Source of the DNA: Salipiger pentaromativorans
GTDB taxonomy: Bacteria; Pseudomonadota; Alphaproteobacteria; Rhodobacterales; Rhodobacteraceae
Assembly: GCF_024721115.1 (NCBI RefSeq)
Contig: NZ_JAMDHK010000001.1
Span: 62,001-126,000, forward strand
Length of the DNA stretch: 64,000 nucleotides
Direction of reading: 5' to 3'
How positions within the stretch are numbered: position 1 is the stretch's first letter; the number at the start of each line of letters is the position of its first letter. Below are positions 1-64,000 of the stretch, piece after piece. Under the pieces are notes generated by a model, which saw nothing but the letters and a program-made list of their open reading frames with translations, made no database searches and was not told the origin of the DNA. Made by a program: the position numbers and the translations under genes.

Positions 1-139
1 GCTCGATCTGGCTGACCATGGAACGGCTCACGCCGGACAGCTTCGCCACCGCGTCGAGCGACAGCCCGCGCGCCTGCCGCGCTTCCTTGAGCTTTCCGGG
101 AATGCGGCCAAGCACCGCCTCTGCATCACGATCCGTCAT
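1..139 (-). CDS. XRE-family HTH transcriptional regulator (N-terminal part only)
   Basis: The reverse strand reads from an ATG at 139 to the window edge (46 codons). The translation begins MTDRDAEAVLGRIPGKLKEA and continues into a canonical helix-turn-helix: residues ~24-45 read LSLDAVAKLSGVSRSMVSQI, with the A-x3-G-V-S-x3-V-S-x-I-E pattern of XRE/Cro-type domains. The rest lies outside the window. Many regulators with this N-terminus carry a C-terminal cupin, but that cannot be checked here. The gene points out of the window, and the stretch between it and rnj holds a structured repeat. Confidence 0.75.
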   Translation of the reverse strand, partial: MTDRDAEAVLGRIPGKLKEARQARGLSLDAVAKLSGVSRSMVSQIE

Positions 140-230
140 AACGGAGAGATTGCGCAAAGCCGCGTCTGCGTCAACGGGGTCTGACAGGTTGGGCGGCTTG
201 CGTGGGCGGATGCGCTCGCAAATGCAACGG

Positions 231-418
231 TAGCCGGGCCCAGCGGCGGCCCGTGGGGTGCCGCTGGGCCCGGTGAATCCCTGACTTTATCCCAGCCACA
301 TCCGAAGGGCCTCACAGCAAGGCGCATATGTCACCAAAGCGGTAGCCCGCCCGGACGGGCCGCCGCTGGGCCCGGCGGCGCTGCGCGCCTTGTTCCGGGC
401 CAGGGGCGCGGGGATCTG
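231..418 (+). repeat. Structured dispersed repeat, copy 1 of 3
   Basis: This stretch aligns by eye along almost its whole length with 40071-40258 and 45430-45618, all in the same orientation. Shared blocks, in order: GCCGGGCCCAGCGGCGGCCC, GAATCCC..TTTATCCC.GCCA, ATCCGAA.G.CCTC, CACCAAAGCGG.AGCCCGCC, then GCCGCTGGGCCCGGCGGCG and GCGCGCCTT.TTCCGGGCC. The outer blocks form an inverted repeat (GCCGGGCCCAGCGGC against GCCGCTGGGCCCGGC). In this copy the left arm can also pair locally with CCGCTGGGCCCGG at 260-272. It fills the 288-bp gap between the XRE regulator and rnj. I see no credible ORF in it. Confidence 0.85.
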
Positions 419-427
419 ACGACGGCC

Positions 428-2095
428 TCAGCTCAGACGGCTGACGACCACCGTCACCTCGGGCTTCTTGCCGATCTCGTTCTGGGCGGTGTTGCGCACG
501 ATGCGGCGCATGCCCTCTTCGATCTTGTCGTCATCCATCAGCGTCTTGTCGCCCGCGCGGCCCAGGAACTGGCTCAGATCCTCTTCCAGCACCTCGACCA
601 GCGGCGCATGGCTGCGCCCAGTCTCGGGCAGGCCCTTCACCTCGCACCAGGGCTCGCCCAGCGGCTCGTCGTCTTCGTCGAGGATCACCGTCACCACCAC
701 ATGGCCGTTCAGCGCCATGCGGATGCGGTCGCGCACGATGCCGTCCATCGCGCCGATCTGCACCGAACCATCCAGATAGGTGCGGCCCGCGTCGATCCAT
801 TCGGCCACCGTGGGTTCGTTGCCGCTCAGGTCGATCATCATGCCGTTGACCGCCAGCACCCCGGTCCGCCCCTTCGATTTCGCCAGCTTCACATGCTCGC
901 GCAGATGCCGGTGCTCGCCATGCATGGGGATGACGATCTGAGGCTGCACGATGTCGTGCAGCCGCGCCAGATCCGGCCCGTTGGCATGGCCCGAAACGTG
1001 GTAACGCCCGCTGCTGTCATCGACCACATCGACCCCGCGTTCGGAGAAATTGTTGACGATGCGGATCACGTCCTTTTCGTTGCCCGGAATGGTCTTGGAG
1101 GAGAACAGGAACAGATCCCCCTCCTTCAGCTCGATCCCGTTATACTTGCCGCGCGACAGCTGCGCGCTGGCGGCGCGCCGCTCGCCCTGGCTGCCGGTGA
1201 CGATCAGCATGAGGTTCTCGCGCGGGATCGCGGCGGCGTCCTCGACGCTGACCACGCTCGGAAACCCGGTCAGCACGCCGGTCTCCACCGCCGCCTCGAC
1301 CATCCGCCGCATGGCGCGGCCCAGCAGGCAGATCGACCGCCCCGCCTTGACCCCGGCCTCGGCCAGCGTCTTCACCCGCGCCACGTTGGAGGCGAAGGTG
1401 GTCGCCACCACCATCTGCGGCGCGCTTTCGATCAGTTTCTCGATCTCCGGGCCGACCTCGATTTCCGAGCGGCCGGGATTGGGCGAGAACACATTGGTGG
1501 AATCGCAGACCAGCGCCCGCACGCCGGGCGCCGAGACCTCGGCCCAGAGATCCGGGTCGAAGGCCTCGCCCACCACCGGGTGCGGGTCGAGCTTGAAATC
1601 GCCCGAATGGATCACCCGCCCGCCGGGCGTGTCGATGACCAGCGCCGAGCTTTCGGGAATGGAATGCGAGATCGGCAGGAAGCCGACCCTGAACGGCCCC
1701 ACCGTCACCGTCTCGGGCCATTTCGAACAGGTCTGCACCGTGTCCTCGGACAGCCCGTATTCGCCCAGCTTCTGCCGCGCCAGATTGGCGGTGAAGGCGC
1801 GCGCGTAGATCCGCACCCCCAGCCGTTCGAAACAATGGCCCACGGCGCCGATATGGTCCTCGTGGGCATGGGTGATGAACACCGCCTCGATGCGGGCGCG
1901 GTTCTCCACCAGCCAGGCGATGTCGGCAAAGATGATGTCCACGCCGGGCGTGGTGTCCATATCCGGAAAGGCCACGCCCAGATCGACGACGATCAGCCGT
2001 TCCTCGCCCGGCTTGCCATAGCCGTAGACATAGCAGTTCATGCCGATCTCGCCGGCGCCGCCAAGGGGCAGATAGATGATCCGTTCAGTGCTCAT
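428..2095 (-). CDS. rnj: Ribonuclease J
   Basis: 555 aa, the usual RNase J length. This is a metallo-beta-lactamase-fold RNase with 5'-exonuclease and endonuclease activity in mRNA turnover and rRNA processing. The zinc-binding HxHxDH motif is at residues 76-81 (THAHEDHIGA). The second signature SGHANGPD and the later MHGEHRHL histidines follow at about 365 and 390, as in the beta-CASP branch, and a C-terminal domain completes the protein. The ATG overlaps the coaX stop by 4 nt (2092-2095). The birA-coaX-rnj order downstream of nuoN is common in Rhodobacteraceae. Assignment is firm. Confidence 0.95.
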   Translation of the reverse strand: MSTERIIYLPLGGAGEIGMNCYVYGYGKPGEERLIVVDLGVAFPDMDTTPGVDIIFADIAWLVENRARIEAVFITHAHEDHIGAVGHCFERLGVRIYARAFTANLARQKLGEYGLSEDTVQTCSKWPETVTVGPFRVGFLPISHSIPESSALVIDTPGGRVIHSGDFKLDPHPVVGEAFDPDLWAEVSAPGVRALVCDSTNVFSPNPGRSEIEVGPEIEKLIESAPQMVVATTFASNVARVKTLAEAGVKAGRSICLLGRAMRRMVEAAVETGVLTGFPSVVSVEDAAAIPRENLMLIVTGSQGERRAASAQLSRGKYNGIELKEGDLFLFSSKTIPGNEKDVIRIVNNFSERGVDVVDDSSGRYHVSGHANGPDLARLHDIVQPQIVIPMHGEHRHLREHVKLAKSKGRTGVLAVNGMMIDLSGNEPTVAEWIDAGRTYLDGSVQIGAMDGIVRDRIRMALNGHVVVTVILDEDDEPLGEPWCEVKGLPETGRSHAPLVEVLEEDLSQFLGRAGDKTLMDDDKIEEGMRRIVRNTAQNEIGKKPEVTVVVSRLS

Positions 2096-2871
2096 GAGGA
2101 TTCCTGCCTCTTGTTGTAATCGTGAATCACGGTCAGGCCGTGCATGGTCAGTTCATCGACCCATTCGTCGAACAGGTCTTCGGATTGCTGGAAGAGCGGC
2201 GCCAGCCCGCCTGTCGATATAACCTTCATCGGCCGGTCGCGTTCGGCCTTGATGCGGTTGCAGATTTCCCGGACGAGGCCGATATAGCCCCAGAACACGC
2301 CCGATTGCATGCAGGCGACGGTGTTGGTTCCGACCACGCGCTGCGGCTTGGAGATGTCCACATGCGGCAGCGCGGCGGCGGCGAGGTGCAGCGCCTCGAG
2401 GCTCAGGTTCACCCCCGGTGCGATCACGCCGCCCACATAGGCGCCATCACTCGCCACCACATCGAAGGTGGTGGCGGTGCCGAAATCCACCACAATCAGG
2501 TCGCCGCCGAAAAGATCGTAACCCGCCACGGTGTTGACCAGCCGGTCCGGCCCCACGGCGGTGCCCATGTCCACCCGCACATCGACGGGCAGCAGGCAGT
2601 CGGGCTTGCCCACCACATAGGGGCGCGTATTGAAATAGCGGTCCGCCAGAACCCGCAGGTTAAAGACCACGCGCGGCACCGTCGAGGAGATGATCATATC
2701 GGTGATGTCCGCCTCGATCTTCTGAAAACTCATCAGCGACGAGAGCCAGACGTAATACTGATCCGCCGTGCGCTGATGTTCGGTCGAGGTGCGCCAGGTG
2801 GCGAGGAACTTCGTCCCGTCCCAGATCGAAAAGACCGTGTTGGTGTTGCCGCAGTCAATCGCCAGAAGCAT
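2092..2871 (-). CDS. coaX: Type III pantothenate kinase
   Basis: 259 aa. It phosphorylates pantothenate in the first committed step of CoA synthesis. The ASKHA-fold phosphate-1 motif DCGNTNTVF is at residues 6-14, GPDR at 107-110 (pantothenate site) and DFGTATTFDV at 129-138 (phosphate-2). All are diagnostic of the CoaX type rather than CoaA. It starts 15 nt after birA ends and overlaps rnj by 4 nt, so the three are probably cotranscribed and translationally coupled. Confidence 0.95.
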   Translation of the reverse strand: MLLAIDCGNTNTVFSIWDGTKFLATWRTSTEHQRTADQYYVWLSSLMSFQKIEADITDMIISSTVPRVVFNLRVLADRYFNTRPYVVGKPDCLLPVDVRVDMGTAVGPDRLVNTVAGYDLFGGDLIVVDFGTATTFDVVASDGAYVGGVIAPGVNLSLEALHLAAAALPHVDISKPQRVVGTNTVACMQSGVFWGYIGLVREICNRIKAERDRPMKVISTGGLAPLFQQSEDLFDEWVDELTMHGLTVIHDYNKRQESS

Positions 2872-2886
2872 GGCGTCCCCTCCTCC

Positions 2887-3633
2887 TCAGAAGAACACAT
2901 CCGCCGCCGCGATGGCCTGCCGGCCCGCGCGTGTGGTCAGGATGAGATGTCCGCCCTCGTCCACCGTCTCGAAGGTGCCGGTGATCTCGGTGGTGCCGGT
3001 GCGCGCGGTGATGACCTCGCCCAGACGCGCGGCGCGCGCCAGCCAGGCCTCGCGCAGCGGCGCGAACCCGTAGGTCACGAAGCGCGCTTCATGTTCCGCA
3101 TAGGCCGTGGCCAGCAGGTCCAGAAACTCCTCCGGCGTGACCGACACGCCCGTCTCCGACAAGAGCGACACCGGGCGCAGCGCGCCGGGCTCCACCTGCG
3201 CCACATCCGGCGCTTCCACCAGGTTCACCCCGATGCCGATGGCCAGATGCGCCAGCCCGCGCGGCGCGCCAAGGCTTTCCAGCAGGATCCCCGCCACCTT
3301 GCCGCCGTTCAGCAGCACGTCGTTGGGCCATTTCAGCGCCAGCCCCTCGACCCGGCCCGTGGCCGCGGCAAAGGCATCGTAAAGCGCCAGCGAGGCCACG
3401 AAGCTGCGCAGCGCCACCACCTGCGGCGCCTCGCGCGGCATCAGCACCAGTGTGCCGGCGAAATTCCCCTCGGGCATCGACCAGGCCCGCCCGCGCCGTC
3501 CGCGCGCCCCGGTCTGGCGCAGCGCGCAGATCCACTCCGGCCCGGCCAGCGTGCCCGCCAGCCGCGCGGCCTCGGCATTGGTGCTGTCGACCTCCGCCAG
3601 CACCCGCCGCCCATAGCCCGCCGGCCAGCTCAT
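2887..3633 (-). CDS. birA: Biotin--[acetyl-CoA-carboxylase] ligase
   Basis: 248 aa. It adenylates biotin and transfers it to the carboxyl carrier lysine of biotin enzymes, which here would include the MccA encoded at 27889-29838. Visible motifs are DSTNAEA at 16-22, the biotinyl-AMP loop TGARGRRGRAW at 41-51 and KWPNDVLLNGGKVAGILLE at 101-119. It lacks the N-terminal winged helix of E. coli BirA, so it is a monofunctional ligase rather than a repressor. It is the first gene after the nuo terminator. A dispersed AGTATTTT element lies immediately upstream of its start. Confidence 0.93.
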   Translation of the reverse strand: MSWPAGYGRRVLAEVDSTNAEAARLAGTLAGPEWICALRQTGARGRRGRAWSMPEGNFAGTLVLMPREAPQVVALRSFVASLALYDAFAAATGRVEGLALKWPNDVLLNGGKVAGILLESLGAPRGLAHLAIGIGVNLVEAPDVAQVEPGALRPVSLLSETGVSVTPEEFLDLLATAYAEHEARFVTYGFAPLREAWLARAARLGEVITARTGTTEITGTFETVDEGGHLILTTRAGRQAIAAADVFF

Positions 3634-3644
3634 CGCACCCGCTC

Positions 3645-3677
3645 TTTCATCTTTCGGAAAATACTCCCGCCGGAGGC
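3645..3677 (-). repeat. Short dispersed intergenic element (AGTATTTT...AAAGATGAAA), copy
   Basis: On the minus strand this reads GCCTCCGGCGGGAGTATTTT followed by CCGAAAGATGAAA, ending 12 nt before the birA start codon. The same core recurs upstream of prfB (60626-60658), inverted beside it (60685-60707), and in shorter form before HMG-CoA lyase (27081-27102) and mccA (29862-29883). The GCCTCCGGCGGG part is a small hairpin. Function unknown; it could supply a promoter, an RBS context or a processing site. Confidence 0.6.
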
Positions 3678-3700
3678 GTCGGTGCCAAAGGCACCCCCAT

Positions 3701-3728
3701 GAAAAAAGCGACGCGCCAGAGGCGCGTC
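3701..3728 (-). terminator. Rho-independent terminator of the nuo operon
   Basis: On the minus strand, GACGCGCC-TCT-GGCGCGTC (3728-3710) forms a perfect 8-bp stem with a 3-nt loop, followed directly by GCTTTTTTC (3709-3701). It lies 28 nt past the nuoN stop codon and before birA, so it should end most nuo transcripts here. Confidence 0.9.
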
Positions 3729-3756
3729 ACTCTCTGGCAAGGCCAGGATTTCAGGC

Positions 3757-5199
3757 TCAGTTGACAAGCGTCGCCGCCGCCGCCGCCGCCGCCCCTTCGA
3801 CCCCGAAGAGGTTCACGACGCCCACCACCATGATCAGCGCCGAGGCCATCAGGAAGCCCCAGAGCACCGGCGAGCCGCCCGCGTCCAGCGCATCCTCGCG
3901 GTCCTCGCCGAAATACATGTAGTAGACGATCCGCAGGTAGTAGAAGGCGCCGATCACCGAGGCGATCACACCGGCCACCGCCAGCCAGACGAGCCCCGCG
4001 CCATAGGCGGCCTGAAGCACGTAGAGCTTGCCGAAGAAGCCCACCAGCGGCGGCACACCGGCCAGCGAGAACAGCAGCACCAGCATCGCCAGCGCCCGGC
4101 CCGGTTCCTTCTTGGAATACATGCCAAGCGCCTTGATGTCGGTCACCGGCTGGCCGTCGCGGCTCATCGACAGGATGAAGGCGAAGACGCCGACATTCAT
4201 GGTCACGTAGATCGCCATGTAGACCAGCATCGCCTGCACGCCCAGCTCGGTGCCCGAGGCCAGACCCATCAGCGCAAAGCCCATGTGGGTGATCGAGGAA
4301 TAGGCCATCAGCCGCTTGATGTCGCGCTGGCCGATGGCCGCGACCGAACCGAGGAACATCGACAGCAGCGACAGAAGCGCCACAACCTGGCTCCAGTCCG
4401 CCACGGCGCCGCCGAAGGCGTCAAAGAGCAGCCGGGCAAAAAGACCCATGGCGGCCACTTTCGGCGCGGTGGCGAAGAAGGCGGTGACCGGGGTCGGCGA
4501 GCCTTCGTAGACATCCGGCGTCCACATGTGGAACGGCACGGCCGAGACCTTGAACGCCAGGCCCGACATCATCATCACGAGGCCGATCAGCAGGCCCACC
4601 GAGAGATGCCCCTCGCTCGCCGCGGCGATGATGCCGGAGAAAAGCGTGGTGCCGGCAAACCCGTAGGTCAGCGAGGCGCCGTAGAGCAGCAGGCCGGAGG
4701 AAAGCGCGCCCAGCACGAAGTATTTCAGGCCCGCCTCGGTCGAGCGCTCGCTGTCGCGGCGCAGGGCGGCGACCACGTAAAGTGCCAGCGACTGCAGTTC
4801 GAGCCCCATGTAGAGCGACATCAGGTCTCCGGCGGAGACCATCATCATCATGCCGACAACCGCCAGCACCACCAGCACCGGGTATTCGAAACGCAGGATC
4901 TTGTGGCGCGTCATATAGCCTTCGGACATCAGCAGCACCGCCGCCGCCGAGACCAGGATGATCACCTTGGCGAAGCGCGAGAAGGCGTCGTCGATGAACA
5001 TGCCCGAAAAGGCCGTCCGGTCGCCGCCGCCGCTGGTGCCGATCCAGAGTGCAGCGGCCAGGAACAGCGCCGCGCTGGCCCAGACCAGCACCGGGGCCAG
5101 CTTGTCCTTGCCGGTATAGACCGCGCCGACCAGCGCCAGCATGGCAAAGACCGACAGCACGATCTCCGGAAGGATGATGTTCAGATCAGCCGAGATCAT
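3757..5199 (-). CDS. nuoN: NADH-quinone oxidoreductase subunit N
   Basis: 480 aa, an antiporter-like membrane subunit of respiratory complex I that contributes to proton pumping. The protein is almost entirely hydrophobic helices, with the conserved lysine/histidine-containing stretch [21 protein letters not shown]-like at ~160-180 and the [14 protein letters not shown] loop at ~225. It ends in an alanine tract encoded by a GCC-type trinucleotide run (3772-3795), which could vary in length. Last gene of the operon, starting 12 nt after nuoM. Confidence 0.97.
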
Positions 5200-5211
5200 A
5201 TCCCCGCCCCC

Positions 5212-6762
5212 TTAGTGGTTGGCTTCCGCCACGACCGGCCCGCCAAGATCGGCGGCCGCGACGGCGGTGTCGTAATTGTCCACGAGCACCCCGACCGAGG
5301 GCCCGATGATGTCGAGCGCCGCCGAGGGGTAGACGCCCAGCCAGAGCGTCATCACCACCAGCGGTGCAAAGATCCAGCGCTCGCGCGGGGTCATGTCCTG
5401 AATGGTCTTGAGGCTCTCCTTGATGAGATCGCCAAAGACCACCCGGCGGTAGAGCCAGAGCGCATAGGCCGCCGAGAAGATCACGCCCGTGGCCGCGACC
5501 GCCGCCACCCAGGTGTTGACCTGGAAGATGCCCATCAGCGTCAGGAATTCGCCGATGAAGCCCGAGGTGCCCGGCAGGCCGACATTGGCCATGGTGAAGA
5601 GCATGAAGATCAGCGCATAGGCGGGCATCCGGTTCACCAGACCGCCATAAGCGTCGATCTCGCGCGTGTGCATGCGGTCGTAGATCACGCCGACGCAGAG
5701 AAAGAGCGCGCCCGAGACGAAGCCGTGGCTGATCATCTGGAAGATCGCGCCGTCCACGCCCTGCTGGTTGGCGGCAAAGATGCCCATGGTCACGTAGCCC
5801 ATGTGCGCCACGGACGAATAGGCGATGAGCTTCTTCATGTCCTCCTGCACCAGCGCCACCAGCGAGGTGTAGACGATGGCGATGGCCGACATCCAGAACA
5901 CCAGCGGCGCCATGACCTCGGAGCCCACCGGGAACATCGGCAGCGAGAAGCGCAGGAAGCCGTAGCCGCCCATCTTCAGCAGGATCGCCGCCAGCACGAC
6001 CGAGCCCGCGGTGGGCGCCTGAACGTGCGCGTCGGGCAGCCAGGTGTGCACCGGCCACATCGGCATCTTGACCGCGAAGCTGGCGAAGAAGGCCAGCCAC
6101 AGCATGGTCTGCATGCCGCCGACGATATGGATGCCCAGCACCTCGAAATCGGCGAAGGCGAATTCATGCGCCAGCAGCGTCGGAATGTCGGTGGTGCCGG
6201 CATCGGCATACATCGCCACCATGGCGACCAGCATCAGCACCGAGCCGAGGAAGGTGTAGAGGAAGAACTTGAAGCTTGCGTAGATGCGGTTCTGCCCGCC
6301 CCAGATGCCGATGATCAGGAACATCGGGATGAGGCCCGCCTCGAAGAACAGGTAGAAGAGCACCAGGTCCAGCGCCATGAACACGCCGAGCATCAGCGTT
6401 TCCAGCAGCAGGAAGGCGATCATGTATTCCTTGACGCGGGTCTTCACGTCCCAGCTGGCCAGGATGGTCAGCGGCATCATGAAGGTGGTGAGCATCACGA
6501 ACAGCACCGAAATGCCATCGACGCCCATCTTGTAGTTCATCCCCATGATCCAGTCGCCCTCTTCCACCATCTGGAAGCCGGTGTCGGAGGCGTCGAACTG
6601 GAACAGGATGAAGAGCGAGATCACGAAGGTCGCCGTGGTGGCGACCATCGCCAGCCATTTGGCGTTCCGGTCCGCCGCGGCGTCGCCGCCACGCATGAAC
6701 AGCGCGAGGATCGCCGCCGCGAGCGCAGGCAGGAAGGTGACGATGGACAGCAGGTTATCCAT
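5212..6762 (-). CDS. nuoM: NADH-quinone oxidoreductase subunit M
   Basis: 516 aa, the second antiporter-like membrane subunit of complex I. It is polytopic, with the family hallmarks [33 protein letters not shown] and [16 protein letters not shown] visible in the middle third. The start ATG shares one base with the nuoL stop (TAATG at 6760-6764), indicating translational coupling. Length and neighbours are normal. Confidence 0.97.
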
Positions 6763-8855
6763 TAGTGGGCCCCTCCGAGGATCGACATCCAGGTCACCAG
6801 GATCGCGATCCCGATCACCATGGCGAAGGCGTAGGTGAAGATGTAGCCGGACTGTGCGCGTCCCGCGAGTTTGGTGAAGAAGGGGATGATCCCCATGGCG
6901 ACGCCGTTGATGGTGCCGTCGATGATGTTGCCGTCGCCGCGCTTCCAGAAGATCCGGCCCACCGCCTTGGCGGGACGCACGAAGAGGAAGTCATAAGCCT
7001 CGTCGAAATACCACTTGTTCAGCAGGAACAGGTAGAGCGGACGCTGCTGTTCGGCGAGCTTGCGCGGCAGCACCGGGTTCACGATGTAGAACCAGTAGGC
7101 GACCACAAAGCCCAGCACCATGGCGATGAAGGGCGAGAGTTTCACCCAGACCGGCGCGTGGTGCGCATCGTCCATGACGGTGTTGTCGGAGGCCATGTAG
7201 ATCGCCCCGTATTCGAGCCCCATGGTCTCGGCGGCGACATGCTCATCGGCCGCGGGCGCGGCCTCTTCGCCATGACCGGCGGCGGCCGTCTCGGTGCCGT
7301 GGCCCGCTTCGCTGGCCTCGGCGTGATGCGCGGGCATGCCGAAGAAGCTCAGCACCTTGTCGTGGTTGCCGAAGAACACGCTGTAGAACACCATGCCAGA
7401 GAACACCGCGCCGATGGCGAGAACGCCCAGCGGGATCAGCATCACCTTGGGGCTTTCATGCGCATGCTCATGCGTGTGCTTGTCGCCGCGCGCCTTGCCG
7501 TAGAAGGTCAGGAACATCAGCCGCCAGGAGTAGAAGGAGGTGAAGAGCGCCGCGATGACCAGCATCCAGAAGGCATAGCCACCCTCGGTGCCCGCCCAGG
7601 CGCTTTCGATGATGGCGTCCTTGGAGACGAAACCGGCAAAGCCGATCCAGCCCGAAAGCGGGATGCCCACCCCGGTGATCGCCAGCGTGCCGATCATCAT
7701 CGCCCAGAAGGTCAGCGGGATCTTGCTGCGCAGCGCGCCGTAGTTCCGCATGTCCTGCTCGTGATGCATCGCATGGATGACCGAGCCCGCGCCGAGGAAC
7801 AGCATCGCCTTGAAGAAAGCGTGGGTCAGCAGGTGGAACATCGCCGCCGAATAGACGCCGACGCCGGCGGCCACGAACATGTAGCCGAGCTGCGACATGG
7901 TCGAATAGGCGATGACGCGCTTGATGTCGTTCTGCACCAGACCGATCGTCGCCGCGACAAAGGCCGTGGTGGCGCCCAGGAAGGTGATGAAGGCGGTGGC
8001 CTGCGGCGCGTATTCCATCAGCGGCGACATGCGGCAGACGAGGAACACGCCCGCCGTCACCATGGTGGCGGCGTGGATCAGCGCCGACACCGGGGTCGGG
8101 CCTTCCATCGCGTCCGGCAGCCAGGTGTGCAGGAAAAGCTGCGCCGATTTGCCCATCGCGCCCACGAAGAGCAGGAAGGCGATCAGGTTCGCGGCGTTCC
8201 ACTCGGTCCAGAGGAAGGAGATCTGGGTTTCCGCGATGCGCGGGATCTCGTTGAAGATCTGGTCGAACTGGATGCTGTCGGTCAGGAAGAACAGCGCGAA
8301 GATCCCCAGCGAGAAGCCGAAATCGCCGACCCGGTTGACCACGAAGGCCTTGATGGCGGCGGCGTTGGCCGAGGGTTTCTTGTAGTAAAAGCCGATCAGC
8401 AGGTAGGAGGCGAGACCCACGCCCTCCCAGCCGAAGAACATCTGCACCAGGTTGTCGGAGGTCACCAGCGCCAGCATGGCGAAGGTGAAGAGCGACAGAT
8501 AGGCGAAGAAGCGCGCCCTGTAGGGCGTGTGTTCGAACTGCGGGTCATGCGCCATGTAGCCGAAGCTGTAGAGGTGCACGAGCGCCGAGACCGTGGTCAC
8601 CACGATCAGCATGATCGCGGTCAGCCGGTCGGCGCGGATCGCCCATTCGGTGGAAAGCGTGCCGCTTTCGATGAAGCGGAAGAGCGGCACGGTATGCGCG
8701 TCGCCCAGCGTGAGGAACACGATCCAGGACAGGATACAGGCGAGAAACAGCAGCCCGGTGGTGACCCACTGGGCCCCCGTCTCGCCGATGAACTTCCAGC
8801 CGAAGCCCCCGACGATGGCGCCCACCAGCGGGGCGAAGAGAATGATCGTCTCCAT
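6762..8855 (-). CDS. nuoL: NADH-quinone oxidoreductase subunit L
   Basis: 697 aa from [10 protein letters not shown]. It is the largest antiporter-like subunit, and its long C-terminal lateral helix runs along the complex I membrane arm. Core motifs [20 protein letters not shown] and [15 protein letters not shown] are clear. A His/Ala/Glu-rich soluble loop ([20 protein letters not shown]) sits around residue ~510-535. I chose the ATG at 8855, not an upstream GTG in the same frame, because the normal N-terminus begins there and because it overlaps the TAA of the 57-aa gene (TAATG). Confidence 0.96.
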
Positions 8856-9028
8856 TAGTCTTTTCTCCTCATCTCGAGGCACTTGGGAGAGTCACATACT
8901 GGCGGAGTCGTGCCCGCAGGATAGTGATACTCTAAGCCGCAAAAGTTGCATTTGAACTTGGTCATGCCGTGGCTGGTCTCGACCTCCGAATGCCCGGTAA
9001 TCGTAGTTCTGGGCTTGTATCGAGCCAT
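8855..9028 (-). CDS. 57-aa four-cysteine (zinc-ribbon-like) protein between nuoK and nuoL
   Basis: Read by hand on the minus strand: [20 protein letters not shown], then [20 protein letters not shown], then [17 protein letters not shown]. Cys27-x2-Cys30 and Cys45-x4-Cys50 could bind one zinc. The ATG lies 5 nt after the nuoK stop, with AAAGG ten bases upstream, and its TAA overlaps the nuoL ATG, so it is fully built into the operon. My hand count is 91 G/C in 174 nt (52%). Codons such as TTA, AGA, GTA and AAA contrast with the very GC-rich neighbours, suggesting recent acquisition. It does not match the zinc motif of the complex I subunit NDUFS6 as I know it. Function unknown. Confidence 0.7.
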
Positions 9029-9033
9029 CAGCC

Positions 9034-9339
9034 TCAGCCTTTCATCACGTTGACGTCTTCCACGGCGATGGAGCCGCGGTTGCGGAAGAAGCAGACGAGG
9101 ATCGCGAGGCCGATGGCGGCCTCGGCAGCGGCCACGGTCAGGACGAAGAGCGTGAAGACCTGCCCCGCCAGATCCCCCAGGTAGGAGGAGAAGGCCACAA
9201 GGTTGATGTTCACCGACAGAAGGATCAGTTCGATGCTCATCAGCAGGATGATCACGTTCTTTCGGTTCAGGAAGATCCCGAAAATGCCGGTGACGAACAG
9301 CACCGCCGCCACTGTCAGGTAATGCTCCAATCCGATCAT
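9034..9339 (-). CDS. nuoK: NADH-quinone oxidoreductase subunit K
   Basis: 101 aa from [10 protein letters not shown], the standard NuoK length (a longer same-frame extension upstream is not protein-like). It has three transmembrane helices. The conserved intramembrane glutamates lie in [13 protein letters not shown] (~E37) and [13 protein letters not shown] (~E73), and take part in proton translocation. Downstream is the 57-aa Cys-rich gene rather than nuoL directly. Confidence 0.96.
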
Positions 9340-9471
9340 ACTGTCCCTCCGGGCCCTCGCCCTGATCGTTCCGTTCAAAACGCCGCCTCTGCGGGTGGCG
9401 TCTGGGTCTTGTGCGCCCTGCGCTTCTGCGCGGGGCCTGTTGGTTCCGCCGCGCGCATCTCGGGCGGCGAG

Positions 9472-9520
9472 GTCCCGGATCAGGTCCGGGACGGGTCGGT
9501 CCCCCGGATCACGTCCGGGG
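9472..9520. repeat. Two tandem hairpins of the CCCGGATCA-GTCCGGG type in the nuoJ-nuoK gap
   Basis: 9472-9492 is GTCCCGGA-TCAGG-TCCGGGAC and 9502-9520 is CCCCGGA-TCACG-TCCGGGG. These are two near-identical stem-loops 9 bp apart in the 194-bp gap between nuoJ and nuoK. No T-tract follows on the minus strand, so they are more likely REP-like intergenic palindromes or mRNA-stabilising stems than terminators. The rest of the gap (9340-9471) is GC-rich with no ORF I can support. Confidence 0.6.
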
Positions 9521-9533
9521 CGCGGGCGGAGGC

Positions 9534-10136
9534 TTAGAGCCCCTGCCCCGGTTTCACGTCCTTCAGCTCCAGCGCCTTGGCCGGGTCGCGCCACATCTGC
9601 GCCAGCACGTTCTGGCGCTTGACGTCGGTGCGGTGGCGCAGGGTCAGCACGATGGCGCCGATCATGGCGACCAGCAGGATGAGCCCGGCAAGCTGGAACA
9701 GCAGGAAGTAACGGTCATAGATCAGCACGCCGAGGGCTGCGGTGTTCTGCATGTCGGCGGGCACCGGCGCGGTGAGCTGCGAGGCCGCCAGCTCCGAGGT
9801 TTCCCAGACGCCGAAGGCCATACCCAGCTCCATCTGGAACACCAGACCGATGAGCAGCGCCAGCGGCATGTATTTCGCCATCCCCGCGCGCAACTCGGCG
9901 AAATCGACGTCGAGCATCATCACCACGAAGAGGAACAGCACCGCCACGGCGCCCACGTAGACGATCACCAGCAGCATCGCCACGAATTCGGCGCCCAAAA
10001 GCACGAAGAGCCCCGCCGAACTGAGGAAGGCCAGGATCAGCCAGAGCACCGAGTGCACCGGGTTGCGGCTGATCACCGTGAACAGCCCGCCCACGATGGC
10101 GCTGAGCGAAAAGAGGTAAAAGGCGAACACGGTCAT
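9534..10136 (-). CDS. nuoJ: NADH-quinone oxidoreductase subunit J
   Basis: 200 aa, five predicted transmembrane helices, complex I membrane arm. [21 protein letters not shown] opens the protein, and the conserved [28 protein letters not shown] segment (third helix, containing the pi-bulge region) is at ~48-75. Its start overlaps the stop of the upstream CMD-family gene by 4 nt. Confidence 0.95.
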
Positions 10137-10540
10137 GAAGCGTCATCCTTGTTGTCTTCCATCACCTCGCGCGCAAGTTCCATGGCGCGGGTCATGGCGG
10201 GTATTCCGGCGAAAACCGACATCTGGGCGATGGTCTCGGCAACTTCGTCCCTGGTGGCGCCGGCCTCGAGGGCGTGGCGCACGGTCATGCGCACCGCCGT
10301 ATCGGCCTGCGCGCCCTGCATCGTCAACCCCGCAAGCGTCAGCAGCAGACGGGTTTTTGAATCGAGCCCGTCTTTCGACAATCCGCGCCCGAACCAGAAC
10401 TCCATGAAGTCCTTGGGCATGGTCGGCCAGAGTTTCTCGAACTCGCGGGGGCTGAAGCTTTCCAGCGCCGGGTTGAAGGCCCGCGCCATCTCATGCGCCT
10501 GCTGCATCATCAGCTCGAAAGGGGTCTTCATGTCGCTCAT
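10133..10540 (-). CDS. Carboxymuconolactone decarboxylase (AhpD-like) family protein in the nuo operon
   Basis: 135 aa, all-alpha. The C-terminal half reads [20 protein letters not shown], then [30 protein letters not shown], the recognisable CMD fold. The AhpD redox CxxC is absent, so peroxidase-type activity is unlikely. The N-terminal ~45 residues are amphipathic. Both ends overlap neighbours by 4 nt (a 53-aa ORF upstream, nuoJ downstream). Its role with complex I is unknown. Confidence 0.85.
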
Positions 10541-10698
10541 GCGGTCCCCTCCGGATCCATGGCGTCAAGGCCACCGGCCAGCCCCGGCCGCAGCGACACG
10601 TCATACGCAGGCAAAACCGCGTCCATCCGGGGAGTGCTCCCCCCGGTGAAGGTCTTGCCACGCGCACAGGCGTTCATCTGCGGCAGGTCCGGGCTCAT
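10537..10698 (-). CDS. Candidate 53-aa ORF coupled between nuoI and the CMD-family gene
   Basis: The ATG overlaps the nuoI stop (ATGA, 10695-10698) and the TGA overlaps the next gene's ATG (ATGA, 10537-10540), so the frame exactly spans the gap. The product begins [20 protein letters not shown] and ends [10 protein letters not shown]. It is hydrophilic, with one Cys and no membrane segment or known motif. Exact 4-nt coupling at both ends is the main argument that it is translated, or at least carries ribosomes to the next gene. No function can be given. Confidence 0.5.
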
Positions 10699-11189
10699 CG
10701 GTAGGGCGCGTCCAGCTCCAGGTTGCGGGCGATCTCGGCTTCCCAGCGGGCGCCGTTGTCGAGCAGTTTCTGCTTGTCGTAGAACAGCTCTTCGCGGGTC
10801 TCGGTGGAGAATTCGAAGTTCGGCCCCTCGACGATGGCATCCACCGGGCAGGCTTCCTGACAGAAGCCGCAGTAGATGCATTTCGTCATGTCGATGTCGT
10901 AGCGCGTGGTGCGGCGCGAGCCGTCGTCGCGCGGTTCCGCGTCGATGGTGATGGCCTGCGCCGGGCAGATCGCCTCGCAAAGCTTGCAGGCGATGCAGCG
11001 CTCTTCCCCGTTGGGGTAGCGGCGCAGCGCGTGTTCGCCCCGGAAGCGCGGGCTCAGCGGGCCCTTTTCATGCGGGTAGTTCAGCGTGGGCTTGGGCCGG
11101 AAGAAGTATTTCATGCCAAGCTGGAACCCCTTCAGGAAGTCCATCAGCAGGAAATACTTGGCGGCGCGGCCGTAGTCGATTTGCGTCAT
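10695..11189 (-). CDS. nuoI: NADH-quinone oxidoreductase subunit I
   Basis: 164 aa, the peripheral-arm subunit carrying clusters N6a and N6b. Two classical 4Fe-4S motifs are present: C65-x2-C68-x2-C71-x3-C75 ([12 protein letters not shown]) and C104-x2-C107-x2-C110-x3-C114 ([12 protein letters not shown]). The N-terminal ~35 residues form the amphipathic membrane-anchoring helix. It starts 3 nt after nuoH. Confidence 0.97.
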
Positions 11190-11192
11190 GGA

Positions 11193-12230
11193 TCAGACTC
11201 CCGTGGTCCAGCGGGTGAACACACCCCAGAACCAGCCGAATTTGGCAGCGAAGGAAACGAAGACCACCCAGACGAGGCTGAACGGCAGGAACACTTTCCA
11301 GCCCAGCCGCATCAGCTGGTCGTAGCGATAGCGGGGGGTGATCGCCTTCACCATCGCGAAGATGAAGAAGAAGAACACCATCTTGGCCACCATCCACAGG
11401 ATGCCGTCGGGCAGCCCCGGAATGGGCGACAGCCAGCCGCCGAAGAAGAGCAGCGAGACCAGTGCGCACATCAGCACCACGGCGGTCAGTTCGCCGATCA
11501 TGAAGAGCAGGAAGGGCGTCGCGGAATATTCCACCTGATAGCCGGCCACCAGCTCGGATTCCGCTTCGGGAAGGTCGAAGGGCGGGCGGTTGGTCTCGGC
11601 CAGCGCCGAGATGAAGAACAGGAAGACCATCGGGAAATGCGGCAGCCAGTACCAGGACAACAGCCCCGCCCCGTCTTGCGCATGCACGATGTCGGTCAGG
11701 TTCATCGAGCCGGTGGAGATGATCACACCGATGATGATCAGGCCGATGGACACCTCGTAGGAGATCATCTGCGCGGCGGAGCGCAGCGAGCCCAGGAACG
11801 GGTATTTCGAGTTCGACGCCCAGCCGCCCATGATCACGCCGTAGACCTCGAGCGAGGAGATGGCGAAGACATAGAGGATGGCGACGTTGATGTCCGAGAT
11901 CACCCAGCCGTCATTGAAGGGAATCACCGCCCAGGCGATGAAGGCCATCACCAGCGAGATCATCGGCGCCAGCAGGAACACCGCCTTGTCGGCGCCCGCC
12001 GGGAACACCACTTCCTTGACGATGTATTTCAGGAAGTCGGCAAAGCTTTGCAGCACGCCGAAAACGCCCACCACGTTGGGGCCGCGCCGCATCTGCACGG
12101 CGGCCCAGACCTTGCGGTCCATATACATCAGAAAGGCCAGCGCCACGAGAAGCGGGACCAGAACCAGCAGGATCTGTCCGACTATGACGAGAGCGATCCC
12201 AAGGCCGGTGTTGGAAAAGAAGTCTGCCAT
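11193..12230 (-). CDS. nuoH: NADH-quinone oxidoreductase subunit H
   Basis: 345 aa from [20 protein letters not shown]. The frame stays open upstream, but that part is not protein-like. Subunit H forms the quinone chamber at the junction of both arms. Conserved segments seen are [19 protein letters not shown], the acidic loop [22 protein letters not shown] (quinone-gating glutamates) and [14 protein letters not shown]. The preceding lipoprotein gene ends 10 nt upstream. Confidence 0.97.
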
Positions 12231-12240
12231 CAAGTGTCCC

Positions 12241-12636
12241 TCACACCATCGGTATTCCGTTCTCGGCACAGGCCAGAGCGACGACTTCCGCGTCGATGGT
12301 CTTGAGCCCTCGGGGCAGCGCCGCCGAGATCGTGTAAACAGCATCTCCGCGCCAGAGGCCACCCTCTTGCGCGACATTCGTGCGCAGATGGCGCGCAAAG
12401 CCGTAGCCGCGGATCAGCGCATATTGCGCCGCAGCGCAGCGCGCGTAATCCTCCACGTCCGACGACCCGCGCGCACCGCGCATCTCGACGAAGAAATTCA
12501 CCAGATCCCCGTCGAGCAGCCGCGTCTCCACCCCCTCGTAGACCGGCATGAACGGCGCCTCGTCCTGCGCAGGGGCTTCCTCGCAGGAGCAAAGCGCCGT
12601 CAGCGCCAGCAGAGGTATGGAGAGACGCGCCCACAT
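12241..12636 (-). CDS. Small predicted lipoprotein, accessory nuo gene
   Basis: 131 aa. The N-terminus [20 protein letters not shown] is a short signal sequence with a lipobox-like LTALC, so it is probably anchored at a membrane facing the periplasm. The mature part has one [22 protein letters not shown] helix and a C-terminal [12 protein letters not shown] segment; two cysteines in the mature part could pair. It starts 3 nt after the nuoG stop and sits before nuoH. I do not recognise the family. Position suggests a complex I accessory or assembly role, which is inference. Confidence 0.75.
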
Positions 12637-12638
12637 GC

Positions 12639-14660
12639 TTACTCCGCAGCCAGCGGCTGCTCTTTGCGCGCCTTGGCATTGGCCGAAAGCTCGGCCATCA
12701 GCACCGAGGCCCGCGCAATCGGGTTGGTCAGGTAGAAATCCCTGACCGCGTAGCGGAAGCTCGCATCGCCCAGCGTGGCGGGGGTGACCGCCGACCAGGT
12801 GTTGCCCGGAACCTCGTCGATCTGCACCAGATGCGGCACGGCCCCGACCAGCGCCTGACGCAACTGCGCCAGGCTGTCCCAGGGCAGCGTCGCGCCCAGC
12901 TCGGCCGAGAGCGCCCGCAGGATCGCCCAGTTCTCCTTGGCCTCGCCCGGCGCAAAGCCTGCGCGCATGGCGAGCTGCGGACGGCCTTCGGTGTTCACGA
13001 AGAGCCCGTTTTCTTCCGTATAGGCGGCGCCCGGCAGGATCACGTCGGCACGGTGCGCGCCCCGGTCGCCGTGGCTGCCCTGATAGATCACGAAGGGCCC
13101 TGCGGCGATGTCCACCTCGTCGGCGCCGAGGTTGAAGATCACATCCGCGCCGTCCATCGCGGCAGTCATGCCGCCCTCGGTCACGGCGCCCACATCCATC
13201 GCGCCGACACGCGACGCGGCGGTGTGCAGCACCATGAATTTCGACTGCGTGTCCTCGGCCAGTTTCATCGCGGCCGCGAGCACGGCGGCGCCATCGGCCT
13301 CCTGCAGCGCGCCCTGCCCCACGATCACCACCGACGGCGCGTCGAGCACCGCGCCATACTCCTTGCCGAGCAGGCTTTGCAGCGCCGCGCGGTCGGTGCC
13401 GACATGGGCGTAATCATAGGTGAGGTCCACCGCCTCGCCCACCAGACCGATCTGCGCGCCCGCCAGATAGGCCTTGCGGATGCGCGCGTTCAGCACCGGC
13501 GCCTCGTCGCGCGGGTTGGTGCCGATCAGCTGGATGAACTTGGCGCTGTCGATGTCCTCGATGGAGGCATTGCCGACATAGCCGGCGCGGTTGCCGGCGG
13601 GCAGCTTGGCGCCATCGGTGCGGCATTCCACATTGCCGCCCAGCCCCTCGATCAGCGTCTTCAGCGAGAAGGCCGCCTCGACCGAGGCCAGATCGCCCAC
13701 CAGACCGGCGGGTTTCGCGGCGCCTTTCAGCGCCTCGGCGGTCTTGGTCAGCGCCTCGCCCCAGGTGGCGGGGCGCAGCTTGCCGTTCTCGCGGATATAG
13801 GGCTTGTCGAGCCGCTGGCGGCGCAGACCGTCCCAGACGAACCGGGTTTTGTCGGAAATCCACTCTTCGTTCACGCCGTCGTTGTTGCGCGGCAGGAAGC
13901 GCATCACTTCGCGGCCCTTGGTGTCCACGCGGATGTTCGAGCCGAGCGCATCCATCACATCGATGCTTTCGGTCTTGGTCAGCTCCCACGGCCGCGCGGT
14001 GAAGGCATAGGGTTTCGAGACCAGCGCGCCGACCGGGCACAGGTCGATGATATTGCCCTGCATGTTCGAATCGAGCGTCTGGTTCAGATAGGAGGTGATC
14101 TCGGAATCCTCGCCGCGCCCGGTCTGGCCCATCTGGGTGATGCCCGCCACCTCGGTGGTGAAGCGCACGCAGCGGGTGCAGGAGATGCAGCGCGTCATGT
14201 GGGTTTCCACAAGCGGGCCGAGGTTCAGGTCGTCCACCGCGCGCTTGGGCTCGCGGAAGCGCGAGAAGTCCACGCCGTAAGCCATGGCCTGGTCCTGCAG
14301 ATCGCATTCGCCGCCCTGGTCGCAGATCGGGCAGTCCAGCGGGTGGTTGATGAGCAGGAACTCCATCACCCCCTCGCGGGCCTTCTTGACCATCGGCGAG
14401 TTGGTCTTGACCACCGGCGGCTGGCCTTCCGGGCCGGGGCGCAGGTCGCGCACCTGCATGGCGCAGGAGGCGGCGGGTTTCGGCGGGCCGCCCACGACCT
14501 CGACCAGACACATCCGGCAGTTGCCCGCGATGCTGAGCCGCTCGTGATAGCAGAAGCGCGGCACCTCGATCCCGGCCTGCTCGCAGGCCTGGATCAGAGT
14601 CATCGCCCCGTCCACCTCGATCTCGTTCCCGTCGATGACGATCTTGCGCAGGTCACTCAT
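12639..14660 (-). CDS. nuoG: NADH-quinone oxidoreductase subunit G
   Basis: 673 aa from [20 protein letters not shown]. The N-terminal 2Fe-2S ferredoxin cysteines are C37, C48, C51 and C66. Then come [19 protein letters not shown] and the [12 protein letters not shown]...CPVGAL 4Fe-4S cluster region, followed by a molybdopterin-oxidoreductase-like domain. Of the two in-frame Met codons at the start I prefer the second (14660), which matches the family N-terminus. It is followed within 2 nt by the small lipoprotein gene. Confidence 0.96.
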
Positions 14661-14751
14661 TGGCATCTTCCCAGACAGAATTCCTCTCGGACCGGCAGGC
14701 CGGCCGTCGCGGGCATGGCCCCGGCGCGCGGATATTGAGCCGCGCCGCCCA

Positions 14752-15165
14752 TCACCAAGCCCTCAGCAGCACGCCGATCGGCGTGCCCTTCTCGATCTCT
14801 TCGCGCCCGACGCGGCAATAGCCCTCTGCCACGCCCAGCGTCACGCCGCGGGCCCGAAGCCAGGCCTCGCCCTCGGCGCGGTATTTCTTTTTCTCGGCTT
14901 TCGAGGTCACGTAATCCTCGATCTCGTCGTCGGAATATCCCAGGCTGCGGGCCCGCGCCTTGAGATCGCCGAGAAAACTGTAGGCCCGGATCATCCGGGC
15001 ACCGATGCTGTCGCATTTGTTGCGGATCTCGTCGGCGATGCCGACGGCCAGCAGCCCGTCATGAATCTCGCGCACCTCGCCCAGCGAGGATTTGGCCGTG
15101 GCGGCGGCCGGCAGCGCGGTCAGGGCCAGCAGGGCCGAAAGCAGAACCGCTTTGAACTTGCGCAT
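14752..15165 (-). CDS. DUF5333-like secreted protein, nuo operon (copy A)
   Basis: 137 aa from [20 protein letters not shown], a clear Sec signal peptide cleaved near AAATA. The mature part is a helical domain with [12 protein letters not shown] near the start and [21 protein letters not shown] at the end, the two cysteines probably forming a disulphide. It is paralogous to copy B at 15665-16099, which keeps the same C-terminal C-x-VG-x-E-x2-x-G-x2-x-G pattern. The family is one I associate with Rhodobacteraceae nuo operons; function unknown. Likely periplasmic. An 85-bp gap separates it from nuoG, and I see nothing in that gap. Confidence 0.75.
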
Positions 15166-15293
15166 GTCATATCTCCCGTTTGCGAAACCGGAGCCCGCCG
15201 CAAGACGGACTCCTCCGCTCCGGTACGTGGAGATCCGGCCGGCGGTTATGCAATAACACGCCCCGCAACCTCCTGATATGACATCCGTTTGTC

Positions 15294-15668
15294 TCACTCG
15301 ACGCAGGTCCCCCGGAAGGTCAGGCCATTCTTCTCGACCACCAGTTGCTCTTTCGGCGTATCGGGGCCGACCTGCCAGGCGATGTTGGAGGTGCCCAGAT
15401 ACTTGATGCAGTATTTGACGCCCTCGTAACGGGCCGCCTCGATGGCGCCGTCCAGCGAGGCGCTGACCGGCTTGGCGGTGGCGACAAAGCTCGCCCGGTC
15501 GCCCTTTACCGCCTTGGCATTGCCGCTGAAATAGACGCCGCCATATTCAAACCGGTTCGCGCCGCCACCCAGCTTGCTGCAGGCGGTCAGAGACAGGGCC
15601 AGGCAGCCCAGCATCACCAGTGTCTTGATCTCGATCCGAGTCGTCACGTTCTTCACCGTACCCGTCAC
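15294..15668 (-). CDS. Small predicted lipoprotein between two DUF5333-like genes
   Basis: 124 aa with a GTG start overlapping the previous stop by 4 nt (GTGA, 15665-15668). The signal ends MLGCLALSLTACS, a good lipobox, giving a mature lipoprotein of ~95 aa. The mature sequence includes FEYGGVYFSGNAKAVKGDRA and a C-terminal GLTFRGTCVE, with a second Cys in YCIKYLG. It looks like a small beta-rich periplasmic domain. Not recognised. A later internal Met start (MLGC...) is possible. The 128 bp to copy A hold no feature I can support. Confidence 0.7.
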   Translation of the reverse strand: MTGTVKNVTTRIEIKTLVMLGCLALSLTACSKLGGGANRFEYGGVYFSGNAKAVKGDRASFVATAKPVSASLDGAIEAARYEGVKYCIKYLGTSNIAWQVGPDTPKEQLVVEKNGLTFRGTCVE

Positions 15669-16099
15669 AGTTTCTGTAGCGCCCGGCCCACGTCGGAGCC
15701 TTGCGCCATCTCGGCCTCACCCACCGCGCAAAGGCTTTCCGGCACATCCGGCATGGCGCCGCGCGCCATCAGATAGGCCTCTGCCTGCGCGGCGGAGCTG
15801 TTGAAGTCATGGTTCGCATAGATCGCGCTCAGCGCGGCGCGGTCGGCGCCGGCAGCGGCCAGTTCCTCGGTGGCGCGCGTCACCGCGCCGTTCCAGGGCG
15901 CGGGCGCCAGCGAGATGCCCTGCGCATAGCACTGATCCGCGATGCGCTCGGCCACGCTCAGCGTCACCACCCGCTGTTCCCAGCGCTCGGCCAGCGTGGC
16001 CCCGCGCGCGGGCGCGTTGGACGCGGGCACGGCGCCGGTCGTGCTCTGGCACGCGGCGAGCAGCGCAAAGGCGGCGGGGAGGACATAGCGCAGGCTCAT
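15665..16099 (-). CDS. DUF5333-like lipoprotein/secreted protein, nuo operon (copy B)
   Basis: 144 aa from MSLRYVLPAAFALLAACQST, a lipobox-type signal (LLAAC). The mature domain parallels copy A: IADQCYAQGISL for IADEIRNKC, and AYLMARGAMP..ESLCAVGEAEMAQGSDVGRAL for [29 protein letters not shown]. So this is an old duplication with the cysteines retained. Its start overlaps the stop of the upstream DUF3291-like gene by 4 nt. Confidence 0.75.
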   Translation of the reverse strand: MSLRYVLPAAFALLAACQSTTGAVPASNAPARGATLAERWEQRVVTLSVAERIADQCYAQGISLAPAPWNGAVTRATEELAAAGADRAALSAIYANHDFNSSAAQAEAYLMARGAMPDVPESLCAVGEAEMAQGSDVGRALQKL

Positions 16100-16590
16100 G
16101 CCGCCACCTCGCGGCAGCCTTTGTCGCGCCAGGCGGTGGCCTGCGGCAGCTCGGCCCAGCCGAACGCATGCTCGGACGGCCCGTTCTCGCGCAGATGCTC
16201 GAGCCGCCCCAGCGCCTCGTCGAGCGAGGGTTTGTGCCCCACGGGCACCCACCACATGACGAAATGCTGCTTGCCGAGGATCTGGAACCACTCTTCGCGG
16301 CGGTCGTAGAACTGCTTGTGCACCGTCTTCCAGACGAAGGTTTCGAGGCTCTTCACGTCTTCCCAGACGGTCAGGTTCGCCACGAATTGCGGATCGTCGC
16401 CGATGTTGTTCTCGGTGTTGCCGGTGCCCGGCTCGCCCGAGCCCTCCATCATCCAGACAAAGCCCGGCATACGCTTGCCCATGCCGTTGATCCGGTCGAG
16501 CGCGTTCATGAAATCGGCCACGCGCGGATCGTCCGTCGGCGCCAGCAGGCGGCCCACGTTCAGCTCGGCCAGATGCATGCCCTCGCTCAT
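16096..16590 (-). CDS. DUF3291-like protein, tandem copy 2
   Basis: 164 aa from MSEGMHLAELNVGRLLAPTD. Nearly every block matches the upstream neighbour: HLAEFN/HLAELN, GFVWMM, VWEDVKSLETFVWKTVHKQFYDRR, VMWWVPVGHKPS and AFGWAEL. The pattern resembles the DUF3291 / dimeric alpha-beta-barrel monooxygenase-like family. There is no signal peptide, so it is cytoplasmic. It overlaps both neighbours by 4 nt. Function unknown; placement between nuoF and nuoG is the only hint. Confidence 0.8.
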   Translation of the reverse strand: MSEGMHLAELNVGRLLAPTDDPRVADFMNALDRINGMGKRMPGFVWMMEGSGEPGTGNTENNIGDDPQFVANLTVWEDVKSLETFVWKTVHKQFYDRREEWFQILGKQHFVMWWVPVGHKPSLDEALGRLEHLRENGPSEHAFGWAELPQATAWRDKGCREVAA

Positions 16591-17084
16591 GCCGCCTCTC
16601 CGCATTGCTTGGTCTTCCACAGCTCCGCCTCTTTCAGATGCGCCCAGCCAAAGGCAAACGCGCTGTCGCCATGGGTTTCGAGATGCCGGAACCGCGCCAT
16701 CGCCTCGGCGGTCGTGGGCCGGTGCCCCTCGGGCACCCACCACATCACCAGCCGCAGACTGTCAACCGCGTCGTACCATTCGGCCTTGCGGTCATAGAAT
16801 CGCTTGTGAACCGTGTTCCAGACGAAATGTTCGAGGCTCGCCGCGTCTTCCCAGACCGACAGGGTCGAGGCGAGGCGCGGATTGCCCCCCAGCGCGCCCT
16901 CGGGCGCAAGCTGTTCGGCTTCCATCTCGTCGCCGCTCATCATCCAGACAAAGCCCGCGCTGCGCTGCGCGATCCCGTTGACGAGATCCAGCCCGTCGAC
17001 AAAATCCTTCACCCGAGGGTCGTCCCAATCGTATTTGAGGACCCCGAGGTTGAATTCCGCCAGATGATGCCCGTCAGGCTGCAT
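16587..17084 (-). CDS. DUF3291-like protein, tandem copy 1
   Basis: 165 aa from MQPDGHHLAEFNLGVLKYDW. I use the ATG at 17084, not the GTG three bases earlier, because GGCGGAG sits 7 nt before it. It is paralogous to the next gene, with the same HFVWNTVHKRFYDRKAEW core and VMWWVPEGHRPTTAEA loop. Starts 4 nt after nuoF. Retention of a tandem pair suggests the two may act together, for example as a heteromer (inference). Confidence 0.8.
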   Translation of the reverse strand: MQPDGHHLAEFNLGVLKYDWDDPRVKDFVDGLDLVNGIAQRSAGFVWMMSGDEMEAEQLAPEGALGGNPRLASTLSVWEDAASLEHFVWNTVHKRFYDRKAEWYDAVDSLRLVMWWVPEGHRPTTAEAMARFRHLETHGDSAFAFGWAHLKEAELWKTKQCGEAA

Positions 17085-17088
17085 CACT

Positions 17089-18384
17089 TCACTCCGCCGC
17101 CATCGCGCCCATGCGGCCGGTCTTCTTGGCCTTGATGCGGTCCTCGATCTCCTCGCGGAAATGCCGGATCAGACCCTGGATCGGCCAGGCCGCCGCATCG
17201 CCGAGCGCGCAGATCGTGTGCCCCTCGACCTGCTTGGTCACGTCGAGCAGCATGTCGATTTCCTCGACCTCGGCCTCGCCGGTCACCAGGCGGTTCATGA
17301 CCCGCATCATCCAGCCCGTGCCTTCGCGGCAGGGCGTGCACTGGCCGCAGCTCTCGTGCTTGAAGAAGCTCGACAGGCGCCAGACCGCTTTGACCACATC
17401 GACCGAGTTGTCCATGACGATCATGCAGCCGGTGCCGAAGCTCGACTTGTTCTCGCGCATCCAGTCGAAATCGAAGATCGCGTCTTCCAGCTTGTCCTTG
17501 GGCAGCACCGGGCAGGAGGCCCCGCCGGGGATGATCGCCTTGAGATTGTCCCAGCCGCCGCGAATGCCGCCGCCGTGCTTTTCGATGATCTCGCGCACCG
17601 ACAGCGACATCTCCTCCTCGAAGACCGAGGGGGTGTTCACATGGCCGGTGAGCGCCATCAGCTTGGTGCCGGCGTTGTTCTTGCGCCCGAAGCCCGAGAA
17701 CCAGGTGGCGCCGCGGCGCAGGATGGTCGGCGCAACCGCGATGGATTCCACGTTGTTCACCGTGGTCGGGCAGCCGTAGAGGCCCGAGCCCGCCGGGAAC
17801 GGCGGCTTCATCCGGGGCATGCCCTTCTTGCCTTCGAGGCTTTCCAGCAGCGCGGTTTCCTCGCCGCAGATATAGGCGCCCGCGCCGTGGTGCAGGTAGA
17901 GGTCGAAATCCCAGCCGGAACCGGCGGCGTTCTTGCCCAGCAGCCCCGCGTCGTAACATTCGTCGATGGCCGCCTGAAGCGCCTCGCGCTCGCGGATGTA
18001 TTCACCGCGAATGTAGATATAGGAGGCATGCGCGTTCATCGCGAAGGAGGCGATCAGCGCGCCTTCGATCAGCGTATGCGGATCGTGGCGCATGATCTCG
18101 CGGTCCTTGCAGGTCGCGGGCTCGGATTCGTCGGCGTTGATCACCAGATAGGCGGGACGGCCGTCGCTTTCCTTGGGCATGAAGGACCATTTGAGGCCGG
18201 TCGGGAACCCGGCGCCGCCCCGGCCGCGCAGACCCGAAGCCTTCATCTCGTCGATGATCCAGTCGCGCCCCTTGGCGATGATCCCGGCGGTTCCATCCCA
18301 ATGGCCACGCTTTTTCGCCCCTGCCAGCGTGCGGTCGTGCATGCCGTAGAGATTGGTGAAAATGCGGTCCTCGTCCTTCAGCAT
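17089..18384 (-). CDS. nuoF: NADH-quinone oxidoreductase subunit F
   Basis: 431 aa from [20 protein letters not shown]. It carries the NADH and FMN sites and the N3 cluster. The glycine-rich [16 protein letters not shown] nucleotide motif is at 51-66, followed by [19 protein letters not shown]. The 4Fe-4S ligands are in [15 protein letters not shown] and the distant [12 protein letters not shown]. It follows the DUF5337-like gene by 4 nt. Confidence 0.97.
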
Positions 18385-18388
18385 CGCA

Positions 18389-18607
18389 TCAGTCCTTGTC
18401 CTTCTGGCGGGCACGCCAGAGCCCGTAGATCATCCAAATCGCCGTCCCGAACCCGGCCAGCGCGGCCAGATCGAAGAAAGCCCGTGTGCGCTGGCTCCAG
18501 CCGAGCGTCTCGCCCGCAACCGTCGCCGCGATCCAGGCCAGCCCGGTTCCGGCGATCACCAGCGCGATGATGCGCCCCTGCCGGGTGTGGCGGTCCTGGT
18601 CGCTCAT
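18389..18607 (-). CDS. DUF5337-like small membrane protein
   Basis: 72 aa, [20 protein letters not shown] onward, with two transmembrane helices (~12-34 and ~43-63) separated by a short polar turn and a basic C-terminus RARQKDKD. This matches a small family I associate with Rhodobacteraceae nuo operons upstream of nuoF. Its ATG overlaps the stop of a possible 24-codon ORF. No enzymatic residues are evident. Confidence 0.75.
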
Positions 18608-18678
18608 CCCTGCGGCCTCCGGGCCGGCGGGAATGCGCGGGGCGAAAGGATCATATCGTCGATCACGCTCGTCTCCAT
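18604..18678 (-). CDS. Possible 24-aa ORF upstream of the DUF5337-like gene
   Basis: It reads METSVIDDMILSPRAFPPAR then RPQG, ending in a TGA that overlaps the next ATG (ATGA, 18604-18607). The 4-nt overlap fits the coupling style of this operon, but no strong Shine-Dalgarno is visible and the peptide has no recognisable motif. It lies in the 150-bp gap before the HhH membrane protein gene. It may be a coupling leader, or chance. Confidence 0.25.
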   Translation of the reverse strand: METSVIDDMILSPRAFPPARRPQG

Positions 18679-18757
18679 CGCGCGGGCCCTGCCCGTCTGC
18701 CTGTTCCGTCCAGCACCCGGCCCATACCGCCCGGGTGCGCTCTTGTATCCTGCGGCC

Positions 18758-19597
18758 TTAATAGACCTTGCCGTCGTCCACGCGCTTGGAGAACTCCGTC
18801 TCCCCGCCCGCCGCCAGCACCTTGGCCTGACCGATCCAGTCATCGCGCGAGACACGGCCCTTGAACCCCTTGAGATTGGAATCCATCCAGGCGACCTCGG
18901 CGGCGCTCCAGCCGGCGATCTGATCGAAGTGATAGATCCCGAGCGCGTGCAGAAGCGATTCAAGTTTGGGGCCCACGCCCTTGATTTCCTTGAGGTTGTC
19001 CGGCCCGCCCTCACGCGCGGCGGTCAGTGCCTCGGGCTGGGTTTCCGCCGCATCCTCTGCCTCTGCCTCTTCCGCGACCGGAGCCGGAGCGGCTTCGGCC
19101 TTCTCTTCTGCCTCGCCCTCGTAGCGCCAGGTGCCCTTGCGCGCGGCAAGCTCTTCCTCGCCGGCCAGCGCCTTGCTCGGCGTCACCAGCGCCGCGGCAG
19201 GCGCGGCCTCGACCTCAACCGTCTCGGCCTCCACCTCGGCAGGAGCGGTGTCGGCCTTGACGGGCGCCGGAGCCTCGGCAGCGGGCGCCGCCACCGGTGC
19301 GGGCGCCTCGGCCGCAACCGGCGTAGCAGCAGCAACCGGCGCGGCAGCAGCGACAGGAGCGGCAGCGGGAACCGGCACGACGGGGGCCGGCGTGCGGGCG
19401 CCGAGCTTGGGAACCGGCGCGCAGAACAGCCAGATGAACAACAGACCCAGAAGACCCAGCGCAAGCGCCCCCAGAAGGATCGCCGCGACGATGCCCTTGT
19501 GAGCCCCCAGCGCGAACAGCGCCACAATCAGGCCGATCACCGCGGCCAAAGCCCAGCACTTGCCCCGGCAGGCCCCGTCAATCGTTGCGTCTGTCAT
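18758..19597 (-). CDS. Membrane protein with the NuoE-type C-terminal helix-hairpin-helix domain
   Basis: 279 aa. Two transmembrane helices (~15-34 and ~37-58) are followed by a long Ala/Pro/Val/Glu-rich linker and a C-terminal ~90-residue domain beginning at ~187. That domain ([20 protein letters not shown], then FKGRVSRDDW and [11 protein letters not shown]) is closely similar to residues ~270-362 of NuoE encoded next door. IKGVGPKLE is a helix-hairpin-helix signature. It could tether or dock to the complex I hydrophilic arm (inference). The gap to nuoE is 36 nt. Confidence 0.85.
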   Translation of the reverse strand: MTDATIDGACRGKCWALAAVIGLIVALFALGAHKGIVAAILLGALALGLLGLLFIWLFCAPVPKLGARTPAPVVPVPAAAPVAAAAPVAAATPVAAEAPAPVAAPAAEAPAPVKADTAPAEVEAETVEVEAAPAAALVTPSKALAGEEELAARKGTWRYEGEAEEKAEAAPAPVAEEAEAEDAAETQPEALTAAREGGPDNLKEIKGVGPKLESLLHALGIYHFDQIAGWSAAEVAWMDSNLKGFKGRVSRDDWIGQAKVLAAGGETEFSKRVDDGKVY

Positions 19598-19633
19598 TCC
19601 CGAACTCCCTCGTCACCGGTCTTGCGGCGGATG

Positions 19634-20722
19634 TCACGTATCGTAGACATCGCCTTTCTTAACACGCGCTGCAAATTCCGTCTCGCCGCCTGCGGCCAGA
19701 ACCTTGGCCTGCGCGACCCAGTCGTCGCGCGTCACCCGGCCCTTGAAGCCGGTCAGGTTGGCATCGACCCAGGCGACCTCCGCGTCGCTCCAGTTGGCGA
19801 TCTGGTCGAAATGGTAGAAGCCCAGGCTGTGGCACAGGTCTTCCAGCTTCGGCCCCACGCCCTTGATCATCTTGAGATCGTCCGCCCCGCCCTCGCGCGG
19901 CGCCTCCAGCGCCTCGGGCCGGGTGCCGACATTCTCGTCCGCCACGGTCTCCGCCGCCGGCGCGGCAGGTGCAGGCGCGGCGGGTGCCGCCGCTGCCGGC
20001 GCCGCTTTCGGCGCGGCGTCGCGCCAGGGCGTGCGCAGCGGCACCTCGGTGCCGTCGATGCGTTTGACCGTATCGCCGATCTCGGTCGCCAGCGCCACCG
20101 AGGCGTTATAGGGCGCGCGGCCCTCGGCATGGGCGGTCAGCACCACCGGCCCGCCCTTGGGCTCGGAGGCGTAGCGGCCATTCTGCGGGCCCGGCACCGG
20201 CACCTTGCCGGCAGCCAGCTCATCGAGGATCTCGGCCATCCGCTCGGCGGTCAGATCCTCGTAATAATCCTTGCCGATCTGCGCCATCGGCGCGTTGGCG
20301 CAGGACCCGAGGCATTCCACCTCTTCCCAGGAGAACTTGCCGTCGGCCGAAAGCATATGCGCCTTCGGCGCGATCTTGTCCTTGCAGACCGCCATGAGGT
20401 CGCCCGCGCCGCAGATCATGCAGGTGGTGGTGCCGCAGATCTGCACATGCGCCACCGAGCCCACCGGCTGAAGCTGGAACATGAAGTAGAAGGTCGCGAC
20501 CTCGAGCACGCGGATATAGGCCATGCCCAGCATCTCGGCGACGGTCTCGATCGCCTTCTGGGTCAGCCAGCCTTCCTGTTCCTGCGCGCGCCACAGCAGC
20601 GGGATGACCGCGCTGGCCTGACGGCCTTCGGGATATTTGCTGATCTGCCCCTCGGCCCAGGCCAGGTTGGCGGGGGTGAAGGCAAAGCTCTCGGGCTGTT
20701 CGGGGTGAAGACGGCGCAGCAT
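19634..20722 (-). CDS. nuoE: NADH-quinone oxidoreductase subunit E with C-terminal HhH extension
   Basis: 362 aa from [20 protein letters not shown], about twice the length of E. coli NuoE. The thioredoxin-like 2Fe-2S domain occupies ~1-180, with ligands C96-x4-C101 and C137-x3-C141 (cluster N1a). A Pro/Ala-rich linker (~238-262) leads to a domain (~268-362) with [20 protein letters not shown], shared with the adjacent membrane protein. The upstream 43 in-frame codons are rejected as non-conserved-looking. Confidence 0.95.
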
Positions 20723-20816
20723 CAGTCGGATGGCCTCTCGTAAGTTGTCGGTTCCGCGCTCGGCGCGGGGGCCCATCGGCCCGGAAAGGATATGGCGGCG
20801 GCGCCCGGCACCCGGG

Positions 20817-21125
20817 TCAGCCCGCCTCGGCCACTTGCTCGGTCGGCGCACAGGGCCCGGTGAGCAGACGGAAGCCGCCGCTTTCCGTCAGCACCCCCTG
20901 CTTCGCGCCGATGCGGTATTGGGCGACCTGCTGGAGCTGCTCGCGGGTCAGCCCCGTTTGCAGCTCGACCGGCAGGTAATCGGATTCCATCTCGAGCGAG
21001 CAGCCCACCGAGGCGACGGCCTCGTCAAAGGCGGCGAGATCCTCGGCGTCGGTGCCCTCGGGAGGCATTCCCAGACAGCCGGCGGTGGCGAAGAGCGGCA
21101 GCAGAGCCAGGCTTTTCTTCAGCAT
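20817..21125 (-). CDS. Small predicted lipoprotein between nuoD and nuoE
   Basis: 102 aa from [20 protein letters not shown], with a good lipobox (ATAGC), giving a ~86-aa acylated periplasmic or membrane-anchored protein. The mature part has [11 protein letters not shown] and ends [11 protein letters not shown], so two cysteines may pair. A GTG three bases upstream is an alternative start. Family not recognised. The 94-bp gaps on either side contain nothing I can name. Confidence 0.7.
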
Positions 21126-21218
21126 CACGTCCCCAAATCCCTCGTTTTCCTTTGTTGCGGCCGCAGAGGCCGGGATGGACCGGGGCGCGGAACCCGCCCC
21201 TGCCCTATATCATGCGTC

Positions 21219-22451
21219 TCAGCGGTCAACCTCGCCGAACACGATGTCGAGCGATCCCAGGATCGCCGCCACATCCGCAAGCTGGTGGCCCTTGCAGATG
21301 TGATCCATCGACTGGAGATGCAGGTAGCCGGGCGCCCGGATCTTGGCACGGTAGGGTTTGTTGCTGCCATCGGCGACAAGATAGACGCCGAATTCGCCCT
21401 TGGGCGCCTCGACAGCGGCATAGACCTCGCCCGCGGGCACGTGGAACCCTTCGGTATAGAGCTTGAAGTGGTGGATGAGCGCCTCCATCGAGGTCTTCAT
21501 CTCGGACCGCTTCGGCGGCGTCAGCTTGCCGCGCGCCAGCACGTCGCCCTGGTTCTCCGGCAGGCGCAGCTTTTCGATGGCCTGCTTCATGATCTTCACC
21601 GACTCGCGCATCTCGGCCATGCGGACGAGATAGCGGTCGTAGCAGTCGCCGTTCTTGCCCACCGGGATCTGGAACTCGAACTCGTCGTAGCACTCATAGG
21701 GCTGCGCGCGGCGCAGATCCCAGGCGAGGCCGGAGCCGCGCACCATGACGCCGGAATAGCCGTGTTCCTGGATGTCCTCCTCGGAGACGATGCCGATATC
21801 GGCATTGCGCTGCTTGAAGATCCGGTTCTCGGTCAGCAGCCCGTCGATGTCGTCGAGCAGCTCGGGGAAGGTCCCGCACCAGTCCATGATATCGTCGAGC
21901 AGCTCGGGCGGCAGATCCTGATGCACCCCGCCCGGGCGGAAATAAGCGGCGTGGAGCCGCGCCCCGCAGGCGCGCTCGTAGAAGATCATCAGCTTCTCGC
22001 GCTCCTCGAAGCCCCAGAGCGGCGGCGTCAGCGCGCCCACGTCCATGGCCTGCGTGGTCACGTTCAGCAGGTGGTTCAGGATACGGCCGATCTCGCAGTA
22101 AAGCACCCGGATCAGCGAGGCGCGGCGCGGCACCTCGGTGCCGGTCAGCCGCTCGATGGCCAGACACCAGGCGTGTTCCTGGTTCATCGTGCCGACATAG
22201 TCGAGCCGGTCGAAATAGGGCAGGTTCTGCAGATAGGTGCGGCTTTCCATCAGCTTCTCGGTGCCGCGATGCAGCAGACCGATATGCGGGTCGCAGCGCT
22301 CGACGATCTCGCCGTCGAGCTCCAGCACCAGACGCAGCACGCCGTGGGCCGCCGGGTGCTGCGGGCCGAAGTTGATGTTGAAGTTGCGGATTTTCTGCTC
22401 GCCGGACAGCGCGTCGGTGCTGCCGTCGTCGAATTTCGAACCGTCCATCAT
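21219..22451 (-). CDS. nuoD: NADH-quinone oxidoreductase subunit D
   Basis: 410 aa. This 49-kDa-type subunit lines the quinone pocket with Nuo[27 protein letters not shown] near residue 30-55 contains the quinone-binding histidines, and [28 protein letters not shown] follows. Two consecutive ATGs (22451 and 22448) occur. The first overlaps the upstream small gene's TGA by 4 nt and is preferred. Confidence 0.96.
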
Positions 22452-22648
22452 GCGATGCCCCCGCTTGTCTTGTCCTTGAAGGCCATGATCCAGAGCAGGA
22501 TCAGCGCGCCGAGCGGAATGATCGACACAAGCGCCACCCATGCCGGAATGCCGAATTTCGGCAGCAGGCGCCAGAACGGCACAACGACCAGAACACCGAG
22601 GACGATCAGCCAGATCAGGCCGCCGCCACCCATGCCATATCCGCCCAT
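22448..22648 (-). CDS. 66-aa two-helix membrane protein between nuoC and nuoD
   Basis: [20 protein letters not shown] onward: a glycine-rich N-terminus, a helix at ~9-28, a short polar turn and a second helix at ~36-56, ending [12 protein letters not shown]. The ATG shares a base with the nuoC stop (TGATG), and the preceding GTG is a possible alternative. GGAG lies 9 nt upstream, inside nuoC. Its stop overlaps nuoD by 4 nt. It is probably a membrane protein tied to complex I expression or assembly; family not recognised. Confidence 0.75.
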
Positions 22649-23253
22649 CACTTCGCCTCCGCCTTCTCGTCGCCGGGCAGCACGTATTGTGCGCCTTCCC
22701 AGGGCGACATGAAATCGAACTGCCGGTATTCCTGAACCAGACTCACCGGCTCGTAGACCACGCGCTTGAGCTCTTCGTCATAGCGCACCTCGACATAGCC
22801 GGTGGTCGGGAAATCCTTGCGCAGCGGATGGCCGCGGAAGCCGTAATCGGTGAGAATGCGGCGCAGATCCGGATGGCCCGAGAACACGATCCCGAACATG
22901 TCGAAGACTTCGCGCTCGAACCAGTTGGCCGAAGGGTGCACCGCGCTGATCGACGGCACCGTCTCGTCCTCGCGCACCGAGACGCGCAGGCGGATGCGGT
23001 GGTTCTGGTACATGCTGAGGAAGTGATAGACCACATCGAAGCGCTTGGCGCGCTCGGGGTAATCCACCGCCGTCACATCGACCAGCGAGGAGAAGCGGCA
23101 GGAGGGGTCGGTCTTCAGGAACTCGACAAAGCCCGCGATGTTCACCGGGGCGACATCGACGTTCAGCTCGCCAAAGGCGACGTCCCAGCCCAGCACGCAA
23201 TCGGGGCGTTTCAGCTCGAGATGGGCGCCCAGTTCGCTCAGTGCCTTGGTCAT
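22648..23253 (-). CDS. nuoC: NADH-quinone oxidoreductase subunit C
   Basis: 201 aa, the 30-kDa-type subunit of the hydrophilic arm. Family signature [39 protein letters not shown] lies around 110-150 and is complete. It is a separate gene, not fused to nuoD as in E. coli. Spacing from nuoB is 13 nt. Confidence 0.96.
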
Positions 23254-23266
23254 GTCTCGCTCTCCC

Positions 23267-23791
23267 TCAGCGCACGATCGTTCCGGTGCGCCGGATCTTC
23301 TTTTGCAGCGCCATCAGCCCGTACATCAGCGCCTCCGCCGTCGGAGGGCAGCCGGGCACGTAGACATCGACCGGGACGACCCGGTCGCAGCCGCGCACCA
23401 CCGAATAGCTGTAGTGATAATAGCCGCCGCCATTGGCGCAGGAGCCCATGGAGATCACATAGCGCGGCTCGGGCATCTGGTCGTAGACCTTGCGCAGTGC
23501 CGGGGCCATCTTGTTGGTCAGCGTGCCGGCCACGATCATCAGGTCGGACTGGCGCGGCGAGGCGCGCGGCGCGGTGCCGAAGCGTTCGAGGTCGTAACGC
23601 GGCATCGAGGCCTGCATCATCTCGACCGCGCAGCAGGCCAGACCGAAGGTCATCCAGTGCAGCGAGCCGGTGCGCGCCCAGTTGATCACGTCATCGACCG
23701 AGGTCAGCAGGAACCCCTTGTCGGAAAGTTCGCGGTTCAGCGCCTGGGTGGCGACCTCGCGGTCCCCCTGGGCGGTGTTCGCCCCGGTCAT
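23267..23791 (-). CDS. nuoB: NADH-quinone oxidoreductase subunit B
   Basis: 174 aa from [20 protein letters not shown], chosen because this ATG overlaps the nuoA stop (TGATG, 23789-23793) with GGGAG just upstream. An ATG at 23800 would add three residues. It is the PSST-type subunit holding terminal cluster N2. Ligands are in [23 protein letters not shown] and [33 protein letters not shown] is the usual quinone-site segment. Confidence 0.96.
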
Positions 23792-24156
23792 CACTCCCAT
23801 TCCAGGGCCCCTTTCTTCCACTCATAGGCAAAGCCGATGGTCAGCACCGCGAGGAACACCATCATCGACCAGAAGCCCACCATGCTCACATCCTTGAAGG
23901 CCACGGCCCAGGGGAACAGGAAGGCGATCTCGAGATCGAAGATGATGAAGAGGATCGACACGAGGTAGAACCGAACGTCGAATTTCATCCGCGCGTCGTC
24001 GAACGCGTTGAAGCCGCATTCATAGGCCGAAACCTTTTCCGGGTCGGGGTGGCGCACGGCCAGGACCACGGCGGCGAGGATGAGAATGACACCGAGCGCG
24101 ATGGCTACGGCAAGGAAAATGAGAATCGGGAGATATTCCCGCAGCATCTCTTCCAC
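23791..24156 (-). CDS. nuoA: NADH-quinone oxidoreductase subunit A
   Basis: 121 aa from the GTG at 24156, giving (M)[21 protein letters not shown] prefer this to the ATG at 24147 because AAAGGAG lies exactly 7 nt upstream and the usual family N-terminus includes EEMLREY. Three transmembrane helices, with the conserved loop [21 protein letters not shown] that lies near the quinone entry. It is the first gene of the operon; the predicted promoter is at 24228-24256. Confidence 0.95.
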
Positions 24157-24227
24157 GTGCTGGCTCCTTTGCGAGGCGCGCCGTGTGGCCGGCGCGGAGA
24201 CCATGGCGATGTTGCCTTGCTCTCCGT

Positions 24228-24256
24228 GACTTATCCCTGTGACGGGACGGGGTCAA
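24228..24256 (-). promoter_or_regulatory. Predicted sigma-70 promoter of the nuo operon
   Basis: On the minus strand TTGACC (24256-24251) is followed after exactly 17 nt by TAAGTC (24233-24228), about 70 nt upstream of the nuoA GTG. The same type of -10 (TAAGTG) occurs in the dksA promoter region. An AT-rich stretch lies further upstream (24257-24300). Not experimentally known. Confidence 0.5.
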
Positions 24257-24301
24257 CAAGCGCGGAACATATTCAAGAAACGTTAAACTGCTGAAATATT
24301 A

Positions 24302-24336
24302 ACGGGATACCGGCGTATGCCGGGCAAAATCCCCGT
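24302..24336 (-). terminator. Stem-loop downstream of the 24391-24762 gene
   Basis: On the minus strand CCGGC-ATAC-GCCGG (24323-24310) is nested in an outer ACGGGGAT..ATCCCGT pairing (24336-24302), followed by TAATATTTC. It could terminate transcription entering from the membrane protein gene before the nuo promoter. The T-rich tail is imperfect, so this is moderate evidence only. Confidence 0.4.
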
Positions 24337-24390
24337 CATGCGTCAATTTTATCGTCTACTTTTGCATACAAATCCGGCGCTGCATCCGGT

Positions 24391-24762
24391 TCACGCGCTG
24401 AGCACCACCAGGATCATCGCCGTCATCACCCCTCCGAGCGGCCCCCAGAAGCGCCGTTCCACCGGCGCGCGCGACAGGAAATGCAGCGCGCTGAGAAGGG
24501 CTTGGGCCACCAGCGCGGCCCAGCCGGTCCAGCGCGGCCAGTCCAGCCCGGGAAACCCCGCCGCCGAAAGCACCGCCAGCGCGAGAAAGAGCAGCAAGGG
24601 GATATAGAGCACCGCCAGCAGCCGTGCCCCCGGAGGCAAGGCTCCCGCCCCCTGTCCCCCCGGTGCGAGCGCTGCCAGAGGCGCCCCCGCACTCAGCGCG
24701 ATCTGGAAAAAGATCGTGGCCAGACAAAGCGTTGCATAAAGATGTGCGATCTGTGTGGTCAC
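24391..24762 (-). CDS. Small four-helix membrane protein, unknown
   Basis: 123 aa from a GTG at 24762 (TTQIAHLYATLCLATIFFQI follows the initiator). GGGAGAGG lies 6 nt upstream, whereas the frame's earlier ATG (24816) adds a Cys/Gly-rich stretch with no ribosome site. It has four hydrophobic segments: ~6-25, ~45-65, ~75-95 and ~105-122. No family recognised. It sits between the leucine-catabolism genes and nuo, on the same strand. Confidence 0.65.
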   Translation of the reverse strand: MTTQIAHLYATLCLATIFFQIALSAGAPLAALAPGGQGAGALPPGARLLAVLYIPLLLFLALAVLSAAGFPGLDWPRWTGWAALVAQALLSALHFLSRAPVERRFWGPLGGVMTAMILVVLSA

Positions 24763-24934
24763 GGTTGCCTCTCCCCGCCCGCATCTGGCGCAAACCCCGC
24801 CGATGACAGCGGCCATAGCCCGCCCTCCCCCGCTGCGCCAAGGGCACGCGGTGACGCAGCAGGTCCGCCACCGTCCCGCCCGGATCGCACTGCCGCGACG
24901 TCACCCGCTCCGGCCGCGCCGGCCGGGCAAGACA

Positions 24935-25714
24935 TCAGCCCAGCCAGGGCGCCTTGCGCTTGTCGAAAAACGCGGCGATTCCCGCCTGCGCTTCCTCGGT
25001 CTCCCATCTCGCGGCCAGCCCGTCGATGGCGAAATCCACCTGCTCCGGCGTCACGCCGCCCGCCAGCGCGTTGAGCAGCGCCTTGGCCTCGCGCACCGCA
25101 AAGGGCGCGCAGGACAGATAGGGCGCCACCTCCGCCTCCACCGCGGCATCCAGCTCCTCCGCCGGCACCGCGCGGGTCAGCAGGTTCAGCCGCACCGCCT
25201 CTTCGGCGTCAAAGACGCGCGCGTTCATAAAGACCTCGCGCGCCCGTACCGCCCCCATGCGCGCCACCACATAGGGGCCGATATTGGCGGGAATCAGCCC
25301 CAGCCGGGTTTCGGTGAAGGCCATCTTCACCGCCTGCGCGCCGATGCTCACATCGCAGACCGCCGCCAGCCCGACGCCGCCGCCAAAGGCATTGCCCTGC
25401 ACCCGCCCGATCAGCGGCTGCGGCAAGGCCACCAGCGCCTCCAGCGCCGTGGCGATGCGGCGCGACTCGGCCTTGCGGGTCTCGCCGTCCATGCCGAACT
25501 GCTCCCGCATCCAGCCGAGATCGGCGCCCGCACAAAACGTCGGCCCCTCGGCGGCCAGCACCACCACCCGCACCGAGTCGTCTGCCGCCAGCGCCCGTGC
25601 CGCCGCCTCCAGCTCGCCCATCATCTGCGCCGAGAGCGCATTGTGCTTCTCCGCCCGCGCCAGCGTCAGCGTCGCCACCCCGCGCGCATCGCGCGCCACC
25701 GTGATCAGGGTCAT
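24935..25714 (-). CDS. liuC: Enoyl-CoA hydratase/isomerase family; likely methylglutaconyl-CoA hydratase
   Basis: 259 aa from MTLITVARDARGVATLTLAR. The crotonase fold is clear: FCAGADLGWMREQ (first oxyanion-hole segment), GRVQGNAFGGGVGLAAVCD at ~105-123 (second), and FTETRLGLIPANIGPYV with the catalytic-region Glu. Set beside methylcrotonyl-CoA carboxylase and HMG-CoA lyase genes, the expected reaction is hydration of 3-methylglutaconyl-CoA. The symbol follows from context. The start overlaps the kinase gene by 4 nt. Confidence 0.85.
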   Translation of the reverse strand: MTLITVARDARGVATLTLARAEKHNALSAQMMGELEAAARALAADDSVRVVVLAAEGPTFCAGADLGWMREQFGMDGETRKAESRRIATALEALVALPQPLIGRVQGNAFGGGVGLAAVCDVSIGAQAVKMAFTETRLGLIPANIGPYVVARMGAVRAREVFMNARVFDAEEAVRLNLLTRAVPAEELDAAVEAEVAPYLSCAPFAVREAKALLNALAGGVTPEQVDFAIDGLAARWETEEAQAGIAAFFDKRKAPWLG

Positions 25715-26223
25715 GCCTCTCCCTCCATCTCCCGCAAAATCGCCTCCGCCGCGTCCTCCGGCGCCATCTTCGCCAGATCCAGTGCCAGCATCGCCGCCTC
25801 CCAACACTCATAGGCCCGCGCCGAGACCGCCGCCCAATCGGGCAGTGCCAGCCCCGGCACCTCCGCCACGCGCGTATCCGCCCGCCGCCGGTGCGCGCCC
25901 GCGTCCGAACAGACCAGTTCCACCGTGCAAAGCGGCACCCCTGCCCGCTCCGCCACGGCCATCCAGGGTGCGCGGGTGATCTCCAGCGGGTTCACGCTGT
26001 CCGCGATCACCCCATAACCCTGGCGCAGCGCCTGCGCCGCGACCGCCCGCGCCGCCGCATAGCCGCCATCCGCCAGATCCGCGCAGACCATATGCGACCC
26101 GCGCATCTCCTGCTCGATGGCGTCGAGCCGCAGCCAGAGCGCGCCCGTCTTCACCGCCAGCGCCCGCGCCACCGTGCTCTTACCCACGCCCGGCAGGCCG
26201 GAGAGCACCACAAGCCCCCTCAC
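25711..26223 (-). CDS. Small P-loop ATPase/kinase in the leucine-catabolism operon
   Basis: 170 aa, GTG start overlapping the HMG-CoA lyase stop by 4 nt. Walker A GLPGVGKST is at 9-17, and GVIADSVNPLEITRAPWMAVA resembles the Walker-B/lid region of the AAA_33 (zeta-toxin/gluconokinase-like) small-molecule kinase group. No partner domain. Substrate unknown; its position in the operon gives no obvious metabolic step. Confidence 0.8.
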   Translation of the reverse strand: MRGLVVLSGLPGVGKSTVARALAVKTGALWLRLDAIEQEMRGSHMVCADLADGGYAAARAVAAQALRQGYGVIADSVNPLEITRAPWMAVAERAGVPLCTVELVCSDAGAHRRRADTRVAEVPGLALPDWAAVSARAYECWEAAMLALDLAKMAPEDAAEAILREMEGEA

Positions 26224-27071
26224 CCGCGCATCGTGCGCGCCATGGCCGCCGCCTCGTCCAGCACCGCCATATCGAGCCCGGTCTCATACCCCAGCTCGAC
26301 CAGCCGCGCCGCCACCGCCTCGGTCGCCACATTGCCCGCGGCCCCAGGCGCATAGGGGCAGCCCCCGAGCCCGCCGACCGCCGCGTCGAAGACCCGCAGC
26401 CCGCGCGCCAGCGAGGCTTCGATATTCTCCAGCGCCCGCCCGCTGGTGTCGTGGAAATGTCCCGCGAGTGCGGCCGGCGCCATCTCCTCCAGCACCGCGC
26501 CCAGCATCGCGTCCACCGCTTCCGCGGTGCCGCGCCCGATGGTGTCGCCCAGCGAGATCTCATAGCAGCCCATCTCCCGCAGCGCCGCCGCGACCCGCGC
26601 CACCGCCTCGGGCGCCACCGCGCCGTCATAGGGGCACTCCACCACGCAGGAGATATAGCCCCGAACCTTCACGCCCCGCGCCCGCGCCGCCTCCGCCACC
26701 GGGCGGAACCGCTCCAGGCTCTCGGCAATCGTTGCATTGATATTGGCCCGGCTGAACCCTTCCGAGGCCGCGCCGAAAATCGCCACCTCATCGGCCCCCG
26801 CCGCCATCGCCGCCTCGAACCCTTTCATATTGGGCGTGAGCGCCGCATAGGACACCCCCGGCACGCGCGCGATCCCCGCCAGCACCTCCGCCGAATCCGC
26901 CATCTGCGGCACCCATTTCGGGCTCACGAAACTGGCGCATTCGATCCGCCGGAACCCGGCCCGGCCCAGACACTCCACCAGCGCGATCTTCTCCACCGTG
27001 GGAATCGCCCGTTTCTCGTTCTGCAGCCCGTCCCGCGGCCCCACTTCGAAGATCTCGACAAACCCGCTCAT
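26220..27071 (-). CDS. liuE: Hydroxymethylglutaryl-CoA lyase
   Basis: 283 aa from MSGFVEIFEVGPRDGLQNEK, the HMGL-like TIM-barrel family (VGPRDGLQNE is diagnostic). It cleaves HMG-CoA to acetoacetate and acetyl-CoA, the last leucine-specific step. LGDTIGRGTAEAVD and the catalytic-loop GLGGCPYAPGAAGNVATE with its active-site Cys are intact. GGGCAAGGG precedes the ATG, and an AGTATTTT-type element overlaps this leader. Confidence 0.93.
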   Translation of the reverse strand: MSGFVEIFEVGPRDGLQNEKRAIPTVEKIALVECLGRAGFRRIECASFVSPKWVPQMADSAEVLAGIARVPGVSYAALTPNMKGFEAAMAAGADEVAIFGAASEGFSRANINATIAESLERFRPVAEAARARGVKVRGYISCVVECPYDGAVAPEAVARVAAALREMGCYEISLGDTIGRGTAEAVDAMLGAVLEEMAPAALAGHFHDTSGRALENIEASLARGLRVFDAAVGGLGGCPYAPGAAGNVATEAVAARLVELGYETGLDMAVLDEAAAMARTMRG

Positions 27072-27080
27072 CCCTTGCCC

Positions 27081-27102
27081 TTTCTTCTCTTTCCAAATAC
27101 GC
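27081..27102 (-). repeat. Short dispersed element (GTATTTGGAAAGAGAAGAAA), copy
   Basis: Minus-strand sequence GCGTATTTGGAAAGAGAAGA followed by AA. It ends 9 nt before the HMG-CoA lyase start and contributes its purine-rich leader. It is nearly identical to 29862-29883 (before mccA) and related to those at 3645 and 60626. Confidence 0.55.
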
Positions 27103-27170
27103 ACCACCGCCCGCGCCACGGGCACCGGTGCTCAGCCGTCTCGCCTCTCCCGCCAGAGGCACCGGCCCGA

Positions 27171-27223
27171 ACCGCCCGCCACAGGCGGGCGGTGAGACAT
27201 CCAGCGCGCGCCGCAAGGCGCGC
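27171..27223 (-). promoter_or_regulatory. Two intercistronic hairpins between GST and HMG-CoA lyase genes
   Basis: ACCGCCCGCC-ACA-GGCGGGCGGT (27171-27193) is a perfect 10-bp stem. GCGCGCC-GCAA-GGCGCGC (27206-27223) is a 7-bp stem closed by a GNRA-type tetraloop in the written orientation. Neither is followed by a T-run. They lie in the 161-bp gap inside the leucine operon and may tune mRNA decay or partial termination. Confidence 0.45.
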
Positions 27224-27232
27224 CCCGCCGGA

Positions 27233-27892
27233 TCACCCGTCCCAGGCCGGGTAGAACGCCGCCCCGTAAAGCCGCGCGCCCTCGCCCGGCAGGCTGCGCC
27301 GGAACGCCTCTCGCGCGGTGATGCCCGCGTACCAGTCCGACACCGCCGCAAACCCCTCGACCGGTGCAAAATGCCGCGCCATATAGACCGCCTGCCCCAC
27401 GGCAATGTCGCAGGCCGAAAACCCGGAGACCAACAACGCCCCGCTTCCGGTCTCCGCCAGCCGTGCCTCCAGCGCGGCATAACATTTCTCCAGCCGCTTC
27501 GCCTCCAGCCGCATCACGATGGGCGAGCGCATATGATCCTCGTGCAGCATCAGATGCTGCTGGGTCAGCGCCGCCACATGCTGCGAGATCGTCTCCGAAA
27601 ACTGCAGCCAGCTCAGCCAGCCCCTGCGCTCTTGCGTCCCCGGCGCCCGGCCCAGCCCCGCCTCCGGAAAGCGCTCGCAAAGATATTCCATCATCGCGAG
27701 GCTCTCGAACATGCATCCGCCGTCGATCTCCAGCGCCGGCACCCGCCCGGCGGGCGAAAGCGCGCGGAAATCCTCATCGCGCAGGCTCTTGTCGAAGGCG
27801 CGCAGCTCCAGCTCGAACGGCACCCCCAGCTCATAAAGCAGCCAGAGCACCCGCATCGAGCGCGATTGCGGCACATGATAAAGCCGGATCAT
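27233..27892 (-). CDS. Glutathione S-transferase family protein
   Basis: 219 aa from MIRLYHVPQSRSMRVLWLLY. The thioredoxin-like N-domain has the conserved cis-Pro in GRVPALEIDGG and the GSH-contacting ESLAMMEYL at ~63-71, and an alpha-helical C-domain follows. SRSMRVLW places it in the bacterial beta/theta-like groups. Its ATG overlaps the mccA stop by 4 nt, so it is part of the leucine operon, perhaps detoxifying reactive acyl-CoA intermediates (inference). Confidence 0.88.
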   Translation of the reverse strand: MIRLYHVPQSRSMRVLWLLYELGVPFELELRAFDKSLRDEDFRALSPAGRVPALEIDGGCMFESLAMMEYLCERFPEAGLGRAPGTQERRGWLSWLQFSETISQHVAALTQQHLMLHEDHMRSPIVMRLEAKRLEKCYAALEARLAETGSGALLVSGFSACDIAVGQAVYMARHFAPVEGFAAVSDWYAGITAREAFRRSLPGEGARLYGAAFYPAWDG

Positions 27893-29838
27893 GCGGCCTC
27901 CTCCGCCTCCTCCTCGAGCCGGATCAGCGCCGCGCCCGCCTCGACCTGCGCCCCCTCGGCGACCAGCACCTCGGCCACCACCCCGTCGCGCGCGGCGGTC
28001 AGCGTGTGCTCCATCTTCATCGCTTCCAGCACCGCCAGCCGGTCGCCCGCCCTCACGGCCTGCCCGGCCTCGGCCAGCACCGCCACCACGCGTCCCGGCA
28101 TCGGCGCCTCGATCAGATTGCCGCCCGCGCCCGCAGCCCCCGCCCGCGCCAGCGGATCGACGCGCCGCAACACCTGCCCGCCCTCGGCAAACACCGTGAT
28201 CTCCTCGCCCGCGCAGAACAACGCCGGCGCGGGCCGGCCGTCCAGCCGCCAGCCGCCGTCCACACGCTCCGCCAGCACGACCGTATCGCCCAGCGTGATC
28301 TCGACCCTGCCCGGCGCCAGAACCCGCAGCACCGGAGACTGCGCCTCGTCGCCCTGCCGCAGCAGAACCGTCCGCGCCAGCGGCGCCCAAAGCGCAAAAC
28401 CCCGCGCCCAGTCGCCGGTCTCCCAAAGCCCGGCGGCGGCCAGCGCCGCCTGCGCCAGCACCTGCGGCGACGCGGCCCCGCTCCCGGTCAGTCTCTCCAG
28501 ATCCCGCCCGATCAGCCCGGTATCCACCTCGCCCGCGGCAAAGCCCTCATGCCGCGCCAGCGCGCCGAGAAAGGCCAGATTGGTCACCGTGCCCGCCACC
28601 TGCGTCTCCGCCAGACCGCGCGCCAGCTTGCGCAGCGCGATCTCCCGCGTGGCCCCGTGCACGATGAGCTTGGCGATCATCGGATCGTAATGCGGCGAGA
28701 TCACATCGCCCGAACGCACCCCGCTGTCGGCCCGCACATCCGCCGGGAACCCCAGATGCGCCAGCCGCCCGGTGGCGGGCAGAAACCCCGCCGGCACGTC
28801 CTCCGCATAAAGCCGCGCCTCGAAGGCATGGCCGTTGATGCCCAGATCCTCCTGCCGCAAAGGCAGCGGCTCGCCCGCCGCCACGCGCAGTTGCCATTCG
28901 ACCAGATCGACCCCGGTGATCGCCTCGGTCACCGGGTGCTCCACCTGCAGCCGGGTGTTCATCTCCATGAACCAAAACCCGTCGGGGCGCAGCCCGCGCG
29001 ATCCGTCCACGATGAACTCCACCGTACCCGCGCCCTTGTAGCCGATGGCCTCGGCGGCGCGCACCGCCGCCGCCCCCATCGCCTGGCGCATCTCCGCGGT
29101 CATGCCCGGCGCCGGCGCCTCCTCGATCACCTTCTGATGGCGCCGCTGCAAGGAACAATCCCGTTCGAAGAGATGCACCGCCTTTTCGCCATCGCCAAAG
29201 ACCTGCACCTCGATATGGCGCGGCTTGGTCACGAATTTCTCGATCAGCACCGCCTCATTGCCGAAGGCCCCGCGCGCCTCCGCCTGCGCGCTCCGCAGCG
29301 CCTCGGCAAACTCCTCCGCGCGCTCCACCAGCCGCATGCCCTTGCCGCCGCCGCCCGCCACGGCCTTGATCAGCACCGGATAGCCGATGGCCTCCGCCTC
29401 GCCCGCGAGAAACCGCGCGTCCTGCGCCTCGCCGTGATAACCCGGCACCACCGGCACGCCCGCCTCCGCCATCAGCCGCTTGGCCGCGTCCTTCAGCCCC
29501 ATCGCCCGGATCGCCTTTGCCGAGGGCCCGACGAACACCAGCCCCGCCGCCTCCACCGCCTCGACGAAATCGGGATTCTCCGACAGGAACCCATAGCCCG
29601 GATGGATCGCCCCCGCGCCCGTCTCCAGCGCCGCCGCGATGATGCGCGCGCCGCGCAGGTAGCTTTCCGCCGGCGCCGCCCCGCCGATGCAGACCGCCTC
29701 ATCCGCCAAAGCCACATGTTTCGCCCCGGCATCCGCTTCGGAATAGACCGCGACGCAGCGCAGCCCCAGCCTGCGCGCCGTCTCCATCACCCGGCAGGCG
29801 ATCTCGCCCCGGTTGGCAATCAAAATCGTGTCGAACAT
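27889..29838 (-). CDS. mccA: 3-methylcrotonyl-CoA carboxylase alpha (biotin-containing) subunit
   Basis: 649 aa from MFDTILIANRGEIACRVMET. A biotin carboxylase domain (ATP-grasp; KAVAGGGGKGMRLV, HIEVQVFGD, EMNTRLQVEHPVTE) fills the first ~450 residues. A linker follows, and the C-terminal biotinyl domain has EAMKMEH with the biotin-accepting K608. The same architecture serves propionyl- or geranyl-CoA carboxylases, but pairing with the adjacent beta subunit, HMG-CoA lyase and ivd supports the leucine pathway. BirA for its biotinylation is encoded at 2887-3633. Confidence 0.92.
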   Translation of the reverse strand: MFDTILIANRGEIACRVMETARRLGLRCVAVYSEADAGAKHVALADEAVCIGGAAPAESYLRGARIIAAALETGAGAIHPGYGFLSENPDFVEAVEAAGLVFVGPSAKAIRAMGLKDAAKRLMAEAGVPVVPGYHGEAQDARFLAGEAEAIGYPVLIKAVAGGGGKGMRLVERAEEFAEALRSAQAEARGAFGNEAVLIEKFVTKPRHIEVQVFGDGEKAVHLFERDCSLQRRHQKVIEEAPAPGMTAEMRQAMGAAAVRAAEAIGYKGAGTVEFIVDGSRGLRPDGFWFMEMNTRLQVEHPVTEAITGVDLVEWQLRVAAGEPLPLRQEDLGINGHAFEARLYAEDVPAGFLPATGRLAHLGFPADVRADSGVRSGDVISPHYDPMIAKLIVHGATREIALRKLARGLAETQVAGTVTNLAFLGALARHEGFAAGEVDTGLIGRDLERLTGSGAASPQVLAQAALAAAGLWETGDWARGFALWAPLARTVLLRQGDEAQSPVLRVLAPGRVEITLGDTVVLAERVDGGWRLDGRPAPALFCAGEEITVFAEGGQVLRRVDPLARAGAAGAGGNLIEAPMPGRVVAVLAEAGQAVRAGDRLAVLEAMKMEHTLTAARDGVVAEVLVAEGAQVEAGAALIRLEEEAEEAA

Positions 29839-29861
29839 CTCCACCCTCTCCAGACCCCGCC

Positions 29862-29883
29862 CTTCTTCTCTTTCCAAATACGC
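29862..29883 (-). repeat. Short dispersed element (GTATTTGGAAAGAGAAGAAG), copy
   Basis: Minus-strand GCGTATTTGGAAAGAGAAGA then AG, ending 24 nt upstream of the mccA start. It differs from 27081-27102 by only one base over 22. Two near-identical copies within one operon, each before a start codon, argue against chance. Confidence 0.55.
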
Positions 29884-29931
29884 GCACCCGGCGCAGCCGG
29901 CCGGGGAGAGGCACACCTCTCCCCGCACCCC

Positions 29932-30351
29932 TCACCGCGCCAGATCCGCGACCAGCTCGAACCGCTCCAGCAGCATCTCCACATCCGGACGAAACCGCCC
30001 CGCCCGCGTCAGATAGGCCTCGTAGCCCCGCCGCCACGCCGCCAGATCGCGAAACTCGCCCTGCGCCGCCACCAGCTCCTCGCTCATCTCGTCAAAGCGC
30101 AGCCGCGACACGTCCAGCGTGCGCAGCGCCAGCGCCGGGCGCCCCTGCCAGTCGAGCGCGATGTCCACGCGCCCGACCTCGGGCACCGCCTCGCCGGTGT
30201 CCGCGAAATAGTCCCAGGCCTCGCAGCTCGCGGTCTTCACCCCCGCCCGCATCAGCGCCAGGATCTCCGCATTCAGCCCCGCGCTGTCCCCCGGCCGGTA
30301 GGCCTGCGCCCCCTGCCAGCGCCGCGACACCCGGTCGGGCACCCCGCTCAT
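29932..30351 (-). CDS. ASCH-domain (YhfF-like) protein
   Basis: 139 aa from MSGVPDRVSRRWQGAQAYRP. The pattern RPGDSAGLNAEILALMRAGVKTASCEAWDYF is typical of the ASCH/YhfF-type small RNA-binding-like fold. It is found between the carboxylase subunit genes. The start codon lies 7 nt after one arm of a 19-bp perfect hairpin (30358-30412), and I see no good Shine-Dalgarno outside it, so translation may be controlled or weak. Function in leucine catabolism unknown. Confidence 0.8.
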   Translation of the reverse strand: MSGVPDRVSRRWQGAQAYRPGDSAGLNAEILALMRAGVKTASCEAWDYFADTGEAVPEVGRVDIALDWQGRPALALRTLDVSRLRFDEMSEELVAAQGEFRDLAAWRRGYEAYLTRAGRFRPDVEMLLERFELVADLAR

Positions 30352-30357
30352 GATCCC

Positions 30358-30412
30358 GCGCCCCCGGCGGCGGTGCGGGGTGGGCGGGCGGGAGCACCGC
30401 CGCCGGGGGCGC
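30358..30412 (-). promoter_or_regulatory. Very strong intercistronic hairpin between mccB and the ASCH gene
   Basis: The arms GCGCCCCCGGCGGCGGTGC (30358-30376) and GCACCGCCGCCGGGGGCGC (30394-30412) are perfectly complementary over 19 bp with a 17-nt loop. There is no T-tract. The structure occupies almost the whole 88-bp gap after mccB and ends 6 nt before the ASCH start codon. It may protect the mccB mRNA 3' end, block ASCH translation, or both. Confidence 0.75.
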
Positions 30413-30439
30413 GGCCCCGCCACAGGCACAGCGCCCGGC

Positions 30440-32037
<1,598 letters not shown>

Positions 32038-32041
<4 letters not shown>

Positions 32042-33618
32042 GTGACCTCCTTGGCCGCACGGGCCTTCAGTTCCTTGCGGATGACCTTGCCCGTCACCGT
32101 CATGGGCAGCGCCTCCAGAAAAGCGATTTCTCTCGGGTAGGAATAGCCCGCCAGCCGCTGCTTCACCCAGTCCTGCAACTCTTGCACCGACGGCGCCTGC
32201 CCCGGTTTCACCACCACATAGGCCTTGACGATCTCGGTGCGCAGCGCGTCGGGCTTGCCCACCACGCCCACCGTCGCCACGCCGGGATGGGTCAGCAGGC
32301 AATCCTCCACCTCCGCCGGGCCGATACGGTAACCTGCCGAGGTGATCACATCGTCCTCGCGCCCCACAAAGCGCAGATAGCCCTCTTCCCAGACGCCCCG
32401 GTCGCCGGTCACCAGCCAGTCGCCGCGAAACTTCTCCGCCGTCGCCTGCGGGTTCCGCCAATACTCCAGCATCATCGAGTCGGCGTCCCGGGCAATCGCC
32501 ACGTCGCCCTCCGCCGCCGTCTCCCGCCCCTCGGCGTCGATCACCGCCAGACGGATCCCCGGCGCGGGCTTGCCGATGCAGCCGGGCCGCGCCGGAAACA
32601 GCGCGCCGCAAGAGCTCGCCACCATGTTGCATTCGGTCTGGCCGTAGAACTCGTTGATCTCCACCCCGAAGGCCCGGCGCCCCCAGGCCAGCATCTCGGC
32701 GCCCAGCGGCTCGCCGCCCGACCCGACCGAGCGCAGCCCCGGGATACGCGCATCCTCGGCCTTCAGCATCCGCAGCGCGGTCGGCGGGAAGAAGACATTG
32801 CGGACCGAGGCATCGCGGCAGATCCTCTGACACTCTTCGATCTCGAAACGGGCCATGCGCGCCGCCACCACCGGCACGCCCAGATAGAGCCCCGGCATCA
32901 GCACATCGAACAGCCCGCCGATCCAGGCCCAGTCCGCCGGCGTCCAGAGCACATCGCCCTCTTGCCCCAGCAGGTCGTGGCTCATCTCGACCCCCGGCAT
33001 ATGCCCCGCCAGCACCCGGTGCCCATGCAGCGCGCCCTTGGGTTTGCCCGTGGTGCCGCTGGTATAGATCAGCACCGCCGGATCCTCGGGCCCGGTCTCG
33101 ACCGGCTGCCACAGCCAGTCCTCGGGCAGATCCTCTTCCGTCACGGTCTGCACGTCGAAGGGCGCCAGCATCGCCACCCCCTCGCCATCGGTCACCACAA
33201 GCCGCGCGCCGCTGTCGCCCAGCCGCGAGGCCAGCGCATCGTGCTTGAAGAGCTTGAAGAGCGGCACCGAGATCGCGCCCATGCGCCAGGCGGCGATATG
33301 CGCCGCCGCGCAAAGCGGGCCCTGCGACAGCAACACCCCCACGCGGTCGCCCCGCGCCGCGCCCTGCGCGCGCAGCCAGGATTCGACCCGCAGCGACAAT
33401 TCCCGCAACGCGCCGTAGCTGCACACCCGCAGCCCGCCGTTGCGCCAGTCGAGGATCGCCGGGCGCTCGGGCGCCAGCGCCGCCCAGCTGTCGCAGACCT
33501 GCTCGGCCAGATTCAGCCGCGCCGGATGCGGCGCGCAGGGCGCGGCGCAAAGCGCCTCATAGCTCACCCCGTCCGCCAGCCGCCGCCGGCGGCGCGTCTC
33601 GTCAAGATCCCGTCTCAT
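32038..33618 (-). CDS. AMP-forming acyl-CoA synthetase at head of the leucine/isovalerate operon
   Basis: 526 aa. An ANL-superfamily ligase with A3 [17 protein letters not shown]5 [11 protein letters not shown]7 [10 protein letters not shown], and a C-terminal catalytic-lysine motif [24 protein letters not shown] resembles medium/short-chain and acetyl-CoA synthetase-like enzymes. Likely substrates are branched short-chain acids (isovalerate, methylcrotonate) or acetoacetate, judged only from the operon. First gene of the ligase-mccB-ASCH-mccA-GST-liuE-kinase-liuC run, divergent from ompW. Confidence 0.85.
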
Positions 33619-33701
33619 GCGCCGCGCTCCGGGCGCGAAAGGTGCACGCCGAACATAGAATATGACATTCCGGCAACAGCGTAAGTCACAGGTTTTCTTG
33701 A

Positions 33702-33715
33702 TTGATTCAGATCAA
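33702..33715. promoter_or_regulatory. FNR/FnrL-type box
   Basis: TTGATTCAGATCAA is a perfect TTGAT-N4-ATCAA dyad, the consensus for FNR/FnrL. It lies 58 bp upstream of the ompW start and 84 bp upstream of the divergent acyl-CoA ligase start, so it could act on either. ompW being under FNR control is established in enterobacteria; here it is inferred from the site. Confidence 0.75.
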
Positions 33716-33773
33716 CGTTCGCAACCGCCCCGGCAGGCGAAGGATCCGGTGCGCGATCTGGAAAGGGACAAAG

Positions 33774-34382
33774 ATGAACACGACAACCCTGCTCTCCGCC
33801 GCGGCCATACTGGCCCTCTCGGCCACTGGCGCGCTGGCGCAATCCAAGGGCGACATGACCCTTGGCCTCGGCCTTGCCTGGGTGAACCCCGCGGAAGACA
33901 ATGGCAGCCTCGCCAATGGCGCCTTCGACACCGACGTCAATGACGACACCCAGCTTTCTCTGACCTTCGAGTATTTCTTCGCCGACAACTGGGGCGTCGA
34001 GGTGCTGGCCGCCACGCCCTTCACCCATCAGGTGAAGCTGAACGGCGCCGATGTGGTCAAGGTCAAGCATCTGCCGCCCACCGTCTCGGTGAACTACCAC
34101 ATGCCGACCAACAGCGCCTGGACGCCGTTCTTCGGCCTCGGCGTGAACTACACCACGATCCTCGATCTCGACGATCAGAAGATCCCCGGGCTCGACATCA
34201 GCGATTCCTGGGGCCTCGCCGGCCATATCGGCGTCGATTACGCGATCAGCGACAAGGCCGCGCTGCGGCTCGACGCGCGCTATATCGACATCGACCTGGA
34301 TGTGGACCTGAACGGCACCGACATCGGCACCGTCGAGGTGGACCCCTGGGTCATCGGGATGTCCTACATCTTCAAGTTCTGA
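33774..34382 (+). CDS. ompW: OmpW-family outer-membrane protein
   Basis: 202 aa from MNTTTLLSAAAILALSATGA, a Sec signal cleaved near GALAQ. An eight-stranded beta-barrel with OmpW hallmarks: GDMTLGLGLAWVNP, LTFEYFFADNWGVEVLAATPF, LPPTVSVNYHM, PFFGLGVNYT and a terminal aromatic (YIFKF) for BAM insertion. The frame's upstream 24 codons (MIQINV...) run into the FNR box and are excluded. AAAGGGACAAAG precedes the ATG. It interrupts the leucine genes on the opposite strand. Confidence 0.95.
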   Translation: MNTTTLLSAAAILALSATGALAQSKGDMTLGLGLAWVNPAEDNGSLANGAFDTDVNDDTQLSLTFEYFFADNWGVEVLAATPFTHQVKLNGADVVKVKHLPPTVSVNYHMPTNSAWTPFFGLGVNYTTILDLDDQKIPGLDISDSWGLAGHIGVDYAISDKAALRLDARYIDIDLDVDLNGTDIGTVEVDPWVIGMSYIFKF

Positions 34383-34441
34383 GCCGCGACCCGGTGCGGG
34401 GCGGGCCCATGCGGCGCGCCCCGTCCCTGCCCGTTCCGGGA

Positions 34442-34894
34442 CTATCTGTTGAGACTGTACCAGAACGCCACCGCCTTCGCGGCGGTCAGGTCGCGCTGGC
34501 ATGCCGCGCCCCAGATCACGCGGATCGAGCCGCCATCCGCAGCGTCGTAGCGCCGCGCGCATTCCGCATCCCGGTCCTTGATCCACTGCCGCTGCGCCGC
34601 GAGCAGCGCGTCCCAGGTGCCATTCGCCTGCGCCCGCGCCTTCATCGGCGCCCACCAGAGATTCAACAGCTCGTCCCAGGCCCTCTGCTCGCGCATCAGG
34701 CATTCGGCGATCCCGATGGTGGTCTGCTCCTTGCAGCGCGGCTGGAACATGCCGACACAGCGTTCGATCACCTCCGATTGCGGACCCGCGCCATAGCTCT
34801 GCACGCAGCGCTCGAGCATCGTGGCATCGCGCGAGGCGGCCAGGGCCGGCGTTGGCAACGCCAGAGACAGGCAGAGGATGAGAAAGGGCTTCAC
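34442..34894 (-). CDS. LprI-like (DUF1311) secreted protein
   Basis: 150 aa: signal peptide MKPFLILCLSLALPTPALAA, then a helical cysteine-rich domain (ERCVQSYG, VIERCVGMFQPRCKEQTTIG, IAECLMREQRAWDELLN, DAECARRYD, WGAACQRDLTAAKA). The spacing matches the lysozyme-inhibitor LprI N-terminal/DUF1311 family. Periplasmic, disulphide-stabilised. It lies between ivd and ompW, with no sign of joining the leucine pathway. Confidence 0.85.
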   Translation of the reverse strand: MKPFLILCLSLALPTPALAASRDATMLERCVQSYGAGPQSEVIERCVGMFQPRCKEQTTIGIAECLMREQRAWDELLNLWWAPMKARAQANGTWDALLAAQRQWIKDRDAECARRYDAADGGSIRVIWGAACQRDLTAAKAVAFWYSLNR

Positions 34895-34967
34895 GGCGAC
34901 GGGCTCCGGACAAAGACAACGGTCCGGCCAGCCTAGCAGAGAGCCCCGGCGTCTCCAAACCCATGGC

Positions 34968-36131
34968 TCAACCCATCGCCGCCATCAGCTCGCGGCCCAC
35001 CAGCATGCGGCGGATTTCCGAGGTGCCCGCGCCGATCTCCATGAGCTTGGCATCGCGGAAGAGCCGCGCCACCGGCGCATCGGCCAAAAAGCCCGCACCG
35101 CCCATCGCCTGCACCGCCTGATGCGCCTGCACCATCGCCTGTTCGCTGGCATAAAGGCAGCAGGCCGCCGCGTCCTGACGGGTCACGTCGCCCCGGTCGC
35201 AGGCCTTGGCCACCTCGTAGACATAGGCCCGCGCCGAGTTCATCGCCGTGTACATATCGGCGATCTTGCCCTGCATGAGCTGGAAATTCCCGATCGGCTG
35301 GCCGAACTGCTTGCGCTCGGCCAGATAGGGCATGATCTCGTCGAGACAGGCAGCCATGATGCCGGTGCCGATACCCGCCAGAACCACCCGTTCGTAATCG
35401 AGCCCGGACATCAGCACGCGCACGCCCTTGCCCTCCTGCCCCAGCACATTTTCAAAGGGCACCTCGACATCGTCGAAGATCAGCTCGGCAGTGTTCGAGC
35501 CGCGCATGCCCAGCTTGTCGAAATGCGGGCTGGTGGAAAATCCGGTCATGGATTTTTCGATCAGAAAGGCGGTGATCCCGCGCGAGCCCGCCTCCGGGTC
35601 GGTCTTGGCATAGACCACCAGCGTGTCGGCGTCGGGGCCGTTGGTGATCCAGTATTTATTGCCGTTCAGAACGTAACGGTCGTTCTTCTTCTCGGCCCGC
35701 AGCTTCATGCTCACCACGTCCGAGCCGGCGCCCGGTTCGGACATGGCCAGCGCGCCCACATGCTCGCCCGAAATGAGCCCGGGCAGGTATTTGCGCTTCT
35801 GCTCGTCGGTGCCGTTCAGCTTGATCTGGTTCACGCAGAGGTTGGAATGGGCGCCATAGCTCAGCGAGACGCTGGCCGAGGCGCGGGCGATCTCCTCCAC
35901 CGCGATGGTATGCGCCAGATAGCCCATGCCCGCACCGCCATATTCCTCGGAGACGGTGATGCCCAGCAGCCCGAGCGCGCCCATCTCGCGCCACAGCTCG
36001 TTCGGAAAGGCGTTTTCCGAATCGACCTGCGCCGCCATCGGCTTCACCCGCTCCTGCGCCCAGCGATGCACCATCTCGCGCAGCGCGTTCACATCTTCTC
36101 CCAGGTCGTATGTCATGACCGCGTTGAACAT
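34968..36131 (-). CDS. ivd: Isovaleryl-CoA dehydrogenase
   Basis: 387 aa from [20 protein letters not shown]. An acyl-CoA dehydrogenase fold with [59 protein letters not shown] and a C-terminal [11 protein letters not shown]...[16 protein letters not shown]. It oxidises isovaleryl-CoA to 3-methylcrotonyl-CoA, the substrate of the carboxylase encoded downstream. CAGGAGGAGGG is the ribosome site. A 16-bp operator-like dyad lies 24 nt before the start. It is separated from the remaining leucine genes by lprI-like and ompW. Confidence 0.93.
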
Positions 36132-36154
36132 TCCTGCCCTCCTCCTGGCGGTTA

Positions 36155-36170
36155 TTGAACGCTTGTTCAA
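36155..36170. promoter_or_regulatory. Operator-like dyad upstream of ivd
   Basis: TTGAACGCTTGTTCAA is a perfect inverted repeat, TTGAAC-N4-GTTCAA, 24 nt upstream of the ivd ATG and in position to overlap its promoter. Such 6-4-6 dyads suit TetR-family repressors, some of which control branched-chain acyl-CoA genes. No regulator gene is adjacent and no second copy is seen before the acyl-CoA ligase. Confidence 0.55.
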
Positions 36171-36296
36171 ATCTAAGCGCGGGAGGGGCGATCCGTCAAG
36201 AGGCAAGGCACAGGGGTTTCCTTTGTCGCTTCCGCCCCACATATCTGACGCATCCCGCCCGGCCTGCGCCGGGCTCCGGCCAAGGAGACCCGCCCG

Positions 36297-36758
36297 ATGT
36301 TCCGCACTGCCCTTGCTACCGCCCTGCTGTGCCTTGCCCCGACGCTGACGCTGGCCGAACAGGTGGGCGAGGTGGGCGTCGACTGGACCGGAAACGACAT
36401 TCTGATCGAGGCGATTGCCGATCCGAAGGTGGCGGGCGTGACCTGCCACGTCGCCTATTTCGACCGTGGCCTGATCGACCGGCTGTCCAAGGGCAACTGG
36501 TTCGAGGATCCGTCCAACGCCTCCATCGCCTGCCGTCAGACCGGGCCGATCACCATCGGCGACATCGACCGCAGCGAAAGCGGCGAGGACGTGTTCCGCG
36601 CATCGCGCTCGATCATCCTGAAAAGCCTGCGGGTGAAGCGCATCTTCGACGAGGCGAACCAGACGCTGATCTATCTCGTGCATGCGCGCGAGCTGGCCGA
36701 CGGATCGGCCAAGCTGGCGATCTCGACGGTGCCGCTTTACGGCTCGGGGATGGAATAA
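36297..36758 (+). CDS. creA: CreA family protein
   Basis: 153 aa: signal peptide [20 protein letters not shown], then [20 protein letters not shown] and [27 protein letters not shown] and the [43 protein letters not shown]-like C-terminus are characteristic of CreA, a secreted protein of unknown biochemical role. It is divergent from ivd (165-bp gap holding the dyad) and followed by a C10 homopolymer in the intergenic region. Confidence 0.92.
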
Positions 36759-36907
36759 CGCCGCGCCACGGGCTTGCCCGGCCACCGGCCCCCGCAATCG
36801 GGAAGGCGGTCCCCGCCCCCCCCCCTCTCCGCCGAAGGCCCGGCGCCCGGCCTGCCTTTGCCCCTGCCCTCTGGCGCGGCAAAACCCCGGCGATCACGCG
36901 ACGGCGC

Positions 36908-38083
36908 TTATGCCTGCGCCGTCACATCGTGCCCGTAGATCCAGTCGAACTGCCCCATCATCCGCTCGGGCGCGAGCCGCCCGGCAAGGCCCAGCCCGAG
37001 ATGCGCGGCACCGCGCAGCAGCGGGTTGCGCAGATGGTATTTCCAGGCATTGCCATTGGCCGCCGCCACCACCTTTTCGCAGCGCGCGCGGCGGCGCGCC
37101 TGATAGCGCGCCAGCGCCCGATCCTGATCCGGCTCCTCCGCGAGAGAGGCCGCCAGCACCCAGGCATCCTCCAGCGCCATATTCGCGCCCTGCGCCATGA
37201 AGGGCAGCGTCGGATGCGCCGCGTCGCCGAGAAGGGCCACCCCCGGCGCGTGCCAGTGCCGCGCCACCGGGTGGCGGAACAGCCCCCAAAGCCCGACCCG
37301 ATCCACCGCCGCCAGCATCTTCGGCACCTCGCCGCCGAAGGCCGCAAACGCCGCCCGCAGGTTCTCGGGCGCATCCTCGTGCGACCAGCCCTCCTCGACC
37401 CAGCCCCGGCGTTCCTCGGCGGCGACGATGTTCACGATGGTGCCGTCGCGCAGCGGGTAGCTGACCATGTGCCGGCCCGGCCCCATATGCACCTGCGCCT
37501 CGGGCGGATGGCCGAAGACATTCGGCACCACCGCACGCCAGGCCACCTGATGGGCGAAGAAGGGTGCAACCACGCCGTTCAGCGCCTGACGCAGCACCGA
37601 GTGCAGCCCGTCCGCCCCGACGATCAGGTCGCCCGACGCCCGGTCGCCATTGCCCAGATCCAGCTCGGGGCGCGCGCCCGGGGTGACGGCCTCGACCCGC
37701 TGCAACAAACGGATCTTGACCCCCGCCGCGCGAGCGGCATCCGCCAGCATCCCGATCAGATCCGCCCGGTGCACGAAGTAATATTCCTGCCCTGCCGGCA
37801 GCCGCCCGAGATCGAGCCGCAGCACCTGCGCCCCGGCGCGGTGATCGCGCAGCACCACCGCCCGGCCCCGGCAAGAGCGGGCCCGGAGCGCCGCGCCCAG
37901 ACCCAGCGCCTCGATCACGCGCAGCCCGTTCGGGCTCACCTGGATGCCGGCGCCCACCTCGGTGATCGCCTCGGCCCGTTCCAGAACCCGCACCTCGGCG
38001 CCGCGCTGGCGCAGCGCCAGCGCCGCCGCCAGCCCTCCGATGCCGCCGCCCGCGACAACGATCTCCCTGCCTGTCAGCGCCAT
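36908..38083 (-). CDS. FAD-dependent monooxygenase (salicylate hydroxylase-like)
   Basis: 391 aa from MALTGREIVVAGGGIGGLAA. The Rossmann GxGxxG (GGGIGGL) is at 12-18, the DG motif GADGLHSVLRQAL at ~165, and the second FAD motif GVALLGDAAHPTLPFMAQGANMALEDAW at ~285-312. This is class A flavoprotein hydroxylase architecture (PHBH fold). Related enzymes hydroxylate salicylate or 3-hydroxybenzoate; the substrate here is not deducible. It stands alone, downstream of dksA and its terminator. Confidence 0.88.
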   Translation of the reverse strand: MALTGREIVVAGGGIGGLAAALALRQRGAEVRVLERAEAITEVGAGIQVSPNGLRVIEALGLGAALRARSCRGRAVVLRDHRAGAQVLRLDLGRLPAGQEYYFVHRADLIGMLADAARAAGVKIRLLQRVEAVTPGARPELDLGNGDRASGDLIVGADGLHSVLRQALNGVVAPFFAHQVAWRAVVPNVFGHPPEAQVHMGPGRHMVSYPLRDGTIVNIVAAEERRGWVEEGWSHEDAPENLRAAFAAFGGEVPKMLAAVDRVGLWGLFRHPVARHWHAPGVALLGDAAHPTLPFMAQGANMALEDAWVLAASLAEEPDQDRALARYQARRRARCEKVVAAANGNAWKYHLRNPLLRGAAHLGLGLAGRLAPERMMGQFDWIYGHDVTAQA

Positions 38084-38144
38084 TGCGCCTCCTCTCGTCC
38101 CTCTTCGCGGCGATTGCCGCCGCCTGCCCCGCCCCCAGACAGAC

Positions 38145-38175
38145 AAAGCGCCGGAGCGGACCGCCCCGGCGCTTT
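38145..38175. terminator. Probable terminator after dksA
   Basis: AAAGCGCCGG (38145-38154) pairs perfectly with CCGGCGCTTT (38166-38175) around an 11-nt loop. On the minus strand the stem is followed by GTCTGTCTG. It lies 42 nt past the dksA stop and before the FAD monooxygenase gene. Confidence 0.65.
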
Positions 38176-38216
38176 GGTCATGCGATATGGTCCGAACCCC
38201 GCCCGGGGCCCCGGCC

Positions 38217-38639
38217 TCAGTCGTCGCGATGCACCTTCTCGCGGCGCTCGTGGCGCTCCTGAGCCTCGAGGCTCATGGTCGCGATCGGGCGCGCATCGAG
38301 GCGCTTGAGCGAGATCGGTTCGCCGGTCACCTCGCAATAGCCGTATTCGCCTTCGTCGATCCGGCGCAGGGCGGAATCGATCTTGGCGACGAGCTTGCGC
38401 TGGCGGTCCCGCGTGCGCAGTTCGATGGCGCGGTCGGTCTCTTCGCTGGCGCGGTCGGTGACGTCGGGAATGTTGCGGGTGGCTTCCTGCAGCGCCTCGA
38501 TCGTGTCGCGGCTTTCGGCAAGAATGTCGTTCTTCCAGGCAAGCAGCTTGCGGCGGAAATATTCGAGCTGGCGCTCGTTCATGAACGGCTCGTCCTCGGC
38601 GGGACGATAGTCGTCAGGAAGGAAGGTTTCGGGCTTCAT
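38217..38639 (-). CDS. dksA: RNA polymerase-binding protein DksA
   Basis: 140 aa from MKPETFLPDDYRPAEDEPFM. DksA enters the RNA polymerase secondary channel and acts with ppGpp on rRNA and amino-acid promoters. The coiled coil spans ~22-98, with the acidic tip in DRASEETDR (~62-70), then the globular YGYCEVTGEPISLKRLDARPIATMSLEAQERHERRE. Only one of the four zinc cysteines (C102) remains, as in other alphaproteobacterial DksAs I know, so it probably folds without zinc. A promoter is predicted at 38713-38741. Confidence 0.93.
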   Translation of the reverse strand: MKPETFLPDDYRPAEDEPFMNERQLEYFRRKLLAWKNDILAESRDTIEALQEATRNIPDVTDRASEETDRAIELRTRDRQRKLVAKIDSALRRIDEGEYGYCEVTGEPISLKRLDARPIATMSLEAQERHERREKVHRDD

Positions 38640-39117
38640 TTCTGCTCCCTCTGAAAAGCCGAACGCCCAGTCGGTTGACCCCGAAACGGGTCCGGCACCC
38701 CTTGCGAGGCAGCACTTATCCCAAGGCCGGAGGGTTGTCACTACACAATCACACAGCGGCCAGGCGTTTTTTCCGCGACCTGCACAAACGCAGGCGAAAG
38801 CGCCGGAAATCGCAGAAGATCCATTGCTGTGCATATGAATTCGTTACCTTTTCCCGCCAAGCTCCGCCAGCCGGGAAGCCGTGCTTTCGCGCCCGTGTTG
38901 TCAGTGATCGAGCCGCCGGGGTTTCAGGCAGCGCACACAGGTGGAAAACGGAAATGTCTCAGGGAAAAACCGGCCATCGCACGGGGCTTGTCGCGCTTGT
39001 CCGGCAAACCGCGTTCCGAGCGGCCCCTGCCCCGACCCGCACACGTCGGCGGCGGCGCTTGCAAAGCCGCCGCCGTCTCATTACCCCTCTGGGAAGGCTG
39101 CAACAGAGGGGGACGCG
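38640..39117. other. 478-bp divergent intergenic region dksA/moxR
   Basis: It contains a predicted dksA promoter (minus strand: GTGACA at 38741-38736, 17 nt, TAAGTG at 38718-38713). A GC hairpin CGGCGGCGGC/GCCGCCGCCG (39047-39056 with 39066-39075, loop GCTTGCAAA) lies about 40 bp before moxR. The reading frames across the middle are not convincing proteins. No tRNA or repeat copy seen. Confidence 0.5.
38713..38741 (-). promoter_or_regulatory. Predicted dksA promoter
   Basis: On the minus strand GTGACA (38741-38736) and TAAGTG (38718-38713) are separated by 17 nt, about 75 nt upstream of the dksA ATG. The -10 resembles that predicted for nuo (TAAGTC). Prediction from consensus only. Confidence 0.4.
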
Positions 39118-39960
<843 letters not shown>

Positions 39961-40070
39961 CTCTGCCCGACACCGCGCGGGCGGTCGAGGAACTCGAGCT
40001 TGATGCCAAAAAGACTGAGGGCGCCTCGGGTCGCATCGAGAACGTCTCTCACATCCAATCGCGCAGCGTC

Positions 40071-40258
40071 GCCGGGCCCGGCCGCTGTCCGTGGGGTGCC
40101 GCGCCGAGCGTCGAATCCCTCGGTTTATCCCGGCCAAATCCGAAAGACCTCTCAGTTATGCGCTTACCTCCCCAAAGCGGCAGCCCGCCCGGACGGGCAG
40201 CCGCTGGGCCCGGCGACGCTGCGCGCCTTATTCCGGGCCGCCGGTGCCAGGATGGAGG
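40071..40258 (+). repeat. Structured dispersed repeat, copy 2 of 3
   Basis: It aligns with 231-418 and 45430-45618 in the same orientation: GCCGGGCCCGGCCGCTGTCC, GAATCCC..GGTTTATCCCGGCCA, AATCCGAA, CCAAAGCGGCAGCCCGCC, GCCGCTGGGCCCGGCGACG, GCGCGCCTTATTCCGGGCC. The left arm is the most diverged of the three. It sits in the 350-bp gap between moxR (ends 39960) and the ABC ATPase (ends 40311). The flanking bits 39961-40070 and 40259-40310 show no gene. Confidence 0.85.
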
Positions 40259-40310
40259 TACGGGACTTATCTTTGCAGGTCGGCTGCGAAAGAAGATTAA
40301 GGTAAACCCC

Positions 40311-41390
40311 TTACCCTTTGACTGGAAAAACAAAACAGCGGTCGCGCCGCACCGTCAGCCACATCGGCGTGCCGGGTTTCGGCAGGAACACGTTGGGCAC
40401 GGTCGCCTTCAGCACCTCGCCGTTGAAATCCATCCGGTATTCCACCAGGCTTTCCGAGCCCATGAACCGCGCCCGCTCCACCACGCCGCGCGCCGGCGTG
40501 CCGGCCATGGCAGTGGGGTTGGGGCCGCGTCCGGCGCGGTCGAAGTCGATGCCCACATGCTGCGGTCGGAAGACGATCTCGACCTCGCCGCCGTCGGGCA
40601 CCCCGGGCGCCAGGAACTGGCCAAAGGGGGTTTCGGTCAGGGCCCCGCGAACTTTGCCGCGCAACACATTGATGTCGCTGAAAAACGCCACCGCCGCCTT
40701 GTCCACCGGCGCGTTGTAGATATTGTAGGGCGCACCGCGCTGGACGATGCGGCCGCCGCGCATCAGCGCGATTTCGTCGGCCATGCGCATCGCCTCTTCC
40801 GGCTCGTGGGTGACCAGCAGCACCGAGGCGCCTTCCTCCTTGAGCAGCGCCAGCGTCTCGTCGCGGATGCCGTCGCGCAGCCGGTTGTCGAGCCCTGAAA
40901 AGGGCTCGTCCATCAGCATGATCTTGGGCCGCGGCGCCAGCGCACGGGCCAGTGCCACGCGCTGCTGCTCGCCGCCCGAAAGCTGGTGGGGGTATTCGTC
41001 GATGAAATGCGCAAGCCCCACCCGGCTCAGAAGATCCTCGGCGCGGGCGCGCTTTTCCGATTTCGGCCCCTTCAGCCCGAAGGCCACGTTCTCGCCCACG
41101 GAAAGATGCGGGAACAGCGCGAAATCCTGGAACATCAGCCCGATCTGCCGGCGCTCGGGCGGGATCCGGAAGACCGTGTCGCAGATCAGCTTGCCATCCA
41201 CATGGATGGTGCCCTCGTCCTGCATATCGACCCCGGCGATCATCCGCAGCGTGGTCGACTTGCCGCAGCCCGAGGGGCCCAGAAGACAGGTCACATGGCC
41301 CGGCTGGATCGTCAGCGACACATGGTCCACCACCGGCCGCCCCTCGAAGCGGCGCACAAGATCGCGGATTTCCAACCGGGGTGTCTGCAC
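40311..41390 (-). CDS. ABC transporter ATP-binding protein (Fe3+/polyamine type), orphan
   Basis: 359 aa from a GTG at 41390 (QTPRLEIRDLVRRFEGRPVV follows). Walker A GPSGCGKST, Q-loop FQDFALFPHLSVGENVAFGL, signature LSGGEQQRVALARALA, Walker B ILLMDEPFSGLD-type (IMLMDEPFSGLD) and H-loop VTHEPEEA are intact. The last ~110 residues form a TOBE-type regulatory region. This is the layout of FbpC/PotA importer ATPases. No permease or binding-protein gene is nearby, so its partner is unknown. The frame continues upstream of the GTG without protein-like sequence. Confidence 0.88.
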   Translation of the reverse strand: MQTPRLEIRDLVRRFEGRPVVDHVSLTIQPGHVTCLLGPSGCGKSTTLRMIAGVDMQDEGTIHVDGKLICDTVFRIPPERRQIGLMFQDFALFPHLSVGENVAFGLKGPKSEKRARAEDLLSRVGLAHFIDEYPHQLSGGEQQRVALARALAPRPKIMLMDEPFSGLDNRLRDGIRDETLALLKEEGASVLLVTHEPEEAMRMADEIALMRGGRIVQRGAPYNIYNAPVDKAAVAFFSDINVLRGKVRGALTETPFGQFLAPGVPDGGEVEIVFRPQHVGIDFDRAGRGPNPTAMAGTPARGVVERARFMGSESLVEYRMDFNGEVLKATVPNVFLPKPGTPMWLTVRRDRCFVFPVKG

Positions 41391-41498
41391 GCAGCCCTGC
41401 CTCTGTTCTATCCGATGAAAAGTATCGGAATTCCCTAGGCGATTACCAGCGGGCGCGCCGTGCCGCAACCCGGCACATCCCGCGCTTGGCACGCGCGC

Positions 41499-42041
41499 CT
41501 AATGTTCCAGCGCCTTTCCCAGACGCGGCAGGCGCGCCTTCTTCAGCAGCGACCGCATGGTCCAGTCCTCGCCCGAGAGCCGCCGCGCCTCGGCCAGCAC
41601 CGACTCGCAGGCGCCGCGCACGAGCCCCGGCTGCGCCTCGTAGAGCCCGCGCAGAAAGCCGTCCGCATCGACCCGCGACAGCCCCTCTTCGGCAAGAATG
41701 CCGCGCGGGAAATCCTTGGCGTTCTCGGTGATGATGAGATCGGCACTGCCCGCGATGGCGGCGGCCAGCACATGCAGATCCGCCGGATCGGGCAGCCAGA
41801 GCCGCGCCTCCAGCGAGGGTTTCCAGCTGACTTCGGCCCCGGGCCATTGCGCGCGCAGCTGCGCGATCTCGCCGCGCGCCTGCACCTCTCCCATCGGCCC
41901 CAGCTTGCGCGCTGCCCGCGCCCATTCCTCAAGGATGCGCGCCGACCAGAGCGGGGTATAGGCGCCCGCCCGCGCCACGCCCAGAAGCACCTCGCGCATC
42001 ACCGTGGGGTAAAGCACGCAGGTGTCGAGCAGTACCTTCAC
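41499..42041 (-). CDS. PIN-domain protein (RSP_2648-like)
   Basis: 180 aa from a GTG at 42041 (KVLLDTCVLYPTVMREVLLG follows), overlapping the methyltransferase stop by 4 nt (GTGA). Acidic metal-binding residues of the PIN nuclease fold are visible: D near the start (LLDTCVLYP), E in ILEEWARA, and D's in LPDPADLHVLAAAIAG and TENAKDFP. It could be a toxin-like or RNA-processing nuclease. Constant linkage with the RNA methyltransferase in this family of bacteria argues for housekeeping rather than a toxin-antitoxin pair, and no antitoxin gene is seen. Confidence 0.8.
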   Translation of the reverse strand: MKVLLDTCVLYPTVMREVLLGVARAGAYTPLWSARILEEWARAARKLGPMGEVQARGEIAQLRAQWPGAEVSWKPSLEARLWLPDPADLHVLAAAIAGSADLIITENAKDFPRGILAEEGLSRVDADGFLRGLYEAQPGLVRGACESVLAEARRLSGEDWTMRSLLKKARLPRLGKALEH

Positions 42042-43234
42042 AGCCGGAACACCAGCGCCTTGAGATAGCCCGACTCGGCCAGCTGCGGCAGCAGCGGGTG
42101 GTCCGGCCCGGCAAAGCCCGTGTGCAAAAGCTGCGCGCGACGCCCGGCGCGGCCGATGCCGCGCAGGCAAGCGCCGGTGAAGCTGGAGAGATCGGCGGCA
42201 TGCGAGCAGGAGCAGAGCACCAGATAGCCGCCCTCGTCGACCAGCGGCGCCGAGAGCCGTGCCACCCGCTCATAGGCGCGCAGCCCGGCATCGAGCGCCG
42301 GTTTCGAGGGCGCAAAGGCCGGCGGGTCGCAGATCACGAGGCCGAAGCGGGCCTCTTCCCCGCCAAGCGCGGTCAGCACATCGAACGCATCGCCCTGACG
42401 GGTGCTGAACCGCGCGCTGGCGCCCATCTGCCCCGCCCCCTGCTCGGCCAGCGCCAGCGCGGGCGCCGAGCCGTCCACCGCCAGCGCCGAGCTTGCGCCG
42501 CCGGCCAGTGCCGCAAGGGCAAAGCCGCCCACATGGGAAAACACATCCAGCACCGCCTGCCCTCCGGCGAGCCGCGCCGCAAAGGCGTGGTTCGGGCGCT
42601 GGTCGTAGAAAAGCCCGGTTTTCTGCCCGCCGGTGAGGTCGGCCATATAGGTGGCGCCGTTCATCTCCACCGGCAGCGGCGCCTCGGGCGCGGCACCCAG
42701 GAGCACCGCATTGGCGTCGTCGAGCCCTTCGAGCTGGCGCCCGCGCGAGCCTGCGTTTTTCAGAATATTGGTCACGCCGGTGACCTCGGCCAACGCCTCG
42801 GCGAGCGGGGTCAGCAGCAGCTCGGCCCAGGCGGCGTTGGGCTGGATCACGGCGGTGTCGCCGAAACGGTCGATGATCACACCGGGCAGCCCGTCGGCCT
42901 CCGCATGCACCAGCCGGTAATACGGCGAGGGATAGAGCCGCTCGCGCAGCGCCAGCGCGCGGGTCAACCGCGCCGTCAGCCAGTCGCGCCCGATCTCGGC
43001 CTGGGCATCGCGGTCGAGCATGCGCGCGGCGATCTTGGAGGCCGGGGTGACCCCGACCAGCCCCACCGGCATGCGCGCACTGTCTTCCAGCACCGCCACG
43101 GTGCCGGGGGCCAGCGCCTTGGTGCGGCGGTCGAGTACCAGCTCGTTGGCATAGATCCAGGGAAAGCCGCGGCGGATGGCGCGGACATTGGCTTTGGGCG
43201 TCAGACGGACGACGGGCAAAAGGGCGTCACTCAT
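42038..43234 (-). CDS. Class I SAM-dependent RNA methyltransferase (RSP_2647/RlmI-like)
   Basis: 398 aa. An N-terminal PUA-like domain (VRLTPKANVRAIRRGFPWIYANELV...) is followed by a Rossmann methyltransferase domain: TGGQKTGLFYDQRPNH, SAM motif VLDVFSHVGGFALAAL at ~220, LVICDPPAFAPSK (catalytic DPP motif IV) and LCSCSHAADL. The family includes RlmI, which makes m5C in 23S rRNA; the exact target here is not provable. Confidence 0.88.
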   Translation of the reverse strand: MSDALLPVVRLTPKANVRAIRRGFPWIYANELVLDRRTKALAPGTVAVLEDSARMPVGLVGVTPASKIAARMLDRDAQAEIGRDWLTARLTRALALRERLYPSPYYRLVHAEADGLPGVIIDRFGDTAVIQPNAAWAELLLTPLAEALAEVTGVTNILKNAGSRGRQLEGLDDANAVLLGAAPEAPLPVEMNGATYMADLTGGQKTGLFYDQRPNHAFAARLAGGQAVLDVFSHVGGFALAALAGGASSALAVDGSAPALALAEQGAGQMGASARFSTRQGDAFDVLTALGGEEARFGLVICDPPAFAPSKPALDAGLRAYERVARLSAPLVDEGGYLVLCSCSHAADLSSFTGACLRGIGRAGRRAQLLHTGFAGPDHPLLPQLAESGYLKALVFRL

Positions 43235-43585
43235 GCCGCTCCTATACCCTGCCCCGCCGTCCGAGGGAAAGCGCCGAAATCGGATATGCCCCTGCGCAAA
43301 CGCGCCTTTTCACAGCGCTGCCGCCGCTTTGCCCCAAGGACGGGCCGCCACGGGATTCGCCCCTGCCGTGCGATGCCCCAAATGCGCCGCCGGTTGCCGC
43401 CCAGCCCGCAAAGCGATCAGAATCAGAGCAGACCCGGCCTGTCTTTCCGTCAATCGCGGCCATTGCGCGCCGATAATCGGTCTCACGGCGCATATGGCTT
43501 TACTGTTAGCGCTAACCAAATTACATGCTGGGGCATCGTGAAATTCCGCCGCCCCCGCACGGCGGCCAGAGGAGGGAAGCCCGCC
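43235..43585. other. 351-bp upstream region of edd
   Basis: Divergent gap between the methyltransferase (minus) and edd (plus). Apart from the LacI-type operator at 43505-43516 I see no gene, repeat copy or terminator. The first ~250 bp are GC-rich and unremarkable. AGAGGAGGGAAG at 43568-43579 is the edd ribosome-binding site. Confidence 0.5.
43505..43516. promoter_or_regulatory. LacI-family operator upstream of edd
   Basis: GTTAGCGCTAAC is a perfect 12-bp palindrome centred on CG, matching the general TGTTAGCGCTAACA consensus of LacI/GalR-family sugar regulators. It ends 69 bp before the edd start. No LacI-type gene is in the window, so the regulator acts from elsewhere. A sugar or gluconate effector is likely (inference). 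Confidence 0.7.
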
Positions 43586-45391
43586 ATGCCGCTCGACGCC
43601 ACGATCGCCAAAGTCACCGAGGCCATCGAAGCGCGCTCGGAATCCCGCCGCGCCACCTATCTCGACCGCATGCGCCGCGCCGCCGAGGAAGGCCCGCGCC
43701 GGGCGCATCTGACCTGCGGCAACCAGGCTCATGCCTATGCGGCGATGGGCGCGGATCAGGCAGCACTGGCCGAGGGGCGTGCGGCCAATATCGGCATCGT
43801 CACCGCCTATAACGACATGCTCTCGGCGCATCAGCCCTTCGAGCGCTTTCCGCAGATCATCCGCGACGCGGCGCGCGCGGCGGGCGGCACCGCGCAGGTG
43901 GCGGGCGGCGTGCCCGCCATGTGCGACGGGGTCACGCAAGGCCAGACCGGCATGGAGCTGTCGCTGTTTTCGCGCGACGTGATCGCGCTGGCGGCGGGGG
44001 TGGCACTCTCGCACAACACCTTCGATGCGGCGGTCTATCTCGGCGTCTGCGACAAGATCGTGCCGGGGCTGGTGATCGCGGCGGCGACCTTCGGCTATAT
44101 CCCCGGCATCTTCCTGCCCGCGGGCCCGATGACCAGCGGGCTGCCCAATGACGAAAAGGCCAAGGTGCGCCAGCAATACGCCGCCGGAGAGATCGGACGC
44201 GACAAGCTGATGGAGGCGGAGATGGCCTCCTATCACGGGCCGGGCACCTGCACCTTCTATGGCACCGCCAATTCCAACCAGATGCTGATGGAGATCATGG
44301 GGCTGCACCTGCCGGGCGCGAGCTTCGTGAACCCCAACACGCCGCTGCGCGACGCGCTGACCACGGTGGGTGCGACGCGGGCGCTGGAGATCACCCGGCT
44401 CGGCAATGATTATCGCCCGGTCTGCGACATCCTCGACGCCAAGGCATTCGTGAACGGCATTGTCGGGCTGATGGCCACCGGCGGCTCGACCAACCTCGTG
44501 CTGCACCTGCCCGCCATGGCGCGCGCCGCGGGGATCGAGCTGACGCTGGAGGATTTCGACGCGATTTCCTCGGTCACGCCGCTGATGGCCAAGGTCTATC
44601 CCAACGGGCTTGCCGACGTGAACCATTTCCACGCCGCCGGCGGGCTGCAATTCCTCATCGGCGAGCTGCTGGACGCGGGGCTGCTGCATGAGGATGTGAA
44701 AACCGTCGCCGGCGACGGGCTGTCGCTTTACACGCAGGAGCCCAAGCTGAAGGGGGGCGTGCTGAGCTATGAGGAGGCGCCGAAGGGCAGCCAGAACGAC
44801 AAGATCCTGCGCCCGGCCGGAGAGGCGTTCCAGCCCACCGGCGGGCTCAAGCAGCTTTACGGCAATCTCGGTCACGGCATGATGAAGATCTCCGCCGTGG
44901 CGCCCGAGCGCCATGTGATCGAGGCGAAGGCGCGGATCTTCCAGGATCAGGAGGCGGTGAAGGAGGCCTTCAAGGCGGGCGAGTTCACCGAGGACACGAT
45001 TGTGGTGGTGCGCTTTCAGGGGCCGAAATCCAACGGCATGCCCGAGCTGCACTCGCTGACGCCGACGCTGGCGGTGTTGCAGGATCGCGGGCTCAAGGTG
45101 GCGCTGGTGACCGACGGGCGTATGTCGGGCGCCTCGGGCAAGGTGCCCTCGGCGATCCATATCTGCCCCGAGGCCGCCGATGGCGGGCCGCTGGCCAAGC
45201 TGCGCGACGGCGATCTGCTGCGGGTCGATGCGGTGGCAGGCACGCTGAGCTGTCTGGAAGAGGGCTTCGAGGCGCGGGAGCCGGTGACGGCGGATCTCAC
45301 GGGGAATGGTCACGGTGTGGGCCGCGAGCTGTTCGAGGCGTTCCGGCAGAATGTGGGGCTGGCATCGAACGGGGCGGCGGTGGTGGTCTAA
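43586..45391 (+). CDS. edd: Phosphogluconate dehydratase
   Basis: 601 aa from [20 protein letters not shown]. It converts 6-phosphogluconate to KDPG, the defining Entner-Doudoroff step. IlvD/Edd family motifs: [44 protein letters not shown] and [12 protein letters not shown] (Fe-S cysteines), [44 protein letters not shown]. The [10 protein letters not shown] form marks Edd rather than dihydroxyacid dehydratase. eda is not downstream; repeat copy 3 and the TRAP terminator follow. Confidence 0.96.
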
Positions 45392-45429
45392 CCCCTACTG
45401 TCGGATCATGCACCATATACACAACGGAA

Positions 45430-45618
45430 GCCGGGCCCAGCGGCGGCCCGTGGGCTGACGCTCTGCCCGCTGAATCCCGTACTTTATCCCGGCCAGATCC
45501 GAAGGACCTCCCAGCTCAGCGCCCACGTCACCAAAGCGGCAGCCCGCCGGGACGGGCAGCCGCTGGGCCCGGCGGCGCTACGCGCCTTGTTCCGGGCCTG
45601 GGTGCGAGGATTGAGCTA
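45430..45618 (+). repeat. Structured dispersed repeat, copy 3 of 3
   Basis: Same orientation as copies 1 and 2. It is closest to copy 1 at both ends (GCCGGGCCCAGCGGCGGCCC and GCCGCTGGGCCCGGCGGCG) and to copy 2 in the middle (TTTATCCCGGCCAGATCCGA). It fills most of the 309-bp gap after edd. 45392-45429 holds nothing recognisable and 45650-45677 is a terminator. Confidence 0.87.
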
Positions 45619-45649
45619 GGGGCTTTGCCGGACACGCCCCCAAGAACCG

Positions 45650-45677
45650 AAAAAGCGGACCCGAGGGTCCGCTTTTC
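45650..45677. terminator. Bidirectional terminator between edd and the TRAP operon
   Basis: AAAAGCGGACC and GGTCCGCTTTT (45651-45661 and 45666-45676) form an 11-bp perfect stem around CGAG, with A/T runs on both sides. It can end the convergent TRAP (minus) and edd/repeat (plus) transcripts. Confidence 0.88.
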
Positions 45678-45700
45678 CATGTCTCAACCAGCATCCCCGA

Positions 45701-48055
45701 TCAGTTCGGGATCAGGTCCGGGATGATCGTCACGATCCCCGGCGCGAACCACAAGAGCGCCAGACCCGCCACCTGGATCGCCACGAAGGGCAGCACCCCC
45801 CGATAGATATGGCCCGTGGTCACGCTCGCCGGCGCCACGCCGCGCAGATAGAACAGCGCGAAGCCGAAGGGTGGGGTCAGGAACGAGGTTTGCAGGTTCA
45901 CCGCGATCATGATCGTCACCCATTTCGGATCGAAGGACCCGCCATAGATCACCGGCCCCACGATCGGCACCACGATGTAGATGATCTCGAGGAAATCCAG
46001 CACGAAGCCCAGGATGAACAGCACCAGCATGACGATCAGGAAGACCTTGTGCTCGTCATCGAAGCTTTTCAGGAAGCCCTGGATGTAATGCTCGCCCCCG
46101 AAGGAGATCACCACGAGGTTCAGAAGCTGCGAGGCCACGAGGATGGTGAAGACCATTGAGGTCACCTTCGCCGTCTCGCGCACCGCCGGGCCAAGCACCC
46201 CGGCCTTGAGCAGCACCCAGCAGGAGAAGAACAGCCCGAAGAGCGCGTAGAGATAGGCGGCCTGCGCCACGAAGAAGGCGATCCAGCTTTCTGCGCTGAC
46301 CTCTTCCGCGTTCACCCGCAGGTCGAAATTCACCCCCACGAGGATCATGATCACCACGGCAAAGGTGGACCAGAGCACGATGCGGGGCGATTTCTCCTGA
46401 TCGCCCAGCTTGCGATAGGCGGCCAGCATGATCGCGCCCGCCGCCCCCAGCGCCGCCGCAGGGGTCGGGTTGGTGATGCCGCCGAGGATCGAACCCAGAA
46501 CCGCCACGATCAGCACCAGCGGCGGGAACACCACCCGGATCAGATCGTTCTGCCCCAGCCGCTGCGCCGCATATTTAGCGCCCCAGAGCGTCAATAGCCA
46601 TGGCACCGCCATCAGCACGACGGTCACGCCCGAAGAGGTGACGGGAGAGATGAAGAGCGCATCCACGATGAGCCCCAGCACGATCCCGCCCGCGCCGACA
46701 TAAAGCGGCAGCGGATCGGAGCTGGGCGACACCGCCCGCCCCCAGGCCAGCACGATGCCCATCAGCACCGAGATCACCGCGATGCCGGTGCCGATCGGCG
46801 CGGCATTGGCGATCTTGGCGTCGCGGGCGGCAACCAGCTCTTCCGCGCTCAGACGGTGGCTTTCCTCGACACCGCCGGCGGCGTCGATTTCGGCCTGCTG
46901 CGCGACGGCCTCGTCCCAGGCCGACTGCCCGTGCAGCTCGATCATCGACGCCTGGCACTGCTCACCGACATTGGTGCGCAGGGTGGCGTTCTGGCCGGCA
47001 TCGGAAAAGCTCGACACGGTCAGCGATTGCGAGCCCACCACGTTGATCTGGCCAAGGCCGATGGTGCCCACGATGATCAGCACCGGCACCAGCAGATACC
47101 AGGTCAGCGCCTCGCTGCGGGTCACCGGCTCGCCCATGGCCGCCGCACTGCGCACCGGCGGCGCCTTGGACGGGTTCAGCATGGCGAAGCCGAAGGCATA
47201 GGCTGCGTAGAGCACCGCCAGCAGGATCCCCGGCAGCAGCGCCGCCTGAAAGAGCGTGCCGACCGAGACCACCGCGGGCTTGCCCAGATAGGTGAGCGCA
47301 TCGGTACAGCCCGCGGCCTGCGCCCGCGCCTCCTGTGCGGTCGAGTAGAGATCGCCCGCGAGCGTGCCCAGAAGCACGATCACGATGGAGGGCGGGATGA
47401 TCTGCCCCAGTGTGCCCGAGGCCGCGATGACCCCGGTTGCCAGCTCGGGCGAATAGTTGTTGCGCAGCATCGTGGGCAGGGCCAGCAGGCCCATGGTCAC
47501 CACGGTGGCGCCGACGATGCCGGTGGAGGCGGCAAGAAACGCACCCACCACCACGATGGACACCGCCAGACCGCCGGGCAGCGGGCCGAACACCCGCGCC
47601 ATGGTCTTGAGCAGATCATCGGCGATCTTGGAGCGCTCCAGCACGATGCCCATCATCACGAACATCAGCACCGCAAGCAGCGTCTCGATGCTTTGGCCCG
47701 CGATGACCCGCTCGTTGATGCGGTTCACGATGAAGGAGACGTTGCGGTCCAGCGCCACTTCCCAGCCGCGTTCGAACACCGGTGTCGCGTAGCGCGGCAG
47801 GTCCGGGTAGCGGAAGATCGAGATCAGATCCTCCTTGACCCCGCTCGCGACCAGCTCGCGATAGGCGTCCGAACTGCTGTCGATGGCCTGGTGCACCAAA
47901 AGCCCCGCGCTATCCAGCGCAGCGATGATGCCGAAGGAGATGACCCCCGCGCCACCGATGGCAAAGGCCACCGGAAAGCCGGAGAGAATGGCGGAAAAGA
48001 GCGTGAGAAAGACGATGATCAGGCCGATCTCGACGCCATCGAGTCCGAATAGCAT
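45701..48055 (-). CDS. dctM: TRAP transporter large permease (DctM), unusually long
   Basis: 784 aa against ~425-450 for ordinary DctM. The N-terminal half is the DctM fold with SIETLLAVLMFVMMGIVLERSKIADDLL, GGLAVSIVVVGAFLAASTGIVGATVVTMG and ASGTLGQIIPPSIVIVLLG; the C-terminal part ends LTPPFGFALFYLRGVAP. Between them lies a large extra region (~residues 290-560) with more helices and a soluble loop (SQSLTVSSFSDAGQNATLRT, then QSAWDEAVAQQAEIDAAGG). Long DctMs of this kind accompany TakP-like binding proteins. Third gene of the TRAP operon, 14 nt after dctQ. Confidence 0.88.
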   Translation of the reverse strand: MLFGLDGVEIGLIIVFLTLFSAILSGFPVAFAIGGAGVISFGIIAALDSAGLLVHQAIDSSSDAYRELVASGVKEDLISIFRYPDLPRYATPVFERGWEVALDRNVSFIVNRINERVIAGQSIETLLAVLMFVMMGIVLERSKIADDLLKTMARVFGPLPGGLAVSIVVVGAFLAASTGIVGATVVTMGLLALPTMLRNNYSPELATGVIAASGTLGQIIPPSIVIVLLGTLAGDLYSTAQEARAQAAGCTDALTYLGKPAVVSVGTLFQAALLPGILLAVLYAAYAFGFAMLNPSKAPPVRSAAAMGEPVTRSEALTWYLLVPVLIIVGTIGLGQINVVGSQSLTVSSFSDAGQNATLRTNVGEQCQASMIELHGQSAWDEAVAQQAEIDAAGGVEESHRLSAEELVAARDAKIANAAPIGTGIAVISVLMGIVLAWGRAVSPSSDPLPLYVGAGGIVLGLIVDALFISPVTSSGVTVVLMAVPWLLTLWGAKYAAQRLGQNDLIRVVFPPLVLIVAVLGSILGGITNPTPAAALGAAGAIMLAAYRKLGDQEKSPRIVLWSTFAVVIMILVGVNFDLRVNAEEVSAESWIAFFVAQAAYLYALFGLFFSCWVLLKAGVLGPAVRETAKVTSMVFTILVASQLLNLVVISFGGEHYIQGFLKSFDDEHKVFLIVMLVLFILGFVLDFLEIIYIVVPIVGPVIYGGSFDPKWVTIMIAVNLQTSFLTPPFGFALFYLRGVAPASVTTGHIYRGVLPFVAIQVAGLALLWFAPGIVTIIPDLIPN

Positions 48056-48069
48056 TTACCCTGCCCCTC

Positions 48070-48999
48070 TCAGAATTCTGCGTGGTCGTAGGCTTCTTCG
48101 CCTGCCTCGACCCGGTCGTGATCGTGGTATTTCCCCTCGCTCTCCTCGCCTTCCTTCCATTCCAGATAGGAGCGCCAGAAGAAGGTCACGCCCTGCAGGA
48201 AGATAAAGCCGCACATCAGCACGATGAGGATCTTGAAGAGGAAATAGGCGGAAAAGCCGTTGGGGCTGAAGCCGATGGTCTCGACGTTCCAGCGCAGCGC
48301 ACGGGCCTTGCCCACCAGCCGCTCCAGCGTTTCCGAGGCCGAGGGCTTGGGCACGATGAGGTGGCGCCACAGGAAGAACCACGAATAAAGCCACATCAGC
48401 GTCGCCATGGGCAGCATGAAGATCAGGCTGCCGGTCATGTCGATGATCTTTTTGGTGCGGTATTTCACCGGCGCGTAGACCAGATCGACCCGCACATGCC
48501 CGCCCTGGATGAAGGTGTAGGCAAGGCACAGCGTCACCACGATGGCGTTGTAGAGCTTCAGCTCTTCCGACCACCAGCTGATGTCGAAGGTCACCGGCAC
48601 GCCAAAGCCGAAGGCCATGTCGGGCCGCGCGAAGATGCGCTGCACGAAGATGATGACGACCTGCTGCAGCACCATGATGAGCCCCGCCCAGGCGGCGGTG
48701 CGGCCGACGGTGTTGCCAAAGGCCTCGAGCCCCCGGACCATGGCCCACATGACGTTGTTGCGCCAGATGCCGATGGCCGTCAGCACCAGGAACGTGGTGA
48801 ACACGACAAAGAACAGTTCGGTCGATGCGCCGTAATACACAAAGCGCATGATCGATTCCTTGTCCGACCAGTCCAGCCAGCTTGACGGATGCGTCACAGC
48901 GTAGCCGAGATTGTAGAAGGACATGGCAATATTGCCGAAAAACCAGACCAAGCCGTTCAGGATTGCGCTGAACGCTCCGCCCGTGGCCGCCTCTTCCAT
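48070..48999 (-). CDS. dctQ: TRAP transporter small permease (DctQ), unusually long
   Basis: 309 aa, versus ~160-220 in most DctQ proteins. At least five hydrophobic segments; the core VMWAMVRGLEAFGNTVGRTAAWAGLIMVLQQVVIIFVQRIF and YTFIQGGHVRVDLVYAPVKYRTKKIIDMTGSL (the RVD motif typical of DctQ) is preceded by an additional N-terminal helix region. The C-terminus is very acidic. Partner of the long DctM next to it. Confidence 0.85.
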   Translation of the reverse strand: MEEAATGGAFSAILNGLVWFFGNIAMSFYNLGYAVTHPSSWLDWSDKESIMRFVYYGASTELFFVVFTTFLVLTAIGIWRNNVMWAMVRGLEAFGNTVGRTAAWAGLIMVLQQVVIIFVQRIFARPDMAFGFGVPVTFDISWWSEELKLYNAIVVTLCLAYTFIQGGHVRVDLVYAPVKYRTKKIIDMTGSLIFMLPMATLMWLYSWFFLWRHLIVPKPSASETLERLVGKARALRWNVETIGFSPNGFSAYFLFKILIVLMCGFIFLQGVTFFWRSYLEWKEGEESEGKYHDHDRVEAGEEAYDHAEF

Positions 49000-49084
49000 G
49001 GCGCGGGCCTCCCTCTTGTGGTGCTATCCCCAGCCGCCGCTTTCACATCCCCAAGCGGGTGGTGCGGCGTCGTTTATTGAATGC

Positions 49085-49113
49085 AGACGCCCCCGCATAA
49101 AGCGGGGGCGTCT
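49085..49113 (-). promoter_or_regulatory. Intercistronic hairpin after the TRAP binding-protein gene
   Basis: AGACGCCCCCGC (49085-49096) pairs perfectly with GCGGGGGCGTCT (49102-49113) over 12 bp, loop ATAAA, 19 nt past the binding-protein stop. There is no T-run after it on the minus strand. Such stems commonly stabilise the binding-protein mRNA so it is made in excess over the permeases; that role is inferred. Confidence 0.65.
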
Positions 49114-49131
49114 TGAACCCTGTCTGCGGGC

Positions 49132-50217
49132 TCAGATGCCCATCACGCGGTTCCGCTGTGCCGAGAAGGTGCCCTCGGATTTCGCGATCCACTGTGCCGA
49201 GGACTGGAGCGAGGCCATGTAGCTTTCGTAGCACTTGGCATAAAGCTCGTCGCCCATCGGCTCTTCGACCACTTCCTTGGCCGCGGCGCCGAAGGCATCC
49301 CAGACGCTGTCGGGGAATTCCATCAGCTTCACGCCACCGGCCTGAAGACGCTGCAACGCGGCCGAGTTGTTGGCCATGAAGAGCGACATCGACCAGATGT
49401 TCGCGGCGCGGGCCACCTGCGTCACGATCTGCTGATGCATCGGCGACAGACTCTCGAAAATCTCGAGGTTCATGGTCAGGTTCAGGTTCGGCCCCGGCTC
49501 GTGGAAACCGCCGGTGTAGTAGATCTTGGTGATCTCCTGGAAGCCGGCCTTTTCGTCCGCCCAGGGACCGATCCACTCGGTGCCGTCGATCGCGCCGGAG
49601 GACAGCGCCTGATACACTTCCGAGCCCGGCAGGTTCTGCACCGAGGCGCCGAGCTTGCCCAGCACCTGGCCGCCCTGGCCCGGCATGCGGAACTTGAGGC
49701 CCTGGAAATCCTCGGGCGAGTTGATCTCCTTGGCGAACCAGCCGCCCGACTGCGGGCCGGTGTTGCCCGAGGGAAACGCCTTGAGGCCGAAGATCGAATA
49801 GAGCTCGTCGCAAAGCGCTTCGCCGCCCTCGTGGTAGTACCAGTTGGCATATTCCATGAAGGTCATGCCGAAGGGCACCTGGCTGAAGAAGCTCAGCGCC
49901 GGGTGCTGGCCGAGGAAGTAGTAATCCACGCCGTGATACATGTCGGCCTGGCCGGCGGAGACCGCATCGAACACCTCGAAGGCACCCACGAGCTCGCCCG
50001 CGGCCTTCAGCTCGACGGTGAGCGCGCCGTCGGTGGCGGCGGTGATCTGGTCGGCGCAATATTGCGCGGTGTCATGCACCCCGGCGAGGCCGCGGCCCCA
50101 GGTGGTGACGAGGGTCAGCGTGCGCTTGCCCTGCGCATAGGCCGGAGCGGCCAGAGCAGTCGCGGCAGCGGCAGCGCCACCGGCAGTGGTGGCCCTCAGA
50201 AAAGAACGACGATCCAT
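49132..50217 (-). CDS. TRAP transporter substrate-binding protein (TakP-like DctP)
   Basis: 361 aa. A Tat-like signal MDRRSFLRATTAGGAAAAAT (twin-Arg plus S-F-L) ends at AYAQG. The mature DctP fold has LTLVTTWGRGLAGVHDTAQYCADQI, FSQVPFGMTFMEYANWYYHEGG, GGWFAKEINSPEDFQGLKFRMPG with the conserved Arg, and GAIDGTEWIGPWADEKAGFQEITKIYYTGGFHEPGP. This pattern resembles TakP-type proteins for 2-oxoacids or related monocarboxylates; the ligand is not determined by the sequence. Divergent from a sensor kinase gene that may control it. Confidence 0.88.
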   Translation of the reverse strand: MDRRSFLRATTAGGAAAAATALAAPAYAQGKRTLTLVTTWGRGLAGVHDTAQYCADQITAATDGALTVELKAAGELVGAFEVFDAVSAGQADMYHGVDYYFLGQHPALSFFSQVPFGMTFMEYANWYYHEGGEALCDELYSIFGLKAFPSGNTGPQSGGWFAKEINSPEDFQGLKFRMPGQGGQVLGKLGASVQNLPGSEVYQALSSGAIDGTEWIGPWADEKAGFQEITKIYYTGGFHEPGPNLNLTMNLEIFESLSPMHQQIVTQVARAANIWSMSLFMANNSAALQRLQAGGVKLMEFPDSVWDAFGAAAKEVVEEPMGDELYAKCYESYMASLQSSAQWIAKSEGTFSAQRNRVMGI

Positions 50218-50444
50218 GAATATCCTCCCATGGTATTAACGGCGCGCCCCGCTCCTCCGGGCCGCGCGGATCGTGAAGTGCCGGCAGACTATCCGTGGAC
50301 CCGGGGCCGGAAAATACCCAATGCCCCTGAGACGGGCACGAAAATTGCGGGTTTGTTCAGGGTTTCCGCAACGAAACGACGGCATTTTCTTGGGGCAAGG
50401 CACTGGAACGTGCTTGAATCGGTGCGAATCATCTTCGGAGCCTC

Positions 50445-51866
50445 ATGCCCGCGCTTCTCGACCGTCTGCGCCTCAGCTATGGGCAGAAACTCTTTCTGCT
50501 CGCCTCGGTGCCGCTGATCCTGGCGGCGGCGGCGATTGCCGTGCTGGTCGCCTATCAGTCCCGCGCCATGGCCGATCGCGAAATCCGCGAGCTCGAGCGC
50601 CAGTTGATCGAGACCAAGAAGGCCGAGCTGCGCAATTACGTGACCCAGGCGCGCAACGGCTTTTACTTCATCTACGGGGTGGCTGCCCCCGACGACGAAG
50701 AGGCCAAGACCCGCGTGGCGCAGATCCTTGCCGCGATGATCTACGGCGATGACGGGTCGTTCTTTGTCTACGATTACGACGGCACCAATCTCGTCTCTCC
50801 CCGCCGCACCGAGCTGATCGGGCGCAACTGGACGGGCCTCACCGACAGCGAAGGCACGCCGATCACCGACCGGCTGATCGAGATCGCGCGGCAGGGCTCG
50901 GGCTATCACACCTATCTTTGGCCGAAGCCCTCGACCGGGGACGAGGCGCGAATGATCACCTTTGTTCTGGGGTTTCAGGACTGGCAATGGGCGGTGGGCA
51001 CCGGCGTGTGGATCGACGACATCGTCGAACAGGTGGCGGTGGCGCGGGCCGGGGTGGAACAGCGCGTGCGGCGCACCTTTCTCTATATCGGCGGCATCAC
51101 CCTAACCGCGCTGCTGACGGTGTTCCTCTCCGGTCTGGTGATGAATATCCGCGAACGGCGGCTGGCCGATGCCAAGCTCAAGGAGTTGACCCAGCGGGTC
51201 TTTGACGCGCAGGAGGAAGAGCGCGGGCGCGTGGCGCGCGAGTTGCATGACGGCATCAGCCAGATTCTCGTGGGGGTGAAATACGCGCTCGACATCGCCC
51301 GCCGGCGGCTGGCCACCGGCGATACGCGCGCCTCCGAAGCGCTTGAGCGCGGGCAGGACAACCTGCTGGGCGCCATACAGGAGGTGCGCCGCATCAGCCG
51401 CGACCTGCGGCCCGGTGTGCTCGACGATCTGGGCCTCGGCCCGGCGCTGAAATCGCTGACCGAGGATTTCAGCGCCCGCACCGGGATCGAAACCAGCCTG
51501 GAGACCGTGGTCTTCCGCAACCGCATCGACCAGGAGGGGCGCATCGCGCTCTACCGCATCGCGCAGGAGGCGCTGACCAATATCGAGCGTCACTCGGGCG
51601 CCAGCCGCGTCGAGATGGATCTGCGCGGCCACCGCAAGGGGGCGACGCTGCGGGTGTCGGACAATGGCTGCGGCATCGACCCCGAGCGGCACAAGGGTCA
51701 CCCCGGCATCGGCCTGCGCAATATGCAGGAGCGCATGGACCAGCTCGGCGGCAGCCTGCGCGTCTTGTCCTCGCAGTCCGGCACCGTTATCGAAGCGCAA
51801 ATTCCGCTGTCGCATCTGCTGCCTCCCGAAGAGAGCAGCGCTCAACCGCCGAGGGCCCGCGCATGA
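50445..51866 (+). CDS. Cache-domain sensor histidine kinase (NarX-type HisKA_3)
   Basis: 473 aa. TM1 ~15-37, a periplasmic single-Cache domain ~40-208 (YDYDGTNLVSPRRTELIGRNWTG is its core), TM2 ~213-235, a coiled linker, then HisKA_3 with phospho-acceptor H268 in ARELHDGISQ and an HATPase with ALTNIERHSGASRVEM and DNGCGIDPE..GIGLRNMQER. Such Cache kinases sense small carboxylates. The gene diverges from the TRAP binding-protein gene and overlaps its response regulator by 4 nt. Confidence 0.9.
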   Translation: MPALLDRLRLSYGQKLFLLASVPLILAAAAIAVLVAYQSRAMADREIRELERQLIETKKAELRNYVTQARNGFYFIYGVAAPDDEEAKTRVAQILAAMIYGDDGSFFVYDYDGTNLVSPRRTELIGRNWTGLTDSEGTPITDRLIEIARQGSGYHTYLWPKPSTGDEARMITFVLGFQDWQWAVGTGVWIDDIVEQVAVARAGVEQRVRRTFLYIGGITLTALLTVFLSGLVMNIRERRLADAKLKELTQRVFDAQEEERGRVARELHDGISQILVGVKYALDIARRRLATGDTRASEALERGQDNLLGAIQEVRRISRDLRPGVLDDLGLGPALKSLTEDFSARTGIETSLETVVFRNRIDQEGRIALYRIAQEALTNIERHSGASRVEMDLRGHRKGATLRVSDNGCGIDPERHKGHPGIGLRNMQERMDQLGGSLRVLSSQSGTVIEAQIPLSHLLPPEESSAQPPRARA

Positions 51867-52507
51867 CCCGCCCCACCCGTGTCGCCATCGTCGACGATCA
51901 CCCGCTTGTGGCGGAGGGGATCGAGGCGATCCTGGAAAGCTATGACGACATCGAAGTCGCCGCGACGCTCTCCTCGGGGCAGGACATGATCGACCGGCTG
52001 GAAGAGCTGGCCCCGGATGTGATCCTGATGGATCTGAACATGCCCGGCCTCAACGGGCTGTCGGCGACGGAAATGATCCTCGAACAGCGCCCGGAGACGC
52101 GGATTCTGGTGCTGTCGATGCATGACACGCCGGAATATATCTCCACCGCCCTCGGCCATGGCGCGGTGGGCTATGTGCTGAAAGACGTGCCCACCGACGA
52201 GATCAAGCATGCGATCGACACGGTGATGGCCGGCGAGCGCTATCTCTGCACCGGCGCCGAGGGCGCACTGCGCCCCGTGATGTCGGGCGGGCGCGAACAG
52301 CTCACCAACCGCGAACAGATGGTGCTGCTGCAACTGGCGCAGGGAAAGTCGAACAAGGAAGTGGCGCAGACGCTGGATATTTCCGTGCGCACGGTCGAGA
52401 CGCATCGCAAGAACATCAAGCGCAAGCTCGGCATCAGCTCCACCGCCGGACTTACCCGCTACGCGCTGGAACACGGGGTATTGCAGGGCACCGGCGTCAA
52501 CGTCTGA
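51863..52507 (+). CDS. NarL/FixJ-family response regulator
   Basis: 214 aa. Receiver domain with DD at 11-12, phospho-acceptor D57 (DVILMDLNMPG), T/S and K in LSMHDTPEY and YVLKDVP; C-terminal LuxR-type HTH ~147-190 (LTNREQMVLLQLAQGKSNKEVA, then VRTVETHRKNIKRKLG). It pairs with the kinase upstream. Likely target is the divergent TRAP operon (inference from arrangement). Confidence 0.93.
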   Translation: MTRPTRVAIVDDHPLVAEGIEAILESYDDIEVAATLSSGQDMIDRLEELAPDVILMDLNMPGLNGLSATEMILEQRPETRILVLSMHDTPEYISTALGHGAVGYVLKDVPTDEIKHAIDTVMAGERYLCTGAEGALRPVMSGGREQLTNREQMVLLQLAQGKSNKEVAQTLDISVRTVETHRKNIKRKLGISSTAGLTRYALEHGVLQGTGVNV

Positions 52508-52517
52508 CGCAGAGCCC

Positions 52518-52540
52518 GTAGGGTGGGCAATCTGCCCACC
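52518..52540. repeat. Short palindrome GTAGGGTGGGCA-ATC-TGCCCACC
   Basis: GGTGGGCA-ATC-TGCCCACC forms an 8-bp stem and the element begins with GTAG. A near-identical copy is at 60728-60751. Here it sits between the convergent response-regulator and 70-aa protein genes, so it may double as a transcription end. Similar sequences are widespread between genes in proteobacteria, as I recall. Confidence 0.6.
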
Positions 52541-52557
52541 GCCCCCCGATGAAAAGC

Positions 52558-52770
52558 CTAGATCAGCGGCCCCGGCTCAGCGGCCTTGTCGCAATCCTGC
52601 AGCAGCGCCGGGATGGCCTCGAAAGGCAGCATCATGCCGCTTGCCATCTCACCGCGGCTGTCCTGCACCGCGCCCAGAAGCTGCACCAGCGCCAGAAGCG
52701 CAAGCAGCAGTCCCGCCCTCACCATGGTGAAATCGCGGGCTGTCCGGCGAAGTGTTCGATAAATGGCCAT
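52558..52770 (-). CDS. 70-aa single-helix membrane protein, unknown
   Basis: It starts MAIYRTLRRTARDFTMVRAG at 52770 with GGGAGGGTGAC as ribosome site; the longer frame upstream crosses the ilv control region and is rejected. A basic N-terminus leads into one membrane helix (LLLALLALVQLLGAV, ~21-35), followed by a polar tail with one Cys (LLQDCDKAAEPG). No family recognised. A perfect TGAACC-GTTA-GGTTCA dyad lies 22 bp upstream. Confidence 0.6.
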   Translation of the reverse strand: MAIYRTLRRTARDFTMVRAGLLLALLALVQLLGAVQDSRGEMASGMMLPFEAIPALLQDCDKAAEPGPLI

Positions 52771-52792
52771 GTCACCCTCCCTCGGCGAAAAC

Positions 52793-52808
52793 TGAACCGT
52801 TAGGTTCA
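52793..52808. promoter_or_regulatory. Operator-like dyad upstream of the 70-aa protein gene
   Basis: TGAACCGTTAGGTTCA is a perfect 6-4-6 inverted repeat of the kind bound by TetR-family repressors. It is 22 bp upstream of the 70-aa ORF start and 220 bp upstream of the ilv promoter. No TetR gene is adjacent. Confidence 0.5.
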
Positions 52809-53027
52809 CCTTGCCCCGAAACCATGTTTCACGCAATTCACGAAGCCGCGCGCACCGCCGAGACGGGCCACTCACGGCTCCGCCATATGCGCCGCAAATG
52901 AGTGAGAGATGCTGTCCTATTTCGAAAAACCCGGAAATTCTTTCCGAAAATGTCCCATATCCTCTCCCGAAAGACATTTTCGAAAACATATTCCCGCGCA
53001 CCGATGAATATTTTGCGAAATCCAAGG
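52809..53027. other. AT-rich region with repeated CGAAA motifs upstream of the ilv promoter
   Basis: The AT content is clearly higher than in surrounding DNA. It contains CGAAA at least five times, and an inverted repeat CGAAAATGTC (52945-52954) / GACATTTTCG (52973-52982). The motif resembles the GAATTTTCG palindromes between ilvB and ilvH. No convincing ORF. It could bind a regulator or curve the DNA upstream of the promoter at 53028. Confidence 0.45.
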
Positions 53028-53056
53028 TTGACGCCCCTGCCCCATGCTCCTAAGGT
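53028..53056 (+). promoter_or_regulatory. Predicted ilvBH promoter
   Basis: TTGACG (53028-53033) and TAAGGT (53051-53056) are separated by exactly 17 nt. Transcription from about 53063 would include the leader peptide and attenuator. Confidence 0.6.
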
Positions 53057-53084
53057 CCGCCGCGCACAAGAAGGAGTCACCCCA

Positions 53085-53132
53085 GTGGCACGGCTGGTAC
53101 TTATCGTAGGAAAATGGCGCATGGGCCGGTAA
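53085..53132 (+). CDS. ilv leader peptide
   Basis: A 15-codon frame starting with GTG: (M)ARLVLIVGKWRMGR, stop TAA. AAGAAGGAG lies 8 nt upstream. Five consecutive codons (CTG GTA CTT ATC GTA) specify Leu-Val-Leu-Ile-Val, the end products of the pathway, so ribosome stalling here would report branched-chain amino-acid supply. It is followed by a terminator, the classical attenuation layout. Confidence 0.82.
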   Translation: MARLVLIVGKWRMGR

Positions 53133-53185
53133 CTCGGAACCATAACGGATCCCCATGCGCCCCCGACATCCTCGGGGGCTTTTTT
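53116..53185 (+). promoter_or_regulatory. Transcription attenuator of ilvBH
   Basis: GGCGCATGGG (53116-53125, inside the leader-peptide end) can pair with CCCATGCGCC (53152-53161). The latter abuts and slightly overlaps the 5' arm of the terminator CCCCCGA-CATCC-TCGGGGG (53160-53178), which is followed by C and six Ts (53180-53185). Ribosome position on the Leu/Val/Ile codons would decide which structure forms. The exact antiterminator is not resolved by eye. ilvB begins 46 nt after the terminator. Confidence 0.8.
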
Positions 53186-53230
53186 ATTGCGCAGCAAAAA
53201 TGTGAATGACGTCGTAAACGGAGACACGCG

Positions 53231-54985
53231 ATGACACGTCAGATGACCGGAGCGAAAATGGTGGTTCAGGCCCTGAAGGATCAGGGTGTGGACACGGTAT
53301 TCGGCTATCCCGGCGGCGCCGTTCTACCCATTTACGATGAGATCTTTCAGCAGAACGACATCCGCCACATCCTCGTTCGCCATGAACAGGGCGCGGTGCA
53401 CGCTGCCGAAGGCTATGCCCGCTCGACCGGCAAGGTCGGCGTCGCGCTTGTCACCTCGGGACCCGGTGCGACCAACGCCGTCACCGGGCTCACCGATGCG
53501 CTGATGGATTCGATCCCGATCATCGTTCTGTCCGGTCAGGTTCCGACCTTCATGATCGGCTCGGACGCCTTTCAGGAGGCCGACACCGTCGGCATCACCC
53601 GCCCCTGCACCAAGCATAACTGGCTGGTGAAGGACACGGCCAACCTGTCCTCGGTGATCCACCAGGCGTTCCACGTCGCAAGCTCGGGCCGCCCCGGCCC
53701 GGTTCTGGTCGACATTCCCAAGGACGTGCAGTTCGCCAGCGCGGAATACACGCCCAAGCCCAAGGCGCCGGTCGGCCATTACCAGCCGCAGGTCAAGGGC
53801 GACATGGAGACCATCACCCAGCTGGTCGAGGCGCTGGAAAACGCCGAGCGCCCGGTCTTCTACACCGGCGGCGGCGTGATCAACTCCGGCCCGGCGGCAA
53901 GCCAGCTCCTGCGCGAGCTGGTCGATGCCACCGGCATTCCGATCACCTCGACGCTGATGGGGCTCGGCGCCTACCCGGCCTCGGGCAAGCACTGGCTGGG
54001 CATGCTGGGCATGCACGGGCTTTACGAGGCCAACCTCGCGATGCATGGCTGCGACCTGATGATCAATATCGGCGCGCGGTTCGACGACCGGATCACCGGC
54101 CGCATCGACGCGTTCTCGCCGAAGTCGAAGAAGGCGCATATCGACATCGACCCGAGCTCGATCAACAAGGTGATCAAGGCCGACCTGCCAATCGTCGGCG
54201 ACGTGGCGCATGTTCTGGAAGACATGCTCAAGGTCTGGAAGGCGCGCGGCCGCAAGGTCAACCGCGAGGGGCTGGCGAAATGGTGGCGGCAGATCGAGGA
54301 ATGGAAACAGGTCAACTGCCTGAAATACAAACCCTCCGAGACCACCATCAAACCGCAATATGCGCTGGAACGGCTGGAAGCGCTGACCAAGGGCATGGAC
54401 CGCTATATCTGCACCGAGGTCGGCCAGCACCAGATGTGGGCGGCGCAGTTCCTGGGCTTCGAGGATCCCAACCGCTGGATGACCTCCGGCGGCCTGGGCA
54501 CCATGGGCTACGGCACCCCCGCCTCGATCGGCGTGCAGGTGGCGCATCCCGACGCGCTGGTGGTCAACGTGGCGGGCGAGGCCTCGTGGCTGATGAACAT
54601 GCAGGAGATGGGCACGGCGGTGCAGTTCCGCCTGCCGGTCAAGCAGTTCATCCTCAACAATGAGCGGCTGGGCATGGTGCGTCAGTGGCAGCAGCTGCTG
54701 CATGGCGAGCGCTATTCGCATAGCTGGTCCGAGGCGCTGCCCGATTTCGTCAAGCTCGCCGAGGCCTTCGGCGCCAAGGGCATTCTCTGCAAGGATCCCA
54801 AGGATCTCGACGATGCGATCATGGAGATGATCAATTACGACGGGCCGGTGATCTTCGACTGCCTGGTCGAGAAGCACGAGAACTGCTTCCCGATGATCCC
54901 GTCGGGCGAGCCGCATAACAAGATGCTGCTCGGCGATGCCAAGGCCACGAACGCGATTGCCGGCAAGGGTGCCGTGCTCGTCTGA
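53231..54985 (+). CDS. ilvB: Acetolactate synthase large subunit
   Basis: 584 aa, the TPP/FAD-dependent enzyme that begins valine, leucine and isoleucine synthesis. FGYPGGAVLPIYDE at 24-37, the TPP-activating E52 in RHEQGAVHAAEGYAR, TSGPGATNAVTGLTDALMDSIPI, and a C-terminal TPP/Mg domain (GLGTMGYGTPASIGVQVAHPD, GEASWLMNMQEMGTAVQ, NNERLGMVRQWQ) are complete. Expression is likely set by the upstream attenuator. Some relatives call it ilvI. Confidence 0.96.
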   Translation: MTRQMTGAKMVVQALKDQGVDTVFGYPGGAVLPIYDEIFQQNDIRHILVRHEQGAVHAAEGYARSTGKVGVALVTSGPGATNAVTGLTDALMDSIPIIVLSGQVPTFMIGSDAFQEADTVGITRPCTKHNWLVKDTANLSSVIHQAFHVASSGRPGPVLVDIPKDVQFASAEYTPKPKAPVGHYQPQVKGDMETITQLVEALENAERPVFYTGGGVINSGPAASQLLRELVDATGIPITSTLMGLGAYPASGKHWLGMLGMHGLYEANLAMHGCDLMINIGARFDDRITGRIDAFSPKSKKAHIDIDPSSINKVIKADLPIVGDVAHVLEDMLKVWKARGRKVNREGLAKWWRQIEEWKQVNCLKYKPSETTIKPQYALERLEALTKGMDRYICTEVGQHQMWAAQFLGFEDPNRWMTSGGLGTMGYGTPASIGVQVAHPDALVVNVAGEASWLMNMQEMGTAVQFRLPVKQFILNNERLGMVRQWQQLLHGERYSHSWSEALPDFVKLAEAFGAKGILCKDPKDLDDAIMEMINYDGPVIFDCLVEKHENCFPMIPSGEPHNKMLLGDAKATNAIAGKGAVLV

Positions 54986-54994
54986 CGCTCTGGA

Positions 54995-55067
54995 GAGCAA
55001 GAATTTTCGTCCGAAAATTCTTGCTCCCTCCCCTGCCCATACGAGAATTTTCGAACGAAAATTCTCG
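54995..55067. repeat. Two long palindromes (GAATTTTCG..CGAAAATTC) between ilvB and ilvH
   Basis: 54995-55026 has 15-bp perfect arms GAGCAAGAATTTTCG/CGAAAATTCTTGCTC around TC. 55042-55067 has 12-bp perfect arms CGAGAATTTTCG/CGAAAATTCTCG around AA. The shared core GAATTTTCG-NN-CGAAAATTC and the high AT content distinguish them from the coding DNA. They fill most of the 105-bp gap. There is no T-run after either, so not simple terminators. Confidence 0.75.
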
Positions 55068-55090
55068 GTTCCGACCGGAAAGGAATGCCC

Positions 55091-55654
55091 ATGTCCGCGC
55101 TACAGATCAAAAAAGGGTCGAGCAAGCATTCGGCCTACAACCTGCGCCCGACCTTCTCGGATGTGCAGGAATCGCACACGATCACCGTGCTGGTCGAAAA
55201 CGAACCGGGCGTGCTGGCCCGGGTCATCGGCCTGTTCTCGGGCCGCGGCTACAACATCGACAGCCTCACCGTGGCCGAGGTCGACCACGAAGGCCATCTG
55301 AGCCGCATCACCATCGTGACCACCGGCACCCCGCAGGTGATCGAGCAGATCAAGGCCCAGCTCGGCCGCATCGTCTCGGTCCGCGACGTGCACGACCTGA
55401 CCGCCGAAGGCAGCTCGGTCGAACGCGAACTGGCGCTGATGAAAGTCGCCGGCACCGGCGACAAGCGCGTCGAGGCGCTGCGCCTCGCCGATATCTTCCG
55501 CGCCAATGTGGTGGATTCGACGCTGGAGAGCTTCATCTTCCAGCTCACCGGCGCACCCGAAAAGATCGACGCCTTCGCCGATCTCATGCGCCCGCTCGGT
55601 CTGGTGCAGGTGGCGCGCACCGGTGTGGCAGCCCTGGCGCGCGGCCAGGACTGA
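55091..55654 (+). CDS. ilvH: Acetolactate synthase small (regulatory) subunit
   Basis: 187 aa from MSALQIKKGSSKHSAYNLRP. The ACT domain ITVLVENEPGVLARVIGLFSGRGYNIDSLTV at ~32-62 binds valine for feedback inhibition, and a C-terminal RADIF-type regulatory domain (ALRLADIFRANVVDSTLESFIFQLTG) follows. I chose the second of two in-frame ATGs because GGAAAGGA is then 7 nt away instead of touching the start codon. Confidence 0.95.
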   Translation: MSALQIKKGSSKHSAYNLRPTFSDVQESHTITVLVENEPGVLARVIGLFSGRGYNIDSLTVAEVDHEGHLSRITIVTTGTPQVIEQIKAQLGRIVSVRDVHDLTAEGSSVERELALMKVAGTGDKRVEALRLADIFRANVVDSTLESFIFQLTGAPEKIDAFADLMRPLGLVQVARTGVAALARGQD

Positions 55655-55666
55655 CGCCGGCGCGCC

Positions 55667-56032
55667 TCAGGAGGCTTGCAGCGTCTCCACCAACATCCGC
55701 TGGCCGGGGAACGGGACGATGTTCCCCGCCGGACGGATCCCGGCCGGGCGCGGCGCGCCCGCGCCCCTGCCCCGATCCGCGGAGCGCAGATTTTGTGCCA
55801 GCCCGGCATATTGCTGATGCGCCAGACGCTCGGGATTGCGCGCATAGCGCAGGTTGTGCTCCTGCTTGAGATCGAATTGTATCAGATCCCCGGCATCCAG
55901 AGACAGACCGTCATGCGCGCTCACACCCGTGTCGTGATAGAACGCAAGATCGCCGTGGTCTTCGCACCAAATAACAGCTTTCTGATCTCTGTGGTCGGCC
56001 CAAAGCACAACCCCATACATCTTCTGTGACAT
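55667..56032 (-). CDS. Conserved-looking small cytoplasmic protein, unknown
   Basis: 121 aa from MSQKMYGVVLWADHRDQKAV. The first ~65 residues (VVLWADHRDQKAVIWCEDHGDLAFYHD and LDAGDLIQFDLKQEHNLRYA) read like a small beta-barrel of the cold-shock/S1 kind, but I cannot assign it. The second half is Arg/Gly/Pro-rich and ends NIVPFPGQRMLVETLQAS. It is convergent with ilvH (12-bp gap) and divergent from an XRE regulator across a palindrome-rich region. Confidence 0.6.
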   Translation of the reverse strand: MSQKMYGVVLWADHRDQKAVIWCEDHGDLAFYHDTGVSAHDGLSLDAGDLIQFDLKQEHNLRYARNPERLAHQQYAGLAQNLRSADRGRGAGAPRPAGIRPAGNIVPFPGQRMLVETLQAS

Positions 56033-56086
56033 TGTCACGCCCTTACCGTTCCGTCTGACACAGGGTTGCGCATTTCCTGTCGCCCG

Positions 56087-56168
56087 CACATGTGGAGAAA
56101 AGTGTCTTCGGGTTGCAATTTGTGACCATTACGCTATGAAGTGGCGCGATTGGGCGTCACATGTGACG
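56087..56168. promoter_or_regulatory. Palindrome cluster in the divergent 55667/56265 control region
   Basis: CGTCACATGTGACG (56155-56168) is a 14-bp perfect palindrome; CACATGTG recurs at 56087-56094 and TGTGAC also at 56121-56126. It lies between the divergent starts at 56032 and 56265, 96 bp before the XRE regulator gene, and could be its own operator. Confidence 0.5.
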
Positions 56169-56264
56169 TCAATCAGCATCAGTTCCGGTAACCCGTGCAC
56201 CCCACGACCCCAATAAAGGCGGAAAATCCCGCCGGAAGAGCCCCGCTGGCGGGAGAGGAACGGA

Positions 56265-57083
56265 ATGACCAAAGACCTGCGCCGAGACGATCTGCAACCA
56301 AGCCCGGCTGAGCTGCGCAGCGTCTTCGGCGCCAATCTACGACGTCTGGGGCGCGATGCCCCGTCGATCTCGGCTCTCTGTCGCGATCTTGGCATAAACC
56401 GAACGCAGTTCAATCGTTATCTCGCGGGCGAGAGTTTCCCGAGGCCCGACGTGCTGCACCGGATCTGCCGGTTCTTCGGCGTCGATGCCCGGATTCTGCT
56501 CGAACCCGTCGAGAAAATCCGCAACCAACCCAATGCCTTGCTAAGCCACCCCTTCATTTCCGACTTCATCGGCGCCGGCATGACCGGCCTCGCCGAAGAC
56601 GAGTTCCCGTCGGGGTTCTACCGCTTCTCGCGAGCGGCGTTTTCCGAGGAAAACCGCTTTGTCGTCGGGCTTGTCCGGATCAGCCGCGATGACGGCTTCA
56701 CCTTCCTGCGCGGGTTCGAACCCAAGGAGGCGCTGTCGAACCACGCCATGCCGACCGACCCGCGCACGCGGGAATTCCGCGGGCTGGTGATGCCGCAGGC
56801 CGAGGGGCTCGCAATGCTGGTGAGCCGCCGCGACGCGGTGACCACCTCGTTCAACTACCTCGCCCGGATGCCCGCGCTCGCAAAGACCTACTGGGTCGGC
56901 TACACCGTGCGCACCACGCAGGAAAACCCCACCGGACGGCGCGCGGCGCGGCTGATCTACGAATATCTCGGCCGCGACACCAAGCAGATCCTCACGGCAG
57001 CGCGCAGCGCGGGCTATGCGAATGCCGAGGACCTCGTGCCCTTCCACCGCAAGCAATTGCGCATCGACGAACCCTTCGTCTGA
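56265..57083 (+). CDS. XRE-family HTH transcriptional regulator
   Basis: 272 aa. The HTH lies at ~33-70 (PSISALCRDLGINRTQFNRYLAGESFPRPDVLHRICRFF), preceded by a short helix. The remaining ~200 residues form an effector-like domain with no signature I can name (FRFSRAAFSEENRFVVGLVR-like core, then YEYLGRDTKQILTAAR). It ends 10 bp before the convergent DUF2189 gene. Likely autoregulated through the upstream palindromes. Confidence 0.82.
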   Translation: MTKDLRRDDLQPSPAELRSVFGANLRRLGRDAPSISALCRDLGINRTQFNRYLAGESFPRPDVLHRICRFFGVDARILLEPVEKIRNQPNALLSHPFISDFIGAGMTGLAEDEFPSGFYRFSRAAFSEENRFVVGLVRISRDDGFTFLRGFEPKEALSNHAMPTDPRTREFRGLVMPQAEGLAMLVSRRDAVTTSFNYLARMPALAKTYWVGYTVRTTQENPTGRRAARLIYEYLGRDTKQILTAARSAGYANAEDLVPFHRKQLRIDEPFV

Positions 57084-57093
57084 GCCCCCGGGC

Positions 57094-57900
57094 TCAGACG
57101 GTCACCGGCGCGCCCGCGGTCTGCGGCGCCGCGCCGGTCTTGAGCAGGTCGTACAGATGCCAGGTGGCGTGGCCGAGCAGCGGCAGCGCCAGGAACAGCC
57201 CCAGAAACGCCGGCAGCATGGCCAGAAAGGTCACCGCCGCGATGAAGAAGGCCCAGGCGAACATCACTGCCGGGTTCCTGGCGACATATTGGAACGAGGT
57301 GATCATCGCGGTGACGAAGTCGATCTCGCGGTCCAGCAGCATCGGCAGCGCCAGCACGGTGATCATGTAGAGCAGCGCCGAGAACCCCGCCCCCACCGCC
57401 GATCCCACCGCCAGCATGGTCAGCCCGTTCATGGTCAGGAAGACCTCGTAGCTCGACGAGACATTGGTCATCACCGAGAGCCCGAGGAACAGCGCAAAGA
57501 TCATATGCGCAAGAAAGAACCAGAACAGGAAGACGATCACGATCACCGCGCAGATCGAGGGAAGCTGGCGCTTCGACTGCCGCAGGATGACGCTGAAGAT
57601 CTGCATCCAGTCCAGCGGCGCCCCCAGTTGCAGCCGCCGGCTCACATCGTAGAATCCGACAGCGGCAAAGGGCCCGAGCAGCGGAAAGCCGATGGCGGCC
57701 AGGACCAGCCAGTAGCTTTGCCCGGTCACCCAGGTGATCCAGCTCATCGCCAGCCCGGCCAGCACATAGAAGCCGGAAAAAACCAGGGCAAAGCCCGGCG
57801 CCCGTTTCAGATCGGCCACGCCCCGGCGCAGCGCTTCCTTCAAGGTGGCGACCCCCACCTCTGCCAGCGGGGGCACCCCCGGCTCCGGCATCACGGTCAT
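57094..57900 (-). CDS. DUF2189 family integral membrane protein
   Basis: 268 aa with a short cytoplasmic N-terminus ([31 protein letters not shown]) and about six membrane helices. [23 protein letters not shown] and the C-terminal [14 protein letters not shown] are typical of DUF2189. Function unknown. A second ATG at 57891 is an alternative start. The gene lies alone on the minus strand. Confidence 0.85.
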
Positions 57901-57993
57901 CCCAGCCCTCCCTTTGGTCCGACCTCTCCTCTGGGGAGAAGTCTAACCCGGGAACCGGGGACGCGCGCAAGAGATTTGCGCGCGTCCTGGATT

Positions 57994-58419
57994 TCAGACA
58001 GCCATGGCGTCGGCCAGCGCCGCCGTATCCTCGTAGAAATGATAAAGCACCAGCCTGCCTGCCCGCCATTCGGTGACCAGCGCCCAATCCGACGCAAAAG
58101 GCTTGCCCGTGGCCCGGACCCTGTGGCGTAGCTGCCCGAACAGGCAGGCATGCGTGTCATCGCCGAAGCCGGCGGCAATCTCGAACGCCTGCGGTTCGAG
58201 CAGCGTGCCGAAGCGACCGAAAAACTCCGCCGCCCCCTCCGGCCCGGTGAACCGGCCGAACATCGGGTTGGCGTCCGAGGCTTCGGCCCGGGCGGGGATA
58301 AGCTGCGCCTCCGGCGCGACCATCTCAAGCGCCCGCGCCATGTCGCCGGCAAAGATATGGTCGATGAACCGGCGCGCCAGGGTTTCGGCCGGGGCGGCAG
58401 GATCTTTGACATCCAGCAT
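57994..58419 (-). CDS. SnoaL-like/NTF2-fold protein
   Basis: 141 aa from MLDVKDPAAPAETLARRFID with AAAGGAAAG 6 nt upstream. ARRFIDHIFAGDMARALEMVAPEAQLI, then FTGPEGAAEFFGRFG and a final WALVTEWRAGRLVLYHFYEDTAAL strand pattern fit the cone-like NTF2/SnoaL fold. Family members are cyclases, hydrolases or of unknown role. It diverges from a LysR gene, the classic arrangement for a regulated target. Confidence 0.82.
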   Translation of the reverse strand: MLDVKDPAAPAETLARRFIDHIFAGDMARALEMVAPEAQLIPARAEASDANPMFGRFTGPEGAAEFFGRFGTLLEPQAFEIAAGFGDDTHACLFGQLRHRVRATGKPFASDWALVTEWRAGRLVLYHFYEDTAALADAMAV

Positions 58420-58479
58420 GAGAGCTTTCCTTTCTGTCTGAACGACGCCAAGGATAGAGGGGAGAATTTTCACCGAAAC

Positions 58480-58496
58480 CTGGGATTTTCTCCCAG
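58480..58496. promoter_or_regulatory. Candidate LysR binding site between divergent genes
   Basis: CTGGGA-TTTTC-TCCCAG is a 6-bp dyad 21 bp upstream of the LysR start. GGGAGAATTTTC (58470-58481) and GGGGAGAAAA (58501-58510) repeat part of it. Position suits autoregulation and control of the divergent SnoaL-like gene. Confidence 0.4.
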
Positions 58497-58517
58497 TCAT
58501 GGGGAGAAAACGACCGG

Positions 58518-59342
58518 ATGAACTGGGACGATCTGACCGTCTTTCTGGCGCTGATGCGGCAGGGTTCCCTGTCGGGGGCAGCGCGCGAGATCGGCGTCGA
58601 ACACGCCACGGTCGCGCGCCGGGTGGACCGGCTCGAACGCGCCCTGGCCCTGAAGCTCTTCGACCGCCTGCCGCGCGGCTGGCACCCCACGGCCGAGGCC
58701 CGGGCGCTGCTGCCCGAGGCGGAAGAGATGGAGCGCGCGGCGCAGAGCTTTGCCCGCCGCGCGCGCGGCGCGGATGCGGGCGGGCCGGTGCGCATCTCGG
58801 CCCCGCCGCAGTTCCAGGCGCAGATCCTGGTGCCGCTGCTCCCAAACCTGCGCGCGGCGCATCCGGATCTGTCGATCCGGCTCGATGGGCTGGCGGCCCG
58901 CAGCAACCTGCAAAGCGGCGAGATCGACCTCGCCCTGCGGGTCGGCGCCCCCGAGGGCCAGACGCTGCGCGCCCGCAAGCTGGCCGAGGTCGCCTATCGC
59001 CCCTATCGCGCGGATGGCGTTGCCACGGAGGCGGTGATCCGGCCCGAGAAAAGCGCCGGCGAGGTCTTTGCCTGGGCGCGCGACTGGGCCGAGGACCGTG
59101 CGGTGGCGCTCTATACCGGAGACGTGCCAAGCATGCTGGCGGCGGCGCGGGCCGGGCTGGGGATCGCGGTCCTGCCGGTCTTTCTTGCGCGTCCCGCAGG
59201 GCTGCTGCCGGTGGGCAACGCGGTGCTCACCCGTCCGCTCTATCTGGTGCTGCACGAAGACAAGGCGCGCAGCCCGCGCATCCGCCGGATGGCCGAGGCA
59301 TTGGCCGACGCCCTGCGCGGAATACGGTCGGAGCTGGTCTAG
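58518..59342 (+). CDS. LysR-family transcriptional regulator
   Basis: 274 aa, slightly short for LysR. The N-terminal winged HTH MNWDDLTVFLALMRQGSLSG..EHATVARRVDRLERALALKLFDR is complete. The effector domain starts RISAPPQFQAQILVPLL and includes EIDLALRVGAPEG and GLGIAVLPVFLA. Divergent from the SnoaL-like gene, its probable target. Stops 82 bp before the convergent prfB. Confidence 0.92.
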   Translation: MNWDDLTVFLALMRQGSLSGAAREIGVEHATVARRVDRLERALALKLFDRLPRGWHPTAEARALLPEAEEMERAAQSFARRARGADAGGPVRISAPPQFQAQILVPLLPNLRAAHPDLSIRLDGLAARSNLQSGEIDLALRVGAPEGQTLRARKLAEVAYRPYRADGVATEAVIRPEKSAGEVFAWARDWAEDRAVALYTGDVPSMLAAARAGLGIAVLPVFLARPAGLLPVGNAVLTRPLYLVLHEDKARSPRIRRMAEALADALRGIRSELV

Positions 59343-59424
59343 GCGCAGCGTTCCGCACCGCCGGCCCCGCCCCCCGAAGACCGTCAAACGCGCGCCGTGC
59401 CGGGAAAACCCGGGCGTCCCGGCC

Positions 59425-60546
59425 CTATTCCGCCTGCGCGTCCGCGCGCGATTTGCCGGAGGCCTGCTGCGCCAGCGTCGCCGCCATGAACGGGTCGAGA
59501 TCGCCGTCGAGCACCCCTTGCGTGTCGCTGGTCTCGTGGCTGGTGCGCAGGTCCTTCACCATCTGGTAGGGTTGCAGCACGTAGGAGCGGATCTGGTTGC
59601 CCCAGCCCGCATCGCCCTTGGCTTCGTGCTGGGCGTTGATCTCGGCGTTCCGCCGGTCCAGCTCCATCTGATAGAGCCGCGATTTCAGCGCCTTCATGGC
59701 GATGTCGCGGTTCTGGTGCTGGGATTTCTCCGACGAGGTCACCACGATCCCGGTGGGGATGTGGGTGATCCGCACCGCCGAGTCGGTGGTGTTCACGTGC
59801 TGCCCGCCCGCGCCCGAAGAGCGGTAGGTGTCGATGCGGATGTCGTTCGGCGCCACGTCGATCTCGATATTGTCGTCCACCACCGGATAGACCCAGACCG
59901 ATGCAAAGGAGGTCTCGCGCGTGCCCTTGCCGAAGGGCGAGATCCGCACCAGCCGGTGCACGCCGCTTTCCGATTTCAGCCAGCCATAGGCGTTGGGGCC
60001 GGAAATCTTGTAGGCCACCGATTTGATCCCCGCCTCGGTGCCCGCTTCCTCCGATTGCAGCTCCACGTCATAGCCGCGCTTCTCGGCCCAGCGGACATAC
60101 ATGCGCTGCAACATCTGCGCCCAGTCGCAGGCCTCGGTGCCGCCGGCGCCGGCGTTGATCTCGAGGAAGGTGTCGTTGCCGTCCGCCTCGCCATCCAGCA
60201 GCGCTTCCAGCTCCTTCTGGCCCGCCTTCTCGGCCAGCGCTTTCAGCGCCGTCTCGGCCTCGGAGACAACCTCCTCGTCCTCTTCCATCTCGCCCAGCTC
60301 GATCAGCTCGACATTGTCGGACAGCTCCTGCTTGATCGAATTGTAGGTCTCCATCGCATCGACCAGCATCTGCCGGTCGCGCATGAGCTTCTGCGCCGCC
60401 TGCGGATCGTCCCACAGGTTCGGGTCCTCGACCCGCGCATTGAACTCCTCGAGCCGGTGCGGCGCCGTCTCCCAGTCGAGCCGCTGGCCCAGCAGGTCGA
60501 GCGACTTCTCGATCTTGTCGACGGTTTTCTGGGTCTCGGCGCGCAT
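59425..60546 (-). CDS. prfB: Peptide chain release factor 2
   Basis: 373 aa from MRAETQKTVDKIEKSLDLLG. It recognises UGA/UAA through ISPFGKG (SPF tripeptide) and hydrolyses peptidyl-tRNA with the GGQ motif SSGAGGQHVNTTDSAVR. The frame is continuous through the region where many bacteria need a programmed +1 frameshift near codon 26, so that autoregulation is absent. The eight upstream in-frame codons lack a ribosome site and are excluded. Confidence 0.96.
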   Translation of the reverse strand: MRAETQKTVDKIEKSLDLLGQRLDWETAPHRLEEFNARVEDPNLWDDPQAAQKLMRDRQMLVDAMETYNSIKQELSDNVELIELGEMEEDEEVVSEAETALKALAEKAGQKELEALLDGEADGNDTFLEINAGAGGTEACDWAQMLQRMYVRWAEKRGYDVELQSEEAGTEAGIKSVAYKISGPNAYGWLKSESGVHRLVRISPFGKGTRETSFASVWVYPVVDDNIEIDVAPNDIRIDTYRSSGAGGQHVNTTDSAVRITHIPTGIVVTSSEKSQHQNRDIAMKALKSRLYQMELDRRNAEINAQHEAKGDAGWGNQIRSYVLQPYQMVKDLRTSHETSDTQGVLDGDLDPFMAATLAQQASGKSRADAQAE

Positions 60547-60625
60547 GAGAGGCTCTCTTCGGCAAAACAATGGTCAGGCGGACATAAACCAGCGCCGCGC
60601 GCCCTTCAAGCGCCCAGCCCCTGTC

Positions 60626-60658
60626 TTCATCTTTCCAGACAATACTCCCGCCGGAGGC
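60626..60658 (-). repeat. Short dispersed intergenic element (AGTATTGT...AAAGATGAAG), copy upstream of prfB
   Basis: Minus-strand GCCTCCGGCGGGAGTATTGT followed by CTGGAAAGATGAA. It matches the copy before birA across both its GC-hairpin part and its AGTATT..AAAGATGAA part. An inverted copy follows at 60685-60707. Confidence 0.6.
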
Positions 60659-60684
60659 ACTGTCGGATCCGCAGGATTTTTTTT

Positions 60685-60707
60685 GAGTATTTTCAGAAAG
60701 ATGAAAG
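60685..60707 (+). repeat. Short dispersed intergenic element, inverted copy
   Basis: Plus-strand GAGTATTTTCAGAAAGATGA followed by AAG, facing away from the copy at 60626-60658, with an eight-T run just before it (60677-60684). The two copies make an imperfect inverted repeat in the 213-bp gap between mrcA and prfB. Confidence 0.55.
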
Positions 60708-60727
60708 GCAGAGACGCCTCGCGCCCC

Positions 60728-60751
60728 GTAGGGTGGGCAATCCTGCCCACC
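60728..60751. repeat. Short palindrome GTAGGGTGGGCA-ATC-CTGCCCACC
   Basis: Second copy of the element at 52518-52540, with one extra C in the loop. It lies 9 bp past the mrcA stop codon. On the minus strand it may shape the mrcA mRNA 3' end. Confidence 0.6.
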
Positions 60752-60759
60752 TTCCCGCG

Positions 60760-63297
60760 TCAGTAAAGCCCGCCCGAGCTGAGCGTGCCGAAACCCGCCT
60801 TCGGGCCCACCACGGCCTTCTTGCCGGTCGAGGTGGTCACCTGGCGCGCCTGGGTGCTGCCATCGGGGCGGATCAGATCGAAATTGCCGGTCATTGCCCA
60901 GCCGCCATCGAGCTGAATGCCGAAGATCGGCTCTTCGCCGCGGCGGAAACATTCGGCCACCACATTCGGCCCCGACGCGCCGGCGCCAAGCCGGGCCCCG
61001 GTGAAGCGGTCGATATTGATGAATTCGCAGGCCTCGGGCACCTTGAACCTGCCGCCGCCGTATTTCTTGACCGCCTCGGTCATGAAGCGCTGGAACACCG
61101 GTCCGCACATGCCGCCGCCCGAGGCGCCCCGCCCCAGCGACTGCGGCGTGTCGTAGCCGATGTAGCAGCCGGCGACGATGTTCGAGGTGAAGCCCAGGAA
61201 CCACACGTCCTTGGCGTCGTTGGTGGTGCCGGTCTTGCCGGCGGTGGGCACCGGCAGATTCACGGTCTTGGCGGCGGTGCCGCGCTCGACCACGCCCTGC
61301 ATCATCGAGGTGAGCTGATAGGCGGTCACCGCGTCCATGATGCGTTCGCGATTGTTGCGGATGGTCGGGCCGCGCCCCGGCGGCAGGTTCGGATCGGCGC
61401 AATCCTCGCAGACCCGCTCGTTGCCCTTGGCGCTTTCGTGGTTGTAGATCGTGCGGCCGTAGCGGTCCTGCACCCGGTCGACCAGCGTCGGCTCCACCCG
61501 TTCGCCGCCATTGGCGAACATCGCATAGGCCGAGATCATCTTGTAAAGCGTGGTCTCGTCGGCACCGAGCGCATTGGCCAGAACCCGGCCCATGTGATCG
61601 TAGACGCCGAATTTCTCGGCGTAGCGCGCCACCGTGTCCATGCCGATCTCCTGCGCGAGACGGATGGTCATCAGGTTCCGCGACCGTTCGATCCCGGTGC
61701 GCAGCGGCGTCGGGCCGTAATAGGTGTTCGAGGCGTTCTTGGGCCGCCACACCCCCTGCGGCGTGTCGATCTCGATCGGCGCGTCGATAATGATGGTCGA
61801 AGGCGCATAGCCGGAATCGAGCGCCGAGGCGTAGACGAAGGGCTTGAAGGACGAGCCCGGCTGGCGCTGCGCCTGGGTGGCGCGGTTGAAGACCGAATCC
61901 TGATAGGAGAAACCGCCCTGCATGGCGATCACCCGGCCGGTATTCACGTCCATCGCCATGAAGGCGCCCTGCACGCGCGGCACCTGGCGCAGCGTCCAGC
62001 GGATGAAGCTGTTGTCGTTATCGGCCACCATCTCACGCACGAGCACCACGTCGCCGCGCTCGAAATTGTCGCGAAAGCTGCCGCGCATCCACGAGATGTC
62101 CTTGCGCGGCACCGAGGTGCCGCGCGGGTCGTCGCTGGCCACATCCTCGATGCCCAGCCGCATCGACTGGTCGCCGACCTCCAGTACCACCGCCGGCAGC
62201 CACTTGCTTTCGAGGTCGATGTCGCGGGCGACCGGCACCTCGGCCAATGCCGCGCGCCAGGTCTCTTCGCTGCCCAGCCTGTCCTCGGCGATGGTCTTGC
62301 CGGTGCCGTGCCAGCGGCCCAGGCTGCGGTCGTATTGCTCCAGCGCGATGCGCAGGCTCTTGGCCGCCTCCACCTGCATTTCCGGATCGAGCGTGGCGCG
62401 CACGCTGAACCCGCCGGAAAAGAACTCGCCCTCGCCGAAATCCTGCGAGAGCTGGCGGCGGATCTCGTCGGTGAAGTAATCGCGCGGCGGCAGCGATTTC
62501 TGATAGGGCTCGTAATCGCCGTTCTGCACCGATTTCAAGGGCTGAGCGACCTCGGTCTCATAGGTCGGCTCGTCGATATAGCCGTTCTCCATCATCTCCT
62601 TCAGCACGAAGTTCCGCCGCGCGAGCAGCCGGTCCTTGCGGCGGACGGGATGGAAATCGGAGGGCGCCTTGGGCAGCGAGGCCAGGGTCGCGGCCTCGTG
62701 CGGGGCCAGCTCGGACAGGGTCTTGTTGAAATAGACCTGCGCGGCGGCGGTCACGCCATAGGAGTTCTGGCCGAGAAAGATCTCGTTCAGATAAAGCTCG
62801 AGGATCTTGTCTTTCGAGAGCGTCTTCTCCAGCCGCGAGGCCAGGATGATCTCCTTGATCTTGCGCTCTGCCCGGCGGTCGCCCGAGAGCAGGAAGTTCT
62901 TCATCACCTGCTGGGTGATGGTCGAGGCGCCGCGCACGTCGCGCCCGCGCGAGCGCACCGCGTCGATGGCGGCGGCGGCGATGCCACGGATGTCATAGCC
63001 CTGGTGGGTGTAGAAATTCTTGTCTTCCGCCGAGATGAAGGCCTGTTTCACCAGATCGGGGATCTGGTCGGCGGGGGTGAAAAGCCGCCGTTCCTGGGCA
63101 AATTCGTCGATGACCCGGCCCTGCTGCGAATAGATCCGGCTGATCGTCGGCGGGGTGTATTGCGCGAGGCTCTCGTGGCTCGGCAGGTCGCGGCCGTACA
63201 TCCAGAACACCGCGCCGATGGTCAGCGCGACCATCATCGCCCCCAGCGTGATCACGCTGAAGATGCCGCCGAAGAAAGACAGAATAAACCGAGTCAC
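60760..63297 (-). CDS. mrcA: Penicillin-binding protein 1A (bifunctional transglycosylase/transpeptidase)
   Basis: 845 aa, GTG start. One membrane anchor (SVITLGAMMVALTIGAVFW, ~15-33). A GT51 glycosyltransferase domain with FISAEDKNFYTHQGYDI (catalytic Glu) and RGASTITQQVMKNFLLS, an OB-like insertion with many acidic residues, then a transpeptidase domain with QRQPGSSFKPFVYASAL (SxxK), ERSRNLMTIRLAQ (SxN) and GKTGTTNDAKDVWFLGF (KTG). It polymerises and crosslinks peptidoglycan in the periplasm. It is located between amiC and prfB. Confidence 0.96.
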   Translation of the reverse strand: MTRFILSFFGGIFSVITLGAMMVALTIGAVFWMYGRDLPSHESLAQYTPPTISRIYSQQGRVIDEFAQERRLFTPADQIPDLVKQAFISAEDKNFYTHQGYDIRGIAAAAIDAVRSRGRDVRGASTITQQVMKNFLLSGDRRAERKIKEIILASRLEKTLSKDKILELYLNEIFLGQNSYGVTAAAQVYFNKTLSELAPHEAATLASLPKAPSDFHPVRRKDRLLARRNFVLKEMMENGYIDEPTYETEVAQPLKSVQNGDYEPYQKSLPPRDYFTDEIRRQLSQDFGEGEFFSGGFSVRATLDPEMQVEAAKSLRIALEQYDRSLGRWHGTGKTIAEDRLGSEETWRAALAEVPVARDIDLESKWLPAVVLEVGDQSMRLGIEDVASDDPRGTSVPRKDISWMRGSFRDNFERGDVVLVREMVADNDNSFIRWTLRQVPRVQGAFMAMDVNTGRVIAMQGGFSYQDSVFNRATQAQRQPGSSFKPFVYASALDSGYAPSTIIIDAPIEIDTPQGVWRPKNASNTYYGPTPLRTGIERSRNLMTIRLAQEIGMDTVARYAEKFGVYDHMGRVLANALGADETTLYKMISAYAMFANGGERVEPTLVDRVQDRYGRTIYNHESAKGNERVCEDCADPNLPPGRGPTIRNNRERIMDAVTAYQLTSMMQGVVERGTAAKTVNLPVPTAGKTGTTNDAKDVWFLGFTSNIVAGCYIGYDTPQSLGRGASGGGMCGPVFQRFMTEAVKKYGGGRFKVPEACEFINIDRFTGARLGAGASGPNVVAECFRRGEEPIFGIQLDGGWAMTGNFDLIRPDGSTQARQVTTSTGKKAVVGPKAGFGTLSSGGLY

Positions 63298-63400
63298 GCA
63301 GGAAGCCCTTCCAGATTGCCGTTCCTCTTATACCCCGGGGGCACGGCGGTCAAAACACACGCGCGCGTGACAGCGACGGATCGCCGGTTGACGCAACGTC

Positions 63401-64000
63401 TCATTGCCGGCGCAGCCGCGCCAGCGCCGCATCCTCGATGGCCCAGGCCGAGATCCCGTCGCGCAGCCCCGCCGCCATGCCCGCGCGCCAGGCCGGATCC
63501 GCGAGGTTCTTGAGATCCGCCTCGGTCGACAGGAACCCGACCTCGACCAGCACCGAGGGGATGTCTGCCGCCTTCAGCACCGAAAATCCCGCCCGGCGCA
63601 GCGGCCGCTTGTGGACATGACCCACGGCGTTCTCGATCCCGTCCACCAGATGGCGCGCCAGCGACAGGCTGCGCGGCGTGTTGTCGAGACGGGCGAGGTC
63701 GAGCAGCACATTGGCCACCCGGTCGTCCGAGCCCGACAGATCGAGCCCGGCGAGAATATCGTCGCGGTCGTGACGCTCGGCCAGCGCGGCCGAAGCGGCG
63801 TCCGAGGCGTCCTCGGCCAGCGTGTAGACGGTGGCGCCATGGGCGACCCCCTCCTCGATCGCATCCGCGTGCAGCGACACGAATAGATCGGCGCGCGCCT
63901 CATGCGCCCGCGCGACCCGGCCTTCGAGCGACACGAAGACATCGTCGTCGCGGGTGAGCAGGGCGTCATAGCCCGCCCGGCGCAGCACATCGCGCAGCTC
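63401..64000 (-). CDS. amiC: N-acetylmuramoyl-L-alanine amidase (C-terminal part; gene continues beyond window)
   Basis: The frame is open to the window edge; the visible 199 residues begin ELRDVLRRAGYDALLTRDDD. This is an Amidase_3 zinc hydrolase: DLFVSLHADAIEEG contains a zinc His, and IPSVLVEVGFLSTEAD the catalytic Glu. It cleaves the peptide stem from MurNAc during cell separation. The amiC-mrcA-prfB order is common in this family of bacteria. Its N-terminal signal and AMIN domain, if present, are outside the window. 103 bp separate it from mrcA. Confidence 0.9.
   Translation of the reverse strand, partial: ELRDVLRRAGYDALLTRDDDVFVSLEGRVARAHEARADLFVSLHADAIEEGVAHGATVYTLAEDASDAASAALAERHDRDDILAGLDLSGSDDRVANVLLDLARLDNTPRSLSLARHLVDGIENAVGHVHKRPLRRAGFSVLKAADIPSVLVEVGFLSTEADLKNLADPAWRAGMAAGLRDGISAWAIEDAALARLRRQ

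Follow-up and report, generated by a model that had tools for sequence, protein, structure and literature searches.

The pneumococcal repeats BOX, RUP and SPRITE are described as small, structured, MITE-like elements whose inverted repeats fold into duplexes (PMC3049150). The same paper describes BOX as modular and the pneumococcal repeats as over-represented between convergent genes and inserting into one another, and it reports that BOX and RUP insertions cause target-site duplications (PMC3049150). At the level of description, the element presented here resembles these repeats in being small, structured, MITE-like and modular, in its folding inverted repeats, in its nesting with other repeats and in its excess, within Salipiger, between convergent genes. 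It differs from BOX and RUP in that no consistent target-site duplication was found, and further in being GC-rich, in its conserved loop of 75 nt and in the alternative helix on its 3′ side. A second comparison is ERIC, also called IRU (RU-1), of enterobacteria, described as a dispersed intergenic unit of 127 bp (PMC2759123). Our element is likewise dispersed, intergenic and of similar size, a likeness in the mode of occurrence, and it lives in different taxa. ERIC has short forms that arise through internal deletion and longer ones that arise through insertion; to our knowledge, two covarying arm types around a conserved loop are not known from it. GTAG REPs are reported mainly from convergent or unidirectional gaps (PMC3733652). 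Convergent gaps are also used by our element, and part of its type B copies sit between inverted GTAGGGTGGGC-type repeats; unlike the GTAG REPs and REPINs, however, it has no GTAG tag and is several times longer, and 32 of the 35 genomes tested yielded no Y1 transposase. REPINs are moved by RAYTs.

We analysed a window, meaning the whole 64-kb stretch of DNA, that carries three copies of this element. Several traits of the MITE kind are present: it is short (~170 nt), non-coding, multi-copy (36 places), dispersed, and present or absent between relatives. As regards inverted repeats at the ends, the element has inverted arms of 21 nt, the 3′ one of which is followed on its outer side by a conserved tail. 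Among the literature matches listed, none describes this repeat. We read it as a new family of a known general kind (MITE/BOX/ERIC-like), with no Rfam match and with its kinship judged by description. Our main reading, to which we give a probability of about 0.7, is that of a small non-autonomous dispersed repeat of this kind (~170 nt plus variable outer modules) that is moved by an enzyme acting in trans and read through at the 3′ ends of genes. The family of structured intergenic repeats is real and widespread, and it is probably mobile.

Three copies in the window and the build of the element

As the original prediction had held, three copies lie in the window in the same orientation. Copy 1 occupies 233..401, with weaker similarity on to ~419, copy 2 occupies 40071..40239 and copy 3 45430..45598, all on the + strand, and each is matched over its full length by the whole-length covariance model R1, with 181.2, 179.8 and 177.8 bits, respectively. 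The next-best + strand match of R1 in the window is 13.2 bits. Because the arms are palindromic, the opposite strand of each window copy also scores, at 35–42 bits. In a whole-genome search, copy 2 matched copy 1 with E 6.6e-43 (82%) and copy 3 matched it with E 9.4e-57 (86%). The first alignment held 30 of 32 loci (L039 and L040 were left out); nine partial or rearranged copies and then L035 were later dropped, and A3 and R1 consist of 12 type A rows from the own genome, the three window copies among them.

All three copies are intergenic, lying between called genes as had been claimed. The flanking genes are convergent at copy 2 (39118-39960, +, AAA/MoxR-like; 40311-41357, -, ABC transporter ATPase) and at copy 3 (43586-45391, +, IlvD/Edd-type dehydratase; 45701-48055, -, DctM). 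The statement that none of the copies has an ORF does not hold to the letter, as ORFs of at least 30 aa overlap copies 1, 2 and 3 (three, five and four, respectively), and it does hold in the sense that none lies at the same place in all three. The high local density is also real: three copies in 64 kb compare with 36–39 places in 5.28 Mb. No copy lies in twenty 20-kb stretches of the own genome whose round coordinates were chosen with the copy list already to hand, so that the three copies within 45 kb form a local cluster.

The element, ~170 nt overall, consists of a stem of 21 bp (P1), an inner one of 9 bp (P2), a ~75-nt loop and a tail. In copy 1 (+ strand), the 5′ arm of P1 (233..253) pairs with the 3′ arm (356..376) in the structure that was supplied to R1, the 5′ side of P2 (255..264) pairs with 339-348, and the conserved loop core (TTTATCCCAGCCACATCCGAAGGGCCTC...) extends over 265..338. 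Both arm types, A and B, have this loop in common, and it can be recognised in other genera; by alignment it lies at 40103..40176 in copy 2 and at 45462..45535 in copy 3 (both +). The inverted repeats GCCGGGCCCAGCGGC (233-247) and GCCGCTGGGCCCGGC (362-376) had been described as terminal. Their sequences are correct; they are not terminal, because 25 conserved bases (377..401, ending in TTCCGGGCC) follow the 3′ arm. This tail can pair with the 3′ arm in place of the 5′ arm, which makes an alternative helix P3 possible. The reported pairing of the arms of copies 1 and 3 is found again as a 21-bp stem with no mismatch in copy 1 and one in copy 3, while copy 2 has one mismatch and two G-U pairs.

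Across the copies the arms fall into two main types, A (GCCGGGCCCAGCGGC) and B (GCCGCGCCATCGCC). The best-kept loop letters in Salipiger and two other genera centre on TTTATC...CCA..TCCGAA..ACCTC; they are weaker in 20 low-copy loci, where TTTAT and CCA persist. Loop-less short forms exist, for example in the own genome on contig C7 and, downstream of pheS, on contig C34. At the copy 1 site of Salipiger abyssi, both ends of the element are kept and the core is replaced by another palindrome. At this site (L192) and in L024 and L027 we noticed palindromic modules of the CATGCCGGAGGCATG and GCGATGTGTGAGAGG type that replace or join parts of the element, giving mosaic intergenic elements. Additionally, in another genus (G147), extra inverted repeats of ~20 nt flank the element in nine aligned copies. 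We also observed that the outer conserved modules, CGGACATC...GAACGGCAGCTTTG and an inverted TGGCCTGGAGCGGACGTTGC, differ by genus between G370 (L340-L350) and G147 (L351-L359). Lineages may thus have their own composites of element and outer modules.

Copy number, spread and placement

The own genome (5.28 Mb in 39 contigs) belongs to a Salipiger close to S. abyssi; judged by the gene beside copy 3, the nearest named relative is Salipiger abyssi SY10-16. R1 gave 50 rows in this genome at E<=1, which reduce to 39 places after removal of 11 opposite-strand rereadings. At E<=1e-3 there are 36 distinct places, some of them partial or without a loop, and more copies may exist, as 150 of 10394 first-look candidates were scored. 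The expectation of many copies genome-wide was therefore correct. With opposite-strand rereadings removed in the same way, the S. abyssi genome G005 has 43 distinct places (48 rows) and genome G012 has 42 (47 rows). Some contigs and copies of G005 coincide with the plasmids of S. abyssi JLT2014. In genome G006 we saw paired elements ~230–380 bp apart (C3:92691/92925, loci L124 and L255; C5:282790/283120; C13:6711/7087), which suggests local duplication or repeated insertion at one site.

Model R2 matched 107 of 246 genomes of the family and 97 of 196 of the order, in overlapping samples with 11 (family) and 14 (order) candidates scored per genome. The matching rows shown from the order sample are of the same family, Rhodobacteraceae, and some genera yielded only one to three copies. 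A DNA search of 16 genomes that represent other families of the class gave no match, so that the outer bounds of the spread are drawn only roughly. The search of phages also gave no match; the loop pattern is present in six viral contigs, with one weak partial model match among them (20.2 bits).

The placement of the copies is uneven. For the own genome 35 of the 39 loci were considered (L251-L254 were left out): 33 lie between called genes, one at a contig edge, and one short form is called inside a gene. With genes from an in-house codon-score caller, convergent genes flank 17 of the 33 classifiable copies there and 31 of 43 in S. abyssi, with one divergent case each. The background, taken from 464 kb of the own genome including the window, has 42 convergent gaps among 271 of at least 20 nt, or 6570 of 59682 intergenic bases (11%). 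Against the background gap share, the binomial p values are 1.6e-6 (own) and 1.7e-16 (S. abyssi), for two sets that are not independent, as 11 sites are common to both. Of 20 copies from two other genera, 12 could be called, 10 of these being convergent, and all four matches on annotated plasmids are convergent, two of these being S. abyssi copies already counted and two partial. The preference is not general, because the low-copy genera show it in 3 of 15 classifiable cases: of 20 loci, chosen mainly because their genomes have few copies, 3 are convergent and 12 co-directional, while 3 sit at edges and the caller places 2 within a gene. The co-directional ones are antisense in 11 of 12 cases, most of them at one place between pheS and pheT. 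The co-directional copies in Salipiger have no orientation preference (6 sense and 9 antisense in the own genome, 5 and 6 in S. abyssi), so that a role in cis of one strand within the mRNA is not favoured.

A hairpin between convergent genes invites the idea of a bidirectional transcription terminator, and both the location, above all in S. abyssi, and the fold agree with it. Furthermore, terminator-like sites outside the element occur in 13 of 49 gaps that hold an element, compared with 13 of 26 background gaps of at least 80 nt. However, the difference is not significant (p 0.49) when the comparison takes in every one of the 40 convergent background gaps, 14 of which have a site. No U-run follows the arms, and a terminator scan of 39900-45900 found none in copies 2 and 3, which leaves this idea hardly credible. 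The convergent placement is explained by mere tolerance as well, a point against our main reading. Under the mobile-repeat reading, insertions would persist mainly at 3′ ends, where neither a promoter nor an operon is cut, and the copies there would be transcribed by read-through and become part of 3′ UTRs.

Pairing of the arms and the level at which it acts

The compensatory changes that the original prediction had proposed to look for are abundant, and the family extends well beyond the three sites of the window. In an alignment of 60 copies (A4), 18 of the 30 stem pairs show double changes compared with 8.8 in shuffles; in 100 hand-chosen copies that include all of these 60 (A5), the numbers are 19 of 30 and 11.7. 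A5 contains 300 double-change cells compared with 94 in shuffles and 7–58 in slid controls, 96.3% of its 2892 stem cells pair, and 0 of 500 shuffles reach the observed values. Both alignments were fitted to the structure; the swap between A and B arms is nevertheless seen in plain MAFFT alignments. The helix P3 of 3′ arm and tail pairs in 94.4% of 674 cells and has 46 double-change cells compared with 13, with 4 pairs showing double changes, a number equalled by 13 of 500 shuffles. As the copies are related by descent, these counts of pairs, and those of substitutions below, are not independent events.

Double changes of this kind would also be made at the level of DNA, where template-switch correction between the arms of a palindrome yields paired changes, and this counts against the reading as a mobile repeat that folds as RNA. 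The element would then be a DNA palindrome (a cruciform, a protein-binding site or a REP-like nucleoid site) for which RNA is irrelevant. The arms are indeed long and nearly perfect, and some copies are nested in REP pairs. What speaks against this explanation is an asymmetry in the stems. There, G-U combinations outnumber A-C ones by 77 to 33, or by 17 to 5 when counted by column (8 ties), and G-U is the heavier in all five groups (29:21, 21:5, 17:5, 8:1 and 2:1). The excess shrinks to 45 to 30 once the two largest columns, one of which is A>G, are set aside. In the loop, C>T (5.1%) is not above G>A (6.6%); A>G (5.1%) is more frequent than T>C (3.8%), a difference that would lean in the direction of the stem bias even without structure and so fits the DNA explanation. 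Additionally, a cruciform-type fold of two hairpins gives 6 double-change pairs, not above the 6.2 of shuffles. Taken together, we regard a purely DNA-level palindrome as distinctly improbable. The excess of G-U over A-C, as far as sequence comparison can tell, gives moderate support to selection on the + strand RNA.

The two-hairpin fold is 92.1% paired and exceeds shuffles in its other measures; we set it aside, as its double-change pairs are no more than in shuffles and its support is below that of the long stem.

The suggestion of a folded RNA or a MITE-like element has thus gained from the covariation, the G-U excess and the turnover of sites between species (see below). For the mobile repeat that is our main reading, the arms would form a long hairpin in RNA that exposes the loop, while the 3′ arm and the tail would form the alternative helix. 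The pairing may be kept for recognition or copying of the element, for protection of transcript ends, or for both. The placement in low-copy genera and the A>G lean have slightly lowered our confidence in this main reading.

Turnover, mobility and the pheS-pheT copies

Eleven of the 39 own places correspond to sites that also hold one of the 43 S. abyssi copies. Nine of these common sites entered a similarity ranking of 25 own and 35 S. abyssi copies. Where both copies have the same orientation (six sites), the S. abyssi copy comes first in nearness among those of its arm type in five cases and second in one; where the orientations are opposite (three sites), its ranks are 22, 10 and 5 of 25. 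Copies of opposite orientation are thus no nearer than random, which fits separate insertions. Inversion in place was considered for these three sites and is not preferred, as the likeness of the copies there does not go beyond that of unrelated ones, with the caveat that two of the three own copies (L248 and L251) are atypical or truncated. At all three sites, inverted REPs (GTAGGGTGGGC...GCCCACC) stand on both sides in both species, some of them decayed. At one own locus (L283) such a REP pair stands empty, and its S. abyssi counterpart (L230) contains the element; L175/L273 are a further presence/absence pair at one site. Copy 3 is present in S. abyssi (L041) and absent from the same junction in S. 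bermudensis (L044); among 80 loci of the gene beside copy 3, a model match adjoins it only in L041. At the copy 2 site, the syntenic S. abyssi interval holds other sequence. The empty sites are not base-clean, which counts against a mobile element.

Target-site duplications, for which a search had been advised, gave no consistent signal: in four sets of 9, 11, 22 and 20 copies, whose true ends are uncertain, only words of 3 or 4 letters were found, at scattered offsets and in no more than 6 copies. The enzyme that would move the element was not found either, and both results count against the main reading. Among 30 own copies (435 pairs) the closest two are only 88.8% alike, and thus there was no recent burst in the own genome. 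Copies in G147 are up to 97.6% alike in differing surroundings, which fits recent spread.

Mobilisation by a RAYT was considered and rejected. No Y1 transposase (PF01797) was found in the own genome, in a search whose controls were positive in 5 of 14, and 3 of 35 genomes tested, the own included among the 35, have one. The strict REP pattern lies within 120 nt on both sides of 2 of 9 own and 4 of 25 S. abyssi type B copies, and on at least one side of 4 of 9 and 12 of 25; the element itself is free of the tag. As a separate observation, GTAGGGTGGGC has 15 matches in 464 kb of the own genome and forms a second, shorter REP-like family (GTAG plus hairpin). This family is frequent though no Y1/RAYT transposase was found, and its inverted pairs enclose some type B copies.

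A different picture emerges near pheS and pheT. In nine of 20 fetched loci with four genus labels (L292-L295, L297, L298, L300, L302 and L305), both flanks are the same and the element lies at ~2501-2667 of the locus in the same antisense orientation. One flank in L293 and L302 is pheS, in L293 by Pfam, and the second flank in both we take, from its translation, to be pheT; in both loci the element is antisense to pheS/pheT. Double changes keep the pairing at this orthologous place (columns 9/150, 11/148, 16/138 and 27/118), and in two further genera (L311 and L338) the element is downstream of pheS, again antisense. All this would suit a structured regulatory or housekeeping RNA with a cellular role of its own that was multiplied in some lineages, the copies being RNA genes, and the G-U bias fits it as well. 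However, 139 of 246 genomes have no match under strict filters, and sites differ between close species. Among 30 pheS loci, one per genus, only L338 and L311 have clear copies, while L327, L334, L339 and L317 have weak matches (26–36 bits, E<0.01). Rfam 15 has no match in the window at the gathering threshold, and a relaxed search (E<=0.5) of 14 loci has none on the element; its matches elsewhere in these loci are three L2 leaders beside other genes, a tRNA and two sub-threshold ones. We therefore consider such an RNA gene unlikely.

A single conserved pheS-pheT RNA gene for the whole family is rejected on the same count of 2 in 30. The loop-less form downstream of pheS in the own genome has the opposite orientation. 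In L290, L291 and L296, we noted an L2 ribosomal protein leader (RF03142) within ~2 kb of the element's second recurrent place.

The pheS-pheT copy may have acquired a role, and it might influence pheST expression. One could also imagine that the element is copied via its own folded RNA, as a SINE-like bacterial parasite that arose from an ncRNA gene present once per genome, for instance the pheS-pheT copy, its loop and the switch between 5′ arm and tail being recognised by a reverse transcriptase in trans or an RNA-guided enzyme; this we regard as very improbable. We prefer the non-autonomous mobile repeat, whose copies a host or IS enzyme other than a Y1/RAYT of the own genome would spread in trans.

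If this reading is true, a structured repeat family that has no name yet and shows signs of constraint at the RNA level is present in over 40% of the genomes sampled from a major marine family (107 of 246). The repeat would affect transcript 3′ ends, annotation and assembly, and it would offer a system in which to follow, across many genera, how a repeat spreads without a RAYT, how sites within REP pairs come to be used again and how the RNA folds.
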